Below the pieces are notes generated by a model. The model was not told the DNA's origin and made no database searches. It saw only the letters and a list, made by a program, of their open reading frames with translations. The position numbers and the translations under genes were made by a program. 55,853 nt of DNA from Opitutus sp. GAS368. Its GTDB lineage: Bacteria; Verrucomicrobiota; Verrucomicrobiia; Opitutales; Opitutaceae. Location: assembly GCA_945903545.1 (NCBI GenBank), contig CAMDOO010000009.1, positions 1-55,853 of the forward strand, given 5' to 3'. Numbering within the stretch: the stretch's first letter is position 1; every line of letters starts with the position of its first letter. Positions 1 to 55,853 of this stretch are shown in pieces.

Positions 1-30
1 CCCCGCTCCTACAATTTCAACCCGCCAAAA

Positions 31-516
31 TCACGGCAGCTTCGCCTCAAGGACCTTCTTCGTCTGGTTCGCGCGATAGGCATCGAGCGCCTCGGCCACC
101 TTCGGGTCGGCAATCGCGATGATCGCCGCCGCGAGCAGGGCCGCGTTGATCGCGCCCGGCTTGCCGATCGCGAGCGTGCCGACCGGGATGCCACCGGGCA
201 TCTGCACCATCGAGAGGAGCGAATCCATCCCCTTGAGCGAGGCCGACTCCATCGGCACGCCGAGCACGGGCAGCGGGGTCATGGCCGCCGCAACGCCCGC
301 GAGGTGGGCCGCGCCGCCGGCCGCGGCGATGATCACCTTGAGCCCGCGCCCCTTGGCGCCGCCGCACCACTCGATCGCCTGCTGCGGCGTGCGGTGCGCG
401 CTCAGCACGCGCCGTTCGTTGGCAATCCCCAGGCCGTCGAGCGTCTGCACGCAGTGCTGCATGACGTCCCAATCCGAGGTGCTGCCCATGATGATGCCGA
501 CGACAGGAGTAGACAT
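31..516 (-). CDS. purE: N5-carboxyaminoimidazole ribonucleotide mutase PurE
   Basis: Catalyses conversion of N5-CAIR to CAIR in cytosolic de novo purine synthesis. The 161-residue length fits class I PurE. Visible family motifs are the N-terminal GSTSDW phosphate-binding loop (about residues 11-16), SAHRTP (about 39-44), the AGGAAHL segment and GVPMES, followed by the [14 protein letters not shown] stretch that lines the active site. The ATG at 516 gives a normal N-terminus. PurK, which makes the N5-CAIR substrate, is not in the window; it could lie beyond position 1, since this gene ends 30 nt from the edge. The identification is secure from motifs. Confidence 0.96.
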
Positions 517-570
517 AGTGGATCAGGAATAAGGGGCGGCTTTTTCGGTCAGCAATCCGAAATCCATTTT

Positions 571-756
571 AACCACGGATTTCGAGCCCTGTCGCTTCGC
601 TCGGTACACGGATGACACGGATAGGGATCCCATCCACGGCAGTTTTACAGGAGGACACTGAGGGCACGGGGAAGAAAACCCTCCTTTCGTCCACGGCCTC
701 CTGGAAAACCGATTTGGAGGTTTGAATCCGTGTCATCAGTGCCATCCGTGGTTCAA
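571..756. repeat. nested palindromic element in the purE upstream region
   Basis: The outer arms are made of ACCACGGAT-type 9-mers: aaccacggat with cacggatgacacggat on the left, and atccgtgtcatc with gccatccgtggtt on the right (about 725-756). A second palindrome of a different family (gttttacaggagg / cctcctggaaaacc, 642-710) sits in its loop. The two account for most of the 517-805 gap. No promoter was recognised. The right arm is open in the frame of the next gene, producing a spurious N-terminal extension from 722. Confidence 0.8.
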
Positions 757-805
757 CTCTTCCGGATTGGGATTGGAACCTGGGGCGGCAGGGGCACCGT
801 GCGCC

Positions 806-1066
806 ATGGAATGTCGCACCGGCTGCGGTGCGTGCTGCATCGCCCCTTCGATCTCGGGACCGATCCCGGGAATGCGGGGCGGCCTCAAGCCGGCGGGAAT
901 CCCCTGCATCCAACTCTTGGACGACTACCGCTGCGCGCTCTTCGGCCTGCCTGAGCGCCCCGCCGTCTGCCTGAGCCTGCGCCCGACCAACGAAATGTGC
1001 GGCACCCACCGCGACGAAGCCATGTCCCACCTGGCCGCCCTGGAACTCGCCACCCGTCCACTCTGA
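806..1066 (+). CDS. YkgJ-family cysteine-cluster protein
   Basis: A small 86-residue protein with the cysteine pattern of the YkgJ/Fliw-type putative zinc- or iron-chelating family: CRTGCGACC near the N-terminus, then single cysteines in GIPCIQL, YRCALF, PAVCLSLRP and MCGTH. The biochemical role of the family is not established; metal binding is inferred from the cysteines. The frame is open from 722, but residues before the ATG at 806 are encoded by the right arm of a repeat, so I take 806 as the start. It converges on hrpA with a 21-bp inverted repeat between them. A second family member lies at 28377. Confidence 0.82.
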   Translation: MECRTGCGACCIAPSISGPIPGMRGGLKPAGIPCIQLLDDYRCALFGLPERPAVCLSLRPTNEMCGTHRDEAMSHLAALELATRPL

Positions 1067-1067
1067 T

Positions 1068-1140
1068 TTTCACTTATTACGTGAAATGTGCGCTCCGCTC
1101 CCTCCGGGGCTCCGCCCAGCATTTCACGTAATAAGTGAAA
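1068..1140. repeat. perfect 21-bp inverted repeat between converging genes
   Basis: Arms 1068-1088 and 1120-1140 are perfect reverse complements (tttcacttattacgtgaaa plus two bases) around a GC-rich 31-nt loop. It starts one base after the stop codon of the upstream gene and ends 22 nt before the hrpA stop. It could act as a bidirectional terminator, but there is no U-tract and the structure resembles the other palindromic elements in the window. Confidence 0.85.
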
Positions 1141-1162
1141 CTCTGGCGTGGGCTCGGCCGGT

Positions 1163-4100
1163 TCAGCGCCGGAACAGGTTGTCCAGGGCACTGAGGTTCT
1201 TCAGCGGTGCGCTTTTCTTCGCGGGATCGGTCAGCAACGGGCGCTTGGGCGGCGGCTCGGCCTTGGTCGGCAGCGGTGCATTCGCCGGACCCGCCGGCAG
1301 CTCGGCCCGGGCGCGGTCCAGTTTCGCAACCGACACCGGCTCGGCCGTCCCGAGCTCCTGAGCAAACAGACTCACGCGGAATTCCTCGACGAGCCAGCGG
1401 AAGTGGATGGCGGCGTCCCTTGTAGTCCGGGTGAACTCACCCGGAGAGCGATCCATTCCGGGTGAGGTCACCCGGACTACATCCGATCTCATTTTTGCAA
1501 TCAGCGCGGCATGCGGCGCAAGCTGCGCCAGACGCTCGGCATCCTTTGTCGGGTTCTGCCTCCAGCGATCAGCCCGGACTTTCATCGCCTTCAGGTAGCG
1601 CGGAAAATGCGCGAGCTGCGCGTACGGCGTGATGCGCAGAAAATCCGCCGGGATCAGAGCATCGAGGTCCCGCTCCAGTCCGGCCGGGGGCGTCGGATGA
1701 ACCAGCAGCGCCTGCCGCAGCGTGAGGATCTCGCGCAGCAGGTCGGTGAAGCGGGGGACGAGACCGCGCAGGTCGGCCTTGGATTTTCCCACGGCGGCGG
1801 AGAAGGCGGTGGAAGCAAGGTAGGGGCGCGTGTCCCCACGCGCCCTTGATGTTGGTCCCTCTGCGGGGGTCTTTTCCGAACCAGGACGGTTAGGGACAAC
1901 CGTCCCTACCTCGGAGGTCCCGACCCGCTGGGCGTCACACACCCAGCCGCGGATCATCGCAAACGCGTCTTCCTGCAGCGACTCCATGGGCGTGAGCGTG
2001 GAGGCCAGCGGTCCCAGCGTGCGCAGCGCGCGCAGGTCGCGCTCCAGCCAGCCGAGATCGCCGCCGAGTTGGCGCTCCAACAACGCGCCAAGCCCGGCCT
2101 CCGTTGCGCGCCGGGCCTCCTCCACGGTCTTGAACAACCGCAGCGCCACCCCGTCGCGCTGCGCCAGCAGGCCGGGCCAGGCAAGCAGCGGCACGCCGGC
2201 ATGGTCGCCCACCTCCACCTGCTCCGGGATGTCGCCAAAGGTCCACGCGGTCTGCGGCGGTTTCTCCCAGCGCACGCGCGCCCGCACCCATTCGGGCGGT
2301 TCCGCCTTCGCCGCGGCCGCCGTCGCCGCCCGCCGGCGCACGTCGAGCGCCGCGTGGATCTCCACCAGGTCGCGGCTCGCGCAAAGCTCCTTCCCATCGG
2401 CGTCGACCACCCGCACGCGCACCCGGAGGTGATCCGGCAGGGGTTTACCCGCCCAGATCTCCGGATCGACCGCGAGCCGGAATCCCTCGCGCAGGTGCGC
2501 GGCCAGCGCCGCGGTCAGGCTTTCCCGCCGACCGGTCAGGCGGTCGCGCTGCGCCACTTGCACCGCCACGGCTTTCGCCGTTTCCGTCAGCGGCACGAAC
2601 GCGCGCCTCAGTTCCTTCGGCAGGCTCTTCAGATAGAATTCCACCTTGTCCGCCAGATGACCCGGCACGGCCCAGTCGAGCGCGGCGGGTGTCAGGTCCT
2701 CCGCCCCGCGCACGTCCACCTCGAGCGTCACGCCGTCCTCCGCCTGACCCGGGCGATAGGCATAGGCGAGCGGCAGCGCGGAATTCTCCAGCGGCAGCGC
2801 CTCGGGAAATGCCTCGCGGTCCGGCTCCGGCGCCGCGGGATCGCGCAGGTCGTCGGCGTCCATCATCAGGAACTTCGGGTCGGCGCCCCGGCGCCCGCGC
2901 ATGAGGTCGACCAGGTCGGCTACGGCTGAGATACCGACAAGAATCTCATTTGTTTTTACAGGAGATAACGGAGGCAACGGAGATCGGTTTCCGACATTCT
3001 CCGTTCTCTTCGTTCCCTCCTGTAAAACCGGTTTGGGCATCAAACGAGCCGCGTAGAAGCGGTAGGCCGCCTCATCGAGGTTGAGGTAGCCGCGGTCGCG
3101 GGTCCGGGTGAGGTCGGATTCCACCGCGGCGCGGACCCGGCGGTTGTGCTCCAGAAAATCGAAGGGCCAGGTGATCGTGTCGTTGACCAGGCCCTCGCGG
3201 ATGAAGAGCTCGGTGGCGTGCACGGGATCGACGCGGCCGTAACCCACCGCGCGGCTGTCGATCTCGAGTCCGTACAGCCGGGTGCGCTGGCGCACCATCA
3301 CGCGGCCCTGCGCCTCGTCCCAGAACGGTTCGCTGTGGGCGACGCGCACGAGGTGCGCGCCGAGTTCCAGCGCCCACGCCGGGTCGAGCCGGGCGCAGGT
3401 GCGGGCGTAGAGGCGGGTGGTCTCGGTGATCTCGGCCGCCATGATCCAGCGCGGGCCGCGGGTCTTCGGCGCGGAGCGCGACGGGTTGGTCTTCTTCTTC
3501 GGGTCGTCGCGCTGGTAGAGCGCCGAGCCGGGAAAGAGGTTCACCTTGCGGTCGTGGGTTGCCTTGTAACCGCCGTTCTCCTCATCGAGCCGCGCGATGT
3601 TGCCGAGCAGGCCGGCAAGGATGCTGCGGTGGACCGCCCAGTAACCGGGGGAGCCAAAGAGGAGCTTCTCGCTCGCGGCGGCGTCCGGCTTCACGCCGTC
3701 GAAGATCGAGGTCATCCGGAAACCCTCGCGCTGCTCGAGCGCGTCAAGCAGCTGGCCGTGGATGTCGCGCCACTCGCGCATGCGGGTGTAGCTGAGGAAA
3801 TGATCGCGGCAGAAGCGGCGCAGACGCGCCTGCGACATCGTGTCGAACTCCCCGTGCACGGAGTCCCAGATCTCCAGCAGCGTGAGGTAATCCGAGTCGG
3901 GATGAGTGAAGCGCCGGTGCGCGGCATCGGCCTGCGCCTGCTTGTCGAGCGGACGCTCCCGCGGATCCTGCACGCTCAGGCCGGCGGCGATCACGAGGAC
4001 CTCGCGCAGCGCCTTTTCCGTCCGGGCCTGCAGCACCATGCGCCCGACCGTCGGGTCGACGGGGAGGCGGGCCAACTCACGGCCCAAGGCCGTGAGTTGC

Positions 4101-5614
4101 GAGGACAGAGGACTGACGACGGAGGGCGGACTGGATCCTGAAGGCTGAGTGCTGACGCTGGAAAACGGCTCCGGCCCGGGAGCCGAATTTTGCTTCGCAT
4201 CGCTGTCCTCTGGCCTCTGTCCTCTGTCTTCAGCCGTCCGCCGTCCGCCATCCGCCATCCGCCCTCGGTCCTCGGAACCCGGCGCGATGGCGCCGAGCTC
4301 CTCCAGCAGCGCATAACCGGCGCGGATGGACTTCGCGGCGGGCATGTTGAGGAACGGGAAGCGCTCGATGTCGCCGAGCCCGAAGGCCTTCATCCGCAGG
4401 ATCACGTCGGCGAGATTGGCGCGCTGGATCTCGGGCTGGGTGAAACGCGGGCGCTCGAGGAAGTCCTGCTCGGAGTAGAGCCGGATGCAGACCCCGTCGG
4501 CGACGCGGCCGCTGCGGCCCTTGCGCTGGTCGGCGCTCGACTGGGCCACGGGCTCGATCGGCAGGCGCCGGGTGCGGGCCTGCGGGGCGTAGCGGCTGAT
4601 GCGGGCGAGGCCGGTGTCGACGACGAAGCGGATGCCGGGGATCGTGAGCGAGGTCTCGGCGATGTTGGTGGCGACGACAATCTTCCGGCGCTGCGACGAG
4701 GCGAAGACGCGCTGCTGCTCGGCATTGGTGAGACGGCCGAACAGCGGCACAATCTCGGGTCGGGCGTGCAGCCGGGCGAAGCGGCCGTCGAGCAGGTCGG
4801 AGACCTCGCGGATGTCGCGTTCGCTGGGCAGGAACACCAGCACGTCGCCCGCGTTGCTCTCGCGCATGATGCGCTCGACGGACTCCACCGCGCCATCGAT
4901 GTAATGGACGGCCTCCTCCTTCGCCGAGGCTTCGGAGGACACGTCGGCGGCCTCACCGGAAGGGGCATTGTAGTCGCGGCCGAGGGAATCGAGAGGGGCG
5001 TAGATGACTTCGACAGGGAAAGTGCGGCCCTCGACGGTGATCACGGGCGCGTCGTCGAAGGCCGTGCTGAAGGCGGCGGTGTCGATCGTGGCGGAGGTGA
5101 TGATGATCTTCAGGTCGGGCCGCCGGAAACGCAGGTTGCGGAGATGGCCGAGGAGGAAGTCGATGTTGAGCGAGCGCTCGTGCGCCTCGTCGATGATGAC
5201 GGTATCGTACTCGCGCAGCAGCGGGTCGCCCTGCACCTCGGCGAGCAGCATGCCGTCGGTGAGGAACTTGATCACGGTGGCGGACGAGGTGCGGTCGTCG
5301 AAGCGCACCTTGCTGCCGACCTCGCGGCCCCAGTTGACCCCGAGCTCCTCGGCCACGCGGCGGGCGATGGAGAGGGCGGCAACGCGGCGCGGCTGGGTGC
5401 AGGCGATGCGGCCGTGGGTGCCGCGACCGGCGGCGAGGCACATCTTCGGGATCTGGGTGGTTTTGCCGGAGCCCGTCTCACCGGCGAGGATCACCACCTG
5501 GTGCGCCTGGATGGTCGCGACAATCTCCTCCGCGCGGACGCTGATCGGCAGCGCCGGGGGGAAGTCGATGCGGAAGGGAAAGGGAACGGGTTCAGGCACG
5601 CGGATGGGTGGCAC
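1163..5614 (-). CDS. hrpA: ATP-dependent RNA helicase HrpA (DEAH box)
   Basis: A DEAH-box RNA helicase linked in E. coli to ribosome rescue and mRNA processing. Walker A GETGSGKT is at residues 45-52, DEAH at 142-145 and SATID about 30 residues later. Helicase motifs V and VI, the HA2/OB regions and a long C-terminal DUF3418 domain ending in an FRWLVEEFRVSLFAQ segment follow. At 1483 residues it is longer than the roughly 1300 typical of the family. The excess falls mostly in four stretches, near residues 448-505, 863-888, 1236-1266 and 1379-1398, that coincide with palindromic DNA. The start is GTG at 5614, inside the arm of another palindrome; there is no ATG between it and the conserved N-terminus. 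Confidence 0.95.
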   Translation of the reverse strand: MPPIRVPEPVPFPFRIDFPPALPISVRAEEIVATIQAHQVVILAGETGSGKTTQIPKMCLAAGRGTHGRIACTQPRRVAALSIARRVAEELGVNWGREVGSKVRFDDRTSSATVIKFLTDGMLLAEVQGDPLLREYDTVIIDEAHERSLNIDFLLGHLRNLRFRRPDLKIIITSATIDTAAFSTAFDDAPVITVEGRTFPVEVIYAPLDSLGRDYNAPSGEAADVSSEASAKEEAVHYIDGAVESVERIMRESNAGDVLVFLPSERDIREVSDLLDGRFARLHARPEIVPLFGRLTNAEQQRVFASSQRRKIVVATNIAETSLTIPGIRFVVDTGLARISRYAPQARTRRLPIEPVAQSSADQRKGRSGRVADGVCIRLYSEQDFLERPRFTQPEIQRANLADVILRMKAFGLGDIERFPFLNMPAAKSIRAGYALLEELGAIAPGSEDRGRMADGGRRTAEDRGQRPEDSDAKQNSAPGPEPFSSVSTQPSGSSPPSVVSPLSSQLTALGRELARLPVDPTVGRMVLQARTEKALREVLVIAAGLSVQDPRERPLDKQAQADAAHRRFTHPDSDYLTLLEIWDSVHGEFDTMSQARLRRFCRDHFLSYTRMREWRDIHGQLLDALEQREGFRMTSIFDGVKPDAAASEKLLFGSPGYWAVHRSILAGLLGNIARLDEENGGYKATHDRKVNLFPGSALYQRDDPKKKTNPSRSAPKTRGPRWIMAAEITETTRLYARTCARLDPAWALELGAHLVRVAHSEPFWDEAQGRVMVRQRTRLYGLEIDSRAVGYGRVDPVHATELFIREGLVNDTITWPFDFLEHNRRVRAAVESDLTRTRDRGYLNLDEAAYRFYAARLMPKPVLQEGTKRTENVGNRSPLPPLSPVKTNEILVGISAVADLVDLMRGRRGADPKFLMMDADDLRDPAAPEPDREAFPEALPLENSALPLAYAYRPGQAEDGVTLEVDVRGAEDLTPAALDWAVPGHLADKVEFYLKSLPKELRRAFVPLTETAKAVAVQVAQRDRLTGRRESLTAALAAHLREGFRLAVDPEIWAGKPLPDHLRVRVRVVDADGKELCASRDLVEIHAALDVRRRAATAAAAKAEPPEWVRARVRWEKPPQTAWTFGDIPEQVEVGDHAGVPLLAWPGLLAQRDGVALRLFKTVEEARRATEAGLGALLERQLGGDLGWLERDLRALRTLGPLASTLTPMESLQEDAFAMIRGWVCDAQRVGTSEVGTVVPNRPGSEKTPAEGPTSRARGDTRPYLASTAFSAAVGKSKADLRGLVPRFTDLLREILTLRQALLVHPTPPAGLERDLDALIPADFLRITPYAQLAHFPRYLKAMKVRADRWRQNPTKDAERLAQLAPHAALIAKMRSDVVRVTSPGMDRSPGEFTRTTRDAAIHFRWLVEEFRVSLFAQELGTAEPVSVAKLDRARAELPAGPANAPLPTKAEPPPKRPLLTDPAKKSAPLKNLSALDNLFRR
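1422..1480. repeat. in-frame palindromic insert in hrpA (1)
   Basis: Two 24-nt arms (gtagtccgggtga ... cacccgga and its complement) match at 23 of 24 positions around an 11-nt loop. On the hrpA strand they encode a Ser/Arg/Thr/Pro-rich stretch of about 20 residues (VVRVTSPG ... EFTRTTR) just before the conserved FRWLVEEFRVSLFAQ block. Reading frame is kept. Confidence 0.85.
1819..1910. repeat. in-frame palindromic insert in hrpA (2)
   Basis: A compound element. The ends ggtagggg and ccctacc are complementary. Two smaller hairpins lie inside: gggcgcgtg/ccacgcgccc and gacggtt/aaccgtc. It encodes a VVPNRPGSEKTPAEGPTSRARGD-like low-complexity segment in the HrpA C-terminal region without breaking the frame. 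Confidence 0.75.
2954..3027. repeat. in-frame palindromic insert in hrpA (3)
   Basis: Arms ttttacaggag...aacggag and ctccgtt...ctcctgtaaaa pair imperfectly over about 31 nt around an 11-nt loop. The same ttttacaggagg family forms the inner element at 642-710. In HrpA it encodes the VLQEGTKRTENVGNRSPLPP region, absent from the HrpA proteins I know. Confidence 0.8.
4101..4273. repeat. in-frame repeat-rich insert in hrpA (4)
   Basis: The termini gaggacagagg and cctcggtcctc are roughly complementary. The interior is rich in 7-nt units such as ccgtccg/ccatccg and cctctgt. It encodes a charged linker (GRMADGGRRTAEDRGQRPED then a Ser/Pro-rich run) between the second RecA-like domain and the HA2 region. 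The palindrome is weaker than in the other three inserts. Confidence 0.6.
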
Positions 5615-5740
5615 ACAGAGACACAGAGCTCACGGAGGGTAAAGGCAGGGGTGTAATATCCGGGCAACTCGATCCAGGGCCGGTGAGACACAGGCCCCTA
5701 CCTATCTGACTTTGTGAAATCTGTGTCTCGGTGTGACCAA
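5611..5740. repeat. CACAGAG-type palindrome covering the hrpA start
   Basis: The left arm (gcacacagagacacagagc) and right arm (tctgtgtctcggtgtg, about 5722-5738) are near-complementary. The hrpA GTG start codon (5612-5614) is in the left arm. The loop is about 80 nt of ordinary GC-rich DNA. Confidence 0.7.
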
Positions 5741-5756
5741 ATCCGGAATCTGATTG

Positions 5757-5885
5757 GTTTCACGCAGGGAAGCCTGCTCCGCGGGCAAGGCAGAGGGCGC
5801 GGAGGCATTCATGCTTCCAATCCCCGGCTTGGAGTCTCCGGAATTTCTCTGCGCTCCCTGCGAACTCTGCGTGCCACCCTCCGAA
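5757..5885. repeat. CGCAGAG-type palindrome between hrpA and the phosphatase gene
   Basis: The left arm begins gtttcacgcagggaag and carries ggcagagggcgcggagg. The right arm has ctctgcgctccctgcg and actctgcgtgccaccctcc. Together with the preceding element it fills the 5615-5896 gap; I see no gene there. Confidence 0.65.
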
Positions 5886-5896
5886 CTCTGATGAGC

Positions 5897-6544
5897 TCAG
5901 AGACCAGCCCACTCCTCAATCTTGAGCCGGCCGAGCAGCTTGGTGCCGCCCTTGCCGTCGGGGGCGAAGATAGCGGCCTCGCCGGCGGCGAGCGCGGGAG
6001 TGAGCTCGGGGAAGGCCTGCGCGAGGTTCGGGCTGTGCGTGACAATAAAGGTGTTGCCGGTCTTCGGCAGCGCCGCGGCGCGGGCTTTCAGCCAAGCGGC
6101 CTGCGCGGGGGTCACGGTCTCGGTCATGGCCGTGCCTTCAAAGGTCAGCTCGTCGTGGATCTTCGCGTTGGCCAGCTGTGCCAGACGCGCGGTCTGCTGC
6201 GCGCGGTAGGCGGGGCTCACGAGCACCTCCCCAACCGGGATACCGAGGCGCTTGAGAGTGGCGCCCAGGGCGGTCGAGCCCTCCTTGCCGGCGGCGTTGA
6301 GCTGGCGCTCGCGCTTCAGGTTGTCGCGTTCGGCCGTCTTGTCGTCGGGCAGGGCCGCGGGCGAGTCGGCGTGGCGGAACACGAGGACATTGCCGCCCTT
6401 CTTCATTGCGGCCACCAAGGCGCTGCGCGCGGCCGACGCGGCCTCGGCCGGAACCGCGGCGCCGGACATGAACAGAAGGGTGAAAGCCGCGGCAAAAAGA
6501 ACCATGGCGCGGTTGCGGGTAAGGGAGCAGGTCGAGTCAATCAT
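5897..6544 (-). CDS. secreted histidine phosphatase superfamily protein
   Basis: A phosphoglycerate-mutase-like (histidine phosphatase) domain of about 180 residues after an N-terminal signal peptide ([21 protein letters not shown] ... PAEAA). The RHG-type catalytic motif appears as LVFRHAD, with [10 protein letters not shown] and the second catalytic histidine in FIVTHSPNL. The start is ATG 6544; ATG 6505 is possible and would still leave a hydrophobic signal. Secretion suggests phosphate scavenging or modification of an envelope substrate, but the substrate cannot be read from sequence. Divergent from the YchJ-like gene. Confidence 0.85.
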
Positions 6545-6698
6545 GGCGCAAGGGGAGACGGGAACCAGGGGCAGGGGGAAGCGGCGGCACCGTACCGAGG
6601 TCGGCTCCCCGTGCAAGTTCCGGCCCGGGAAAACCCAGCCCCGCGGTTTTTCCTTCGCACTCGCATTCCGGGCGGCCAGCGGCCTTCGTTTCCCGGTC

Positions 6699-7217
6699 AT
6701 GGCCAACCCGCCCACCGTCCCTCCCCTGAGCATTCCCCAACGCGGCCAGCCCTGCCCCTGCGGCAGCGGCCAGCCCTTCGAGGCTTGCTGCGAGCCTGCC
6801 CTCAAGGGCGTCCGCCCGGCGCCGACGGCCGAGGCGCTGATGCGCTCGCGCTTCACCGCGCATGTCGCCGACAACCAGGCCTACCTGCACCGCACCTACA
6901 AGGGAACCGCCAGCACACCCTTCGTCGCCGAGCCGGACGAGACGCCCATCGGGTGGACCCGCCTCGTCGTGCACACTCACGAGCCAGGAGCGACGCCCGA
7001 CCAAGCATTCGTCGATTTCACGGCGTATTTCTCGGACGAGAACGGCGAGCACGCCATCCATGAGAAGTCCGCCTTCGAGCGCTCCAGCGGCCAGTGGATC
7101 TACACCAAGGCCGTGCGCACCGGGCCGGCGCCCGTGCGGGCTGCGCCCAAGGTCGGCCGCAACGACCCGTGCCCGTGTGGCAGCGGGAAGAAATACAAGC
7201 ATTGCCACGGAGCCTGA
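6699..7217 (+). CDS. YchJ-family protein with two SEC-C metal-binding motifs
   Basis: A 172-residue protein of the YchJ (UPF0225) family. It has an N-terminal SEC-C motif [14 protein letters not shown] (about residues 18-31), a central NTF2-like domain and a C-terminal SEC-C motif [16 protein letters not shown]. The cysteine/histidine sets should each bind one zinc, as in the SecA C-terminal tail. Function is unknown; nucleic-acid or ribosome contacts are often inferred for SEC-C proteins. The ATG at 6699 places the first motif at the usual distance; upstream in-frame codons belong to non-coding sequence. Confidence 0.88.
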
Positions 7218-7312
7218 GGCCGGAATCCGGAGGGCCTGAAGGCCGGAGGATCTGAGGATCCGTTTTGCCTGAATCAGACTTTCCGACTCTCTGATCCTCC
7301 GATCCTCGTCTC
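7204..7312. repeat. GGAGGATCTGAGGATC-type palindromic stretch
   Basis: Repeated units (ggagggcctgaaggccggaggatctgaggatcc) on the left face tctctgatcctccgatcctc on the right. It overlaps the stop codon of the YchJ-like gene (7215-7217) and ends 10 nt before the next start. Pairing is imperfect. Confidence 0.5.
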
Positions 7313-7322
7313 CCCGTATTTC

Positions 7323-8021
7323 ATGACATCGTCGGATCTCCCCCCGGGTGTCGTCGCCGACATCAGCTTCATCGGCCGCGGCGGCGGCCAGGTGAAGGCG
7401 CTGGGCGGGTTCCGCAAGGGGCACCACACACTGCCGGACGCGGCCAACGACACCACCAACGGGTTCCTTGCGAAGATCTGCGCGGGGGAGCTGGGCGGGG
7501 AGGCGGAGAAACTCTTCCAAGGCGCGCGCACCGCCCTCGGCTACAAGCGGCGCGAACTCGCGCTGGAGACGACCGGCGCCACCGCGCTGCTCACGGCCAA
7601 GGACTTCACCGTCGAGATCGCGTACGCCCTCGAGCCGGCCGAGCCGACGCGCTACGCGGTCACCACCACGCTCCGCGGCCTGCGCGACGCCGGCATTGCG
7701 CGGAAGCCGGAGTTCGAGGGCCTGTTCGGCGGACGCTTCGCCGAGATCTCGTTCTCATTGCGGAAGGGAGCCCGCGTGGAGGACGTGATCGACCTGATCG
7801 AGGGGCTCGACGCGGACGCGGGCCTGCAGGTCGAATTTCCGTCGGACTGCCGCGAATGCCTCATCCGGGTGGCCGGCGTCGACGCGGTGGTGCGCTGCAC
7901 CGGGCAGTCACTCGAGATGGTTTTCCCGCGCCCCGGCTCGCCCGCCGAGCTGATCGACGGGTTCCTCGCCGTGCGGCATGCGTTCTCGGTCAGCCAGCCG
8001 CTGGCGGGACTGCTGGGGTGA
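7323..8021 (+). CDS. conserved hypothetical protein
   Basis: A soluble-looking 232-residue protein; I recognise no domain. Composition and codon use match neighbouring genes, and the start MTSSDLPPGVVADISFIGRGGG follows a repeat by about 10 nt. The middle (RYAVTTTLRGLRDAG ... RFAEISFSLRKGARVEDVIDLIEGLD) looks alpha/beta. It contains two close cysteines (DCRECLIRV) that could be structural. No signal peptide or membrane segment. It follows the YchJ-like gene by 105 nt on the same strand and may be co-transcribed. Confidence 0.7.
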   Translation: MTSSDLPPGVVADISFIGRGGGQVKALGGFRKGHHTLPDAANDTTNGFLAKICAGELGGEAEKLFQGARTALGYKRRELALETTGATALLTAKDFTVEIAYALEPAEPTRYAVTTTLRGLRDAGIARKPEFEGLFGGRFAEISFSLRKGARVEDVIDLIEGLDADAGLQVEFPSDCRECLIRVAGVDAVVRCTGQSLEMVFPRPGSPAELIDGFLAVRHAFSVSQPLAGLLG

Positions 8022-8029
8022 AATCAATC

Positions 8030-8115
8030 GCGATAAGGCGCAGCCCCGTTGAGGGCTGTAGCTGGCCTCGGCGAGGCCGGCTCCGCACCGGGGTCAACGA
8101 CCCCGGCTACAACTG
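8030..8115. repeat. GTAG...CTAC-type compound palindrome
   Basis: Two adjacent hairpins, ggcctcggcgaggcc and ccggggtcaacgaccccgg, are bordered by gtag and ctac. The style matches the modules at 27600 and 34180. It lies between converging genes and may serve as a terminator. Confidence 0.55.
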
Positions 8116-8367
8116 CTAGACCGCGGTCCGGTTATCGCACACATCGTGTGCGAACGACCGGCGGTGATTATGGGCCCGGAGCGCAGCATCGCGGGCACCG
8201 TCGCGCGACTTGATGAGGAAGCGGGGCTGCTCGGGCGTGTTCTCCGCCGCGGCCAATTCCACGAGGCAAACCAACGCCTCCGCGTGCTTCTCCAGCCGGC
8301 TGGCGGGAAAACGGGTGTAGGCGCTGAGCCAGCTCAGCGTGCGGCGGAAGGGATCGGGCGAACTCAT
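8116..8367 (-). CDS. small hypothetical protein
   Basis: An 83-residue protein (MSSPDPFRRTLSWLSAYTRF...) with a helical, charged first 60 residues and no known domain. The last 15 or so codons are encoded by palindromic DNA (tcgcacac/gtgtgcga at 8134-8152), so the C-terminus may be a recent replacement. Divergent from the cyclophilin gene 115 nt away. Codon use is ordinary. I rate it probable rather than certain. Confidence 0.5.
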   Translation of the reverse strand: MSSPDPFRRTLSWLSAYTRFPASRLEKHAEALVCLVELAAAENTPEQPRFLIKSRDGARDAALRAHNHRRSFAHDVCDNRTAV

Positions 8368-8482
8368 GGCGAACCCGAAGGTATCGGGATATTTGCCGCG
8401 CAGGAAGGATGAAGAAGCCCCGGAAAAGACCTTTGCCGGTTACGGGCACCCGGCCTACATCAGATCCCGCAACCCCCGCCCC

Positions 8483-9121
8483 ATGCCCTTCCTCCGCCCC
8501 ACCCGCCCGCTGCAGACTCCGTTCCTTCGTCTGGCCCCGTGGCTGTTCGCCATCGCCGCGCTGCTGGGCGGCTGCGCCAAGAAGTCCTCCGGGCCGGCCA
8601 CCGTGGCGGTGCCGGCCGTGCCGTCGTTCGCCGTCATCGAGACCGACCTGGGCACCTTCGAGTTCGAGTTGCTCGCGGCGGATGCCCCGAAGGCCGCGGA
8701 GAATTTCCGCTTGCTGGCCGAGCGCGGCTATTACAACGGCCTCACCTTCCACCGCATCATCAAGGGCTTCATGATCCAGGGTGGCGACCCGAAGGGCGAT
8801 GGCACCGGCGGCGAGAGCGCCTGGGGCGGCACGTTCGCCGACGAGATCGCAAAGGACTCGCCGCTCTACGCGAAGGGCCTCGGCTACAAGCGCGGCATCG
8901 TCGCGATGGCCAACGCCGGCCCCAACACCAATGGCAGCCAGTTCTTCGTCCTGCAGAAGGACTATCCCCTTCCGGCCATCTACACCATCGTCGGCCGCGT
9001 GACCAAGGGGCTGTCGGTGATCGACGCCCTCTCCGAGGTTCCCACCAGCCGCGGCCAGGATGGCCAGATGAGCCTGCCGCGCACGCCGCCCGTGATCCGC
9101 AAGGTGACGATCCACCAATGA
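8483..9121 (+). CDS. peptidyl-prolyl cis-trans isomerase, cyclophilin type, lipoprotein
   Basis: Cyclophilin-type prolyl isomerase of 212 residues with a lipoprotein signal (WLFAIAALLGGC lipobox near residue 30), so it should be membrane-anchored and act on extracytoplasmic proteins. The catalytic core is visible: YYNGLTFHRIIKGFMIQGGDPKGDGTGG with the catalytic arginine in FHR, then GIVAMANAGPNTNGSQFFV. The start at 8483 gives the signal peptide; upstream in-frame ATGs do not. The next gene begins 25 nt downstream. Confidence 0.93.
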   Translation: MPFLRPTRPLQTPFLRLAPWLFAIAALLGGCAKKSSGPATVAVPAVPSFAVIETDLGTFEFELLAADAPKAAENFRLLAERGYYNGLTFHRIIKGFMIQGGDPKGDGTGGESAWGGTFADEIAKDSPLYAKGLGYKRGIVAMANAGPNTNGSQFFVLQKDYPLPAIYTIVGRVTKGLSVIDALSEVPTSRGQDGQMSLPRTPPVIRKVTIHQ

Positions 9122-9149
9122 GCCGGCCCCGTCGGCCGGCGCCCCGGTG

Positions 9150-9593
9150 ATGCAGGGACCAGGAGACCAGGGATCGGGCCGGACAGGTGCGCGCGGGCCC
9201 ACCGGGGCGGCGCTGCTTTTTCTCGGCCTGCTGCTGGTCGCGCCCGGGCTCGCTCTTCCCCGGGTCACCCCGGAGGCTTTTCTTCCGCTGCTGCTTGGCG
9301 GCCTGGCCACCGTCTGGGGAACCACCGTCCTGCTTTACTGGGCGGACAAACGCGCGGCGCAGTCCGGCGCGTGGCGGACGCCGGAACTGCTCCTGCACAC
9401 CTGTGAATTGCTCGGTGGCTGGCCGGCGGCGTTCCTCGCGCAGCGCGTCTGGCGTCACAAGACCGCCAAGCCCGGCTACCAGGCGACCTTCTGGCTGATC
9501 GTCGCCGCGCACCAGTTCCTCGCGCTCGATGTGTTGCTCCAGGGCCGGATCAGCCGCAGCCTCTGGACCGAGATCCGCCAACTTCTCTTCTAA
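9150..9593 (+). CDS. DUF1294 membrane protein
   Basis: 147 residues with two hydrophobic segments near the N-terminus and the DUF1294 signature: a WADKRAAQ element, RTPELLLHTCELLGGWPAAFLAQRVWRHKTAKPGYQATFW, then another membrane segment. The function of the family is unknown. A GTG at 9147 directly precedes the ATG at 9150; either could be used. It follows the cyclophilin by 28 nt and precedes the next gene by 2 nt, so the three are probably one transcript. Confidence 0.85.
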   Translation: MQGPGDQGSGRTGARGPTGAALLFLGLLLVAPGLALPRVTPEAFLPLLLGGLATVWGTTVLLYWADKRAAQSGAWRTPELLLHTCELLGGWPAAFLAQRVWRHKTAKPGYQATFWLIVAAHQFLALDVLLQGRISRSLWTEIRQLLF

Positions 9594-9595
9594 TC

Positions 9596-10054
9596 ATGAC
9601 CCTGCACACCTTTCGCGCCGAACTCTGGCTGCCGCGCCCGCGACCCGAGGTGTTCACGTTCTTCGCCGACGCCCGCAACCTCGAGGCGATCACGCCGCCA
9701 TGGGTGAACTTCCAGGTGCTCACCCCCGGTCCCATCGTCATGGAGGTCGGCACGCTGATCGACTACCGCCTGCGCATACACGGCTTCCCGTTCCGCTGGC
9801 GGACCGAGATCACAGCCTGGGACCCGCCGTTCCGCTTCGCCGACACCCAGCTCCGCGGCCCCTACCGCCGCTGGGTGCACACGCACATCTTCGAGGACTC
9901 GAACGGCGGCACGCTTTGCCGTGACGAGGTCAGTTACGCCGTGCTCGGCGGCGCGCTGATCGAGCGGCTCTTCGTGCGCCGCGACGTGGAGCGCATCTTT
10001 GCCTTCCGCCAGGAAGCGATGCGTCGCGTGCTGGGTGGAGCGGCAGCGCCTTGA
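9596..10054 (+). CDS. SRPBCC (START-like) ligand-binding protein
   Basis: 152 residues matching the polyketide cyclase/dehydrase and lipid-transport fold: LWLPRPRPEVFTFFADARNLEAITPPW at the start, a central FRWRTEITAWDPPFRFADTQLRGPYRRWVHTH strand region and a long C-terminal helix (RDVERIFAFRQEAMRRVL). Proteins of this type are often called SRPBCC or YfjG-like and bind hydrophobic ligands; the ligand is not predictable. Two nt after the DUF1294 gene. Confidence 0.8.
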   Translation: MTLHTFRAELWLPRPRPEVFTFFADARNLEAITPPWVNFQVLTPGPIVMEVGTLIDYRLRIHGFPFRWRTEITAWDPPFRFADTQLRGPYRRWVHTHIFEDSNGGTLCRDEVSYAVLGGALIERLFVRRDVERIFAFRQEAMRRVLGGAAAP

Positions 10055-10146
10055 CTTGGGCGGTCGGCGACTCCGTTCGCCTCCGTTCCGCGCCGGGCTT
10101 ACCCACGGGTTAATTCGGAGCCGGCAGCCTGCACCGGCGGCGAGCA

Positions 10147-10170
10147 GAGCCCTTCGACAGGCTCAGGGCC
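10147..10170. repeat. CCCTTCGACAGGCTCAGGG-type short repeat
   Basis: A short imperfect palindrome (agcccttcgacaggctcagg) that I recognise as dispersed in many GC-rich genomes. It lies in the 190-nt gap between two converging genes; the rest of the gap shows nothing else I can name. Confidence 0.5.
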
Positions 10171-10245
10171 TCGAGCTTGCCGAGACGGTCGCCGCCCTAC
10201 CGATGGGACGCCACCCATGAGGGAGCGCGCACCGCGCGCTCACGC

Positions 10246-11118
10246 TCACACCGGATGCGGATGGCGGGTCTCGTGGACCTTGAGGCGCTCGCGCTTGGAG
10301 TGGGCGCGCACCCGGCGCCACGCTTCCCAGGCATTGGCCACCATCAGGCCGGCGGACAGGAAATAAACCGCCCCGCTGAGCTGGAAGAAACCAAAGCAGA
10401 CCGCCGCGGTGATCACGCCGAAGTAAACCTGGTCGCGGGCCCGCGGCGGCGAGGTCGGCGGATCGGTCAGCATGAAGAAGCCGAAGAAAAGCACGGCATG
10501 CAGGTCGGGCTGGCGGTAAATCTCGACGTAGCGCTGGGGGTCGCCCACCCACGCCGCGGCGGTGAAGAGCGCATAATAGACGCCGAGAAACGTCAGCAGC
10601 AGCGGCATCTTGTTCACGCGGTCCGTGATGTAGACCCCCGGGGCGATCAGCGCGACCAGGGCCCAGGGAGTGACCTCCGGCATCGCGCCCCACCAGCTCT
10701 GCGCCGAGCCGAAGAGGTAGTACGAGGCGATCAGCGCCAGCGCCGCCGGGTTGAAGATGTTGGCGGTGCGCGTGCGCATCAGGTACTTGCTCACTACGCC
10801 GATCACGGCCGTCACCGCCGGCACATACCACGGGTCCAGCGAACTGATGATCATGCCCACGATCATGCCGGTCAGCAGCGCGCCGTCGGGAAAGCTCCAT
10901 TTCCCGTCGCGGTAACGCAGGATCGGCGCGTCCACCACCGCGGCGGCGAGCATCGCGCTCACGAGGCCGAACCCGAAGGGAAGCGTGCGGCTCAGGGCCG
11001 CCGCCAGCACGAGCAGGCCGGCAAAGATCAGGATCAGCAGCCCCTTCGGCTTGCGGAAGAATTGCTTCCCCGCGGCCCACGCGGACAACGGCTTGGCGGC
11101 AGGCGGATGGTTACTCAT
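10246..11118 (-). CDS. RnfD/NqrB-like membrane flavoprotein subunit
   Basis: 290 residues, about nine hydrophobic segments, resembling subunit D of Rnf and NqrB of Na+-NQR, which move electrons across the membrane through covalently bound FMN. The conserved SKYLMRTRTANIFNPAALAL segment (about residues 110-130) fits the region carrying the flavin threonine, though the canonical S/T-G-A-T form is not obvious. No other rnf subunit genes are present; it is the third gene of a unit with an FMN-binding protein and ApbE, overlapping apbE by 8 nt. I infer a reduced trans-membrane flavin electron carrier. Confidence 0.82.
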   Translation of the reverse strand: MSNHPPAAKPLSAWAAGKQFFRKPKGLLILIFAGLLVLAAALSRTLPFGFGLVSAMLAAAVVDAPILRYRDGKWSFPDGALLTGMIVGMIISSLDPWYVPAVTAVIGVVSKYLMRTRTANIFNPAALALIASYYLFGSAQSWWGAMPEVTPWALVALIAPGVYITDRVNKMPLLLTFLGVYYALFTAAAWVGDPQRYVEIYRQPDLHAVLFFGFFMLTDPPTSPPRARDQVYFGVITAAVCFGFFQLSGAVYFLSAGLMVANAWEAWRRVRAHSKRERLKVHETRHPHPV

Positions 11119-12031
11119 GGTCGGTCATGCTCTGGGTGGAAAAACGCTCCAGGGCCGGGGTGATGATGATGCCATCCGCCCCGTGCCGTTCGAGCAACTC
11201 GATTCCCGCCTTGGGGCCGAGGACGAAGGCGGCGGTCGCCAGGCCGTCGGCCACCATCGCGGAGGGCGCGAGCACGGTCACGCTGGCGGCGTCCACCGCG
11301 GCCCCGCCCGTCCGCAGGTCGATGATGTGGTGTCCGTCCTCCGCCCGCGCCGCGGGCCGCTCGTAGTCGCCCGAGGTGCAGACGGCGCCATCAGACACGT
11401 CGACCGTCTCGATCATCTCGCCAGGCTGGCGCGGATGGCGGATTCCGATGGACCAGGGCTCGCCTCGGGCGTTGTTCCCGCCGAGGTAGAGATCACCGCC
11501 CGCATCGATCGCGAAGTTCCGGAACGATTGCAGTTCCTGCGCCGCGAGATCGATGGCCAGTCCCTTCGCCACGGCCCCGAGATCGAGCACCAGCGGCTTC
11601 AGCAGCGTGAGAGTCTTCCGGGCCTCATCCACGCGCACATCCCGGAAGGTCGCAGTCTTGGCGGCGGCGGATTCCACAAACGGACCCGCCGGCTGCAGGG
11701 TGCGGTAATCGCGGTTGAAGCCACGCGACTCAAGCGCCGCGCCCACGGTCGGGTCGAACGCGCCGTCGGTCTCCTCCGCCACCGCCAGGGCAAAACGCAC
11801 GGCCTCGAACAGCAGCGGGCTCGCCGGCACGGCCTGGCCAACCCGCGCCGACAGCCGGCGCAGTTCGCTGTCCGGATCGAAACGGTTGCAGGTCGACTCC
11901 ACGCGCCGGAACCACTCCAGGGCCCGGCCGATCGCCGCGTCGCGCGCGCCCTCGCCACCCGGCGCCGTGCCCACGACCTCGATCGTCACGATCGTGCCCA
12001 TCAGGGCCGCCGATTGGACTCCGCCGCTCAC
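11111..12031 (-). CDS. apbE: FAD:protein FMN transferase ApbE
   Basis: Transfers FMN from FAD to a Ser/Thr of partner flavoproteins outside the cytoplasm. Family marks are MGTIVTIEVVG at the N-terminus, the Phe-Asp-rich FDPTVGAAL region, LDLGAVAKGLAIDLAAQEL, FAIDAGGDLYLGG and the DAASVTVLAPSAMVADGLATAAFVLG metal-site segment. A GTG start at 12031, overlapping the stop of the upstream gene as GTGA, gives 306 residues and drops an unlikely 52-residue extension. No obvious signal peptide, which is odd for an ApbE; a cleavable signal may have been lost or secretion may use another route. Its likely substrate is the adjacent FMN-binding protein. Confidence 0.9.
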   Translation of the reverse strand: MSGGVQSAALMGTIVTIEVVGTAPGGEGARDAAIGRALEWFRRVESTCNRFDPDSELRRLSARVGQAVPASPLLFEAVRFALAVAEETDGAFDPTVGAALESRGFNRDYRTLQPAGPFVESAAAKTATFRDVRVDEARKTLTLLKPLVLDLGAVAKGLAIDLAAQELQSFRNFAIDAGGDLYLGGNNARGEPWSIGIRHPRQPGEMIETVDVSDGAVCTSGDYERPAARAEDGHHIIDLRTGGAAVDAASVTVLAPSAMVADGLATAAFVLGPKAGIELLERHGADGIIITPALERFSTQSMTDHE

Positions 12032-12921
12032 AATTTCGCCGCCTTCAATGCCTCCACCACCGCGTAGTAATAGGCGTCCGAGCTGTCCGAGGCGCCCGAG
12101 ATCCGGTCGAGTTTGTCCGGGCTCTGGCGATCCACGAGCTGCTTGGGCAGGCGGGAAATCACGTTCTTCGAGTAGCGTGTGTAGCACTCCGGGATCTCGG
12201 CCGAGATGATCTTGTCGTCCTTCAGCTCGACGATGACCTTGAGCTCGCCATGGCGGCAGCGGCCCCAGCCGAAATAGGCGCCGTCCTTGTATTTTCGAGT
12301 CACCGTCGCCGCCACCGGAGTGGCCGTGCCGGCGTTCGGGGACGCCGCGGCGGGCGCGGTCGGGAGCGCGGCCACCTGGACCGGGGTCGCGGGCACGGGA
12401 TTCGGGGCTGACGCGGGGACCGGGACCGGAGCCGTCTGAGCCGAAGCGGTGGTGGTCACCGGCGAAACGGTCGCAGCCGGGGTCGCGGCGACCGCGGGGG
12501 CGGAGGCAACCGGAGCGGTCACCGGCGCCGCCAGCGGCGCAGGGGCCGGAGTCTGCAGCGGCGACGCGGCCGCGGGTGGCGGGGGAGTCGCGGGCGCCGC
12601 CACGGGCAGGTTGGCCACGGCAGTGGTGGTGGCGGGCGCGACGGACCGGACCGGGGCCGGATCAGCCTCAGGTTGCGCGGACTCGCGATTGCCGCCCCGT
12701 CCGGTAGAACCGGCCCGGCTCTGCTCCTCGGCGTTCTGCTTGGCCGCCGCCGCGGCGGTGTGGAAGAAACCGGCGCCATAAACCGCGAGCACCGCGGCGG
12801 AACCCATGAGCATGAGGTTGCGCTTGGACCGCTTGTCGGGATGGCTGGAAACGTGGGGCTTCGAGGTCACAAAAGGGGGCGAAAGACGGTCGGGGGTTGA
12901 TGTGGAAACCGGATTAAACAC
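12028..12921 (-). CDS. FMN-binding domain protein with Pro/Ala-rich linker
   Basis: 297 residues: a cytoplasmic basic N-terminus, one membrane segment (LMLMGSAAVLAVYGAGFF, about residues 36-53), a long Pro/Ala/Thr-rich periplasmic linker (about 80-205), then an FMN-binding domain of the RnfG/NqrC type. The flavinylation site is DRISGASDSSDAYYYAV, close to the D-x-x-S-G-A-T/S motif modified by ApbE. It begins the three-gene unit with apbE and the RnfD-like gene. I infer a membrane-tethered electron carrier whose linker spans the periplasm or peptidoglycan. Confidence 0.85.
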   Translation of the reverse strand: MFNPVSTSTPDRLSPPFVTSKPHVSSHPDKRSKRNLMLMGSAAVLAVYGAGFFHTAAAAAKQNAEEQSRAGSTGRGGNRESAQPEADPAPVRSVAPATTTAVANLPVAAPATPPPPAAASPLQTPAPAPLAAPVTAPVASAPAVAATPAATVSPVTTTASAQTAPVPVPASAPNPVPATPVQVAALPTAPAAASPNAGTATPVAATVTRKYKDGAYFGWGRCRHGELKVIVELKDDKIISAEIPECYTRYSKNVISRLPKQLVDRQSPDKLDRISGASDSSDAYYYAVVEALKAAKL

Positions 12922-13188
12922 CCGGGCTCAATGGCAAAGACGTAACCCGGCGGGCAAAGTTTCGGCCCGTCTCCCACTCGCGGAACCGCAGATGACAGAT
13001 CCGACATGGAGTGACCCAAATCTTTCTCTTCGCCTGACGCGTGGCGTCAGGACGAACCCTCCGTAGGCTTGGCGACGGAGGGGTTCCCAACCTGTTTTTA
13101 ACCGCGGATTGCGCAGATAAAACCGGATGGGGAGCCAATCCCGGAAGGGAAAACGCTCATCTTCGCCGATCTCCGAACACGGAGAATT

Positions 13189-13289
13189 TAGCCACGAAGA
13201 GGCACAAGAAGCACAAAACGGATCAATCCAAACCCAAGATCTGGGTTGGTGGATCCTCCTGTGTTTTTTGTGCCTTTTTGTGGCCAACC
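13189..13289. repeat. GGCCACGAAGAGGCACAAGAAG-type palindrome
   Basis: The left arm (agccacgaagaggcacaag, then aagcacaaaac) pairs with the right arm (gtgttttttgtgcc, then tttttgtggccaacc). It is of the same type as the inner element at 19487-19595 and is flanked by fragments of another element (ccgcggattgcgcagat, about 13100; tcagcgaagatcagcg, about 13315). Confidence 0.75.
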
Positions 13290-13408
13290 ATCCGAGGCCT
13301 GGATCTGCCTTCATCAGCGAAGATCAGCGTGCCCAAAATTCCGGCGCCCCTCCGGTTTCATCGGACCGTCGGCGCCGCTTTTCCCTGCCAACCGACTCCA
13401 CCCTTGAT

Positions 13409-13429
13409 AAGCCTAGCACCGCTAGGCTT
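13409..13429. promoter_or_regulatory. probable PadR operator
   Basis: A perfect palindrome with 9-bp arms, aagcctagc-acc-gctaggctt, ends 11 nt before the padR start codon. Its core ctagcaccgctag fits the short dyads bound by small PadR regulators, which usually repress their own promoter. Unlike the other palindromes here it is short, has a 3-nt spacer and no periodic arms, so I read it as a protein-binding site. Confidence 0.65.
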
Positions 13430-13440
13430 GCGTGGTCCGC

Positions 13441-13776
13441 ATGAGAAAGGAACTCGTGGCGGCCTCGGCCGAGCCGATGATTCTCGCGCTGCTGGCCCGC
13501 GGCGAAAGCTACGGCTACGCGATCATCCAGGAAATCGGCCGGCGCTCGCAGGAGCAGATCCAGTGGACCGAGGGCATGCTTTACCCGGTGCTGCACCGCC
13601 TGGAGGAAAACCGCTGGATCAAGGCCCGCTGGGTCGAGGGCGAGAACGGCCGGAAGCGGAAGTACTACGCGCTGACGAAGGCCGGGCAGAAGGAACTGGC
13701 GGAACAACACCAAAACTGGCTGGCCGTGCACGACGTGCTCAGCGGCCTCGGAAAAGCAGACCGAATCCCAATCTAG
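13441..13776 (+). CDS. PadR-family transcriptional regulator
   Basis: A 111-residue winged-helix protein of PadR subfamily 2: MRKELVAASAEPMILALLARGESYGYAI, then GMLYPVLHRLEENRWIKARW (recognition helix and wing), KRKYYALTKAGQKEL and a short dimerisation helix. A GTG at 13432 is an alternative start. A perfect dyad lies just upstream. The next gene encodes a membrane protein with a permease-prefix-like N-terminus, a common PadR partner, and both are probably regulated together by an unknown signal. Confidence 0.9.
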   Translation: MRKELVAASAEPMILALLARGESYGYAIIQEIGRRSQEQIQWTEGMLYPVLHRLEENRWIKARWVEGENGRKRKYYALTKAGQKELAEQHQNWLAVHDVLSGLGKADRIPI

Positions 13777-13778
13777 CT

Positions 13779-13837
13779 GTAGGAGCGGCTTTACGCCGCG
13801 AACGATCGAAACTCTCGCGGCGTAAAGCTGCTCCTAC
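13779..13837. repeat. GTAGGAGCGGCTTTACGCCGCGA palindrome
   Basis: Two 23-nt arms (gtaggagcggctttacg... and its complement) match at 22 positions around a 13-nt loop. It begins 3 nt after the padR stop codon and ends 22 nt before the next start. I have seen the same motif dispersed in other proteobacterial and verrucomicrobial genomes. Confidence 0.85.
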
Positions 13838-13859
13838 CCCAAAACCGAAAGGAACCCCG

Positions 13860-14570
13860 ATGTACCCCTTGGAAACAAGAATCCAAAGCTGGCGGGAGGA
13901 AATGTCGGCCGCCGGCATCGGCCCGGGGCCGGTGCGCGACGAACTCGAGAGTCATCTGCGTGAGACGGTCGAGGAACTGGTCCGGAGCGGAGAATCCGAG
14001 CCCAAAGCCTTTGCGATGGCCATGGCTCGGCTCGGTTCAGGTGCGCAGCTGCGCAGCGAATGCGATGCCGCCATTTCGCCGGTCAAACGAATCTGGAGGG
14101 CGGTCGTCTTCTTTCCCACCAACCTGTGCTTCGCCGCTTGGTGCGCCCTGGGCCTGGGAGCTTATCTTTCGCTCACCATCCTGAGACTCACCATCGAAAT
14201 TGCAGGATCCTACCCGCAGCGCGTGCTTACTACTTCCCAAGTCATCGTCATCAGCCTAATCACCCTGCTGATCGGCTGGCTCGCTGCGTATGTAATCCGA
14301 GCCAGTCTTTCCTACCTGAGAAAACCGTCGTTCCCCATGGCGCGGGCTCTGGCCGTGAGCTGGACGGTGACGTTCTGGATGTTTGGCACGTCCGCCGGCT
14401 CCTCAGTTTTTGGGCCGGCCAGTTCGATCCAGCCATATCCTGCTCTCTGGACCGTGCTCTTTTCAGCCGCTTGTTTTATCGTCGCGCGCTTCGTCTATGA
14501 ACATTGGAAGCGGCACCTGGTCCTGGCCGAGGGGGCTCAACCCCCTGCGCCTTGGGAAATTCATGAATAA
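13860..14570 (+). CDS. membrane protein with permease-prefix-like N-terminus
   Basis: 236 residues. Residues 1-75 (LETRIQSWREEMSAAGIGPGPVRDELESHLRETVEELVRSGESEPKAFAMAMARLG) resemble the permease-prefix/DUF1700-like helical domain found on proteins regulated by PadR. Four hydrophobic segments follow (about 80-105, 125-148, 160-180, 190-210). No transporter catalytic domain is present. A role in sensing or membrane homeostasis is only inferred from its PadR neighbour. Its stop overlaps the next small gene by 8 nt, which argues for translational coupling. Confidence 0.8.
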   Translation: MYPLETRIQSWREEMSAAGIGPGPVRDELESHLRETVEELVRSGESEPKAFAMAMARLGSGAQLRSECDAAISPVKRIWRAVVFFPTNLCFAAWCALGLGAYLSLTILRLTIEIAGSYPQRVLTTSQVIVISLITLLIGWLAAYVIRASLSYLRKPSFPMARALAVSWTVTFWMFGTSAGSSVFGPASSIQPYPALWTVLFSAACFIVARFVYEHWKRHLVLAEGAQPPAPWEIHE

Positions 14571-14697
14571 CACCAACGCGATCCTCGGCCTGTGTCTCCT
14601 GGCCTGCGCCTACTCGGCCCAATATTGGGCGAAGAAGTGCTACGACGAACTTCGCGAGATCAATGCCGAGTTGAGGAAGCAGGGACCGCGAGGCTGA
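14563..14697 (+). CDS. small single-pass membrane protein
   Basis: 44 residues: MNNTNAILGLCLLACAYSAQYW forms one membrane segment, followed by a charged tail KKCYDELREINAELRKQGPRG. It overlaps the preceding gene by 8 nt and probably belongs to the PadR unit. No homologue is known to me. Its support is the overlap, the coherent membrane topology and the end flush against the converging ThuA gene. Confidence 0.55.
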   Translation: MNNTNAILGLCLLACAYSAQYWAKKCYDELREINAELRKQGPRG

Positions 14698-15594
14698 TCA
14701 CCGCCCCTGCGCACCGCCCGCCTGCGGCGTCGCATCCCCCTCCGCCAGCCCGAGGGCCCAGCGGATGCCGCCGAGCAGGTGTTGCTGGAACGCCAGTGCC
14801 ACCTCGGGCGCGTTTCGGCGCTGGCCGTTTGGCTCTTTCCAGGCCGGGTCCCACACATCCTCGCGGTGGCCGAGCGACGTATAGAAGACCCGGCCTTTGC
14901 CGGAGAGCTTTGACCAGGAGACCGGGAACCATCCCGGCGAACCCGCGATCCCGAGCCCGTCCGCCGGGCGCTCGGTCATGGTGAGCAGGGAATGCACCTT
15001 TGCCCGGTCGTAGTTCGGCTTGAACAGGTAGAGCTCGTCGAACACGTCGCGCGATTTTCCCCAGGCCGCGGTCGCCGGGTGGGCCGGGTCGAAATTCACC
15101 ATCCGCCCCACGGCCTGCAGGCCGTGGATCGCGAACTCGCCGCCGAGCATCGCCGCGTACTCCGGCGTCTCGTGCAGCGAGTCCGAGGCCGCGTGGGCCC
15201 CCATCACCGCGTGCCCTTCGGCCACCCACTTGAAGAACGCCGCCTTGTCGGGCAGCGGCAGTTCGCCCGTCGAGCTGACAAAGAAAATCCCGTCGTAGCT
15301 CTTCAGCGCCTCCGCGCTCATCGTGGCCGCCAGGACCCGGCGCACTTGGGACGTCGGGTCGGCCACGCTGACCGGGCCGTACTTGGGGTAATCGGGGTGC
15401 TCGGAGGTCGAGACGACAACGAACTCGCCCGACTTCGCCGCCAGCTCGCGCAGCACTTTCTCCGCGGTCTCGATCGAACTGTGCCGGAATCCGGTCGTGA
15501 CCGTGACCAGCAGGATCTTCTTGGGTTCGGCGCGGGCGGGGGCACAGCCGGCGAGGCCGACCAGCAGCGCCAAGATCCAGGGAAGTTTCTTCAT
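14698..15594 (-). CDS. ThuA-like lipoprotein
   Basis: 298 residues with a lipoprotein signal (MKKLPWILALLVGLAGC, lipobox LAGC) followed by a ThuA-like class I glutamine-amidotransferase-fold domain: KKILLVTVTTGFRHSS, SYDGIFFVSSTGELPL, AVMGAHAASDSLHETPEYAAMLGGEF and VFYTSLGHREDVW. ThuA belongs to trehalose or related disaccharide use in rhizobia, but most ThuA-like proteins have no tested activity. It is divergent from the sugar ABC permease, suggesting an envelope role in the same carbohydrate pathway. Ends next to the converging small gene. Confidence 0.85.
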   Translation of the reverse strand: MKKLPWILALLVGLAGCAPARAEPKKILLVTVTTGFRHSSIETAEKVLRELAAKSGEFVVVSTSEHPDYPKYGPVSVADPTSQVRRVLAATMSAEALKSYDGIFFVSSTGELPLPDKAAFFKWVAEGHAVMGAHAASDSLHETPEYAAMLGGEFAIHGLQAVGRMVNFDPAHPATAAWGKSRDVFDELYLFKPNYDRAKVHSLLTMTERPADGLGIAGSPGWFPVSWSKLSGKGRVFYTSLGHREDVWDPAWKEPNGQRRNAPEVALAFQQHLLGGIRWALGLAEGDATPQAGGAQGR

Positions 15595-15662
15595 GACGCC
15601 TGCGCAGCTTGGTGAGTCGTCGCGTATTGTCCACCGGTAGATCGGTGCCCGCTAAGCCGGTT

Positions 15663-15777
15663 TTTCACCCAGAGACACAGAGTGCACAGAGCCCAGACCT
15701 TTGTTTTTTGGTTTTCGGAATTCCGAACCCCAAGCCTTCCGGACTCGGTGTCTCTGTGCCTGTGGCAAAACCGGTTC
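15663..15777. repeat. CACAGAG-type palindrome (ThuA/permease gap)
   Basis: The left arm cacccagagacacagagtgcacagagcc and the right arm ggtgtctctgtgcctgtgg lie between divergent genes, about 70 nt from the thuA-like start and 90 nt from the permease start. Any promoter for either gene must lie beside or within it. Confidence 0.7.
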
Positions 15778-15864
15778 GGTTCCTTAAGCGAAGCTTAACG
15801 GCCCCGTCCAAATTTTCGACCGCAGCCTTGATCGCGCCGGAACCTCTCCCCAGCTTCTCCGGCC

Positions 15865-17040
15865 ATGACCCCACCTGCCGAGCCCCCGGCGCATGTTGCG
15901 GACACTTCCCCTCCCGGGCGCAGCGCGTTGGCCCGGCTGCTCGACCGGGCCCGGATGCAGGAGGGGGGCCTGCTGGTGGTCATTCTCGTACTGGGCCTGC
16001 TGCTCACCGTGTTCAGCGGCACCGTGCGCACCCCGGTCTTTGCCACCGGGGCGGACGGCACCCAGGAACGCGTCTACGTCACCAACGACGCCGGCGAAAG
16101 CGTCCCGGCGACCGTGGAGAAGAATAAATTCTTCAACGCCCAGAACCTCGCCCAGCTCGCCAAGGACACCAGCTTCATCGCCATCATGGCCGTGGGCATG
16201 TCGGTGGTGATCATCGCCGGCGGCATCGATCTCAGCGTGGGCGCGATCTACGCTCTGGCCTCGGTGCTCGGCGCGATGGCCCTGCACGCCTTCGGTCCCG
16301 GCGGCGACCACGCGACCGTCGCCCCCTGGCTCGGGGTCGGGCTCGGCGCCGCAGTCTGCGTGGGGGTCGCCGCCCTCTGTGGCCTGATCAACGGCGGCCT
16401 CATTGTCGCCCTGCGCGTCCATCCCTTCATCATCACCTTGGGCGCGATGGCCATCCTGCGCGGCATCGCGTTTGTCACCACCAAGGGCCAGTCGATCGGC
16501 GGCTTCCCCCCCGCTTTCCGCGAGCTCGTCCGGTACGAGGTGGGCAATGGGCTCAGCCTCGTGCCGCTGGCGGTGATGCTGGTCGTGACCATCGCCGGCG
16601 GCATCTTCCTCTCCCGCCTCGCCGCCGGCCGCCGCGTGTACGCCATCGGCGGCAACGAGCTGGCCGCGCGCTTCAGCGGCATCCGCGTCGAGCGCGTGAA
16701 GCTCGGCGTTTACCTCCTCTCCGGCGCCACCGCCGGCATCGCCGCGCTGCTCGCGCTGGGCTACTACGGCGCCGCGACTTCCGGCGACGGCCAGGGTTAC
16801 GAGCTCAACGTCATCGCCGCCGCCGTGGTGGGCGGGGCCAGCCTGACCGGCGGCAAAGGCTCGGCCCTCGGTGCCGTGCTCGGCGCGCTCGTGATCCAGA
16901 TGATCAACAGCGGCATCGTCATTCTCGGGATTGATCAGAACTACAGCCAGATCATCATCGGCGCGGTCGTCATCGCCGCCGTCGTCCTCGACAACCTCAA
17001 CACGTGGCTCGCCCGCCGCCGCCCTGTGGCCCAGGCCTGA
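15865..17040 (+). CDS. sugar ABC transporter permease (RbsC type)
   Basis: Inner-membrane permease of the ribose/xylose class (CUT2), 391 residues with about ten hydrophobic segments. Diagnostic blocks are SFIAIMAVGMSVVIIAGGIDLSVGAIYALASVL, LRVHPFIITLGAMAILRGIAFVTTKGQSIGGFP, RVYAIGGNELAARFSGIRVERVKLGVYLLSG and GGASLTGGKGSALGAVLGALVIQMI. An extra stretch of about 30 polar residues (about 55-85) sits between the first and second membrane helices, longer than in RbsC. First gene of the uptake set; a binding protein follows after a palindrome. The sugar is not predictable. Confidence 0.92.
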   Translation: MTPPAEPPAHVADTSPPGRSALARLLDRARMQEGGLLVVILVLGLLLTVFSGTVRTPVFATGADGTQERVYVTNDAGESVPATVEKNKFFNAQNLAQLAKDTSFIAIMAVGMSVVIIAGGIDLSVGAIYALASVLGAMALHAFGPGGDHATVAPWLGVGLGAAVCVGVAALCGLINGGLIVALRVHPFIITLGAMAILRGIAFVTTKGQSIGGFPPAFRELVRYEVGNGLSLVPLAVMLVVTIAGGIFLSRLAAGRRVYAIGGNELAARFSGIRVERVKLGVYLLSGATAGIAALLALGYYGAATSGDGQGYELNVIAAAVVGGASLTGGKGSALGAVLGALVIQMINSGIVILGIDQNYSQIIIGAVVIAAVVLDNLNTWLARRRPVAQA

Positions 17041-17068
17041 GCCAACTGCCACCACGCCAATCCAATTT

Positions 17069-17170
17069 TGCCACAGAGGCGCAGAGAGCACAGAGCCCGA
17101 GCCTCGTTGATTTTTGATTCCCAACTCATTCCGTCCATTCTCTGTGTCTCTGTGCCTCTTTGGCAAAAAC
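17069..17170. repeat. CACAGAG-type palindrome between permease and binding protein
   Basis: The left arm (ttttgccacagaggcgcagag, then agcacagagcc) and right arm (ctctgtgtctctgtgcc, then tctttggcaaaa) form a long hairpin. It may attenuate read-through and stabilise the upstream mRNA, setting different doses of permease and binding protein; that is inference. Confidence 0.8.
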
Positions 17171-17213
17171 CTGATTTCCTGAGTTCCACATTCACCCAAA
17201 TCCCCGCCCCAAT

Positions 17214-18176
17214 ATGATCAAACGTCTCCTCACCCTCGCCGCCATGCTCGCGGCCCTCGCGACGACCGCCTTCCCGGCCGCGGCGCCGCGTACTATCACC
17301 CTCGGCCTCGTCGCGAAGTCCCAGGGCAACCCCGTCTTCCAAGCGGCCCGTGTCGGCGCCGAGGACGCCGCCAAGGAACTGGGCGCGAAATACGGCCTCA
17401 CCATCAAGATCGACTGGCGCACCCCGAACGAGGAGGACGCCCAGAAGCAGGCCGACGCCATCGAGCAACTCGTGCTCGCCGGTGCCGCCGGGATCTCCGT
17501 GAGCGTCTCCGACGCCAACAAGCTCACCGACGCCATCAACCGCGCCGTGGACCGCGGCGTGCCGGTCGCGACCTTCGATTCCGACGCCCCCGCCAGCAAG
17601 CGCTTCGTCACCTATGGCATCGATGACGTCCTCTGCGGCGCCCAGACGATGGATGAGCTCGCCAAGCTGATGAACGGCCGCGGCGTCGTGGCGATCCTCG
17701 CCGGCAACCAGACCGCCCCCAACCTCCAGAAGCGCGTCCAGGGCGCAAAGGAAGCCGCGAAGAAATATCCCGGCATCACGATTCGCGAAACCTACTACCA
17801 CAAGGAAACGCCCCAGGACGCCGCCGCCAAGGTCGAGCAGGTCATGCAGGCCAATCCCGATATCACGGGCTGGGCCATGATCGGCGGCTGGCCGCTCTTC
17901 ACTGAGAACGCCCTCAAGTGGCGCCCCGGCACCGTGAAGTGCGTCTCGGTCGACGCCCTCCCCGCCCAGCTCGGCTACATCCGCAGCGGCCACGTCCCGG
18001 TCCTCCTCGCCCAGCAGTGCTACGACTGGGGCCACCGCACGGTCGAACTCCTCGTCGAGAAGATCGTGAACAAGAAGGACCCGGCCGCCGTGAAGGAAGT
18101 GGCCGCGCTCGTCCCGGTCACCAAGGACAACGTCGAGGCCTACGCCAAGAACTGGGAGAAGTGGCTGCCGAAGTAA
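17214..18176 (+). CDS. sugar-binding protein of ABC transporter (RbsB type)
   Basis: 320 residues: a signal peptide (MIKRLLTLAAMLAALATTAFPAAA) and a type I periplasmic binding fold (TLGLVAKSQGNPVFQAARVGAEDAAKELG, WRTPNEEDAQKQADAIEQLVLAG, SVSVSDANKLTDAINRAVDRGVPVATFDSDAP, AALVPVTKDNVEAYAKNWEKWLPK). It should deliver an aldose to the adjacent permease. A close paralogue is encoded on the opposite strand at 21254. The Cys in VLCGAQTM and VKCVSVDA are not disulfide-typical for this family. Confidence 0.92.
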   Translation: MIKRLLTLAAMLAALATTAFPAAAPRTITLGLVAKSQGNPVFQAARVGAEDAAKELGAKYGLTIKIDWRTPNEEDAQKQADAIEQLVLAGAAGISVSVSDANKLTDAINRAVDRGVPVATFDSDAPASKRFVTYGIDDVLCGAQTMDELAKLMNGRGVVAILAGNQTAPNLQKRVQGAKEAAKKYPGITIRETYYHKETPQDAAAKVEQVMQANPDITGWAMIGGWPLFTENALKWRPGTVKCVSVDALPAQLGYIRSGHVPVLLAQQCYDWGHRTVELLVEKIVNKKDPAAVKEVAALVPVTKDNVEAYAKNWEKWLPK

Positions 18177-18252
18177 GCGTCGCGCCGTACGCCGCTCACG
18201 AGGTTCGGAAGGTAGGGTTGGGCCGCCGGCCCGACCGCGATCATCCCGAATT

Positions 18253-18380
18253 GGTTTCACGCAGAGAAGGCACGCTGCGCGCGCCAAGGCAGAGATCGCG
18301 GAGGCCCGGCCCCAACGCTTGGATCCCGAACCCAACCCCCATCCGAACTCTGCGTTCTCTGCGTCTCTGCGTGCCAAACC
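18253..18380. repeat. CGCAGAG-type palindrome
   Basis: The left arm (tttcacgcagagaaggc, then aggcagagatcgcggagg) faces the right arm (actctgcgttctctgcg, then tctctgcgtgccaaacc). It lies between the binding-protein gene and the SGNH-like gene. Confidence 0.75.
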
Positions 18381-18444
18381 TCCGGAAATAATCGCGGCCG
18401 ACCCAGCGGGTCAGCCCTACCCCGACCCTCTACCCCCCTACCCC

Positions 18445-19398
18445 ATGAAAATGAGATCCCTGTGCGCCGCCTTACTGCTGGCCATCGCCCCGGACCTGCT
18501 CGCCCAGCAGCAGCCGGCGACCCCGGCGCCCGCTGCCCGGCCGGCGCTCGAGTCGCGCGGCAGCATTCTGTTCATCGGGAACAGCTTCACGTTCGCGGAT
18601 AAGTCCCCCGCCTATTTCTACCGGGCGCAAACGGTGACCGACCTGAACGGAGGCGGCATCGGGGGCGTCCCCGCGCTGTTCAAGGCCTTCGCCAACCAGG
18701 CGGGGTTGGACTTCGCCGTGAGCCTGGAGACCTCGCCTGGCAAGGGACTCGACTGGCATTTCAAGGAGAAGGCCGCGGTGATCGGCCGCGCTTGGGATTA
18801 CGTGGTGATGCACGGATTCAGCACCCTCGACTCCGCCAAGCCCGGCGACCCCGCCCTGCTGGTCAGTTCCGCGAAGCAGGTCGCTGAGCTGTTGCACGGC
18901 AAGAATCCCAACGTGGACATCCGCCTGATGGCGACCTGGTCGCGGGCGGACCAAACCTACCCGGACGGTGCCCGCTGGCACGGCCAGCCCATCGAGGCGA
19001 TGGCCCGGGATGTCCGCGCGGGCTACGATCTGGCCGCCGCCGGCACGCCGTTCATCCGCGGCGTGATCCCGGTCGGCGAGGCTTGGAACCGCGCAATGCA
19101 GAAAGGCGTCGCCGACCCGAATCCCTACGACGGCATCGCCGCGGGCCAGGTCAATCTCTGGGCCTACGACCACTACCACGCGAGCATCCATGGCTATTAC
19201 CTTGAGGCGCTGGTGGAGTTTGGGGACATCACCGGGCTGGATCCCCGCTCGCTCGGCCGCAATGAGCGCACCGCGTTCGAGCTCGGCATCTCGCCCGCCC
19301 AGGCCACCGCGCTGCAGCAGGTCGCCTTCGAAGAACTCATGGCCACCAAGGGCCGGGCGCCGCTCAAGGAGTTCAAGCCCATCCCGCTCCCGCGTTAA
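18445..19398 (+). CDS. secreted SGNH/GDSL-like hydrolase (DUF4886-like)
   Basis: 317 residues with a signal peptide (MKMRSLCAALLLAIAPDLLAQQQ). SILFIGNSFTF (about residues 35-45) resembles the nucleophile block I of SGNH enzymes with Ser in GNS. DYVVMHGFST may be block III-like, and YDHYHASIHGYYLEALVEF near the C-terminus offers the Asp/His of block V. These suggest an esterase acting on acylated carbohydrates outside the cell. It lies inside the ABC transporter set, between the binding protein and the ATPase, so a role in deacylating the imported sugar source is a reasonable inference. Catalytic residues need testing. Confidence 0.75.
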   Translation: MKMRSLCAALLLAIAPDLLAQQQPATPAPAARPALESRGSILFIGNSFTFADKSPAYFYRAQTVTDLNGGGIGGVPALFKAFANQAGLDFAVSLETSPGKGLDWHFKEKAAVIGRAWDYVVMHGFSTLDSAKPGDPALLVSSAKQVAELLHGKNPNVDIRLMATWSRADQTYPDGARWHGQPIEAMARDVRAGYDLAAAGTPFIRGVIPVGEAWNRAMQKGVADPNPYDGIAAGQVNLWAYDHYHASIHGYYLEALVEFGDITGLDPRSLGRNERTAFELGISPAQATALQQVAFEELMATKGRAPLKEFKPIPLPR

Positions 19399-19418
19399 AT
19401 CAACCGATCCACTATTTT

Positions 19419-19652
19419 GGCCACAGAGGCACAGAGACACGGAGCCCAAGCCTCGTTGGTTTTGGGTTTCGAGCCTCAACCGGATTGGCCGCAAAAAGGC
19501 GCAAGAAACGCAAAAAAACATCGAACCCGAGCCATGCGGATTTTGATTCAGAGATCGGAAATCTGTTTGTGCGCCTTTTGCGCCTTTTTGCGGCCAACAA
19601 TTCCGAATCGGAACAACGAGGCTTGGGCTCTGTGAACTCTGTGCCTTGTGGC
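19419..19652. repeat. outer CACAGAG palindrome, interrupted
   Basis: The left arm (ggccacagaggcacagag, acacggagcccaagcctcgttgg) and right arm (aacgaggcttgggctctg, tgaactctgtgccttgtggc) are complementary over about 38 nt, but lie nearly 200 nt apart because another palindrome occupies the loop. The right arm contains in-frame GTG codons for the ATPase gene. Confidence 0.85.
19487..19595. repeat. inner GGCCGCAAAAAGGCG palindrome nested in the outer one
   Basis: The left arm (ggccgcaaaaaggcgc, then aagaaacgcaaaa) and right arm (gtgcgccttttgcgcc, then tttttgcggcc) form a separate hairpin of the family also present at 13189. It sits wholly within the loop of the outer element. Confidence 0.85.
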
Positions 19653-19661
19653 AAAAAATCC

Positions 19662-21167
19662 GTGGCTTTCCTGGAATTCCATCACATCACGAAGCGCTTC
19701 CCCGGCGCCCTCGCGCTTGACGGCGTGAGCTTCGCCGTGGAGCGCGGCACTTGCCACGCGCTCATCGGCGAGAACGGCGCGGGCAAGAGCACGCTCGGCC
19801 GGATTCTCGCGGGCGTGCACACGGCCGACTCCGGCGAGATCCGCCTCGACGGCCGCGTCGTGCACCCGAGCTCGCCGCTCGCCGCCCGCCGGCTCGGCAT
19901 CGCGATGGTCCACCAGGAACTCGCCTTCTGCCCGAACCTGACCGTCGCCGAGAACCTCTGCCTCGGCGATCTCCCGCGCCGCGCCTTCGGTTGGGTCGAC
20001 CGGTCTGAGCTGCATCAGCGCGCGAGAACAATGCTGGCCGAGATCGGCGCGGCCATCGATCCCGGTGCCGTCATCGGCACGCTTTCCACCGGCAAGGAGC
20101 AGCTCGTGCAGATCGCCGCCGCGGTCGGCAGCGGCGCACAGGTGATCGTGATGGACGAGCCCACCAGTTCGCTTTCCAGCGGCGAGACCCGTGAGCTCTT
20201 TCGGCTCGTCCGCGCGCTTAAGGCCCGCGGCATCACCCTCATCTACGTCTCCCACCGGATGGAGGAGCTCTTTGAACTGTGCGACTCCGTGACGGTCCTC
20301 CGCGACGGGCGGTTCGTCGCCACCGAGCCCATCGCCGCCACCAACCAGGCGCGCGTCGTGCGGCAGATGACCGGCCGCGAGCTGCTCGTGCAGACCCCGT
20401 CCCACCTCGGCCGCGAGCTCGGCGACGAATACCTGCGGGTGGAGAATCTGGCTTCACCCGGGCGCTTTGCCGGCGTGGGCCTCACCCTGCGCGCCGGCGA
20501 GGTCGTCGGCCTCGCCGGGCTCGTCGGCGCCGGCCGCAGCGAGGTGGCGCAGGCGATCCTCGGTCTCGACCCCGCGGCCACCGGGCACGTTTGGGTGCGC
20601 GGCACGGAATTGAAACTCGGCTCAATGGCCGCCGCCATGGCTGCCGGGCTCGGCCTCGTGCCGGAGGACCGGAAGCGCCAGGGGCTCGTGCTGCCGCTGA
20701 ATTGCCGCGAGAACACCGCGCTCGCCGCCCTGCCCCTCCTTACCCGCGCTGGCTGGGTCCAGCGGGCCGCCGAACGGGAACTCGTGAACCGCTACGCCGC
20801 CCGGCTGCGGGTCCGGACATCCTCCATGGAGGCGACGATCGCCACCTTGAGCGGCGGCAACCAGCAGAAGCTGGCCCTCGCCAAATGGCTCGCCCGCGAT
20901 TGCGACGTGCTGATCGTCGACGAACCCACGCGCGGCATCGATGTCGGAGCCAAAGCCGAGATCTACCAGCTCCTCGACGAGCTTGCCGCCGAGGGTAAGG
21001 CCCTCCTCGTGATTTCCTCGGAGCTGCCGGAACTGATCGGCCTGTGCCGCCGCATCCTCGTCATGCGCGAGGGCCGCCTCGCCGGTGAGGTCCCGCGCGC
21101 CGGCTTCAGCGAAGCCGCGCTGATGGAGATCATGGCGGGCGTGACTGAAGTGACGAGTGACAGGTGA
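19662..21167 (+). CDS. sugar ABC transporter ATP-binding protein (RbsA type)
   Basis: 501 residues with two nucleotide-binding domains, as in RbsA/XylG. First NBD: Walker A GENGAGKST (about 36-44), signature LSTGKEQLV, Walker B VIVMDEPTSSLS. Second NBD: the usual degenerate Walker A GLVGAGRSE, signature LSGGNQQKL and VLIVDEPTRGID. The frame is open back to 19485 through repeat DNA; GTG 19662 gives VAFLEFHHITKRFPGALALDGVSF, the normal family N-terminus. GTG 19632 or 19641, both in the repeat arm, are possible. The last codons (VTEVTSDR) are encoded by another palindrome. Confidence 0.92.
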   Translation: MAFLEFHHITKRFPGALALDGVSFAVERGTCHALIGENGAGKSTLGRILAGVHTADSGEIRLDGRVVHPSSPLAARRLGIAMVHQELAFCPNLTVAENLCLGDLPRRAFGWVDRSELHQRARTMLAEIGAAIDPGAVIGTLSTGKEQLVQIAAAVGSGAQVIVMDEPTSSLSSGETRELFRLVRALKARGITLIYVSHRMEELFELCDSVTVLRDGRFVATEPIAATNQARVVRQMTGRELLVQTPSHLGRELGDEYLRVENLASPGRFAGVGLTLRAGEVVGLAGLVGAGRSEVAQAILGLDPAATGHVWVRGTELKLGSMAAAMAAGLGLVPEDRKRQGLVLPLNCRENTALAALPLLTRAGWVQRAAERELVNRYAARLRVRTSSMEATIATLSGGNQQKLALAKWLARDCDVLIVDEPTRGIDVGAKAEIYQLLDELAAEGKALLVISSELPELIGLCRRILVMREGRLAGEVPRAGFSEAALMEIMAGVTEVTSDR

Positions 21168-21248
21168 CGAGACTCGGCACCGAGCCGACAGACCGGCTCT
21201 CGACTCGCAGAGCCTCCGTCTCGTCACTCGTCACCTGTCACTCGTCAC
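21150..21248. repeat. GTGACGA-heptamer palindrome at the ATPase stop codon
   Basis: The left arm 21150-21173 reads gtgacga-gtgacag-gtgacga-gac. The complement of the right arm 21218-21248 reads gtgacga-gtgacag-gtgacga-gtgacga-gac. The arms are identical except for one extra 7-nt unit on the right. The ATPase stop codon (21165-21167) is in the left arm, and the converging binding-protein gene ends 6 nt past the right arm. Confidence 0.9.
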
Positions 21249-21253
21249 TAGAA

Positions 21254-22240
21254 TCATTTCGGCAGCCACTTTTCCCAGTTCTTGGCGAAGGCCTCGACGT
21301 TGGCCTTCGTGACCGGGGTCAGCGGGCTGGCGTCGTCGACGCTCGGGGGATCCTTCTTGAAATGCAGCTTGTCGATCAGGCGCTCGACCGAGCGGTAGCC
21401 ATAGCCGTAGACGTCCTGCGAGAGGAGCAGCTGCACGTGGCCGCTGCGCACGTAATCCAGCTGCTGCGGCAGCGCGTCGACGGCGACAGTCTGGATGGTG
21501 CCGGGACGCCACTTCAGCGCGTTGTCGGTGAAGAGCGGCCAGCCGCCGAGGAGGCCCCAGCCGGTGATGTCGGGATTGGCCTGCATGACCTGCTCGATCT
21601 TCGCGACGGCGTCCTGCGGGGTCTCCTTGTGGTAATAGATGTCGAGGAGCTTGATGTTGGGATATTTCTTCGCGGCGGCACGGAAGCCGGCGGCGCGTTG
21701 CTGAAGGTTGGCGGCGTTCGGGTTGCCGTCGATCGCGGCGACCACGCCCCGGCCCTTGAGCAGCTTGGCCAGTTCCTCGAAGGTCTGCTCGCCGCACTTG
21801 AAGTCGTCGATGCCGAGCGAGACGAACCGCTTGCTGGCCGGCGCATCGCCCGAGAACGTGACCACCGGCACGCCGCGGCCCGCGGCCTTGTTGATCGCGT
21901 CGTTGAGCTTGTTGGCGTCGGAGGCGCTGACGATGATGCCGTCCACGCCGGCGAGCAGAAGCTGCTCAATGGATTCCGCCTGTTTCTGGGCGTCCTCCTC
22001 GTTCGGCGTGCGCCAGTCGATCTTGATGGTGATGCCGTACTTGGCGCCGAGTTCCTTGGCGGCGTCCTTGGCCCCGGAATGGGCGGCCTCGAAGAACTGG
22101 TTGCCCTGGGACTTGGCGATCATGCCGAGCGTGTAGGTCTTGGTCGCGGCCGCACCGGCGTGCAGCAGGGCGGGAGCGGTGAGAAGCAGACAGGCAAGCA
22201 AGCGGCGCAGGGGCCGCAGTGAGGTGGGGATGGGGCTCAT
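21254..22240 (-). CDS. second sugar-binding protein (RbsB type), paralogue
   Basis: 328 residues: signal peptide (SLRPLRRLLACLLLTAPALLHAGAA) and the same periplasmic binding fold as the protein at 17214. Long identical blocks include DWRTPNEEDAQKQA, YYHKETPQDA, QVMQANPDITGW and NWEKWLPK. The start at ATG 22240 yields the signal peptide; the upstream extension to 22315 is unlikely. It converges on the ATPase gene and has no permease or ATPase of its own nearby, so it may share the transporter while binding a different sugar. Confidence 0.92.
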   Translation of the reverse strand: MSPIPTSLRPLRRLLACLLLTAPALLHAGAAATKTYTLGMIAKSQGNQFFEAAHSGAKDAAKELGAKYGITIKIDWRTPNEEDAQKQAESIEQLLLAGVDGIIVSASDANKLNDAINKAAGRGVPVVTFSGDAPASKRFVSLGIDDFKCGEQTFEELAKLLKGRGVVAAIDGNPNAANLQQRAAGFRAAAKKYPNIKLLDIYYHKETPQDAVAKIEQVMQANPDITGWGLLGGWPLFTDNALKWRPGTIQTVAVDALPQQLDYVRSGHVQLLLSQDVYGYGYRSVERLIDKLHFKKDPPSVDDASPLTPVTKANVEAFAKNWEKWLPK

Positions 22241-22488
22241 GGGAAACCTCAGCAGAAGCGGAAGTCCGGTCGACGGCAAGTCGGAGCCATCTGCCCACGC
22301 CCGACCAGGCGGCACGAATTCGCCTCGCCGCCCCGGCTTCGCCCTCGCCGCGCCATGCCCCCGGACGCCGACCCGGCCGATCGCCCGGCAGGTCTACACC
22401 CTATGGCCGCGCCCGGCGCGGCCTGTCATGCTCAAGCCGTCCCGCCCAGCCCGGCCCGGCCGGCAAAACCATTCCTCCCCTAGATTCC

Positions 22489-22944
22489 ATGAAAACCACC
22501 GCCGCCCGCACCCTTGCCCTCGCCGCCCTCGCGGTGATTATTTCCAGCCTCGGCATCACCGGCTGCAACAAGAGCGCCCGCACGGACGCCAGTTCCAAGG
22601 CCGGGGAGGTCGTAGCCGACACGAAGGAGGCGCTGGGGCACGGCTGGGACAAGGTGAAGTCCTTCGCCTTCGACAAGCGGGAAGACTTCGCCGCCAACGC
22701 CAAGGCGCTGACCTCGAAGATGGACGCCCAAATGAGCGACCTGCACGCGAGCTATTCCGAAGCCAAAGCCAGTGCGAGCCGCAAGGCGGCCATGGCCGAA
22801 ATCAAGGACTCCGACGCCGCCTACAAGGAGAAGCTGGCGGCCCTGGGCACGGCGACCGCCGACACGTGGGACAGCGCCAAGCAAAACGTGATTTCCGCCT
22901 GGGATCACCTCGAGGCCACCTATTACAAGGCCCGCGCCGACTGA
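22489..22944 (+). CDS. putative lipoprotein with apolipoprotein-like helical repeats
   Basis: 151 residues: lipobox signal (ALAALAVIISSLGITGC), then an almost wholly alpha-helical, charged, Ala/Lys/Asp-rich region with repeated WD-K, SKAGEVVADTKEALGHGWDKVKSFAF and WDSAKQNVISAWDHLEATYYKARAD. It looks like an envelope-associated helical protein, reminiscent of apolipoprotein A1/E-like or YtxH-type proteins. No enzymatic motif. A strong terminator follows 42 nt after the stop, so it is probably monocistronic. Confidence 0.78.
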   Translation: MKTTAARTLALAALAVIISSLGITGCNKSARTDASSKAGEVVADTKEALGHGWDKVKSFAFDKREDFAANAKALTSKMDAQMSDLHASYSEAKASASRKAAMAEIKDSDAAYKEKLAALGTATADTWDSAKQNVISAWDHLEATYYKARAD

Positions 22945-22986
22945 GCCGGATCAGCCGCAACCATTCTCTTCTTCCAGAATTTCCCT

Positions 22987-23014
22987 GGCCGCCCGATCTC
23001 GGGCGGCCTTTTAA
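22987..23014 (+). terminator. rho-independent terminator
   Basis: The stem ggccgcccga/tcgggcggcc is perfect (effectively 9 bp with a 4-nt loop) and is followed by ttttaattt. It lies 42 nt downstream of the lipoprotein stop codon and is the clearest intrinsic terminator in the window. Confidence 0.85.
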
Positions 23015-23054
23015 TTTCAACTCGAAGCGAGTCGCGCCACCTGTCCAGGTGGCG

Positions 23055-23130
<76 letters not shown>

Positions 23131-23194
23131 GGCTGCACTGCGGGGTTTTCGCGGAATGGCGGGGGACGGTCAATGCTGCGGCTGACAACGGATT

Positions 23195-23302
23195 GTTTCA
23201 CACCGAGGCACAGAGAACACCGAGGGCTAAAATCGGATTCCTAGGTTTCAAAACCAAATGCCCGGTTCGGTCTCTGTGATCTCTGTGCTTCTGTGTGCCA
23301 AA
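23195..23302. repeat. CACAGAG-type palindrome downstream of the tRNA and cytochrome genes
   Basis: The left arm (gtttcacaccgaggcacagag) and right arm (tctctgtgatctctgtgc, then ttctgtgtgccaaa) lie between the tRNA promoter side and the 3' end of the cytochrome gene. The remainder of 23131-23351 shows no gene. Confidence 0.7.
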
Positions 23303-23351
23303 GGTTCGGAAACATCGCGGCCGACCCAGCGGGTCAGCCCTACCTATCAGG

Positions 23352-25142
23352 CTACCGGCCACCGGCCGCCGGTTCATACCACTCGCCGCGGAGCCAGTCC
23401 GCAATCAGGCCTATCTCGGTTTCGGTCAGGCGGCCGTCGGCGCCGAAGGCCGGCATGCGGTCGTTCCGCTCGCCGTAGAAACTCTCGTGCTTGGGATTCG
23501 AGATAAAGGCGGTGAGCCACTGGCGGGAGCCAAAACCCGTGAGGTCGGGCGCCTCGCCGCCGTCGCTCTTGTTGAGCACGGTGTGGCAGTCGATGCAGCC
23601 GAGGTCGTGGCTGACGAGCAGCTTCGCGCCCACGCCGATGATCGCCACGTCGCGCAGGTCGGCCTCCTTCTGGGATTTCAGCCCGGCCTCGGCAGAGAGG
23701 GCGATGAGGGCCTGCTTCAGCTGCTCCTTGCTGGAGGCGTTGAAGGTCGGGACGTTCTCTTTCACCCACTTCACCATCTCGCCGTCCTTGTGCTTGCTGC
23801 CGCCCATGTAGTTCACGGAGTCCACGGTCGCGGGATTGAGCAGCCCCTCGAGCCAGGGCCGCGAGGCGAACCCCTTCAGGTCCGAGGCCGACTGCTTGTC
23901 CTTCGGCTGCAGGCCGAGGCCGTCGTGGCCGTCGTAGCGGTGGCAGCTCGCGCAGTTGCGGGCAAAGAGCTTGGGACCCTGCACGAGCGGGTCGGCGCGC
24001 AGGAGCGTGACCGCCCCCGCGGTCGGGATGCCGGACGGCGCCGCGGCGAGCGCGAGCACCCGCTCGGCCTCGAAGTCGGCGGCCTTCACGGCGGCGACGT
24101 ACTCGGGCTTGCTCCGATCCTCCGCGACGGCGAGCCAGGTCAGCAGCGCCACGCCGGCGAGCATCGCGCCGAGGAACCCGAGGTTGAAGCGGTGGCCGAA
24201 TTTCCAGCGGCCCAGCAGCGGCAGCGCGCCGACGAGGAGGAGCAGGACGGTGGGAATGACGATCGCACCCCAGACCTCGGTGCCGCCCGGGAAATACTTC
24301 AGAAACTGGAAGAGGAAGAGAAAGTACCACTCGGGTCGGGCCGCGGAGAACTGCTCCGACGCGTCGGCGGGGGCGCCCAGCGGGGCGCCGTGGTTTACGA
24401 GCACGAGCGTCAGGACAACCGCGAGGACCGCGAGGCACGCGACCGCGTCGCACATGACTTGGCGCGGCCAAAACGGCTCGTCACGCTTGCGGCGCGGCTC
24501 CTTGGGCGTGAGGCCGTGCTTGCGGAAGAGGTAAACGTGCAGGCCGATGAAGGCGATGATCAGGCCGGGGATGATGCCGGCATGCAGCGCGAAAAAGCGC
24601 GTGAGCGTGTGGTGGCCGTAGTCGGCGCCGCCCACCACGATCTGCTGCAGCGCGGGGCCGACGACCGGCGTGATCGCGGCGATGTTGGTCGCGACCCGGG
24701 TGGCCCAGAAGCCCTTCTGGTCCCATGGCAGCAGGTAGCCGGTGAGCGAGAGTGAGAGCACGAGCACAAGCAGCAGGACGCCGGTCCAGTAGTTGATCTC
24801 GCGCGGGGCCTTGTAGGCGCCGTCGATCACCACCTGCAGGAGGTGGAGCAGGAGCAGGACGGTCATCGCCTGCGCCGTGAAATGGTGCAGCCCGCGCAGG
24901 AACCACCCGCCGGTCATCTGGTGCTGGATGAAATAGACGCTCTCCCAGGCGGTCTGGGAGCCCGGGCTGTACGCGAGCCAGAGGAAGAGGCCGGTGATGA
25001 CCTGCACGGTGAAGCAGAACACCAGCGTGCTGCCCCAGACGTAGCGCCAGCGGGCGCCGCCGGGCACGTTCTCGAAGAGCACCTCGTGCAGCAGTTTCCT
25101 GGCGCCGGTGCGCTGGTCGATCCAGTTGAAGAGGGAATTCAT
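23352..25142 (-). CDS. cytochrome b fused to di-heme cytochrome c (bc-type quinol oxidoreductase)
   Basis: 596 residues. Residues 1-210 form cytochrome b6-like four-helix heme housing with paired ligands in RGLHHFTAQAMTVLLLLHLL and RFFALHAGI...IGLHVYLFRKHG. Residues about 215-360 form the subunit-IV-like part with the quinol-site motif RPEWYFLF. The C-terminal 230 residues carry two c-type heme sites, CASCHRY and CIDCHTV. With the downstream-neighbour Rieske protein it should oxidise quinol and pass electrons to periplasmic carriers. In most organisms cytochrome b and c are separate polypeptides. A repeat of 137 nt separates it from the Rieske gene. Confidence 0.93.
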   Translation of the reverse strand: MNSLFNWIDQRTGARKLLHEVLFENVPGGARWRYVWGSTLVFCFTVQVITGLFLWLAYSPGSQTAWESVYFIQHQMTGGWFLRGLHHFTAQAMTVLLLLHLLQVVIDGAYKAPREINYWTGVLLLVLVLSLSLTGYLLPWDQKGFWATRVATNIAAITPVVGPALQQIVVGGADYGHHTLTRFFALHAGIIPGLIIAFIGLHVYLFRKHGLTPKEPRRKRDEPFWPRQVMCDAVACLAVLAVVLTLVLVNHGAPLGAPADASEQFSAARPEWYFLFLFQFLKYFPGGTEVWGAIVIPTVLLLLVGALPLLGRWKFGHRFNLGFLGAMLAGVALLTWLAVAEDRSKPEYVAAVKAADFEAERVLALAAAPSGIPTAGAVTLLRADPLVQGPKLFARNCASCHRYDGHDGLGLQPKDKQSASDLKGFASRPWLEGLLNPATVDSVNYMGGSKHKDGEMVKWVKENVPTFNASSKEQLKQALIALSAEAGLKSQKEADLRDVAIIGVGAKLLVSHDLGCIDCHTVLNKSDGGEAPDLTGFGSRQWLTAFISNPKHESFYGERNDRMPAFGADGRLTETEIGLIADWLRGEWYEPAAGGR

Positions 25143-25152
25143 CGTTCAGGAT

Positions 25153-25270
25153 GTTGCCCGCGAATGGACGCCAATGGACACGAATGCCGGCATCGACGAA
25201 TCGGAATGACCGTCATCTAGTTTCCGAGGCCTCCAGGATTCATTAGCGTGAATTCGCGGCATTCGCGGGT
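25153..25270. repeat. CGCGAATGG-type palindrome between Rieske and cytochrome genes
   Basis: The left arm (gcccgcgaatggacgcc, aatggacacgaatg) and right arm (attagcgtgaattcgc, ggcattcgcggg) have 7-10 nt periodic units. It separates two genes that must be expressed together and sits at the junction of a probable dicistronic message. Confidence 0.7.
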
Positions 25271-25279
25271 GAAGTCGGT

Positions 25280-25822
25280 TCAGGCCGGGAGCTTTTCCTT
25301 CGCCCCGGCGCGGTAGTTCTGGAACTTCACCCAAACGGCGCCGTCGCGCACCTCGGTCGCGAGTTCGTCGAGGCCGCGCGGGCTCGGGCTCTTCGGGTCC
25401 TGGATGCGACCCTCGGTGTCGAAGGTGCTGTTGTGGCAGGGGCAGAGGTAGTGCTTCGCATCCGCCACGTAGTCGACAAAGCAACCGGCATGCGGGCAAA
25501 CCACATTGAAGGCCTGCACGGTGCCGCCGACGGCCCGCCGCAGATAGACGGCGCCGATCGGGACGTTCGGCGTGCGGTTCCAGGCGTCGACGCGGGTCGC
25601 GAGGACGGAGAACTTGCGCGGCACGCCATCGTCCGGGATCGCCTCCAGCGCGGCCACCCGTACGGGCTCGCCGCCGCCGCCCTTGCGGCCCAGCGGATCA
25701 AGCAGGACAAAGAGTCCGGCCGCGGCGGGCACGGTTGCCGCGACGGCCCCGGCCGTCAGGGCGCAGGCCTTGGTGATGAATTCGCGCCGGTCGGGCTGCG
25801 TCGGAGAGTCCTTGGGATCCAT
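25280..25822 (-). CDS. Rieske iron-sulfur protein
   Basis: 180 residues. A twin-arginine-like N-terminus (DRREFITKACALTAGAVAATVPAAAGL) anchors and exports the folded protein. The Rieske 2Fe-2S ligands are CPHAGC and CPCHNSTF (two Cys, two His). The Pro loop appears as GRIQDPKSPSPRGLDEL. It should shuttle electrons from the quinol site of the adjacent cytochrome b to the c hemes. The start at ATG 25822 gives the Tat signal in the correct place; a longer frame reaches 25885 through repeat DNA. Confidence 0.93.
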   Translation of the reverse strand: MDPKDSPTQPDRREFITKACALTAGAVAATVPAAAGLFVLLDPLGRKGGGGEPVRVAALEAIPDDGVPRKFSVLATRVDAWNRTPNVPIGAVYLRRAVGGTVQAFNVVCPHAGCFVDYVADAKHYLCPCHNSTFDTEGRIQDPKSPSPRGLDELATEVRDGAVWVKFQNYRAGAKEKLPA

Positions 25823-26166
25823 GGGGCTACAGCACCTTATGAGGGGCGATTCGGGTGTAAATTCCGAATGCCGTACGGAATGCACCGGATTGCTTCACCC
25901 AGAGACACCGAGAGCACAGAGCCCAAGCCTTCCCGCGGATGGCACGGATCGACGCGGATATTCCACCCAAATCCGGTTCCGACATCCGCGTTAATCCGTG
26001 CCATCCGCGGGAAAGTTTGGGGTCTTTTGGTTGGGGCTTGTATGACCAACCGGTCGAAATTGATTTTGTCTGGCCGTGCCAAAGACGGAAGCCACGCTTC
26101 GCACCCTGTTCCGCCGCCGACGTCCGCCCCTTCGTCCGCGGCACCCACCCCTGTCCGCCGTTCATC
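25823..26166. other. 344-nt divergent intergenic region
   Basis: Contains the promoter side of the Rieske operon, a truncated palindromic element with another inside it (25897-26013) and about 150 nt before the beta-propeller gene with no repeat and no recognised promoter motif. No ORF here is convincing. Confidence 0.6.
25897..26013. repeat. half CACAGAG element interrupted by a CCGCGGATGG palindrome
   Basis: A left arm of the CACAGAG family (cacccagagacaccgagagc, then acagagcccaagcc, 25897-25929) is followed directly by a complete palindrome ttcccgcggatggcacgg ... ccgtgccatccgcgggaa (25930-26013). No matching right arm follows. It looks like an element whose second half was lost after the inner insertion. 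Confidence 0.7.
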
Positions 26167-27540
26167 ATGAGAATCCTGCCGTTCCTTACCGTCCTGTTCG
26201 CATCCGCCACCACCTTTGCCCAGCCGCCGGCCCAGCCAGCCGGCCGGGCCGGCGGCGGGGGCGGACGCGGTCAGATCCGCACTGAGGTCGAGAGCCTCGG
26301 GCCCACGCCCCGCACCGCCCTCCTCGTGGGCGAGAAAAACGCCGGCAGCCTCGCCATCATTGACCCGGTGAAGCTCGAGATCGTCGCCCGTATCCCGGTC
26401 GAAAACCAGCCGCACGAGGTCGCGACCGACGGCAAGTACGCCTACGTCGGCAACGCCGGCGCCAACACCGCGATCATCGTGGTCAATGTCGCCGAGCAGA
26501 AGCGCGAGCCGTCCATCGACACCGGCATCTTCGGCTCCTTCCACGGCCTGAACGTCGTCAACGGCAAGCTCTACGTCTCGCACGAGGGCACCCGCATGGT
26601 CACCCGCTGGGATCCCGCGACGCGGAAGTTCGACTGGGCCCTCGGCACCGGCGGCGGATCCCACCTGCTCATCATCACGCCCGACGAGCGCACGATCTTC
26701 ACCGCCAACAGCAACACGACCCTCATCACCATTCTCGAGGCCGGCCAGGGCGGCCGCGGTGGCGCCGCCCCTGCCGCCGCACCCGCCGGCGTCAGCCCAG
26801 CCCAACAGGTGGCGATGAACGTGCTCCTGCAATCGCAGGCCGCGCCAGCCATCGCCGTCGCGACGGCGCGCAGCGAGCTCCTCCGGGCCAGCCTGACCGA
26901 GCCCGCGACCGTGGCCGCCCGCGCCGCCGCCCTCGGCCAGCTCGAGCTCGCCCTCGCCGGCGCCCGGGCCGACGCCTTCGCCAAGTTGCAGTCCTCATCC
27001 AACCGGCTCACCCCCGCCCTCGTGCAGAGCCTGGCCACCGCGTCACTCACCGCACCGACCACGACCGTCACCGGCGGCGGCACCAACTGGCGCTTCACCT
27101 CGTTCCCGGGCGACACCCGCCTTGAGGGCATGGCCCTCAGCCCCGACGGCCGCGAACTCTGGGTCGTCAACATGAACGTGCGGCCGATGACCATGACCGT
27201 GATCAACGTGCCCGATAAAAAGCTCGTCGCGACGTTTCCCCTCCAGACCGTGTTCACCAACCGCATGCGGTTCACCCCGGATGGGAAGCATGTCCTGATG
27301 AACGAGCTCATGGGCACCGACCTCGTCATCCTCGACGCCGTCACGCACCAGGAAGTGAAGCGCATCAACGTCGGCGCTGGCGGCGAGGGCATCTTCCTCG
27401 ATCCCGACGGCACCCGGGCCTTCTACGCCGTCAGCAACGGCAACAAGCTCGCCGTGATCGACCTCAAGACCTTCACCGTCATCAAGGAGATCCCCGGCCT
27501 GCAAAATCCGGACGGGATGGATTGGTATATCGCGAAGTGA
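26167..27540 (+). CDS. secreted YVTN-type beta-propeller protein with helical insertion
   Basis: 457 residues with a signal peptide (MRILPFLTVLFASATTFAQ), a Gly/Arg-rich stretch (GRAGGGGGRGQ), then repeats typical of 40-residue YVTN propeller blades (AYVGNAGANTAIIVVNV, IFTANSNTTLITIL, ELWVVNMN, HVLMNELMGTDLVILDA, AFYAVSNGNKLAVIDL). Between blades, about residues 195-300, lies an Ala-rich alpha-helical segment (SPAQQVAMNVLLQSQAAPAIAVATARSELL ...) not part of a propeller. Function is unknown; such proteins often bind surface ligands or sit beside redox or metal systems. Its neighbour upstream is the Rieske/cytochrome unit, on the other strand. Confidence 0.85.
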   Translation: MRILPFLTVLFASATTFAQPPAQPAGRAGGGGGRGQIRTEVESLGPTPRTALLVGEKNAGSLAIIDPVKLEIVARIPVENQPHEVATDGKYAYVGNAGANTAIIVVNVAEQKREPSIDTGIFGSFHGLNVVNGKLYVSHEGTRMVTRWDPATRKFDWALGTGGGSHLLIITPDERTIFTANSNTTLITILEAGQGGRGGAAPAAAPAGVSPAQQVAMNVLLQSQAAPAIAVATARSELLRASLTEPATVAARAAALGQLELALAGARADAFAKLQSSSNRLTPALVQSLATASLTAPTTTVTGGGTNWRFTSFPGDTRLEGMALSPDGRELWVVNMNVRPMTMTVINVPDKKLVATFPLQTVFTNRMRFTPDGKHVLMNELMGTDLVILDAVTHQEVKRINVGAGGEGIFLDPDGTRAFYAVSNGNKLAVIDLKTFTVIKEIPGLQNPDGMDWYIAK

Positions 27541-27565
27541 GGCAGCCGGCGCCGAGCCGCCGGAA

Positions 27566-27718
27566 ACGCTCAACTTTCAACGCTGAACGTTAAGACGATC
27601 CCGGGGTGGAGGTCCACCCCGGCTACAGATGTAGGCCGGCAGACCTCTGCCGGCATGCCGGATAGGATGTCTTGGTAGCACCTTCCGAAACTTGAGCGTT
27701 CAGCGTTAAAAGTTGAGC
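27566..27718. repeat. compound palindrome with GTAG/CTAC modules
   Basis: The outer arms (aacgctcaactttcaacg, ctgaacgtt on the left; gcgttcagcgttaaaa, gttgagcgtt on the right) enclose two internal hairpins, ccggggtggaggtccaccccggctac and gtaggccggcagacctctgccgg. The same two hairpins occur in the reverse order and orientation at 34140-34282. Confidence 0.8.
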
Positions 27719-27736
27719 GTTCGCCCGGAGATCGGG

Positions 27737-28318
27737 TCACCCCGCCACCGCGGCGCGCACCAGCTCCGCAATGCCCGGCGGCAACTCCAGCCCGAGGGCG
27801 GCCTGCTGGGCCTGCGGGCTCATCTTTTTCCAGGTCTTGCGGATGATCTCGATGAACTTCTCCCGGGTGTAGTCGGCGTGCTGCGAGGCAAAGTCGCTGA
27901 TCTCGTTCTCGAGGAACACGAGGCAGGCGGCATCCTCCAGCGCCTGCGTGCCGGGATTGGTCTTGAGTCCGGTCTTGGAAACCCAGGTGGCGACCTCGGC
28001 GGCGGCGTCCGCCGCGACCCCGGCCTCGAGCAGCAACGCCCGGGCGCGCTCGGCCTGCTTCTTGTAGAGCCCGGTACGCCACTGCATGTACCCGACCTTG
28101 CCCAGCGGATACGTGGCACGCGGCACCAGCCAGCGCTCCAGATGCTGGCAGCGCGCCGCCAGCCGCAGGATCGCCGGGGCCGCGGCATCGAGCCGGACCA
28201 CCCACCCTTCCACGCGCTCGGCGTACACCAGCTCGGCGGCGCGGCCGTCGGGCGCCCGCACCGGGTCGTCGGCATGGGCGGCATCAATCAGTTCACGGGC
28301 GCGGGACAACGGATCCAT
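27737..28318 (-). CDS. DUF4202 family protein
   Basis: 193 residues, all alpha-helical in appearance, matching the DUF4202 pattern: RARELIDAAHADDP at the start, AARCQHLERWLVPRATYPLGKVGYMQWRTGLYKKQAERA in the first half and EDAACLVFLENEISDFASQHADYTREKFIEIIRKTWKKMSPQ in the second. Conserved His and Asp in CQHLERW and DYTREK suggest an HD-like metal site, but this is inference. Function unknown. Divergent from a YkgJ-family gene with 58 nt between starts. Confidence 0.85.
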   Translation of the reverse strand: MDPLSRARELIDAAHADDPVRAPDGRAAELVYAERVEGWVVRLDAAAPAILRLAARCQHLERWLVPRATYPLGKVGYMQWRTGLYKKQAERARALLLEAGVAADAAAEVATWVSKTGLKTNPGTQALEDAACLVFLENEISDFASQHADYTREKFIEIIRKTWKKMSPQAQQAALGLELPPGIAELVRAAVAG

Positions 28319-28376
28319 GGGGCAGTGGAAACCGTTGCGCAGGGCGCCGCAAGCGGCAGATTCCAGCCCGCCCCCA

Positions 28377-28715
28377 ATGGAGATCAACAGCGTTAAGCCC
28401 ACCCCCGAATGCCTGGCCTGCGGTGTCTGCTGCCACTCGCCATCCGACCAGTATGTGTGGGTGAACGGCGCCGATTGGAAACTGCTCGGGGCCGACGCCG
28501 AGCGACTGGCGCACTTCATCGGCAACCGGGCCTTCATGAAGATGCAGGACGGCCATTGCGCCGCGCTGGAGATCCGGCGCGAGGCCGGCAAGGACCCGGT
28601 CTTCTTCTGCACGATCTACGAAAAGCGCCCCATCATCTGCCATGCCCTGGGCCGCGGCAGCCCGGAGTGCGAGGCGGTGCTGGAGGAGAAAGCAAACGCC
28701 GATCGCGCGACCTGA
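28377..28715 (+). CDS. YkgJ-family cysteine-cluster protein (second copy)
   Basis: 112 residues with the family cysteine ladder: ECLACGVCCHSPSD, GHCAALEI, FFCTIYEKRPIICHAL and SPECEAV. The C-x2-C-x2-CC opening matches the protein at 806, though this one is longer and otherwise different. Metal binding (Zn or Fe) is inferred. The ATG at 28377 gives the normal short leader before the first cysteine; the frame is open further upstream only because it runs antisense to the DUF4202 gene. Confidence 0.87.
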   Translation: MEINSVKPTPECLACGVCCHSPSDQYVWVNGADWKLLGADAERLAHFIGNRAFMKMQDGHCAALEIRREAGKDPVFFCTIYEKRPIICHALGRGSPECEAVLEEKANADRAT

Positions 28716-28727
28716 CTCCAAACCGTT

Positions 28728-28844
28728 GGTCACGCAGAGACGCGGAGAACGCCGAGTTCAATCCGGTCCTGATTCCATCAGCGTGGATCTGCGTTATCCG
28801 CGGGAAGCTCGGACTCTGCGCGCTCTGCGTCTCTGCGTGACAAA
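28728..28844. repeat. CGCAGAGACGCGGAG-type palindrome
   Basis: The left arm (ggtcacgcagagacgcgg, agaacgccgag) and right arm (ctcggactctgcgcgctc, tgcgtctctgcgtgac) lie between converging genes. The loop carries half of a gtggatctgcgttatccgcggg element with no partner. Confidence 0.75.
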
Positions 28845-28862
28845 TAGTCCGGAACCCGCCCC

Positions 28863-31800
28863 TCACGCCAGCACCTGGCGCAGCGTTTCGAGATCGAGCA
28901 CCTTCGCGAGCGACTCCTCCTGCACGATGGCGCCGGCGAGGGTCGCCTTCTCCTTCTGCAGGGCGCGGATCTTTTCCTCGACCGTCCCTTCCGCGATCAG
29001 GCGGTAGGCGTTCACGGGCGAGACCTGCCCGATGCGGTGGGTGCGGTCGATCGCCTGCGCCTCGACGGCCGGGTTCCACCACGGGTCGTAGAGGATCACG
29101 TAGGAGGCGGCGGTGAGATTCAGGCCGAAGCCGGCCGCCTTGAGCGAGAGCAGGAAGACCGTCTTGCTGCGGTCGGACTGGAACTGCGCGACGAGCTCGT
29201 CGCGATTCTCCGTCTGGCCGGTCAGCATGAGGTGGCCGATCTTCACCTCGTCGAGCTTGGTCCGAATGATCTCCAGCATCTCCACGAACTGGCTGAAGAC
29301 GAGCACCTGGTGACCCTCGTCCTGCAGCTCGACCAGGCGCTCCAGCAATTCGTCCAGCTTCGCCGACGGTTCCTGGCGGTGCACCGGGTCCACCAGCGCG
29401 GGATGGCAGCAGATCTGCCGCAGCTTCATCAGGCTCGCGAGGATGTGGAAGCGCGCCTTGTCGAGTTCCCGGGGGGTGCCGACCTTGAGCAGCGCCGCGC
29501 GCGCGCGCTTCAGCTCGGCCTGGTAGAGCTGGGCCTGCACGCCCTCGAGCTCGACCACCACGTCCTCCTCGGTGCGCGGGGGCAGGTCGGAGGCGACCTG
29601 GCCCTTGGTCCGGCGCAGGAGAAAATGCCGCACCCGGTCGCGCAGCCGCGCCAGCGCCAGCGGGTTGTCCTCCGCATACTGCCGCTTGAACGACGCCTGC
29701 GACCCGAGCAACCCGGGCAGGGCGAAGGCAAACAGGCTCCAGAGATCGAGCAGGCGGTTCTCGATCGGCGTGCCGGTGAGGACCAGGCGGTTCTCGCCGG
29801 GCAGCTCCCGCGCGATCTGCGCGACCTTGGAGGACGGCGTCTTGATGAACTGGCCCTCGTCGAGGACGATCGCGTGCCATTTCTGGCCCTGGAAAAACTC
29901 CGGCCGCAGCCGGAGCTGCACGTAGTTCGCCACGACGATCAGGGGCTTGGTCCCGCCCATGGCCTTGCCGCGGGCCGTGGCCGCGCCCGCGAAACGGATG
30001 ACCTTGAGCGCCGGGGCAAACCTCGCCGTCTCGGCCTCCCAGTTACCCACGACGGATTTCGGGCAGACCACGAGCACGCGGAGCGGCTCCTCCGGCGGCT
30101 GGCGCCCGGCCAGCCAGAGGAGCCAAGCGAGGGCCTGCAGCGTCTTGCCGAGGCCCATGTCGTCGGCCAGCACGCCGCCGAGCCCGTTCTCCGAGAGGAA
30201 GGTCAGGAAACGGAAACCCTCGAGCTGGTAGGGACGCAACTCGGCGCGCAACCCCGCCGGCAGGGGGGTTTGTTTCGGCGCCGTGAGTTCCCGCGCCCGG
30301 GCGCGCAGGGCCTCGGCCTGTTTTTCCGGCAGGGCGTCGACCATCGTCTGCTGCGTCAGTTGCAGGGCGTGAAAGCGGTGCTTCTCCCCGTTGGCCGCCG
30401 CCTCGGCGATCCCCTCCGCGTCGAAACCCGCCGACTCCAGCGCGGCCAGCGGCGCGCCCTCGATCTCGACCTCGAGGCGCCGCCAGCCCTTGCCCTCAAG
30501 GCGCACAAGCTTGCCGCGGGCCTTGAGCAGGAGCGCGATCTCGGCGGCGGTCAGCGAGGTGTCCTCGGGCTTCAACGCCAGAGCGAGGTCGAACCAATCG
30601 CGGTGGGCCGTGGTCTCAAGCAGCTCGAACTCGACGCGGGCGCGGACGGGATCCGCCAGCAGCGAGGCCAGCTCGCCCTCCGCGATCACCTCGACTTCCG
30701 GCGGCAGCGACGCGCGCCACGCCAGGAACTCCTCGGGGAAACTCCGCGTGACGCGGCGGACCCAGCGCGCCTGGTAGGAATCGAAATTCACGCCGAGCCC
30801 GGCGAGCCCGCCGGCCACCTGGTCAGCCACCGCGCTGTCGACCAGGTGCAGGAGGTTGGCCACCCGACCCGGCTTGCGGCCCTTGGCCTCCGCCTCGTCC
30901 GGCTGTTCCCAGCCCTGCTGTTTCCACTCGCGGAACATGGGCGGCTCGTCCGCCACCGCGGTCAGCCGCAGCGTGAGCAGCTCGCGCTCGGTGAAATCGG
31001 TCAGCAGCGCGCACTCGACCCGCGGCCGCAGCACCACGTTCAGGAAGCGCCGCTCGATCTCCGCCGGCATCCGGGTGCCGAATTTCTTCAGCGTCAGCAG
31101 GACCTGCGGCTCCTCGATGACCTCGCGCGGCACCAGCGCGTTGCTCGCCTGGCCCTCCACCAGTCCGGGCGGACCCGGGTAGATGATGCCGGCCTGCAGA
31201 TAAAGATCGGGCCGGCCCGGCAGGTGCAGGGTGGAATCGGGCAGCGCCTCGCCGTCCGGCCGGACAAGCTCGAGCCGGTAATCGCCCTTCCCTTCCTCGG
31301 AGCGCGTCATGCGCCACGCCACGGGCGCGGCGGACATCACCAGCGGCCGGCCCTCGCCATCAACGACGAGCATCCGGGCCAGCCGGTTGGAGACCAGGGC
31401 GTGCAGGAGCTCGAGGTGCTCGCGGTTGGTGCCGCCAAAGCCCACGATGCGGTAATTCCCCATGCGCTCGCGGCAGAGGGCAAGGAAGGCGTAGAGCTCG
31501 GGTGCCACGTCAAGCGACGCGACGGGCGAGGCGTCCTCGCGGAGGAAACGGTCGAGAAAGTTCTTGCCCGCGGGTTTCCACGGGCCGGTGGCCCCGGCGC
31601 GCGTTTCCAGGCCCCACACCCGGCCCTCCACCACGACCCGCAGATCGAGTTCCGGGGCCGCGGTGCCGGCGGCGGCGGGAACCCGGTGGCCCAGCGACTC
31701 GAAGCGATCCTGCCACTTCTCCACCAGGACGCGGCGCTCCCCGGCCAGGCGGGTGGCGCGGGCCGCCCGGGTGTCGGTGAGCGGAACGAGGAAGGCGGGG

Positions 31801-32435
31801 ATCGCTTCGCCGCGCAGCTCCAGGTCGCAGGCGAGAAACTGCCAGAACTCCCACGCGTCCCCGGGCGGGGTTTCCCACCAGGTGTCGTGCGGCACGGCGG
31901 CCGTCCAGCCGGCGGGCGGCGGCAGGCCCATCTGCTGCAGGTCGCTGCTCGCGATCGTGCCGGTCTGCTGGAAATTATGAGAGGCCTGCGCGAGACCGCC
32001 GAGCGTCTGCTCCTCGGCGGGCGTCAGCCCGCGGCCGAGCTTGGCCTCGAGCACCGGCTGCCACTGCGCGCGGAACGGGCTGACCACGGTCAGCGCCGGC
32101 TCGTCGCGGCGCGCCGGGCGCTCGCCGATGGCGGAGACGCCGCACATCGCCATCCACTTCAGCGCGGCCGCCACCACGTGCTTGCAGCCGCTTCCAGTCG
32201 GGCAGCTGCAATTCCCGCCCCAACGGTGGCCGTCGCGGACGAGTTCCACCGCATAACGGTCGGTCCCGCGGACCGTCGCGCTGATCGCCTGCTCGTCCGC
32301 CGCCCGGATGTGCAGCACGCGGCCGATGCGGAGATACTCCCGGCCGCGCGCGTACGAGCCGGCGTCGAGTCCCTTGAGGTACTCGCGCAGCTCGCGCGCC
32401 GCCTCGGGCGAGTCGATTTCAGGCAGCTTGGGCAT
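28863..32435 (-). CDS. SWIM zinc finger SNF2-family helicase
   Basis: 1190 residues. An N-terminal SWIM finger (CSCPTGSGCKHVVAAALKWM, about 100-118) is followed by a long poorly conserved middle and a C-terminal SNF2/Swi2 motor (about 720-1190). Motor motifs are ADDMGLGKTLQ (Walker A), VLDEGQFIK (motif II, DEGQ rather than DEAH), LTGTPIENR and the C-terminal helicase blocks VFSQFVEM and DPWWNPAVEAQAIDRTHRIGQ. Such bacterial Rapl/HepA relatives translocate on duplex DNA, possibly in transcription or repair. Located 81 nt after glyS on the same strand. Confidence 0.93.
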   Translation of the reverse strand: MPKLPEIDSPEAARELREYLKGLDAGSYARGREYLRIGRVLHIRAADEQAISATVRGTDRYAVELVRDGHRWGGNCSCPTGSGCKHVVAAALKWMAMCGVSAIGERPARRDEPALTVVSPFRAQWQPVLEAKLGRGLTPAEEQTLGGLAQASHNFQQTGTIASSDLQQMGLPPPAGWTAAVPHDTWWETPPGDAWEFWQFLACDLELRGEAIPAFLVPLTDTRAARATRLAGERRVLVEKWQDRFESLGHRVPAAAGTAAPELDLRVVVEGRVWGLETRAGATGPWKPAGKNFLDRFLREDASPVASLDVAPELYAFLALCRERMGNYRIVGFGGTNREHLELLHALVSNRLARMLVVDGEGRPLVMSAAPVAWRMTRSEEGKGDYRLELVRPDGEALPDSTLHLPGRPDLYLQAGIIYPGPPGLVEGQASNALVPREVIEEPQVLLTLKKFGTRMPAEIERRFLNVVLRPRVECALLTDFTERELLTLRLTAVADEPPMFREWKQQGWEQPDEAEAKGRKPGRVANLLHLVDSAVADQVAGGLAGLGVNFDSYQARWVRRVTRSFPEEFLAWRASLPPEVEVIAEGELASLLADPVRARVEFELLETTAHRDWFDLALALKPEDTSLTAAEIALLLKARGKLVRLEGKGWRRLEVEIEGAPLAALESAGFDAEGIAEAAANGEKHRFHALQLTQQTMVDALPEKQAEALRARARELTAPKQTPLPAGLRAELRPYQLEGFRFLTFLSENGLGGVLADDMGLGKTLQALAWLLWLAGRQPPEEPLRVLVVCPKSVVGNWEAETARFAPALKVIRFAGAATARGKAMGGTKPLIVVANYVQLRLRPEFFQGQKWHAIVLDEGQFIKTPSSKVAQIARELPGENRLVLTGTPIENRLLDLWSLFAFALPGLLGSQASFKRQYAEDNPLALARLRDRVRHFLLRRTKGQVASDLPPRTEEDVVVELEGVQAQLYQAELKRARAALLKVGTPRELDKARFHILASLMKLRQICCHPALVDPVHRQEPSAKLDELLERLVELQDEGHQVLVFSQFVEMLEIIRTKLDEVKIGHLMLTGQTENRDELVAQFQSDRSKTVFLLSLKAAGFGLNLTAASYVILYDPWWNPAVEAQAIDRTHRIGQVSPVNAYRLIAEGTVEEKIRALQKEKATLAGAIVQEESLAKVLDLETLRQVLA

Positions 32436-32516
32436 GGGAAGGGCGTGGAGACGGTCAGCCGGCCGCCGGTCGCCTTCGACCGCCAGTCCGGGCCAACGCA
32501 GGAATGGCCAAAGGGC

Positions 32517-34043
32517 TTAGAACACCTGCTCGTCGAGGAGCTGGAACAGCTCGGCCTCGGTGATGCGGCGCTGCTGCATGCTGTCGCGCTCGCGGAGGGT
32601 GAAGGTGTCGCCGGGTTTCTCGATGGTGTCGAAGTCGATCGTCACACACCAGGGCGTGCCGATCTCGTCCTGCCGGCGGTAGCGTTTGCCGATGTTGCCG
32701 CCGTCGTCGTAGAACACGGCGTAGCGGCGCTTGAGCTTCGCATGGAGGGCCTTGGCCCGGCCGACGAGCGCCTCCTTGTTCTTGAGCAGCGGGAGCACCG
32801 CGACCTTCACCGGCGCGATGCGAGGGGAGAGCCGGAGCACGGTGCGCTTCTCGACATTGCCCTTCTCGTCGGTGACGTCCTCCTCCGCGTAGCCGGCGCA
32901 GAGCACGGCGAGGAAGATGCGGTCCACGCCGACAGCCGGCTCGATCACGTGCGGCACGAACTTCTTCTTCGTGGCCTCGTCGAAGATCTCCTGCGGCTTG
33001 CCGCTGGCGTTGGCGTGCTGCGTGAGGTCGTAGCTGCCGCGGGCGGCGATGCCCCAGAGCTCCTGCACGCCGAACGGGTAGCGGAACATGATGTCGACCG
33101 TGCCGCGCGAATAGAACGCGAGCTTCTCCTTCGGGTGCGCGTAGCGGGAAAGATGGCTGTCGGGCAGGCCGATCGACTTCAGCCAGGCCTCGCACCAGGC
33201 GATCCATTCCTCGTGGCACTTCGCCCAGTCGGCGTCCTCGTGGATGAAGTACTCCATCTCCATCTGCTCGAACTCACGCGAGCGGAAGATGAAGTTGCGC
33301 GGCGTGATCTCGTTGCGGAACGATTTTCCGATCTGCGCGATGCCGAAGGGCAGCTTCACGCGGCCGGTGTCGACGACGTTCTTGAAATCCACGAACATGC
33401 CCTGCGCCGTCTCGGGCCGCAGGTAGGCGACGGAAGACCCGTCGGTCATCGCGCCGACATTCGTCTGGAACATCATGTTGAAGGCGCGGGGAGCCGTCAG
33501 GCTGCCGGGCTCGCCCGTCGCGGGCGACGGGATCAGGGAAATCTCCTCGGGCTTGGCCTCGGTCATGTCGCGCGGCTGCACCGGCGCGAGCTGGCCCTGG
33601 ATGGCTTTCTTGCGTTTCAGCGACTCCGCGGCGGCCTGCAGGTCGCCGGCGGTGTTGTCGCTCTCGAGCGCGCTGACGTAGCCAACCGTGTTCCCGTCGA
33701 TCACGACCGGGGCAAAGAAGAGCTGGTCCGCGCGGTAGCGCTGCTTGCTCTCCTTGCAGTCCACCAGCGGGTCGGAAAAGCCGGCGACGTGGCCCGAAGC
33801 TTCCCAGACCTTCGGATGCATGATGATCGAGGTCTCGATGCCGACGATGTCCTCGCGGCGGCGGACCATGTCGTCCCACCAGCAGTCGCGGATGTTCTTC
33901 TTCAGCTCCGCGCCGAGGGGACCGTAGTCAAAGAACCCGTTGAAGCCGCCGTAGATCTCGGACGACTGGAAGATGAACCCGCGGCGCTTGCACAGCGCAA
34001 CGAGGGCATCCATGGAGACGGCGGGCACGGTAGGTTCGGACAT
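32517..34043 (-). CDS. glyS: glycyl-tRNA synthetase, alpha2 dimeric type
   Basis: Charges tRNA-Gly. The 508-residue length and class II motifs identify the homodimeric eukaryote/Thermus-like enzyme rather than the alpha/beta GlyQ-GlyS pair: [29 protein letters not shown] at the N-terminus, [48 protein letters not shown] (motif 2), [16 protein letters not shown] (motif 3) and an anticodon-binding domain at the C-terminus. The start [18 protein letters not shown] is the only one before the conserved region apart from an internal Met about ten residues later. Confidence 0.97.
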
Positions 34044-34139
34044 AGCCCGCCAGACATAGGCCCGACCCCGGGGGCGGTCAATGGCTGGGTTGGGAAATTG
34101 AGGTCTTCGTGGGACGGGCGTTTCGGGCGGGATCCGAAC

Positions 34140-34282
34140 GCTTAACGCCCAACTTTTAACGCTGAACTCTCAAGTCGGGCCGCCGGCAGAGGTCTTCCGG
34201 CCTACATCCGATCTCGAAAGATCTGTAGCCGGGGTGGACCTCCACCCCGGGATCCGGACGTACTTGAGTTGAGCGTTTACCC
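34140..34282. repeat. compound palindrome sharing modules with 27566-27718
   Basis: The outer arms are gaacgcttaacgcccaac, ttttaacgctgaactctc on the left and acttgagttgagcgttta on the right. The loop carries the hairpins gccggcagaggtcttccggcctac and gtagccggggtggacctccaccccgg. These equal the two modules of the 27566 element in inverted order. It lies between glyS and the ArnD-like gene, on the upstream side of glyS. Confidence 0.8.
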
Positions 34283-34288
34283 AAGGCG

Positions 34289-35188
34289 TCACCCCTCCGT
34301 CGCCACGAGCCCGCTGCGGCCGTCGATCGGGGCCATGCCCTGATCCCGGATCGGGATCGCGGCGCGGTTCGCAAGGATCGCCCTCGCCTGCTCATCGAGC
34401 CGGACAAACTCCACGCCGCGTTGGCGGCAGGCCGCCAGCAGTTGCCCGAAGAGTTCTCTGCGGCCCATGCCCTCAAGCTCGGCGTGAGTCGTAAGCACGT
34501 TGAGCCGGTCTTCGCGCAGCAACGACAGATAGTGCGGCACGATCTTTTCGTCGGGGTACTCCGGCCGGCCCATGAGCTCGTCGAAGGTCGGCAGCGTGCT
34601 CGGGATTTCCAGGGTGCGGAAAACCTTCCCGTCGATCCGCGGGAAGAACGGCGCCGCGCCGCGCGTGTCGCTGGAATAAAGCAGGCCGGCCTCGTCGTAG
34701 ACTTCGCGGCTGCGGGCGTTGCTCTGCCAGCCCGGGGCCCCGGCCGTCGCGGCCTCGCCGCCAAAGATCCGCCGGTACTCCGCGCGGGCCGCGCCGAACT
34801 CCGCCCGCGTCTCCGCGAGGTCCCACTTCATCAGGTGATCCTGCCACTGGTAATGGTTGTGACAATGGATGCCGGTCTCGAAGCCCGCGGCGCGCACCGC
34901 CCGGATGGCGTCCGCATGCCGCCGGCCGATGTGCGGCGCCGGGAGCAGCGTGCCGTTGAGGAGCGTCCGCACCCCGTAGATCTGCACCACGCTGGTGCGG
35001 CTGACCTTCTGGAAAAAACCCGGCCGGAAAACCCGCGAGATCGCGCGGCCGGTTTGGTCGGGCCCGAGTGAAAACAGAAAACACGCCGGGACGCCCGCCG
35101 CCCGCAGATCCGCCACGAGGTTCGGTACGCCCTCCCGCGTGCCGCGGTCGGTGTCGACATCAACTTTGAGGGCGAGGCGGAGGGGCAT
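34289..35188 (-). CDS. ArnD-like polysaccharide deacetylase
   Basis: 299 residues, the length of E. coli ArnD (4-deoxy-4-formamido-L-arabinose-phosphoundecaprenol deformylase, lipid A modification). Matching blocks are LKVDVDTDRGTREGVPNL, FLFSLGPDQTGR, FETGIHCHNHYQWQDHLMKWD, GWQSN, YSSDTRGAAPFFP, TLPTFDELMG and LTTHAELEGMG. Catalytic Asp and metal-binding His should be in DVDTDRGT and CHNHY. No other arn genes are in the window, so the exact substrate, L-Ara4FN or another N-acyl glycolipid, is uncertain. ATG 35188 gives the family N-terminus; the longer frame is repeat DNA. Confidence 0.88.
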   Translation of the reverse strand: MPLRLALKVDVDTDRGTREGVPNLVADLRAAGVPACFLFSLGPDQTGRAISRVFRPGFFQKVSRTSVVQIYGVRTLLNGTLLPAPHIGRRHADAIRAVRAAGFETGIHCHNHYQWQDHLMKWDLAETRAEFGAARAEYRRIFGGEAATAGAPGWQSNARSREVYDEAGLLYSSDTRGAAPFFPRIDGKVFRTLEIPSTLPTFDELMGRPEYPDEKIVPHYLSLLREDRLNVLTTHAELEGMGRRELFGQLLAACRQRGVEFVRLDEQARAILANRAAIPIRDQGMAPIDGRSGLVATEG

Positions 35189-35224
35189 GGGGGCGGGACC
35201 AACGAAGCCATATTCGGAAGGGGT

Positions 35225-35305
35225 GTCACGCAGAGACGCGGAGAACGCAGAGGACGGACAAATCTCCCGGTCTCGTCCTCTGCGTTCTCCGCGTCTCTGC
35301 GTGAC
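35225..35305. repeat. 30-bp perfect inverted repeat between divergent genes
   Basis: Arms 35225-35254 (gtcacgcagagacgcgg, agaacgcagagga) and 35276-35305 are perfect complements around a 21-nt loop. It is the cleanest copy of the CGCAGAG family here. It lies between the divergent starts of the ArnD-like and methyltransferase genes, so both promoters flank or include it. Confidence 0.92.
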
Positions 35306-35360
35306 ATCTGCTCGACACTCCGCAGGGCCGGCCCTTGCCTCGCACCGTCTCCCTCCCGCC

Positions 35361-36287
35361 ATGTCCGCACCCGTCCAACGCCCCGCCCTTATCGTCGCCG
35401 ACCGCTGGCGCGACTACCAGCTGCTCGACTGCGGCGACGGCATGAAGCAGGAGCGTTGGGGCCAGTACACGCTGGTCCGGCCCGACCCGCAGATCATCTG
35501 GCCACGCAGCGGCTCGACCGCGCTGGACGGGGGCGGCGGCGCCTCGCGCTGGCAGAGCTGGGATGGCTACTATCACCGGAGCGAAGCCGGAGGCGGCAAA
35601 TGGGAGTTCCGGCAGAAACTTCCCGATTCCTGGAAGATCGAGTACCAGCCGCTCAACCTCACCTTTCGCATCCATCCCACCAGCTTCAAGCACACCGGCC
35701 TCTTTCCCGAGCAGGCGGTGAACTGGGATTGGTTCTCCGCCCGGATCAAGGCCGCGCGCCAGGCCGGCCGCGAGGTCTCCGTGCTCAACCTCTTCGGCTA
35801 CACCGGCGCCGCCACCTGCGCCGCCGCCGCCGCGGGCGCCAGCGTCTGCCATGTCGACGCCGCCGAGGGCATGGTGAAGTGGTGCCGGGAAAACGCCGCG
35901 CTCTCGGGCCTCGCCGACGCGCCGATCCGCTATCTCACCGATGACTGCCTGAAGTTCGTGCGCCGCGAGCAGAAGCGCGGGCGCAAGTACGACGCCATCA
36001 TCATGGACCCGCCCACCTACGGCCGCGGCAGCACCGGCGAGATGTGGAAGCTCGAGGACCACCTCTGGGAACTCCTGCAGGAATGCCGCGCCGTGCTCTC
36101 CGAGCAGCCACTGTTCTTCCTCATCAACGCCTACACCGCGCGCCTCTCCCCCACCGTCGTCGCCAACCTGCTCGCGGGCCTGTTCGAGGGCCGCGGCGGC
36201 ACGATCACCGCCGGCGAGGTCGGACTGCCCGTGCAGCGCGACGGCAAGGTGCTGCCTTGCGGGATCTACGGCCGCTGGGAGGCGTGA
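35361..36287 (+). CDS. class I SAM-dependent methyltransferase (RlmI/RlmK-like)
   Basis: 308 residues. The catalytic half has SVLNLFGYTGAATCAAAAAGA (motif I), VDAAEGMVKWCREN (motif II), DDCLKFVRRE and IIMDPPTYGRGSTGEMW with the NPPY-like DPPTYG motif of RNA/protein methyltransferases. The N-terminal 120 residues lack a complete PUA domain but keep RHIPTSFKHTGLFPEQAVNWDW-like features of the RlmI group (here FRIHPTSFKHTGLFPEQ). Likely an rRNA cytosine methyltransferase, though substrate is not certain. The next gene starts 10 nt after its stop. Confidence 0.87.
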   Translation: MSAPVQRPALIVADRWRDYQLLDCGDGMKQERWGQYTLVRPDPQIIWPRSGSTALDGGGGASRWQSWDGYYHRSEAGGGKWEFRQKLPDSWKIEYQPLNLTFRIHPTSFKHTGLFPEQAVNWDWFSARIKAARQAGREVSVLNLFGYTGAATCAAAAAGASVCHVDAAEGMVKWCRENAALSGLADAPIRYLTDDCLKFVRREQKRGRKYDAIIMDPPTYGRGSTGEMWKLEDHLWELLQECRAVLSEQPLFFLINAYTARLSPTVVANLLAGLFEGRGGTITAGEVGLPVQRDGKVLPCGIYGRWEA

Positions 36288-36297
36288 ACCCCCGGAC

Positions 36298-37359
36298 GTG
36301 AAGTCGTTTTTCGCGGTTCTCGCGCTCCTCCTCGCCAGCGCCGCGGCCCGCGGTGCCGACTTGCCGCCGGATTTCGGCCTGCCGTTCACCGATGTCCGCT
36401 TCGGCTCGGTCACGCTTTACTCCGAGAACGACAAGTATTTCGCCGGGACCGACCAGCACTACACCAACGGCTTCAAGGTCTCCGCTCTTTCCAGCAACCT
36501 CGCGCGCCTCAGCCCGGAGGAGATGTACGCGCCGGTGCGGGCTGCCGTCCGCGTGCTCGGCCCGCTCCTTCCCGACGGCCAGGTCTACAAGCTCGGCGTC
36601 TCGCTCGGCCAGAACCTCTACACCCCGGTCGACATCGACACCGCCGCCTTCCAGCCCGCCGACCGGCCCTACGCCGCCTGGCTCTACGTCGGCACGACCC
36701 TCCAGATCTACCAGCCGCCGCGCACCACGGCCTCGGGCAACACCGCGATCGCCCGACTCGACTCGCTCGAGGTCAACCTCGGCATGGTCGGGCCCGCCGC
36801 GTTCGGGCGCCAAGTGCAGAACAACTACCATGACCTGATCAAGGTGCCCCACGCCAAGGGCTGGCACCACCAGATCGACAACGAACCCGGGATCGTCGTC
36901 AGCCTCGAGCGCAAGTGGCGCCTCTCCACCGCGCAGGCCCGGACCGGCTGGGGCGGCGATTTCATCCCCCATGTCGGCGCGGCCGTCGGCAACGTGACGA
37001 CCCGCGCCAACGGCGGGGCCGAGGCCCGGCTGGGCTGGCGCCTGCCGGCCGACTTCGGCAGCAATCTCATCCGGCCCAGCGGCGACTCCAACAGCCGCCA
37101 GCGCGCCAACTGGAGCTTCTTCGTGTTCGGGGGGTGGGACACCCGCCTGGTCGGCCGCGATATCACGCTCGACGGCCCGATGTTCACCGCCGGCCCGAGC
37201 ATTGGGAAGCGCAAGGTGGTGCACGACGTCGCCGGCGGGATCGCGCTGGGCAGCCACCACTGGCAGCTCGCCTACACCCAGGCCCGGCGCAGCCGGGAGT
37301 TTCGTGGACAGGATCACTCCTCCGTCTTTGGCTCGATCAGCCTGACGTTTTACCGCTGA
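36298..37359 (+). CDS. outer-membrane lipid A deacylase LpxR-like (DUF2219)
   Basis: 353 residues starting with GTG. A signal peptide (MKSFFAVLALLLASAAARGA) precedes a 12-strand beta-barrel pattern ending in the aromatic TFYR. LpxR motifs are visible: the catalytic-site ENDKYFAGTDQHYTNG (family Asn-Asp), DRPYAAWLYVG and GWHHQIDNEPG with the catalytic-region His. LpxR removes the 3'-acyloxyacyl chain of lipid A in the outer membrane. Ten nt after the methyltransferase and next to an ArnD-like gene, another lipid A modification enzyme. Activity is inferred from family. Confidence 0.87.
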   Translation: MKSFFAVLALLLASAAARGADLPPDFGLPFTDVRFGSVTLYSENDKYFAGTDQHYTNGFKVSALSSNLARLSPEEMYAPVRAAVRVLGPLLPDGQVYKLGVSLGQNLYTPVDIDTAAFQPADRPYAAWLYVGTTLQIYQPPRTTASGNTAIARLDSLEVNLGMVGPAAFGRQVQNNYHDLIKVPHAKGWHHQIDNEPGIVVSLERKWRLSTAQARTGWGGDFIPHVGAAVGNVTTRANGGAEARLGWRLPADFGSNLIRPSGDSNSRQRANWSFFVFGGWDTRLVGRDITLDGPMFTAGPSIGKRKVVHDVAGGIALGSHHWQLAYTQARRSREFRGQDHSSVFGSISLTFYR

Positions 37360-37367
37360 ATTCCACC

Positions 37368-38096
37368 GTGTCCTCGATCTCCGACTCGTATTTCACCCGC
37401 GCCAACGAACTGCTTGCCCGCGCCCGCGAGACCAACGCCCCGGCCATTGCCCGCCTCGCGCCGATCATCGGCGCCTCCGTCGCGAAAGGCGGCGTGATCC
37501 ACACCTTCGGCAGCGGCCACAGCGAGCTGATCTCCCGGGAGATCATCGGCCGCGCCGGCGGCCTCGTCTGCGTCAGCGGCATCATCGATCCCACCGCGGG
37601 TTTCATCGAGAACCTGCCCGGCTACGGCACCCGGCTCGTCGAGCGCTACGACCGCCAGCACCGCCTCGACCCGGGCGAGGTCATCATCGTCATCTCCAAC
37701 TCCGGCAAGAACGGCTCGCCCATCGACGTGGCACTCTACGCCAAGCAGAAGGGCCTCACCGTCATCGCGGTGACCTGCCTCGCGATGTCGCGGGTCACGC
37801 CTTCCCAGCATCCGTCGGGCCAGCGGCTCTTTGAGATCGCCGACGAGACCCTCGACAACGGCGGGGTGACCGGCGACGCGATCGTGGAACTCACCCCGGG
37901 AGTCATGGCTGGACCCACTTCGACCCTGATCGGTTGCTCGGCGCTGAACTGGCTGATGCTCGAAAGCATGGCGTGGCTGCGCGACCACGGGCATCCGCTC
38001 CCGGTCCTCCGCAGCCAGAACCTGCCGGGCGCGATCGAGCACAACCGCGCGCTCGGCCGCCAATACCACGGCCGCCTCAGCCGCCAGCTGGCGTGA
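37368..38096 (+). CDS. SIS-domain phosphosugar protein (UPF0309 type)
   Basis: 242 residues beginning with GTG at 37368, 8 nt after the previous stop. A single SIS domain binds phosphosugars: GGVIHTFGSGHSELISREIIGRAGGLVCVSGIIDP, then VIIVISNSGKNGSPIDVALYAKQKGLTVIAVT. Length and motifs match the UPF0309 family, whose reaction is not established (isomerase, epimerase or etherase-like). The kinase that follows acts on N-acetylhexosamines, which suggests amino-sugar or peptidoglycan-fragment recycling. Confidence 0.88.
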   Translation: MSSISDSYFTRANELLARARETNAPAIARLAPIIGASVAKGGVIHTFGSGHSELISREIIGRAGGLVCVSGIIDPTAGFIENLPGYGTRLVERYDRQHRLDPGEVIIVISNSGKNGSPIDVALYAKQKGLTVIAVTCLAMSRVTPSQHPSGQRLFEIADETLDNGGVTGDAIVELTPGVMAGPTSTLIGCSALNWLMLESMAWLRDHGHPLPVLRSQNLPGAIEHNRALGRQYHGRLSRQLA

Positions 38097-38114
38097 GCCG
38101 AAGCCCTCGAGCCG

Positions 38115-38231
38115 TTTTGACCACGGATTGCACGGATTCCACGGATTGTTCCGATCCGGGAAATAGGTGGTTATGCTACCCCCGTTTCCGGTGCCTTTAT
38201 CCGTGTCATCCGTGCCATCCGTGGTTCAAAA
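38115..38231. repeat. ACCACGGAT-nonamer palindrome
   Basis: The left arm holds three 9-nt units (accacggat, tgcacggat, tccacggat); the right arm holds atccgtgtc, atccgtgcc, atccgtggt. Arms are complementary with few mismatches. It separates the SIS gene from the kinase gene, and ends 26 nt before the kinase start. Confidence 0.85.
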
Positions 38232-38256
38232 TGCCGGGGTTGGATAAAATTTCCCC

Positions 38257-39165
38257 ATGAAATTCAAAATCGGTGTCGACGGCGGCGGAACCAAGACGGA
38301 GGGCGTGCTCGTGGACGCCGCGGGCAATGTCGTCGCCCTTCACGTGGGCTCCGGCTCCAATCCCAGCCTGGTCGGGGCCGAGCGCGCCCGCTCCGTGGTC
38401 GCCGCCACCCTCGACTCGCTCCGCGCCCAGGCGGGCGGACTCGCCGCGGCGGACGGGACCAAGCCGGAGATCGAGGCCACCCTGCTCTGCATGGCCGGCA
38501 GCCCGGCCCATTGGCAGGAGTTCGCCAGCGCCCTCGTTAATTTCGGCCGGGTCACGACCGTAGACGACTCCGGCCCCGTGCTGGAGCTGGCGACCCACGG
38601 TCAGCCGGGGCTCGTGCTCCACGCCGGCACCGGTTCGTTCGTCGCCGCCCGCGGGCCCGCCGGCACCGTGCACTACGCCGGCGGGCTTGGCTGGCGCTTC
38701 GGTGATCCCGGCAGCGGCTACGACATCGGCCGGCGCGGCATCGCCCGCGGGTTGCTCGACCTGCAGGCCGGCATGACCACGACCAAGCTCGCCCAGGCCC
38801 TCTGCCAGCACATGGGCCTTGATGACGCCGCCGCCCTCACGCGGCGCTTTTATCAGGACCCCGATGCCGCCGAACGCCTCGCGCCCTTCGCCCCGATCGT
38901 GCTGCAGCTCGCCACCGCGGGCAACCCGGCGGCGACGCAGGTGGTGGTCCAGTCGGCCGTCGAGTTGCTCGACGTCGCGATCCACCTTGGCGAGCAGTTG
39001 TTCTCCGAGACCATGCTCGACCGCATCAATGCCGGCCTGAGCGGCCCGATCCTCACCCATCCGATCGTGCGCGACGTGCTCGCGCAACGCGCGCCCTTCC
39101 CGCTCGCTCCCGTCGAGGGCACCCCCATCGAGGGCGTGCGCCGGATGCTGGCGGAGATGGATTAG
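38257..39165 (+). CDS. N-acetylglucosamine kinase-like protein (BadF/BadG/BcrA/BcrD ATPase family)
   Basis: 302 residues of the ASKHA kinase fold. The phosphate loop is VDGGGTKTEGVLVD (residues 6-20), the adenosine site GLVLHAGTGSFVAARGPAGTVHYAGGLGWRFGDPGSGYDIGRRGI. That GDPGSGYDIG block is typical for N-acetylglucosamine/MurNAc kinases and BadF-type ATPases. I infer phosphorylation of an amino sugar, with the SIS-domain protein as partner. Confidence 0.88.
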   Translation: MKFKIGVDGGGTKTEGVLVDAAGNVVALHVGSGSNPSLVGAERARSVVAATLDSLRAQAGGLAAADGTKPEIEATLLCMAGSPAHWQEFASALVNFGRVTTVDDSGPVLELATHGQPGLVLHAGTGSFVAARGPAGTVHYAGGLGWRFGDPGSGYDIGRRGIARGLLDLQAGMTTTKLAQALCQHMGLDDAAALTRRFYQDPDAAERLAPFAPIVLQLATAGNPAATQVVVQSAVELLDVAIHLGEQLFSETMLDRINAGLSGPILTHPIVRDVLAQRAPFPLAPVEGTPIEGVRRMLAEMD

Positions 39166-39180
39166 GAGATTGGGCAATCC

Positions 39181-39218
39181 ATAGGCCCTATAGGACCTAT
39201 AAGCCCTATAGGGCCTAT
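39181..39218. repeat. 38-nt palindrome overlapping a start codon
   Basis: ataggccctataggacct faces aagccctatagggcctat; 17 of 19 arm positions pair. The ATG of the next gene (39217-39219) begins in the right arm. Unit length is about 9 nt (ataggccct, ataggacct). Confidence 0.8.
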
Positions 39219-40128
39219 GATTTCGGAAACCTCCTCAGCCACTGGTACCACCGTCCTGCCAGAAGCCGTCTGGCGCCAGCTCCAGCAGGCCCACGAGCGC
39301 CGGGTGCGGGCATGGACCGATCCGCACCAGCTCCGTGCCGCGCGCGGGGAAAAGCATCCGGTGCACGATTTCCTGTTTCATTATTATGCCTTCCGGCCGT
39401 CGTGGCTCCGCCGCTGGCATCCGGGGCCGGATGTCGTGCTCACCGGCGAGGGGGCGCGCGAATTTCTGGCCCGGCCGGGCTACCGGCTGCTCGGCGCAAA
39501 CGCCGGGGAGTCACCCGCCGTGGCGGTGGATCCCGCGGCGCTGTCGCCCGGCCGGCGGGAATTCGTCGCCTGGCTGCGCGGCCTGCTCAGCGCCATGCGG
39601 ACCCGCCCGCCGTATTTCGGCTGCTTCGGGTTGCACGAGTGGGCGATGGTCTACCGGCAGACGCCCGAAGAAGTGCGCCACAACCAGCACCCGCTGCGGT
39701 TTCCCCCAGAGGAGATCGCCCGGATCGTCGCGGCGTCCGCGATCTGCTGCTCGCACCATGACGCCTTCCGCTTTTTCACGGCGCCGGCGCGGCCGTTGAA
39801 CCGGCTCCAGCCCGCCCGGGACGACGCGCCCGCGCTCGAGCAGCGCGGCTGCCTGCACGCCAACATGGATCTCTACAAGTGGGCCTTCAAGCTGGCCCCG
39901 TTCACGCCGGCCGAGCTCACCGCCGACTGCTTCGAGCTGGCGCGCGACATTCGCGAGGTGGACATGCGCGCCAGCCCGTACGATCTGCGCACCCTCGGTT
40001 TCGAACCGATCGCGATCGAGAACCCCGCCGGCCGCGAGGAGTATGAACGCCACCAGCGGGCCTTCACCGCGCGCGGCGAGCCGGTGCGCGCCCGGCTGCT
40101 CGCGCTTTGCGACCGGTTGCTGGGTTAG
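39217..40128 (+). CDS. conserved protein often annotated as 3-methyladenine DNA glycosylase
   Basis: 303 residues. The pattern RRVRAWTDPHQLRAARGEKHPVHDFLFHYYAFRPSWLRRWHPG followed by YFGCFGLHEWAMVYRQTPEEVRHNQHPLR and HDAFRFFTAPARPLNRLQP ... MDLYKWAFKLAP is a family I recall from actinobacterial and verrucomicrobial genomes labelled as 3-methyladenine DNA glycosylase. I see no helix-hairpin-helix or AlkA-type catalytic Asp, so I do not endorse the activity. Soluble. The start codon is in a repeat arm; the conserved part begins near residue 14. Confidence 0.72.
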   Translation: MISETSSATGTTVLPEAVWRQLQQAHERRVRAWTDPHQLRAARGEKHPVHDFLFHYYAFRPSWLRRWHPGPDVVLTGEGAREFLARPGYRLLGANAGESPAVAVDPAALSPGRREFVAWLRGLLSAMRTRPPYFGCFGLHEWAMVYRQTPEEVRHNQHPLRFPPEEIARIVAASAICCSHHDAFRFFTAPARPLNRLQPARDDAPALEQRGCLHANMDLYKWAFKLAPFTPAELTADCFELARDIREVDMRASPYDLRTLGFEPIAIENPAGREEYERHQRAFTARGEPVRARLLALCDRLLG

Positions 40129-40187
40129 AAATGGGTAGGGCCCGACGTCCCGGTGGGCCGGGCCGCCCGGAGGTCGGCCCCTACCTC

Positions 40188-42617
40188 CTACAACCCCGGC
40201 TCGAGCCCCATCAGTTGCTCCAGCACGAGCCGCATGGCCGGCTCAACCTTGATCAGGTCGGCGGGAAAATTCCGCAGCGTCAGCATCGGGTTGTAGAGCT
40301 CCGTGCCTTCACGGGAGTTGAGCTGGAGGCCGGCAAGATACTGCAACCGCAGGTCCCGGTCGCGGTTGATCACAGCCTCATCCAGCCAATCCGTCATTTC
40401 GGAGCGCCGGCCCGCGTAGGTGGCAAAGAGCGCGAGATCCGAGCCCAGGCCCACGTCGTCCAGCGACTGCCAGACCCGCGCATAGGCCGGCGAAAACAGG
40501 CGCTGCTGGATCGCCTTGGCATCGAGGGACAGCTTCCCCTCCTGTCCGAGCAGCACGACGTCGTAACCGTCATGCAGTTCGGCATTCCCCCAGATCGTGC
40601 CCTCGGGGAAGGTCTCAAAGAAAGTCGCCAGTTCGCTGAGCACGACGGCACGGCTGCTTTCATAGAACGGGACCCACTGGGTGACCAAGCCGCCCGGCTT
40701 GAGGCGCTGCTTCACCAGCTCGAAGTATTCGCGGGTGTAGAGCGTCGCGGCGCCCTTCACCCACGGGTGGATCGGGTCGGAGGTGATGATGTCGAACTTC
40801 TCCTGCGTCGTCAGGATGTAGTGCCGCGCGTCGTCGTAGATGATCTCCACCCGCGGGTCTTTCACCACGTCGTAGTTCTGCTCCCTGAAGTACGGCGCGA
40901 TGCGTTGCGGGATCAGCGGCTCGATGTCGCAGATCACGATCCGCTTCACCGACGGGTACTGCGTGAACGAACCCGCCGTCACGCCCGCCCCGCAACCGAC
41001 AACCAGGATGGATTCCGGGTTCGGGTGGAACAGCGCCGGCACATGCCCGAGCATCCGCTGCAGGCGCATGTCCTTCGGGAACGTCGAGGCCTCGGTCTTG
41101 CCGGCCACATGGAAACTCACGTTGCCCTGGGCGTTCCTCGTGACGCCCACCGTGGAATTCAGTCCCTCGCCAAACCAAAGCGGGGTCTTGTCCGCCATCG
41201 GCGTGGTCGCGAGCTGGCGGCCATAAGCCAGCACCGGCCAAGGTAGCGCGGGCAGCCGGAAGGCAAGCAGCCCTGCCGCAACCGGCGCCAGGCTCACCAG
41301 AGCCAGCGCGAACCGCCGGGCGCGGCGGTTGGCCGCCTGACGCGAGTCGTGCAGCAGGGCCAGCAGGCCAGCGCCCACCGAAAGCAGGAGCAGCAGGCGT
41401 TGCGTGTGCTGGCCCCCGAAGGTCGGCACGATCCAAAGTCCGGCGAGAAGCGCGCCGGCGATCGCCCCGCCGGTGTTTGCCGCATAAACGCCACCGGCCA
41501 GCCGGCCGGCATCGCGTCCCGGCGCCGCCAGCGCCGCCAAGGCCAGCGGGAAACTCGCGCCCCAGAGCAGCGCCGGCGGCAGGAGCGCCGCCGCGCAGCG
41601 GGCCAGGTCGGCACTCAGCTTGCCCAGCGGGGTGGCAACCAAGCCGGCCTCGAAGGTCCAGTAAGGCAGGTGCTGCGCGATGAGCACGGCCGCCCAAAGA
41701 ATGCCGGGCGCGAGCAGCCCTTGCGCGGCCCCCAGCCAGCGCCGCGGAGACGCGGTGTGCCGCGCCAGCCAGGCCCCGCCCGCCCCGCCCAGCCCGATGC
41801 CGGCCAGGAACACCGCGAGGATGATCGAGAAGGTGTAGACCGTGCCCCCGAGCAGCAGCGCGAGGTGCCGCGTCCACACGACCTCGGCCGCCAGGGCGCA
41901 GAACCCCGACAGCGCCGTGACCCCAAACACCGGCCAGGCCGCCGGGGCCTTCGCCGGAATGTCATCTATTAGATGACATTCCCCCGCGGGCGTCGCCGTG
42001 TGCGGGGCCTTGGCGGCGAGCAGCCAGGCCGCCGCCGCGACGAGCAGGTTGAGGGTCACCGCACACCAAGTGGCGGTCGCCAGGTCGTGCACCCGCAGCA
42101 GGTAGAAGCCAGCCAGCAGGCAGCCGGCCACGGCGCCCGCCGTGTTGCCGCCGTAGAAAAAGCCCAGCCAGGACAGCCCCTGACGCGTCGCGCCGATCCA
42201 GCGCGCCACCACGGGGAGCGTCGCGCCCATCAGGAATGTCGGCGGTAGCAGGAGCGCCGCCGCGAGCCCCGCCCGCAGCGCCAGCCCGGTCTGCCCATCA
42301 CCGGCGATCCCGGCATAAAGCCGGCCGGCCGACGGCAGCACCACCAGCACAACCACGCCCAGCAGGGCGATGCCGGCCTCCAGCACCGCATAGACGCGCA
42401 GCGGATGCCGCGCGGGCGACACCAGCCGCGGCCAGGCGAGGCTGCCCGCCCCCATGCCGCCCATGAACGTCGCCAGCAGGACCCCAAGCGACACCGCGCT
42501 CGAGCCGATCACGAGCTGCAGCAGCTGGAACCAGACGATCTCGTAGATCAGCGCGGCCGCGCCGCTGCCCGCAAAGAGCAGGACCAGCAGCGGCAGGAAC
42601 CGCGGCGCCGGGTTCAT
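40188..42617 (-). CDS. fused membrane transporter-like domain and spermidine synthase-like domain
   Basis: 809 residues. About 500 N-terminal residues form 11-13 hydrophobic segments (FLPLLVLLFAGSGAAALIYEIVWFQLL...), and the C-terminal 280 a spermidine/spermine synthase-like Rossmann domain: ESILVVGCGAGVTAGSF, VKRIVICDIEPLIPQ, VEIIYDDARHYILTTQEKFDIITSDPIHPWVKG. Such fusions are common in environmental bacteria. The aminopropyl-transferase residues are only partly evident, so the true substrate is unknown. It overlaps gmk by 4 nt (ATGA). A 27-nt palindrome at 41956 encodes ECHLIDDIP in a loop between membrane segments. Confidence 0.87.
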   Translation of the reverse strand: MNPAPRFLPLLVLLFAGSGAAALIYEIVWFQLLQLVIGSSAVSLGVLLATFMGGMGAGSLAWPRLVSPARHPLRVYAVLEAGIALLGVVVLVVLPSAGRLYAGIAGDGQTGLALRAGLAAALLLPPTFLMGATLPVVARWIGATRQGLSWLGFFYGGNTAGAVAGCLLAGFYLLRVHDLATATWCAVTLNLLVAAAAWLLAAKAPHTATPAGECHLIDDIPAKAPAAWPVFGVTALSGFCALAAEVVWTRHLALLLGGTVYTFSIILAVFLAGIGLGGAGGAWLARHTASPRRWLGAAQGLLAPGILWAAVLIAQHLPYWTFEAGLVATPLGKLSADLARCAAALLPPALLWGASFPLALAALAAPGRDAGRLAGGVYAANTGGAIAGALLAGLWIVPTFGGQHTQRLLLLLSVGAGLLALLHDSRQAANRRARRFALALVSLAPVAAGLLAFRLPALPWPVLAYGRQLATTPMADKTPLWFGEGLNSTVGVTRNAQGNVSFHVAGKTEASTFPKDMRLQRMLGHVPALFHPNPESILVVGCGAGVTAGSFTQYPSVKRIVICDIEPLIPQRIAPYFREQNYDVVKDPRVEIIYDDARHYILTTQEKFDIITSDPIHPWVKGAATLYTREYFELVKQRLKPGGLVTQWVPFYESSRAVVLSELATFFETFPEGTIWGNAELHDGYDVVLLGQEGKLSLDAKAIQQRLFSPAYARVWQSLDDVGLGSDLALFATYAGRRSEMTDWLDEAVINRDRDLRLQYLAGLQLNSREGTELYNPMLTLRNFPADLIKVEPAMRLVLEQLMGLEPGL
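41956..41982. repeat. in-frame 27-nt palindrome in the transporter/spermidine synthase gene
   Basis: ggaatgtcatct-att-agatgacattcc: 12-nt arms are perfect with a 3-nt spacer. Its length is 9 codons, and its local GC is well below that of the flanking sequence. It is placed in a short hydrophilic loop before the next membrane segment. Confidence 0.85.
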
Positions 42618-43249
42618 CCCGCGGCCGCTTTGGCCCGCGCCTTCTCCAGGATCGCCAGCAGGGCGGCAAAGTCGTCGTCGCGTGTCCGGCTGTCGATGAT
42701 GTGGTCGAACTTCGGCGCCTCGTGCAGCTCCTTCTCGGCCGTGGCCATGCGCCGCTCGATCTCAGCCTGGTCGTCATGCCCCCGGCCCTCCATCCGCGCG
42801 AGCAGGCGCGCATGGTCCACCACGATGAAGATCGTCGTCATCGCCCGCTGCATCACCGGATTGGCGGCCGCGGCCGAGCGGAAGCTTTCCACCCCCTGCA
42901 CATCAACGCTCATCACGAGGTCGTGGCCCGCCGCCAGCGGTCCGAGCACGCTTGCCGCGAGGGTGCCGTAGCGCCGCTCGCCGTGGACCCAGGCCCACTC
43001 AAGGAATTCGCCCCGCCCGACCTTCGCGTCAAACTCCACCGGGGTGAAAAAGTGATAGTGCACGCCGTTGATCTCGCCCGGTCGCGGTTGCCGCGTGGTG
43101 GTCGTGACCACCCGCGAGAAGCCGAGCCCGGCCTCCACCAGCCGGTCGCAGAGCGTGCTCTTGCCCGAGCCGGCGGGACCGGCGAGGACCAGCAGGACCG
43201 GCGCGGGTTTTCCGGCGGACCGCGGACGATGGGAGGTGGAGACGGACAT
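42614..43249 (-). CDS. gmk: guanylate kinase
   Basis: Phosphorylates GMP to GDP. 211 residues, normal length. Walker A LAGPAGSGKSTL (about 23-34, GPAGSGKS rather than the usual GPSGAGKS), the GMP-binding VVTTTTRQPRPGEINGVHYHFF and GEFLEWAWVHGERRYGT, then SVDVQGVESFR. The lid and C-terminal helix are as expected. A short extra N-terminus (MSVSTSHRPRSAGKPA) is tolerable. Its stop overlaps the start of the fused transporter gene. Upstream of it on the same strand is the membrane protein at 43281. Confidence 0.95.
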   Translation of the reverse strand: MSVSTSHRPRSAGKPAPVLLVLAGPAGSGKSTLCDRLVEAGLGFSRVVTTTTRQPRPGEINGVHYHFFTPVEFDAKVGRGEFLEWAWVHGERRYGTLAASVLGPLAAGHDLVMSVDVQGVESFRSAAAANPVMQRAMTTIFIVVDHARLLARMEGRGHDDQAEIERRMATAEKELHEAPKFDHIIDSRTRDDDFAALLAILEKARAKAAAG

Positions 43250-43280
43250 CAGAGGGAGGGCTTCGGAAATTCCCCACCGA

Positions 43281-43823
43281 TCAGTAGGTGAACGCCACCG
43301 CGCCGAGCACGACTCCGTAGGCCAGCAGCCCGCCGCCGAGCACCCGGGCGCGCGGGCCGGGCCGGAACAGCCACTCCAGGAAGTCGCGCATCCGCCACGG
43401 CTGGGCCCCGAGCCAGATCGCCGCCGGCAGGGCGATCAGGTAGAGCGGCGCGACCATGAACAGCCGCTGGGGCTGGTCGTATTGCATGTACGCCGCATCG
43501 AGCAGGGGCATCGCGCCGACCAGCACGCAGACCGCCAGGCCGCGCACTGCGAGGAAATCCGGCACGAGAAACAACGACAGCACCGCCAGCACCGAGAAGC
43601 CAATGAGCAGGTAGACCTTGTAGTCGCCGAAGTCGGCCGGCGAGAGGTGCGCCACGCGGTAGAGGAACCCCAGGGTGCCAAGCCCAAGGAAGAGGAAGCT
43701 GGCCGGGGTGGAGCGCGGGAATCCCCGGAGGATCGAGACCACCGCCGGCGAACCGAGGAGCAACGCCACGCCGAGCAGCAGAAAAAGTGCGGCGGTCAGG
43801 AGCGTGGCGAGGGAAAGCGTCAT
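43281..43823 (-). CDS. hypothetical integral membrane protein
   Basis: 180 residues with five or six hydrophobic segments (LATLLTAALFLLLGVALLLG, FLFLGLGTLGFLYRV, VYLLIGFSVLAVLSLFLV, GLAVCVLVGAMPLL, APLYLIALPAAIWLG, GGGLLAYGVVLGAVAF). No family recognised. It is conserved enough in composition to be real and sits 31 nt upstream of gmk on the same strand. Its start lies 13 nt from the left inverted repeat of the four-helix-bundle element. Confidence 0.75.
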   Translation of the reverse strand: MTLSLATLLTAALFLLLGVALLLGSPAVVSILRGFPRSTPASFLFLGLGTLGFLYRVAHLSPADFGDYKVYLLIGFSVLAVLSLFLVPDFLAVRGLAVCVLVGAMPLLDAAYMQYDQPQRLFMVAPLYLIALPAAIWLGAQPWRMRDFLEWLFRPGPRARVLGGGLLAYGVVLGAVAFTY

Positions 43824-43836
43824 GGAGTCAGTAGTG

Positions 43837-43871
43837 CTCGTTCTCGTTCTCTTACTCGTTCTCGTTCTCCC
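43837..43871. repeat. left inverted repeat of the four-helix-bundle element
   Basis: Built of hexamers ctcgtt-ctcgtt-ctctta-ctcgtt-ctcgtt-ctccc. It encodes the last residues (ENENE) and stop codon of the enclosed gene on the minus strand. It pairs with 44286-44318 at 32 of 33 positions. Confidence 0.9.
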
Positions 43872-44277
43872 GATAAAGATTCACCCCACCTCGGGCCGGA
43901 TGGAGGGGATCTTCGCGGACTTCGCCCGAGAACCGGGAAATCAAGCCCGCTACCAAGCTCACCACTCCAAGCAGGATCTCCTTGCCGACAGCGGCTTCAT
44001 CCACCCCCAGCTTCTTCTTTACCACCAAGACATCCAAACAGGCCGCGCATTCCACGGCCGAGCCCCTCGCGATATCCAGATAACGACACCGATCCACATG
44101 TGAGCGTTTGCCGTTTCCCTCGGCAATGTTGAGTGGAACGCTTGTGGAGGCCCGATCAAGCTGGTCGCGCGCAGCCATGCGGGCAGGAATGCCCTCGATG
44201 ATTGGATCGGCCCACGCAACAAACCTCAGCGCTTCCTGATAGGCCCGTAGCTTCTCGTGGTCGAATTGGGCAGACAT
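43852..44277 (-). CDS. four helix bundle protein (23S rRNA intervening-sequence / S23 family)
   Basis: 141 residues. The family pattern is clear: FDHEKLRAYQEALRFVAW at the N-terminus, RDQLDRASTSVPLNIAEGNGKRSHVDRCRYLDIARGSAVECAACLDVL in the middle and a helical C-terminal part. These proteins form pentameric four-helix bundles; relatives are encoded in intervening sequences of 23S rRNA and as Avd in diversity-generating retroelements. No rRNA or reverse transcriptase is nearby. The gene lies exactly between 33-bp inverted repeats, and its final residues and stop codon come from the left repeat. This looks like cargo of a palindromic element between miaB and a membrane protein gene. Confidence 0.93.
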   Translation of the reverse strand: MSAQFDHEKLRAYQEALRFVAWADPIIEGIPARMAARDQLDRASTSVPLNIAEGNGKRSHVDRCRYLDIARGSAVECAACLDVLVVKKKLGVDEAAVGKEILLGVVSLVAGLISRFSGEVREDPLHPARGGVNLYRENENE

Positions 44278-44285
44278 TTCGGAAA

Positions 44286-44318
44286 GGAGAACGAGAACAA
44301 GTAAGAGAACGAGAACGA
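44286..44318. repeat. right inverted repeat of the four-helix-bundle element
   Basis: Complement of 43837-43869 with one mismatch. Its outer end abuts the stop codon of miaB (44319-44321) with no gap, and its inner end is 8 nt before the four-helix-bundle start codon, so the ribosome-binding region of that gene is in or beside the repeat. Confidence 0.9.
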
Positions 44319-45701
44319 TTATGGCCCCACGCCGGCCAGCACCAATTCGCCGTACAAAGTGCTCACCGAGGCGCGCTCAATCCGCAGCGGCTGCCGCGTG
44401 CCGGCCAGCCGGGGCGCCGCATCGAAGATGCAGACCCGGTTGCCGCGCGTGCGCCCGGTCCAGCGGCGCCCAGTCTGGTCCGGGCCCTCCACCAGCACCT
44501 CCTGCACCGTCCCGACCAGGCCGGCCGCGCGGCGGGTGGAATTGCGCTCGAGAATCGTCAGGAGCTCCTGGTTGCGGCGCTCCTTCACGTCGTCGGGGAC
44601 CTGGTCCGGCAGCTCCGCCGCGGGCGTGCCGGTCCGCACCGAGTACTTGAAGATGTAGGCCATGTCGAAATCGCAGGCCTCGAACAGCGCCTTGGTCTGC
44701 CCGAAGTCCTCCTCGGTCTCGCCCGGGAAACCGACGATCACGTCGGTGGAGAACGTCATGTCCGGACGCACCGCCCGCAGCGCGGCGATGATCTCCGCAT
44801 AGCGCTCGCGCGAATAGGGCCGGTTCATCGCCCGGAGGATGCGGTTGCTCCCCGACTGCATCGGCAGGTGGGCGTACTCGCAGAGCTTGGGCAACCGGCC
44901 GTAGGCCTCGATCAGGTCCTGCCGGAAGCCGCGCGGATGCGGCGAGGTGAACCGGATCCGCTCCAGCCCGTCGAGGGCGTTGACCCGCTCCAGCAGCTGC
45001 ACGAAGGGCGTAATTCCGCCCGTGTGTTCGTAGTCGCGGCGGCCATAGCTGGTCACGATCTGCCCGAGCAGGGTGATTTCCCGGACGCCCCGGCCGACGA
45101 GCGAACGGCACTCCGCGACGATGTCGTCCATCGGCCGCGAGCGCTCGTCGCCGCGGGTCTTGGGCACGATGCAGAAGGCACAGTCCATGTCACAGCCCTG
45201 CTGGATCGACACAAAAGCGGTGACCTGGGCCGCGGCATCCGGGGCCTCGTCCTGGGCGAGCACATGGTCGCGAATGGTGTTCTGCGACCCGGCCTCCTCG
45301 CCGATGTCGACGATGGTTTCGGCCAGCGGGACCCCCGTCGCCTGCGCCGCCCGGAGGTTGTCGAGATAACCCGGCACCTGGTGGAACTTCTGGGTCCCCA
45401 CGATCAGGTCGACGTCGGGCAGCTGGTCGAGGAGCGAGGCGCCGCGGTTCTGCGCCATGCACCCCAGAATCCCCAGGATGAAGTCGGGCCGCTTCTTTTT
45501 CCTGGCCTGGAGGTTGGCCGCCTTGCCGATGGCCTTTTGTTCGGCGGCATCACGGACACTGCAGGTGTTCAACAGGAGCACATCGCAGTCTTCCTCGGAG
45601 TTCACGATCCGGTACCCCCGGGCGCGCAGCATCGCCGCGACCGCCTCGCTGTCGCGTTCGTTCATCTGGCAACCATACGTCTTGATGTGGACTCGATTCA
45701 C
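44319..45701 (-). CDS. miaB: tRNA-2-methylthio-N6-dimethylallyladenosine synthase MiaB
   Basis: Radical-SAM methylthiotransferase that adds the 2-methylthio group to i6A37 of tRNAs reading UNN codons. 460 residues: N-terminal UPF0004 domain with cluster cysteines in KTYGCQMNERDS, LLNTCSVRD and LGCMAQNRG; radical SAM motif CDMDCAFCIVP; C-terminal TRAM domain. GTG 45701 is the start (residues MNRVHIKTYGCQMN). The gene ends flush with the right repeat of the four-helix-bundle element, so an insertion may have taken place at its stop codon. Confidence 0.96.
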   Translation of the reverse strand: MNRVHIKTYGCQMNERDSEAVAAMLRARGYRIVNSEEDCDVLLLNTCSVRDAAEQKAIGKAANLQARKKKRPDFILGILGCMAQNRGASLLDQLPDVDLIVGTQKFHQVPGYLDNLRAAQATGVPLAETIVDIGEEAGSQNTIRDHVLAQDEAPDAAAQVTAFVSIQQGCDMDCAFCIVPKTRGDERSRPMDDIVAECRSLVGRGVREITLLGQIVTSYGRRDYEHTGGITPFVQLLERVNALDGLERIRFTSPHPRGFRQDLIEAYGRLPKLCEYAHLPMQSGSNRILRAMNRPYSRERYAEIIAALRAVRPDMTFSTDVIVGFPGETEEDFGQTKALFEACDFDMAYIFKYSVRTGTPAAELPDQVPDDVKERRNQELLTILERNSTRRAAGLVGTVQEVLVEGPDQTGRRWTGRTRGNRVCIFDAAPRLAGTRQPLRIERASVSTLYGELVLAGVGP

Positions 45702-46045
45702 CGTCGGGGGCGGACCTAGGTAGACCCGGACCCCGGCGGGTCAACGCGGGATTCGGCCGGGATCAGCCTCCAGCCACCCTCAGGACTTGATTTCAGCTCC
45801 GCCACGGATGCAGCCCGCGCTTTCTAAACTGGCGGCCGAGGCTCTCATGCTCGCGAGACTTGCCCGCGCGTTAGCTGGTTGGCGCAGCCTGCCCGGAATA
45901 AATTGACAAGCTATAACTTTTGTTTCTAAGAATCACCCAATAGGCGAAATTCCCGGCCATAATACCAGTTATTGCTTGTTTTATTCTATCTTATACCAGT
46001 CATTGCTTGTTTTTTATTCTTTTTTACTAGTTATAATTTGTTTTT
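45702..46045. other. 344-nt region with AT-rich pocket upstream of the HTH gene
   Basis: The first 200 nt (45702-45900) are GC-rich and show nothing I can name. From about 45900 the sequence becomes strongly AT-rich, unlike the rest of the window, and contains direct repeats (next entry). The contrast suggests acquired DNA or a strong regulated promoter. Confidence 0.6.
45962..46045. promoter_or_regulatory. three AT-rich direct repeats, 31-nt period, upstream of HTH gene
   Basis: The unit ataccagttattgcttgttt occurs at 45962, at 45993 (ataccagtcattgcttgttt) and in weaker form near 46025 (tactagttataatttgttt). A fourth weak match (aagctataacttttgtttct) is near 45908. Spacing of about 31 nt is three helical turns, so a dimer could bind one face of the DNA. 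Auto-regulation by the adjacent HTH protein is the likely use; -10-like tattct/tataat sequences lie within the repeats. Confidence 0.6.
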
Positions 46046-46453
46046 ATGAAAACCGATCGAATCACCCTCAAAGCTCTAGACGAGAGATTCGCTTTCATTG
46101 CCGACCACGGGGACAAACTAAATCCACCTGATGGTGGCTGGTTGCGGTCCGTCCGTGATGGGCTGGGAATCAGCCAACGGGAGGCCGCAGCCTTGGCGGG
46201 CGTGACCCAACAGGCGTTCGATCAATTTGAGTCCGGCGAGCTCAAGGCCAGCATCACCTTGGAGCGTCTGCAAAAGGCGGCGGCGGCCTTGGGCTGCGAG
46301 GTGGTTTACTTCCTGAAACCGGCGGAGGGTGCCGGCGGGACCTTTGTCACCCTGCCCGAGCGCCGGGCCAAGGGCAGGAAGCCGACGGCTAAGCCTGCCC
46401 AGCGGCAACCGGACCAGCGTCATGCCGAGGATTTGCCCGTCAATCTGCTGTAA
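46046..46453 (+). CDS. HTH-XRE protein resembling mobile mystery protein A
   Basis: 135 residues. A Cro/C1-type helix-turn-helix covers about residues 30-85 (WLRSVRDGLGISQREAAALAGVTQQAFDQFESGELKASITLERLQKAAAALGCEVVYFLKP). That block, including CEVVYFLKP after the domain, is like the mobile mystery protein A family, usually paired with a Fic-domain protein B. No Fic gene is present; panB follows. The tail is basic and Pro/Ala-rich. An AT-rich repeat array lies immediately upstream. Could be an orphan antitoxin or an independent repressor. Confidence 0.8.
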   Translation: MKTDRITLKALDERFAFIADHGDKLNPPDGGWLRSVRDGLGISQREAAALAGVTQQAFDQFESGELKASITLERLQKAAAALGCEVVYFLKPAEGAGGTFVTLPERRAKGRKPTAKPAQRQPDQRHAEDLPVNLL

Positions 46454-46545
46454 TTGACCGATTCCGATGGCGGGGTGACACAGTTTTCAGAACCCGGCTA
46501 TTGCAGGGTGCGGCGGGCGGGGTTTGTTAAACCTCCCCTGCTGAA

Positions 46546-47334
46546 ATGAAAACAGTCCGAGACTTCGCCTCCGCCAAGAAGGATTGCCGCCAGATCGTCA
46601 TGTCGACGGCCTACGATGCCTGGTCCGCGCGTCTGTTGGTCGAGGCGGGGGTGGACTGCCTCCTGGTAGGAGACAGCGCGATGATGGTGGTTCACGGGGA
46701 GAAGGACACCTTGGGCGCCACCGTGGAATTGATGGCCGTGCACACGCGGGCGGTCAGGCGCGGTGCCCCCGATCTCTTCATCGTGGCGGACATGCCTTTC
46801 CTCTCGGTGCGCAAGGGCAAGGCCCATGCGGCCGGCGCCGCCGGCGCCCTGCTGCGGGCCGGGGCCCAGGCCGTCAAGATCGAGGGCGTGCGGGGTCACC
46901 TCGATGTGATCCAGCACCTCGTTGAGTCAGGCATCCCGGTGATGGGCCACCTGGGTCTCCTGCCCCAGTCGGTCAATGTACTGGGCGGCTACGCGGTGCA
47001 GGGTCGCGACGTCGCCGCGGCGGCCCGGCTGCAGCAGGAAGCCGCGGAACTCCAGGACGCGGGGGCATTCGCCACCGTCCTCGAATGCGTGCCGCAGCGC
47101 CTGTCCCGGATCGTCACCCACGACCTGGACATTCCCACGATTGGCATCGGTGCGGGCCGCCACTGCAACGGCCAGGTGCTGGTCTTCCACGATTTCCTCG
47201 GGCTCAACCCCGGGTTCCGTCCCCGCTTCGTGCGCCGGTTCGCCGACGGGGCCGCCCTGGTGCGGACCGGGGCCAGGAAATACGCCGCGGCCGTGCGGGC
47301 CGGGAAATTTCCCGCCCCGAGGGAGAGTTTCTGA
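46546..47334 (+). CDS. panB: 3-methyl-2-oxobutanoate hydroxymethyltransferase PanB
   Basis: First committed step of pantothenate synthesis: adds a hydroxymethyl group to alpha-ketoisovalerate. 262 residues with MSTAYDAWSARLLVEAGVDCLLVGDSAMMVVHGEKDT, DMPFLSV, VKIEGVRG and MGHLGLLPQSVNVLGGY; Mg-binding Asp and catalytic Glu lie in these blocks. First gene of a compact cofactor cluster; panC begins 2 nt after its stop. A short dyad ggttt-gtt-aaacc lies 13 nt upstream of the start and could be an operator. No Shine-Dalgarno is evident. Confidence 0.96.
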   Translation: MKTVRDFASAKKDCRQIVMSTAYDAWSARLLVEAGVDCLLVGDSAMMVVHGEKDTLGATVELMAVHTRAVRRGAPDLFIVADMPFLSVRKGKAHAAGAAGALLRAGAQAVKIEGVRGHLDVIQHLVESGIPVMGHLGLLPQSVNVLGGYAVQGRDVAAAARLQQEAAELQDAGAFATVLECVPQRLSRIVTHDLDIPTIGIGAGRHCNGQVLVFHDFLGLNPGFRPRFVRRFADGAALVRTGARKYAAAVRAGKFPAPRESF

Positions 47335-47336
47335 CC

Positions 47337-48092
47337 ATGCCCACCGTCCTTCGCACCGTTGCCGAATGCCGCGCCTGGCGGGCCGCCCAAGGCCGCCGGC
47401 TGGGCTTCGTGCCCACGATGGGCGCGCTCCACGCGGGCCACGCCACGCTTTTCCAACGGGCCAGGGCGGCGAACGACCTCGTCCTCGCCTCGGTGTTCGT
47501 GAACCCGACGCAGTTCGACGACCCGCGGGACTTCAAACTCTACCCGCGCACGCTCGACGCGGACGCCGCGCTGATGGACGCCGCGGGCGTGGACGCCGTG
47601 TTCGTGCCCTCGGTCGACGAGATGTACCCCAACGGGACCCGCTACCTGGTCCATGAGGACGAACTCAGCCGCGGGCTCTGCGGCGCGCACCGCCCGGGCC
47701 ATTTCATCGGCATGCTCACCGTGGTGCTGAAACTCCTGCAGATCGTCCAGGCCGACCGCGCCTACTTCGGCGAGAAGGATTACCAGCAGCTCGAGCTCGT
47801 GCGTGGCCTGGTGAAGGCGTTCTTCGTCCGCACGGAGATCATCGCCGTGCCCACGGTGCGGGAGCCGGACGGTCTCGCGATGAGTTCGCGCAACACCCGC
47901 CTCAGCCCGGCCGAGCGGGCGCTCGCCCCGCGTTTCCCAGCCGTGCTCGCCTCGGCCCTGACGGCGGAGGCCGCCCGGGCCCAGCTCGAGGCCGAGGGAT
48001 TCCGCGTGGATTACATCGAGGACCGCGACGACCGCCGCTTCGGCGCCGTGCACCTCGGCCAGACCCGCCTCATCGACAATGTCGCGCGCTAA
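47337..48092 (+). CDS. panC: pantothenate synthetase PanC
   Basis: ATP-dependent ligation of pantoate with beta-alanine. 251 residues, shorter than the usual 280 because the C-terminal lid region is trimmed. Motifs: FVPTMGALHAGHATLF (HxGH nucleotide site), SVFVNPTQFDDPRDF, YPRTLDADAALMDAAGVD, GMLTVVLKLLQIVQADRAYFGEKDYQQL and SSRNTRLSP. The gene overlaps coaC by 14 nt, which supports tight translational coupling. Confidence 0.95.
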   Translation: MPTVLRTVAECRAWRAAQGRRLGFVPTMGALHAGHATLFQRARAANDLVLASVFVNPTQFDDPRDFKLYPRTLDADAALMDAAGVDAVFVPSVDEMYPNGTRYLVHEDELSRGLCGAHRPGHFIGMLTVVLKLLQIVQADRAYFGEKDYQQLELVRGLVKAFFVRTEIIAVPTVREPDGLAMSSRNTRLSPAERALAPRFPAVLASALTAEAARAQLEAEGFRVDYIEDRDDRRFGAVHLGQTRLIDNVAR

Positions 48093-48627
48093 CGTCCTCT
48101 TTCTCCTCAGCGGCTCCATCGCCTGTTACAAGGCCTGCACCGTGATCTCGCGGCTCGCCCAAGCGGGCGTGACCGTGCAAACCGTCGCCACGCCCTCGGC
48201 CCTGCGCTTCGTCGGCCGGGCCACCCTGGAAGGCCTGAGCGGCCGGCCGGTTTTCACCGACCTATGGGAGGAGGGCCGTGCCCTCGACCACATCGAGCTG
48301 GCCCGGACCGCCGATCTCGCGCTCCTCTGCCCCGCCACGGCCAACACCATCAACCGGCTGGCCGGCGGCCTGGCCGACGACCCGGTGGGCGCGCTCTTCC
48401 TCGCGTGGGAGCTGAAGGACAAACCCTGGTGGCTCGCCCCGGCGATGAACGGTCGCATGTGGGAGCATCCCGCCACCGCCGCCTCGTTGGAAAAACTGCG
48501 CGGCTGGGGCGTGAAGGTGCTCGACCCGATCGAGGGCGCCCACGCCTGCGGCGAGGAAGGCCCCGGCCGGCTCGCCGACCCGGAAGCCATCGCGGCCGCC
48601 GTGCTGGCGGCGCTACCGCGCCCATGA
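48079..48627 (+). CDS. coaC: phosphopantothenoylcysteine decarboxylase CoaC (stand-alone)
   Basis: An FMN-dependent HFCD-family decarboxylase making 4'-phosphopantetheine. 182 residues: NVLFLLSGSIACYKA for FMN binding, the catalytic histidine in DHIELARTADLALLCPATANTINRLAGGLADD, the substrate motif PAMNGRMWEHPA and the lid segment GAHACGEEGPGRL with the proton-donor Cys. In E. coli this is the N-terminal half of Dfp (CoaBC). Here it is a separate gene that overlaps coaB by 4 nt (ATGA). Confidence 0.93.
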   Translation: MSRANVLFLLSGSIACYKACTVISRLAQAGVTVQTVATPSALRFVGRATLEGLSGRPVFTDLWEEGRALDHIELARTADLALLCPATANTINRLAGGLADDPVGALFLAWELKDKPWWLAPAMNGRMWEHPATAASLEKLRGWGVKVLDPIEGAHACGEEGPGRLADPEAIAAAVLAALPRP

Positions 48628-49286
48628 GAATCCTCGTCACCTCAGGCGCCACCCGCGAGCCGATCGACGCGGTGCGCTTCCTCTCCAACGTCAGCACCGG
48701 CTCGACCGGCGCCACCTTGGCGGACACTTTTTTCCAGCAGGGCCATGACGTGACCCTCCTCCACGGCACCGGCGCCATCCGGCCCGGCCTCGTGACTGAC
48801 CGTGAAGAATATTCCACGGCGACCGATCTCCGGAAGCGACTGCAACGCCGGCTCGCCGGCGGCAAATACGACCTGGTCGTGATGTGCGCCGCGGTCGCGG
48901 ATTACCGCCCGCGCGTCGTCCGGAAAGGAAAGCTCAGCTCCGGCGCCCCGGAGCTGACGCTCACCCTGGTGCGCAACCCCAAGATCCTACCGCGCCTCAA
49001 ATCCTTTTCCCCGCGCCCGGTTCGCGTGGTCGGATTCAAGCTCACCGTCGGGGCCGGCAGCCGGGCCCGGAAAAAGGCCGTCAACGCCTTGTTCGCCCAG
49101 GGCGGCGTGGATCTCGTCGTGTCCAACGACCTGCGCAGCATCGGCGACCGCCGGGCGCATCTTTTTGCCATCCACGGCGGAAAGGATGACGCGGGGATCG
49201 AAGTCGAAGGCGCACCCAGCCTGGCCAACACCCTGGTCCATCTCCTGCCGCTCCTGGAGTTGCCCGATTTCGGGCGTTTGCCATGA
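48624..49286 (+). CDS. coaB: phosphopantothenate-cysteine ligase CoaB (stand-alone)
   Basis: Joins cysteine to 4'-phosphopantothenate, the reaction before CoaC. 220 residues starting MRILVTSGATREPIDAVRFLSNVSTGSTGATLADTF, the family opening with its nucleotide-binding GAT-x-E-x-ID and N-S-G pocket; AAVADYRP and VVSNDL follow. The core has the right order for the C-terminal half of Dfp. The start overlaps the stop of coaC by 4 nt, and its stop overlaps coaX by 4 nt. Confidence 0.92.
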   Translation: MRILVTSGATREPIDAVRFLSNVSTGSTGATLADTFFQQGHDVTLLHGTGAIRPGLVTDREEYSTATDLRKRLQRRLAGGKYDLVVMCAAVADYRPRVVRKGKLSSGAPELTLTLVRNPKILPRLKSFSPRPVRVVGFKLTVGAGSRARKKAVNALFAQGGVDLVVSNDLRSIGDRRAHLFAIHGGKDDAGIEVEGAPSLANTLVHLLPLLELPDFGRLP

Positions 49287-50056
49287 CCGCCCCGCGCACC
49301 CTGGTGGTCGACGTGGGCAATACCACCGTGTTCGCCGGGGTTTTCTCGGGGACGCGGCTGGTGAAGCGCTTCCGCCTGACGGCGAAAGCCGCGCGCCAGC
49401 CTGCGACCTGGACGCGCCTGATCGCCAGCCGGACAACCGGTTCGCTGCAAGGAGCCGCCCTGAGTTCCGTGGTTCCGGCGCTCACCCCGATCATCGCGCG
49501 CACGCTCAGCAAGGCCTTTGCGCTCACCCCGGCTGTCATCGCTGCCGCCGCACCGCCCGGCCTCAAGATCGGCTACCGGCGCCCGGCGGACCTCGGCACC
49601 GACCGGATCGCCTGCGCCCTCGGGGCCAGGGTGCTTTTCCCGCGGCGCCATGTCATCGTGGTCGACTGCGGCACGGCCACGACGGTGACGGCGCTGCACC
49701 GGAACGGCACGATCCTGGGCGGGGCCATCCTGCCCGGCGTGGGCCTGTGGCCGGAAATGCTGGCCACGCGCACCGCCCAGCTCCCGCGGCTGGCGCTCCG
49801 GCGGCCCCGACGGGCGCTCGGGCGCTCGCCGGGGGAAGCGCTGCAGAGCGGATTCTTCTTCGGTCACGCCGGTGCGATCCGTGAGTTGGTCGGCCGGGTG
49901 CGTGCGGAGGCTTTTGGCCGTGCGCCGGTGGTCGTGATCGGGACCGGTGGCCACGCGACCCGGTTCGCCCGGGAAAACCTCTTTACCGTCCACGAGCCGG
50001 ATCTCATCCTGACCGGTTTACACGCCTTCGCCGCGCAAATTTTCGCCCATGCTTAA
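49283..50056 (+). CDS. coaX: type III pantothenate kinase CoaX
   Basis: Phosphorylates pantothenate with ATP, independent of CoaA feedback control. 257 residues of the ASKHA fold: VVDVGNTTVFAGVF (phosphate loop 1), the substrate GTDRIACALGARVLFP and VVDCGTATTVTALHRNG (phosphate loop 2), GGAILPGVGL, and the adenosine end GTGGHATRFA. The gene overlaps panD by 8 nt. Confidence 0.94.
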   Translation: MTAPRTLVVDVGNTTVFAGVFSGTRLVKRFRLTAKAARQPATWTRLIASRTTGSLQGAALSSVVPALTPIIARTLSKAFALTPAVIAAAAPPGLKIGYRRPADLGTDRIACALGARVLFPRRHVIVVDCGTATTVTALHRNGTILGGAILPGVGLWPEMLATRTAQLPRLALRRPRRALGRSPGEALQSGFFFGHAGAIRELVGRVRAEAFGRAPVVVIGTGGHATRFARENLFTVHEPDLILTGLHAFAAQIFAHA

Positions 50057-50420
50057 GCACTTTCTCCGCGCCAAGATCCACCGCGCGACCATCACGTCCG
50101 CCGATCGTGATTACGAGGGATCCATCTCGATCTGCCGTGAACTCTGCCGGGCGGCCGAGCTGCTCGAGTTCGAGCAGGTCGATGTCTACGACATCTCCAA
50201 CGGCGCCCGCTTCACCACTTACGTGATCTACGGCGAACCCGGCCAGATCCAGGTCAACGGCGCCGCCGCCATCTTGGTCACACCAGGTGACCCGGTGATC
50301 GTCGCCGCCTATGCCGGCCTTGAGCCGGCCGAGATTGCCTCGCACCAGGCCATCGTTGTCCAGGTGGACCCCGCCAACCGCGTCACCCACCGGAAAGTCT
50401 CGCCCATCCACCAGCCCTAA
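50049..50420 (+). CDS. panD: aspartate 1-decarboxylase PanD
   Basis: Makes beta-alanine for PanC from L-aspartate. 123 residues. The pyruvoyl precursor cleaves between Gly and Ser in DYEGSISI (Gly24-Ser25), and conserved YDISNGARFTTYVI, GDPVIVAAYAG and the C-terminal strand are present. The gene overlaps coaX by 8 nt, completing the pantothenate route except for ketopantoate reductase (PanE/IlvC). Confidence 0.96.
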   Translation: MLKHFLRAKIHRATITSADRDYEGSISICRELCRAAELLEFEQVDVYDISNGARFTTYVIYGEPGQIQVNGAAAILVTPGDPVIVAAYAGLEPAEIASHQAIVVQVDPANRVTHRKVSPIHQP

Positions 50421-50441
50421 GGTCCGCCCCTGCCTCCCACC

Positions 50442-51047
50442 ATGAGCCAACGTTCCCCGGAAAATCTTTTTGAGAAAGCGATCTTCGCCAGCCGCTGGCT
50501 GCAGGCCCCGCTTTACGGCGGCCTGATTGTCGCGCAGGGCATCTACGTCTACCAGTTCTTCGTCGAGCTGTGGCATTTGTTCGGCATCGCCTTCCTGCAT
50601 CACCCGCCCACCAGCCCGATCACCGGGGAAGTGGCGGCGGCGGTCATCGACCCGAGCACGGCCATCATGCTGGGCGTGCTGGGGCTGATCGACGTCGTCA
50701 TGATCGCCAATCTGCTCATCATGGTGATCATCGGCGGCTACGAGACCTTCGTCTCGCGAATCAATCTCGAGGGCCATCCGGACCAACCGGAGTGGTTGAG
50801 CCACGTCAACGCCGGCGTCCTCAAGGTAAAGCTCGGGACGGCGCTGATCAGCATTTCGTCCATCCATCTGTTGAAGTCCTTCATCGAGGTGCGCACCCAT
50901 CCCGCCACCGGCCAGGGCATCATGGACAACGGCGTGATGTGGCAGATCATCATCCACTGCGTCTTCGTGCTTTCCGCCATCGCCCTCGCCTACGTCGACA
51001 AGCTGATGATGGCGGGAGTGAAGGCCCAGTCCGAGGGCACGCACTGA
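50442..51047 (+). CDS. YqhA-family membrane protein
   Basis: 201 residues with four hydrophobic segments; TIGR00645/YqhA family motifs include LFEKAIFASRWLQAPLYGGLIVAQGIYVYQF, TAIMLGVLGLIDVVMIANLLIMVIIGGYETFVS and ISSIHLLKSFIEV. Function is unknown. It starts 21 nt after panD and ends 77 nt before nadA, so it interrupts a cofactor biosynthesis series and could be co-transcribed with it. A transporter role for aspartate or a cofactor precursor is a guess. Confidence 0.9.
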   Translation: MSQRSPENLFEKAIFASRWLQAPLYGGLIVAQGIYVYQFFVELWHLFGIAFLHHPPTSPITGEVAAAVIDPSTAIMLGVLGLIDVVMIANLLIMVIIGGYETFVSRINLEGHPDQPEWLSHVNAGVLKVKLGTALISISSIHLLKSFIEVRTHPATGQGIMDNGVMWQIIIHCVFVLSAIALAYVDKLMMAGVKAQSEGTH

Positions 51048-51124
51048 CCGGCCCGCCTTGCGCCCCCGCCGGAAACGGATTTGCTGACCACCCCGGCTGC
51101 CGCCCGGGCAGCGACCCTGACGCC

Positions 51125-52168
51125 ATGATCATCACCGACACTCCCAGCGAAGCCGAGGCCGAGCGCCTGCTGAAGCTGCTGATGAACGTCGAGTGCGACC
51201 CGCACGGCCGCACCTGGAACCTCGAGACCTGCCGGGAGATCGCGCCGCTCACGCTGGAGATCAACCGCCTGAAGCGGGAGAAAAATGCGGTCATCCTCGC
51301 CCACTCCTACGTCGAGCCGGAGATCATCTACGGCGTGGCCGACTTCCGCGGCGACTCTTACTACCTCAGCGTGCAGGCGAAGCAGTCGCAGGCGGCGATC
51401 ATCGTCTTCGCCGGCGTGGTCTTCATGGCCGAGACCGCCAAGATCCTCTCACCGGCCGCGACCGTGGTGGTGCCCGACCGCGGCTCCGGTTGCTCGCTGG
51501 CCGACTCGATCACCGGCGAGGATGTGCGCAAGATGAAGGCCGTATATCCCGGCGCCCCCGTCGTCTGCTACATCAACAGCACCGCCGAGGTGAAGGCCGA
51601 GTCGGACGTCTGCGTGACGTCGGGCAACGTCTACGACATCGTGGCCAACCTGCCCGGGCGCCGCCTCCTCTTCGTGCCTGATCGCCTCATGGCCGAGAAC
51701 GTCCGGGCCGAGATGAAGCGCCGTGGCGTCGACAAGGAAATCATCTCCTCGGATGGCACCTGCCTGGTGCATGACGAGTTCACCCCGGCCCAGATCGCCG
51801 AGGCCCGCGCCCAGTTTCCCGGGCTAAAGGTCGTCGCCCACCCCGAGTGCACGCCCGAGGTCGCCGCGCTCGCGGACTTTGTCGGCAGCACCGGCGCGAT
51901 GATGAAGTACGTGAAGACGTCAAACGCGCCGTACTACCTCATGCTCACCGAGTGCGGCCTCGTCGGCCGGCTTGAGGTCGAGGCGCCGGAGAAAAACTTT
52001 ATCGGCGGCTGCCGGCTCTGCCCCTACATGAAGCTCAACTCGCTGGAGAAGATCCTGCAGGCGCTCAAGGCCCCGCGCGCCGACCAGATCGTCACGCTCG
52101 ACGAGGACCTCCGCCAAAAGGCGCAGCGCTGCATCGACCGGATGTTCGAACTGGCACCTCAGGATTGA
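51125..52168 (+). CDS. nadA: quinolinate synthase NadA
   Basis: Condenses iminoaspartate with dihydroxyacetone phosphate to quinolinate, using a 4Fe-4S cluster. 347 residues. Likely cluster cysteines: GSGCSLADS, HPECTPEV and GCRLCPYMKLNS. Other markers are ILAHSYVEPEIIYGVADFRGDS, VVFMAETAKILSP and GSTGAMMKYV. ATG 51125 gives the family N-terminus. Next to nadC and nadB. Confidence 0.95.
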   Translation: MIITDTPSEAEAERLLKLLMNVECDPHGRTWNLETCREIAPLTLEINRLKREKNAVILAHSYVEPEIIYGVADFRGDSYYLSVQAKQSQAAIIVFAGVVFMAETAKILSPAATVVVPDRGSGCSLADSITGEDVRKMKAVYPGAPVVCYINSTAEVKAESDVCVTSGNVYDIVANLPGRRLLFVPDRLMAENVRAEMKRRGVDKEIISSDGTCLVHDEFTPAQIAEARAQFPGLKVVAHPECTPEVAALADFVGSTGAMMKYVKTSNAPYYLMLTECGLVGRLEVEAPEKNFIGGCRLCPYMKLNSLEKILQALKAPRADQIVTLDEDLRQKAQRCIDRMFELAPQD

Positions 52169-52243
52169 ATGGGGAAAGCGGGAAACCATTGGGAAATTAG
52201 AAGCTCGGATCCGCCTTTCCCTCTTTCCACATTGCTTCCCAAG
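52168..52243. repeat. GGGAAA-type palindrome between nadA and nadC
   Basis: The left arm gaatggggaaagcgggaaac plus cattgggaaat faces tttccctctttccacattg plus cttcccaagcc. Imperfect arms. It fills the 77-nt gap and starts at the last base of the nadA stop codon. Confidence 0.6.
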
Positions 52244-52245
52244 CC

Positions 52246-53094
52246 ATGATCTCCCCCCGCACCGAACACCTGATCAACCTGGCCCTCGAGGAGGATGCCG
52301 GCCTCGGCGATGTCACCAGCCGCGCGATCTTCCCGGCCCGGCACCGTTCCCGCGGCTACATCGCGTCCGGCCAGGAGCTCTCGGTCTGCGGCGTGGAGAT
52401 CGCCGCCCGCGTGTTTGCGCGGGTCGACCCGGCGCTGAAGGTCACGGCCCGCGCCGCCGACGGCGACCGCCTGCGCCCCGGAGACCGCGTGCTGGAGGTG
52501 ACCGGCCCGACCGCCGCCCTGCTCACCGCGGAGCGCACCGCGTTGAATTTCCTGCAGCGGCTGTCCGGCATCGCCACCCTCACCCGGCGTTTTGCCGACG
52601 CGGTGGCGGGCACCGGGGTGCGGATCGTCGACACCCGCAAGACCACCCCGGCCTGGCGCGAACTCGAGAAATACGCGGTGCGCTGCGGCGGCGGCTTCAA
52701 CCACCGCTCGTCGCTCGGCGAGCACGTGCTGATCAAGGACAACCACATTGCCGCCGCCGGTTCGCTCACCCGCGCGGTGCAAAAATGCCGCGCGGAGGCC
52801 CCGCACGGCGCCAAGATCGAGGTCGAGGCGGAGACCCTCACCGAGGTGAAGGAAGCGGTGCGCGCCGGCGCGGAAGTGATCCTGCTCGACAACATGACCC
52901 TGGCCCAGATCCGCGCCGCGGTGGCGGCCATTGGCGGCCACGCCCTGGTCGAAGTCTCGGGTGGCGTGCGGCTCGACACCGTGCGCTCCTTCGCCCTGCC
53001 CGGCGTGGACGTGATCAGCATCGGCGCCCTCACCCACTCGGCTCCCGCGGCGGACCTGAGCCTGACGGTCCTCCCGGCCAGGAAGGCCCGATGA
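52246..53094 (+). CDS. nadC: nicotinate-nucleotide pyrophosphorylase (carboxylating) NadC
   Basis: Converts quinolinate and PRPP to nicotinate mononucleotide. 282 residues: NLALEEDAGLGDVTSRAIF at the start, ERTALNFLQRLSGIATLTRRF, VDTRKTTPAWRELEKYAVRCGGGFNHR (quinolinate-binding Arg and Lys), LIKDNHIAAAGS, EVEAETLTEVKEAV, ILLDNMTLAQIRAAV and EVSGGV. Overlaps nadB by 4 nt (ATGA). Confidence 0.96.
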   Translation: MISPRTEHLINLALEEDAGLGDVTSRAIFPARHRSRGYIASGQELSVCGVEIAARVFARVDPALKVTARAADGDRLRPGDRVLEVTGPTAALLTAERTALNFLQRLSGIATLTRRFADAVAGTGVRIVDTRKTTPAWRELEKYAVRCGGGFNHRSSLGEHVLIKDNHIAAAGSLTRAVQKCRAEAPHGAKIEVEAETLTEVKEAVRAGAEVILLDNMTLAQIRAAVAAIGGHALVEVSGGVRLDTVRSFALPGVDVISIGALTHSAPAADLSLTVLPARKAR

Positions 53095-54647
53095 AGGTCC
53101 TCCGCACGGACTGCCTGGTGATTGGCGCCGGCCTCGCCGGCTCCGCCTATGCGCTGCACGCGGCCCAGCGGGGTCTCAAGGTCGAGTTGCTCTCCCTGTC
53201 CGATCCGATGGCGGCGAACAGCGACTGGGCGCAGGGCGGGATCATTTACGACACCGCCCCGGACCCGGCGGCGCTGGCCCGGGATATCATGGAAGCGAGC
53301 GACCACAGCGCCAACCCGAAGGCCGTGGACCAGCTGGTGCGGGAGGGCCCGGCCGCCGTGAAGGAGTTCCTGATCGACGAGCTCAAGGTGGGATTCGATC
53401 GCGATGCCGGCGGCCGGCTGGATTTTGCCCGCGAGGGCGGCCACAGCGAGCGCCGCATCATTCACGCGAAGGACACGACGGGTCATGCGATCCTGCAGGC
53501 CGTGGCGGGGCGCGTGGACGGCACCACCGGCATCACGCGCCGGGCGGGCGGCGTGGCGATCGACCTGCTCACGCTGTCGCACAACTCTTCCGACCCGGCG
53601 GACAAATACGAGCCGCTGACCTGCTTCGGGGCCTATGTGCTCGACACGGCCACCGGGGCCACGACGGCCATCGTGGCCAGGAAGACCATCCTCGCGACCG
53701 GCGGGCTCGGGCAGATTTTCCTGCACACCACCAACCAGCTGGGCAGCGTCGGCCACGGCGTGGCCATGGCCTACCGGGTCGGGGCGCGCCTCATCGACCT
53801 GGAGTACGTGCAATTCCATCCGACCGTCTTTGCGAAGAAGAACTCCCCGCGCTTCCTTATCACGGAGGCCCTGCGCGGCGAGGGCGGCGTCCTGGTCAAC
53901 GCGAAGGGCGAACGCTTCATGGACGCGGCTGACCCGCGCGGCTCGCTCGCCCCGCGCGACGTGGTGGCCCGGTCGATCAAGCACGAGCTCGCCACCAGCG
54001 GGGAGCCCTGCGTGTTCCTGGACCTTTCGGCGATAAAGCCCGAGTTCATCCGCGACCGTTTCCCCAGCATTTTCGAGCGCTGCGCCGCCCACGGCGTGGA
54101 CATCACCCGCGAGCCGATCCCGGTCGTGCCGGCGGCGCACTACGCCTGCGGCGGCGTGCACACGGACCTGCAGGGCCGGACGAACATCCGCCACCTGAAC
54201 GCCATCGGCGAAACCGCCTGCACCGGCCTCCACGGCGCTAACCGCCTCGCGAGCACCTCCCTCCTCGAATGCCTCACCGGGGCCAAGTTCGCGGCGCAGG
54301 CGGACGCAGCCGACATCGCCGCGGGTGGATTCCACCTGCCGGATCCGCGCCCGTGGGAAAGCCCGACGCGTGTCGCCGACCCGGTGCTCGTGCGCCAGGA
54401 CATGCTCCAGATCCAGCACACGATGTGGAATTACGCCGGCGTGGTGCGCTCCCCGAAGCGGCTGACCCGCGCGCGGCGCATCCTGCTCGAACTCCGCGAG
54501 GAGATCCAAAGCTTCTACCGCGGCTGCCAGCTCACCCGTGAGCTGATCGAGCTCCGCAATGCGGTGCAGACCGCGCTGCTCGTGGTGCACGCCGCGTCGC
54601 TGAACCCGACCAGCCGCGGCTGCCACTATCTGGTGGACGGGGAGTGA
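53091..54647 (+). CDS. nadB: L-aspartate oxidase NadB
   Basis: FAD enzyme oxidising L-aspartate to iminoaspartate for NadA. 518 residues. FAD fold GAGLAGSAYALHAAQRG, the SDWAQGGI signature of aspartate oxidases, HSERRIIHAKDTTG, ILATGGLGQIFLHTTN, EYVQFHPTVFAKK, FMDAADPRGSLAPRDVVARSI and VVPAAHYACGGVHTDLQGRT are all present. The C-terminal helical domain ends near RGCHYLVDGE. Last gene of the cofactor cluster; 112 nt to the next, converging gene, with a few GGCAGAGG-type repeat units near 54665. Confidence 0.96.
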   Translation: MKVLRTDCLVIGAGLAGSAYALHAAQRGLKVELLSLSDPMAANSDWAQGGIIYDTAPDPAALARDIMEASDHSANPKAVDQLVREGPAAVKEFLIDELKVGFDRDAGGRLDFAREGGHSERRIIHAKDTTGHAILQAVAGRVDGTTGITRRAGGVAIDLLTLSHNSSDPADKYEPLTCFGAYVLDTATGATTAIVARKTILATGGLGQIFLHTTNQLGSVGHGVAMAYRVGARLIDLEYVQFHPTVFAKKNSPRFLITEALRGEGGVLVNAKGERFMDAADPRGSLAPRDVVARSIKHELATSGEPCVFLDLSAIKPEFIRDRFPSIFERCAAHGVDITREPIPVVPAAHYACGGVHTDLQGRTNIRHLNAIGETACTGLHGANRLASTSLLECLTGAKFAAQADAADIAAGGFHLPDPRPWESPTRVADPVLVRQDMLQIQHTMWNYAGVVRSPKRLTRARRILLELREEIQSFYRGCQLTRELIELRNAVQTALLVVHAASLNPTSRGCHYLVDGE

Positions 54648-54759
54648 TCCGGGGGCTTCGCGCCGAGGGCAGAGGACGGAAGGCAGAGGGCGGAGCCAGC
54701 CAAGGCTCGATCAGCCATCTGTCCTTAGCCTTCGGCCTTCCGGCCGCATCGGCCGATCA

Positions 54760-55080
54760 TCAGTTCGCCCACGCGCCCTGGAAGACCTCGGCCGACGCGG
54801 TCTCCTCCTCCTCCTCCGGCACTTCGTTGAGCGGGGCAAAACGTTCCGAGGAAAACCCCAGCTCCTGTTCGCCCTTGTGAAAGGGATCCGGGGGATTGGT
54901 CAGCTCCTCAAGCAGCAGGCCGACGGTGGCGGAGTCCCCGCCCTTCACGATCTTCTCCCGGCCGAGAAAAACCTCCCGGATCGTGTAGATGTTGTCCTTC
55001 ACCGGCAGCTCCCGATAGATCGCCCGCACAATCTCCGGGAAAGAATCATTCACGCACACGACTTTCTGGCCTTTGATCAT
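54760..55080 (-). CDS. conserved hypothetical protein
   Basis: 106 residues. The N-terminal 70 residues (KGQKVVCVNDSFPEIVRAIYRELPVKDNIYTIREVFLGREKI ... TVGLLLEELTNPPDP) look like a small beta-barrel or SH3-like fold; I know similar short proteins in Verrucomicrobia but no function. The C-terminal part is acidic (EVPEEEEETASAEVF). Probably cytoplasmic. It follows the DUF5069 gene on the same strand after a 29-bp inverted repeat. Confidence 0.72.
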   Translation of the reverse strand: MIKGQKVVCVNDSFPEIVRAIYRELPVKDNIYTIREVFLGREKIVKGGDSATVGLLLEELTNPPDPFHKGEQELGFSSERFAPLNEVPEEEEETASAEVFQGAWAN

Positions 55081-55083
55081 AAT

Positions 55084-55171
55084 GAAATCTGGAACTCGGG
55101 AACGCAGGAAATTGAGCCGGACCTCTTCGGACGCAAACTGTCATTTCCTGCGTTCCCGAGTTCCAGATTTC
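55084..55171. repeat. 29-bp perfect inverted repeat
   Basis: Arms 55084-55112 (gaaatctggaactcgggaa, cgcaggaaat) and 55143-55171 are perfect complements around a 30-nt loop. It abuts the stop codon of the DUF5069 gene (55172-55174) with no gap and reaches to 3 nt from the start of the next gene downstream (55080). Confidence 0.93.
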
Positions 55172-55633
55172 CTATTCGATCCGGCCCTCGTCGAATTCGA
55201 TCAGGTCGGTGACGCTCCTGATCTCGCCGATGCGGTCGGCGCAGCCCATGGCGGTCAGCGCCTCGCGGAGAAATTCCTGGCCGGCCGGGGTCATGCCCTT
55301 CTGGACATACTCGCGGTTCCACTTGTCGGCGCGCACGGCCGGCGGCAGCAGCGCGGCCAGGCGCTGCTCGACGGTCGCGGCGTCGGCCGACTCGAGCACA
55401 ATCTTTTCCACCGCGGCGGGGTCGATGCCGAGATGCAGGCAAAGAAAGCGGTCCATGCCTCGCTTGTAGTTCTTCGCGTAGCTGGCCGGGAGAGCCCCGT
55501 GCTCCTTCACATACCGGCACTTGGCCAGAAAACGCGGCAGATGGAGCAGCCCGGTCGCCGGGTGCGGCGCATAGGCGGAGGGCAGCGTGGTCAGCACCTC
55601 ACCGCTGGATCCTGGGATGGGCTTGGAAGGCAT
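55172..55633 (-). CDS. DUF5069 family protein
   Basis: 153 residues of a family common in Verrucomicrobia: GLLHLPRFLAKCRYVKEHGALPASYAKNYKRGMDRFLCLHLGIDPAAVEKIV followed by a helical middle, NREYVQKGMTPAGQEFLREALTAMGCADRIGEIRSVTDLIEFDEG at the end. No known activity. Met at 55633 avoids a poorly conserved Arg-rich extension. It precedes the 54760 gene with a 29-bp inverted repeat in between. Confidence 0.85.
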   Translation of the reverse strand: MPSKPIPGSSGEVLTTLPSAYAPHPATGLLHLPRFLAKCRYVKEHGALPASYAKNYKRGMDRFLCLHLGIDPAAVEKIVLESADAATVEQRLAALLPPAVRADKWNREYVQKGMTPAGQEFLREALTAMGCADRIGEIRSVTDLIEFDEGRIE

Positions 55634-55683
55634 GCGTGGGAAGAGTGGCCGGCGGCGGCCCGCCGGCAAGGATCCGCCGTGGA

Positions 55684-55853
55684 TCAGGGTCCACCGGTCC
55701 GCAGCCGCTCCAGATTCGAACGGGCATCCGCATAGTTGGGGTCAATGCGCAGCGCGGCCTCCAGTTCCCGGCGGGCATCGGCCGTGCGCCCGGCACGGAA
55801 AAGCGCGCCGGCGTAGTTGTTGCGCAAGTCGGGCCGGTCCGGCTTGAGCCGCA
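55684..55853 (-). CDS. TPR-containing protein, C-terminal fragment
   Basis: The C-terminal 55 residues of a protein continuing beyond the window. They read as tetratricopeptide units: LRNNYAGALFRAGRTADARRELEAALRIDPNYADARSNLERLR, then GGP and stop at 55684-55686. TPRs mediate protein-protein contacts; the rest of the protein is not visible. Confidence 0.75.
   Translation of the reverse strand, partial: RLKPDRPDLRNNYAGALFRAGRTADARRELEAALRIDPNYADARSNLERLRTGGP

Follow-up and report, generated by a model that had tools for sequence, protein, structure and literature searches.

In the genome of Opitutus sp. GAS368, a gene of the S23 protein family is enclosed by the two arms of a nearly perfect inverted repeat, and most S23 genes of this genome, of its bacterial family and of a broad set of other phyla are enclosed in the same manner by arms whose sequence follows the subfamily of the enclosed protein. 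The gene described here keeps a stable site, gene-less palindromes of its repeat type are dispersed in the genome and co-occur with the gene among related genomes, and palindromes differ at corresponding sites of a sister species. The element is a home of an S23 family member and, by the features compared here, is not an rRNA intervening sequence (IVS), a RAYT system or a diversity-generating retroelement (DGR). The data suggest that each S23 protein maintains or propagates the repeat family to which its gene belongs.

The stretch of DNA analysed, referred to as the window, comprises 55,853 nt (assembly GCA_945903545.1, contig CAMDOO010000009.1, positions 1-55,853 of the forward strand). Its inverted repeat consists of a left arm at 43838-43870 and a right arm at 44286-44318 (coordinates of the plus strand), which are 33 nt long each, complementary at 32 of 33 positions (97%) and separated by 415 nt. 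A sequence-only reading of this DNA had proposed 33-nt repeats with 32 matches around a complete S23-type gene, and our inverted-repeat search and profile scores confirmed it; the coordinates given there stand for the right arm, while the left arm starts at 43838, one base later than assumed. The left arm, built of ctcgtt hexamers around a TTA spacer, encodes the final codons (ENENE) and the stop of the S23 gene, as had been noticed in that reading. The S23 gene itself (43852-44277, minus strand, 141 aa) forms the loop of the palindrome and is the sole gene between the arms, as judged from open reading frames and Pfam profiles. Downstream of it lies a membrane-protein gene (43281-43823, minus strand). 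Upstream is a miaB-like gene (44319-45701, minus strand), whose frame including the stop codon ends at 44319, so that no gap is left between it and the end of the right arm at 44318, again in agreement with the earlier description.

The enclosure was scored by aligning the left flank locally, with gaps allowed, to the reverse-complemented right flank, which gave 30.5 for the window locus. Mock genes set in the same loci (n=1,170) had a median score of 9.5 and a 99th percentile of 17.5, with 2.3% of them reaching 14 or more. Open stretches of 120 codons or more number 213 in the window, and five of these reached 14 and none reached 18. Chance can thus be excluded as the origin of this repeat.

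S23 proteins have been known for decades from intervening sequences of 23S rRNA, and we know of no function established for them. The window protein matches PF05635 (65.1 bits, cut-off 33.8), which is its only Pfam match, as well as TIGR02436 (56.1 bits, cut-off 24), and has no match to Y1/HUH profiles. Its AlphaFold2 model (mean pLDDT of 80.8) comprises helices at residues 7-28, 35-55, 60-89 and 94-121, and the model, Foldseek and phmmer agree on the four-helix bundle that characterizes PF05635/TIGR02436 proteins. The top ten Foldseek matches of the model are chains of the S23-family structures 2gsc and 2rld, with a modest best E-value of 1.2e-3; the phmmer comparison of the window protein with 2gsc gave an E-value of 8e-10. 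Weaker Foldseek neighbours are copper-storage proteins and Avd/DGR chains. Both 2gsc and 2rld were deposited with five chains, and 2gsc is described as a homopentamer in the section of the Coxiella study cited here (PMC4990558).

The gene is under purifying selection at its stable site. No stop codon occurs in the aligned core of the 30 copies of the window subfamily, and their pN is well below pS. Among the 12 closest pairs for which dS is finite, seven have a dN/dS ratio of 0.04-0.19, dS being unsaturated in only one of these (L105-L109, dS of 0.28 and dN/dS of 0.19).

Enclosure by inverted repeats is a property of most S23 loci that we compared. The Opitutus sp. GAS368 genome contains 13 PF05635 matches, of which 11 are enclosed according to an ungapped search, and all 13 score at least 16 in gapped alignment. 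When 48 matches listed for six chosen genomes of the family are added to these 13, 53 of the 61 loci reach 14 (median of 18.5) and 36 of them exceed 17.5; the eight loci below 14 are L234, L238, L239, L242, L250, L256, L263, and L267. The inference drawn from the sequence alone that palindromic elements can carry this gene is thereby supported, and the outcome that would have spoken against it, namely that no other family member is flanked by such repeats, did not occur. Since arrays are present in both senses at L018 and L019, these two loci score higher for direct than for inverted repeats. The frame of the four-helix-suffix gene of L019 crosses several blocks of its own repeat (2379-3338), which are translated as RTERSDPSDQSD and the like.

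The check that the earlier reading had proposed, i.e., inspection of other S23 genes with their flanks for inverted repeats, had the same outcome beyond the family. The cross-phylum set consisted of the best 80 of at least 577 confirmed matches, found by similarity to four proteins of this genome, and hence represents one broad subfamily; 75 of these loci were scored, and five with incomplete flanks were dropped. Scores above the 99th percentile of mock genes (14.5) were obtained for 53 of the 75 loci in inverted orientation versus seven in direct orientation, leaving 22 loci below the inverted-repeat threshold. By record titles, the 53 enclosed loci represent at least 11 phyla: Verrucomicrobiota, Acidobacteriota, Bacteroidota, Planctomycetota, Cyanobacteria, Chloroflexota, Pseudomonadota, Thermodesulfobacteriota, Nitrospirota, Bacillota (a single locus, L130, whose direct repeat is stronger), and Neomarinimicrobiota. 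Left and right arms taken from different loci pass the same threshold in 11.6% of 2,000 draws, since arms of different loci are similar. The upstream arm of this subfamily, read on the coding strand, is typically AGGAGTC/AGAAGTC. Two S23 loci, L120 and L182, have long direct repeats (scores of 68 and 88) in place of inverted ones.

S23 genes occur also on plasmids. The L011 protein matches 31 of 72,556 plasmid records, which are cyanobacterial for the most part, and all three Nostocales plasmid loci that we examined are enclosed, with scores of 14.5-17. The arms of these plasmid genes (L304-L306) are made of caggagt heptamers, which we take to be possibly the STRR heptamers of cyanobacteria. 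Carriage of the gene by phages was considered and rejected, as the L011 protein has no match among 50,697 phage records.

The arms are degenerate tandem arrays. Of 111 arms, 86 have a best period of 7 nt, the remaining ones having periods of 8 (11 arms), 6 (6), 9 (4), 12 (3), or 10 nt (1); shuffled arms show no preference for any such period. Between genomes, the similarity of arms is correlated with the similarity of the enclosed proteins (Mantel r of 0.53, exceeded in 0 of 999 permutations; 109 loci, duplicates included), so that arms are paired with protein subfamilies. Control segments located 150 nt further out gave a rho of 0.02 with protein similarity. The correlation persists upon the removal of four duplicate loci: the Mantel r is 0.527 for all loci, 0.45 for the cross-phylum set, and 0.588 for the family set, with 0 of 999 permutations in each case (106 of 141 loci, the dropped ones being the four duplicates, those scoring below 14, and those with an incomplete outer control). 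The rank correlation alone of arm and protein similarity is weak in the family set (0.188). The coupling could partly reflect the joint inheritance of arms and gene at one site and not recognition.

Close relatives of the window protein (E<1e-29) are encoded by 36 of 150 genomes of the family, including the genome studied, in one copy in 35 of them and in two copies in G058. In all 30 loci of this subfamily that were examined, representing 17 genera, the gene is placed between miaB upstream and the same membrane-protein gene downstream. The arms score at least 14 in 28 of these loci, with L096 and L117 as exceptions. The synteny contradicts a recent insertion of a protein-carrying element at miaB, which the sequence-only reading had implied and which we reject; it indicates that the gene stays at its site and the palindromes are those that are dispersed.

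A complementary view is provided by 30 membrane-gene loci of relatives, among which three match the S23 protein (the window locus included), one retains a 33-residue remnant, 21 contain miaB with no S23 match, and in five miaB was not seen. Inspection by eye of the 12 junctions that were printed showed a decayed ctcgtt arm in G002, a ctcgtt half in G024, and palindromes of other families in G017 and G019; no clean empty site was seen among the 12, only decayed or replaced ones, nor did a target-site duplication emerge. It looks as if palindromes at the spot between miaB and the membrane gene replace each other. At the junctions L276, L278, L284, and L286 of relatives, which lack an intact S23 gene, palindromes or arrays of other families are found.

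The repeat type of the window arms occurs in the genome well beyond the S23 locus. The unit CTCGTTCTCGTTCTC, with at most one mismatch, has 77 matches in the genome, and the reversed pattern has none. The loci sampled around these matches contain 15 short palindromes that are complete and measure 58-106 bp, next to half elements and plain arrays. A candidate 3-kb element between two ctcgtt arms (C1:21763-24834) was rejected: its long frames read by eye as ordinary genes, and the two arms are therefore taken as separate copies.

The presence of these repeats is associated with the presence of the gene. A longer ctcgtt pattern matched ten times or more in 17 of the 36 genomes that encode the subfamily versus 3 of the 114 that lack it (Fisher test, 6e-10), and in 22 of 36 versus 8 of 114 when the ctcttt variant was added, kinship being ignored in both counts. 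Matches of the ctcgtt pattern overlap, and thus long plain arrays inflate the counts in G065, G127, and G144; the ctcttt pattern is of low complexity and its reversed control matches as well, mostly in G077, G099, and G144. Kinship was taken into account by comparison within the 14 genera of mixed gene content, in 11 of which genomes with the gene have the higher count; two genera are tied, and in one, genus g18, the count is lower with the gene, against the trend (sign test, p of 0.006). The variant prevailing in the repeats of a genome tracks that in its S23 arms, ctcttt going with ctcttt (rho of 0.67, n=26), with the exception of G008, G127, and G068, where arms lean to ctcttt and repeats are mainly ctcgtt. 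Against a pairing of gene and repeats speak the 19 of 36 genomes that contain the subfamily and have fewer than ten ctcgtt matches, as well as G007, G047, and G114, which have 18-25 matches and no gene of the subfamily.

The comparison with the sister species G002, whose aligned blocks are 80-96% identical to the window, concerned eight palindromic sites. A matching arm is kept in G002 at none of them (arm versus segment scores of at most 13.5), although the window sequence itself reaches no more than 11.5 at one of the eight, 25152. At 21142, 23173, and 25152, G002 carries a different palindrome, with a score above those of its shuffles, while at 28717 and 39180 it reads as a decayed form of the same palindrome and not as a replacement; the decayed arm at the S23 site has been mentioned above. 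Hence, both decay and replacement occur. Point mutation can hardly account for the replacement at three sites, given the divergence of the two species.

What these results may mean mechanistically can be proposed with about an even chance of being right: the S23 protein, which is not a transposase, would recognize its own hairpin family and help to copy or keep its palindromes, in a pairing like that of RAYTs with REPINs. Co-occurrence of the gene with dispersed repeats is compatible with this proposal, as with the suggestion of the sequence-only reading that the protein may maintain, move or bind the hairpins. The S23 gene with its two arms would then be the home copy, stable in position, of a family of palindromic repeats, with one hairpin family per S23 subfamily and with arms that are short tandem arrays, of 7-nt units as a rule and of the ctcgtt type here. 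From here on we infer the formation of a ring, the binding of arms, and a copying or protection step. By analogy with the solved relatives, the protein would form a ring of five four-helix bundles, and this ring may recognize its own arms by their tandem units, presented as a folded strand of DNA or RNA. It would promote the copying or retention of gene-less palindromes elsewhere, as RAYTs do for REPINs; as S23 proteins have no transposase active site, the cutting would be left to an enzyme of the host or of a co-resident element. The net charge of the window subfamily, which is near zero, does not suggest a strong binder of nucleic acids and counts against this proposal.

A regulatory role at the RNA level is an unlikely explanation but one with several observations on its side. 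Here, S23 would bind hairpins in transcripts, those of its own mRNA and of the ends of other genes, and control translation or decay, while the repeats would spread by other means and be kept because they are bound. Several palindromes, as seen by eye, immediately follow stop codons and occupy short gaps. The upstream arm of the widespread subfamily is rich in AGGAG/AGAAG, and its end immediately precedes the start codon in the three plasmid loci of Nostocales, so that its binding could block the ribosome site; the upstream arm of the window subfamily, however, is pyrimidine-rich and has no such site. RNase III cuts the RNA of the Coxiella IVS at the first heptamer repeat, according to the part of the study cited (PMC4990558). 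Regulation alone explains neither the differences between the palindromes that sister species carry at orthologous sites nor the link between copy number and the presence of the gene.

Less probable still is a selfish element of the IVS type, whose arms would allow its excision from transcripts by RNase III and thereby its tolerance at any site, with S23 assisting the insertion of its own element only and solo palindromes being relics of deletions. The anatomy seen here is that of the 23S rRNA IVS, with terminal inverted repeats, heptamers, and an S23 ORF, as these are described in the cited section (PMC4990558). Among 11 arm groups that recur across genomes, two (gagggagtgaggg and gtgac) are found at different sites in different genera and three (agtagcgag, agtgagagtga, and ttattgg) are split over sites, as expected for such an element, but six are syntenic for all or most members, which, together with the invariable location of the window subfamily, indicates that the gene-bearing copy moves seldom. 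That the genome has one gene copy and, in the sampled loci alone, 15 complete palindromes without a gene also argues against it.

The palindromes could alternatively be MITEs moved by resident RAYT-like (Y1) transposases, with S23 as a passenger, and their REPIN-like look and the three Y1_Tnp matches in the genome, all on contigs other than that of the window, agree with that. We regard this as very improbable: REPs of the GTAG type flank two RAYT-like loci, L351 and L352, so that the known REPIN-RAYT system appears as a separate co-resident; the 1.5 kb examined on either side of each of the three Y1 loci is free of ctcgtt repeats; and a passenger S23 does not predict the pairing of arms with protein subfamilies. 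Finally, an Avd-like partnership with a reverse transcriptase acting on hairpin RNA can be given hardly any credence. In its favour are Avd and DGR ribonucleoprotein chains among the weaker Foldseek neighbours (rank 13 and below, E of at least 0.29) and matches of the L009, L010, and L012 proteins to the Avd profile, far below its cut-off. Against it, the window protein does not match that profile at E<=0.001, and no reverse transcriptase (RVT_1) was found in this genome, which is 98.6% complete, versus 3 of 14 control genomes that were positive.

The closest functional parallel of the proposed pairing is the REPIN-RAYT system (PMC8049555), and the closest structural one is the 23S rRNA IVS with heptamers (PMC4990558), as far as these are described in the sections cited. 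RAYTs are presented there as single-copy and vertically inherited genes; a cognate gene kept at one site and flanked by its own repeats, with palindromes dispersed elsewhere, is common to both systems (PMC8049555), as is the single-copy state, S23 of the window subfamily being a single-copy gene in nearly all genomes that encode it and site-stable in all loci examined. Unlike RAYTs, the protein is an S23 four-helix bundle with no Y1/HUH match, and the arms are tandem arrays of mostly 6-9-nt units and not the GTAG- or CGTC-tagged hairpins of the cited description (PMC3733652). With Avd of DGRs the protein shares a broadly similar four-helix fold, at the level of a weak match, and differs by the lack of RVT_1 in the genome. 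In the IVS with an S23p ORF described in Coxiella, and in those of Leptospira and others cited there, the ORF is likewise located inside terminal inverted repeats, and in the Coxiella IVS the ORF is preceded by tandem heptamers and the terminal stem measures 28 bp (PMC4990558). In contrast, the window element is located between miaB and a membrane-protein gene in each of the 30 loci and not in rRNA, a genome contains many paralogous families with arms of their own, and gene-less palindromes are dispersed. Moreover, the ORF is under purifying selection here, whereas the Coxiella ORF is reported in the same excerpt to undergo reductive evolution (PMC4990558).

Among the open-licence PMC articles listed by our literature searches, none reported S23 genes paired with dispersed palindromes. 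The pairing of arms with subfamilies predicts that each S23 protein prefers its own arm. If it holds, it would account for a part of the short intergenic palindromes and heptamer arrays of several phyla.

A second class of genes in this genome has the same architecture of enclosure, namely the GxxExxY genes, assigned by PF13366 (PDDEXK_3) and, for three that were scanned, by TIGR04256. Of their 11 matches, two were excluded as fragments beside others, and 8 of the 9 loci scored have inverted repeats of at least 14, L307 being the one that does not; in L309 the direct repeat is stronger than the inverted one. They share the inverted-repeat enclosure with S23 genes and differ from them in protein family and arm types. 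A wider generalization, to which we would give a little less than an even chance, is that hairpin families each have a dedicated small protein, be it a RAYT, an S23 ring, or a GxxExxY protein of a nuclease family, encoded in the loop and co-varying with the hairpins that it copies or guards, the 23S rRNA IVS being one such family that landed in rRNA. Hairpin families with dedicated proteins would then extend beyond RAYTs by at least two classes, S23 and GxxExxY.

Palindromes of the window scoring at least 19 number 24, and nine of them match arms of resident genes at 15 or more: two those of S23-type genes, six those of GxxExxY genes, and one that of a RAYT. Examples are the gtgac-type solo palindrome at 21142-21256, which matches the arms of a resident S23 gene (C25, L012), the ataggccctata-type one at 39180-39219, which matches the arms of the four-helix-suffix gene C51 (L018), the one at 25918-26025, which matches the arms of a GxxExxY gene (L311), and the classical GTAG-type REP pair at 13779-13837, which matches the arms of a RAYT-like gene (L351). 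In a comparison with 20 random segments of the window for each palindrome, the arm match of 38115 is not above the best segment, and those of 2954 and 35224 exceed it by just 0.5 and 1.5, respectively; such segments may contain real palindromes. The remaining 15 palindromes matched none of the arms tested, and strong palindromes at 55084-55171 and 27565-27721 are unmatched by the resident S23, GxxExxY, and RAYT arms that were compared. The arms of the GxxExxY loci L308-L315 resemble the solo palindromes of the window at 25918-26025, 28717-28853, and 35224-35306.
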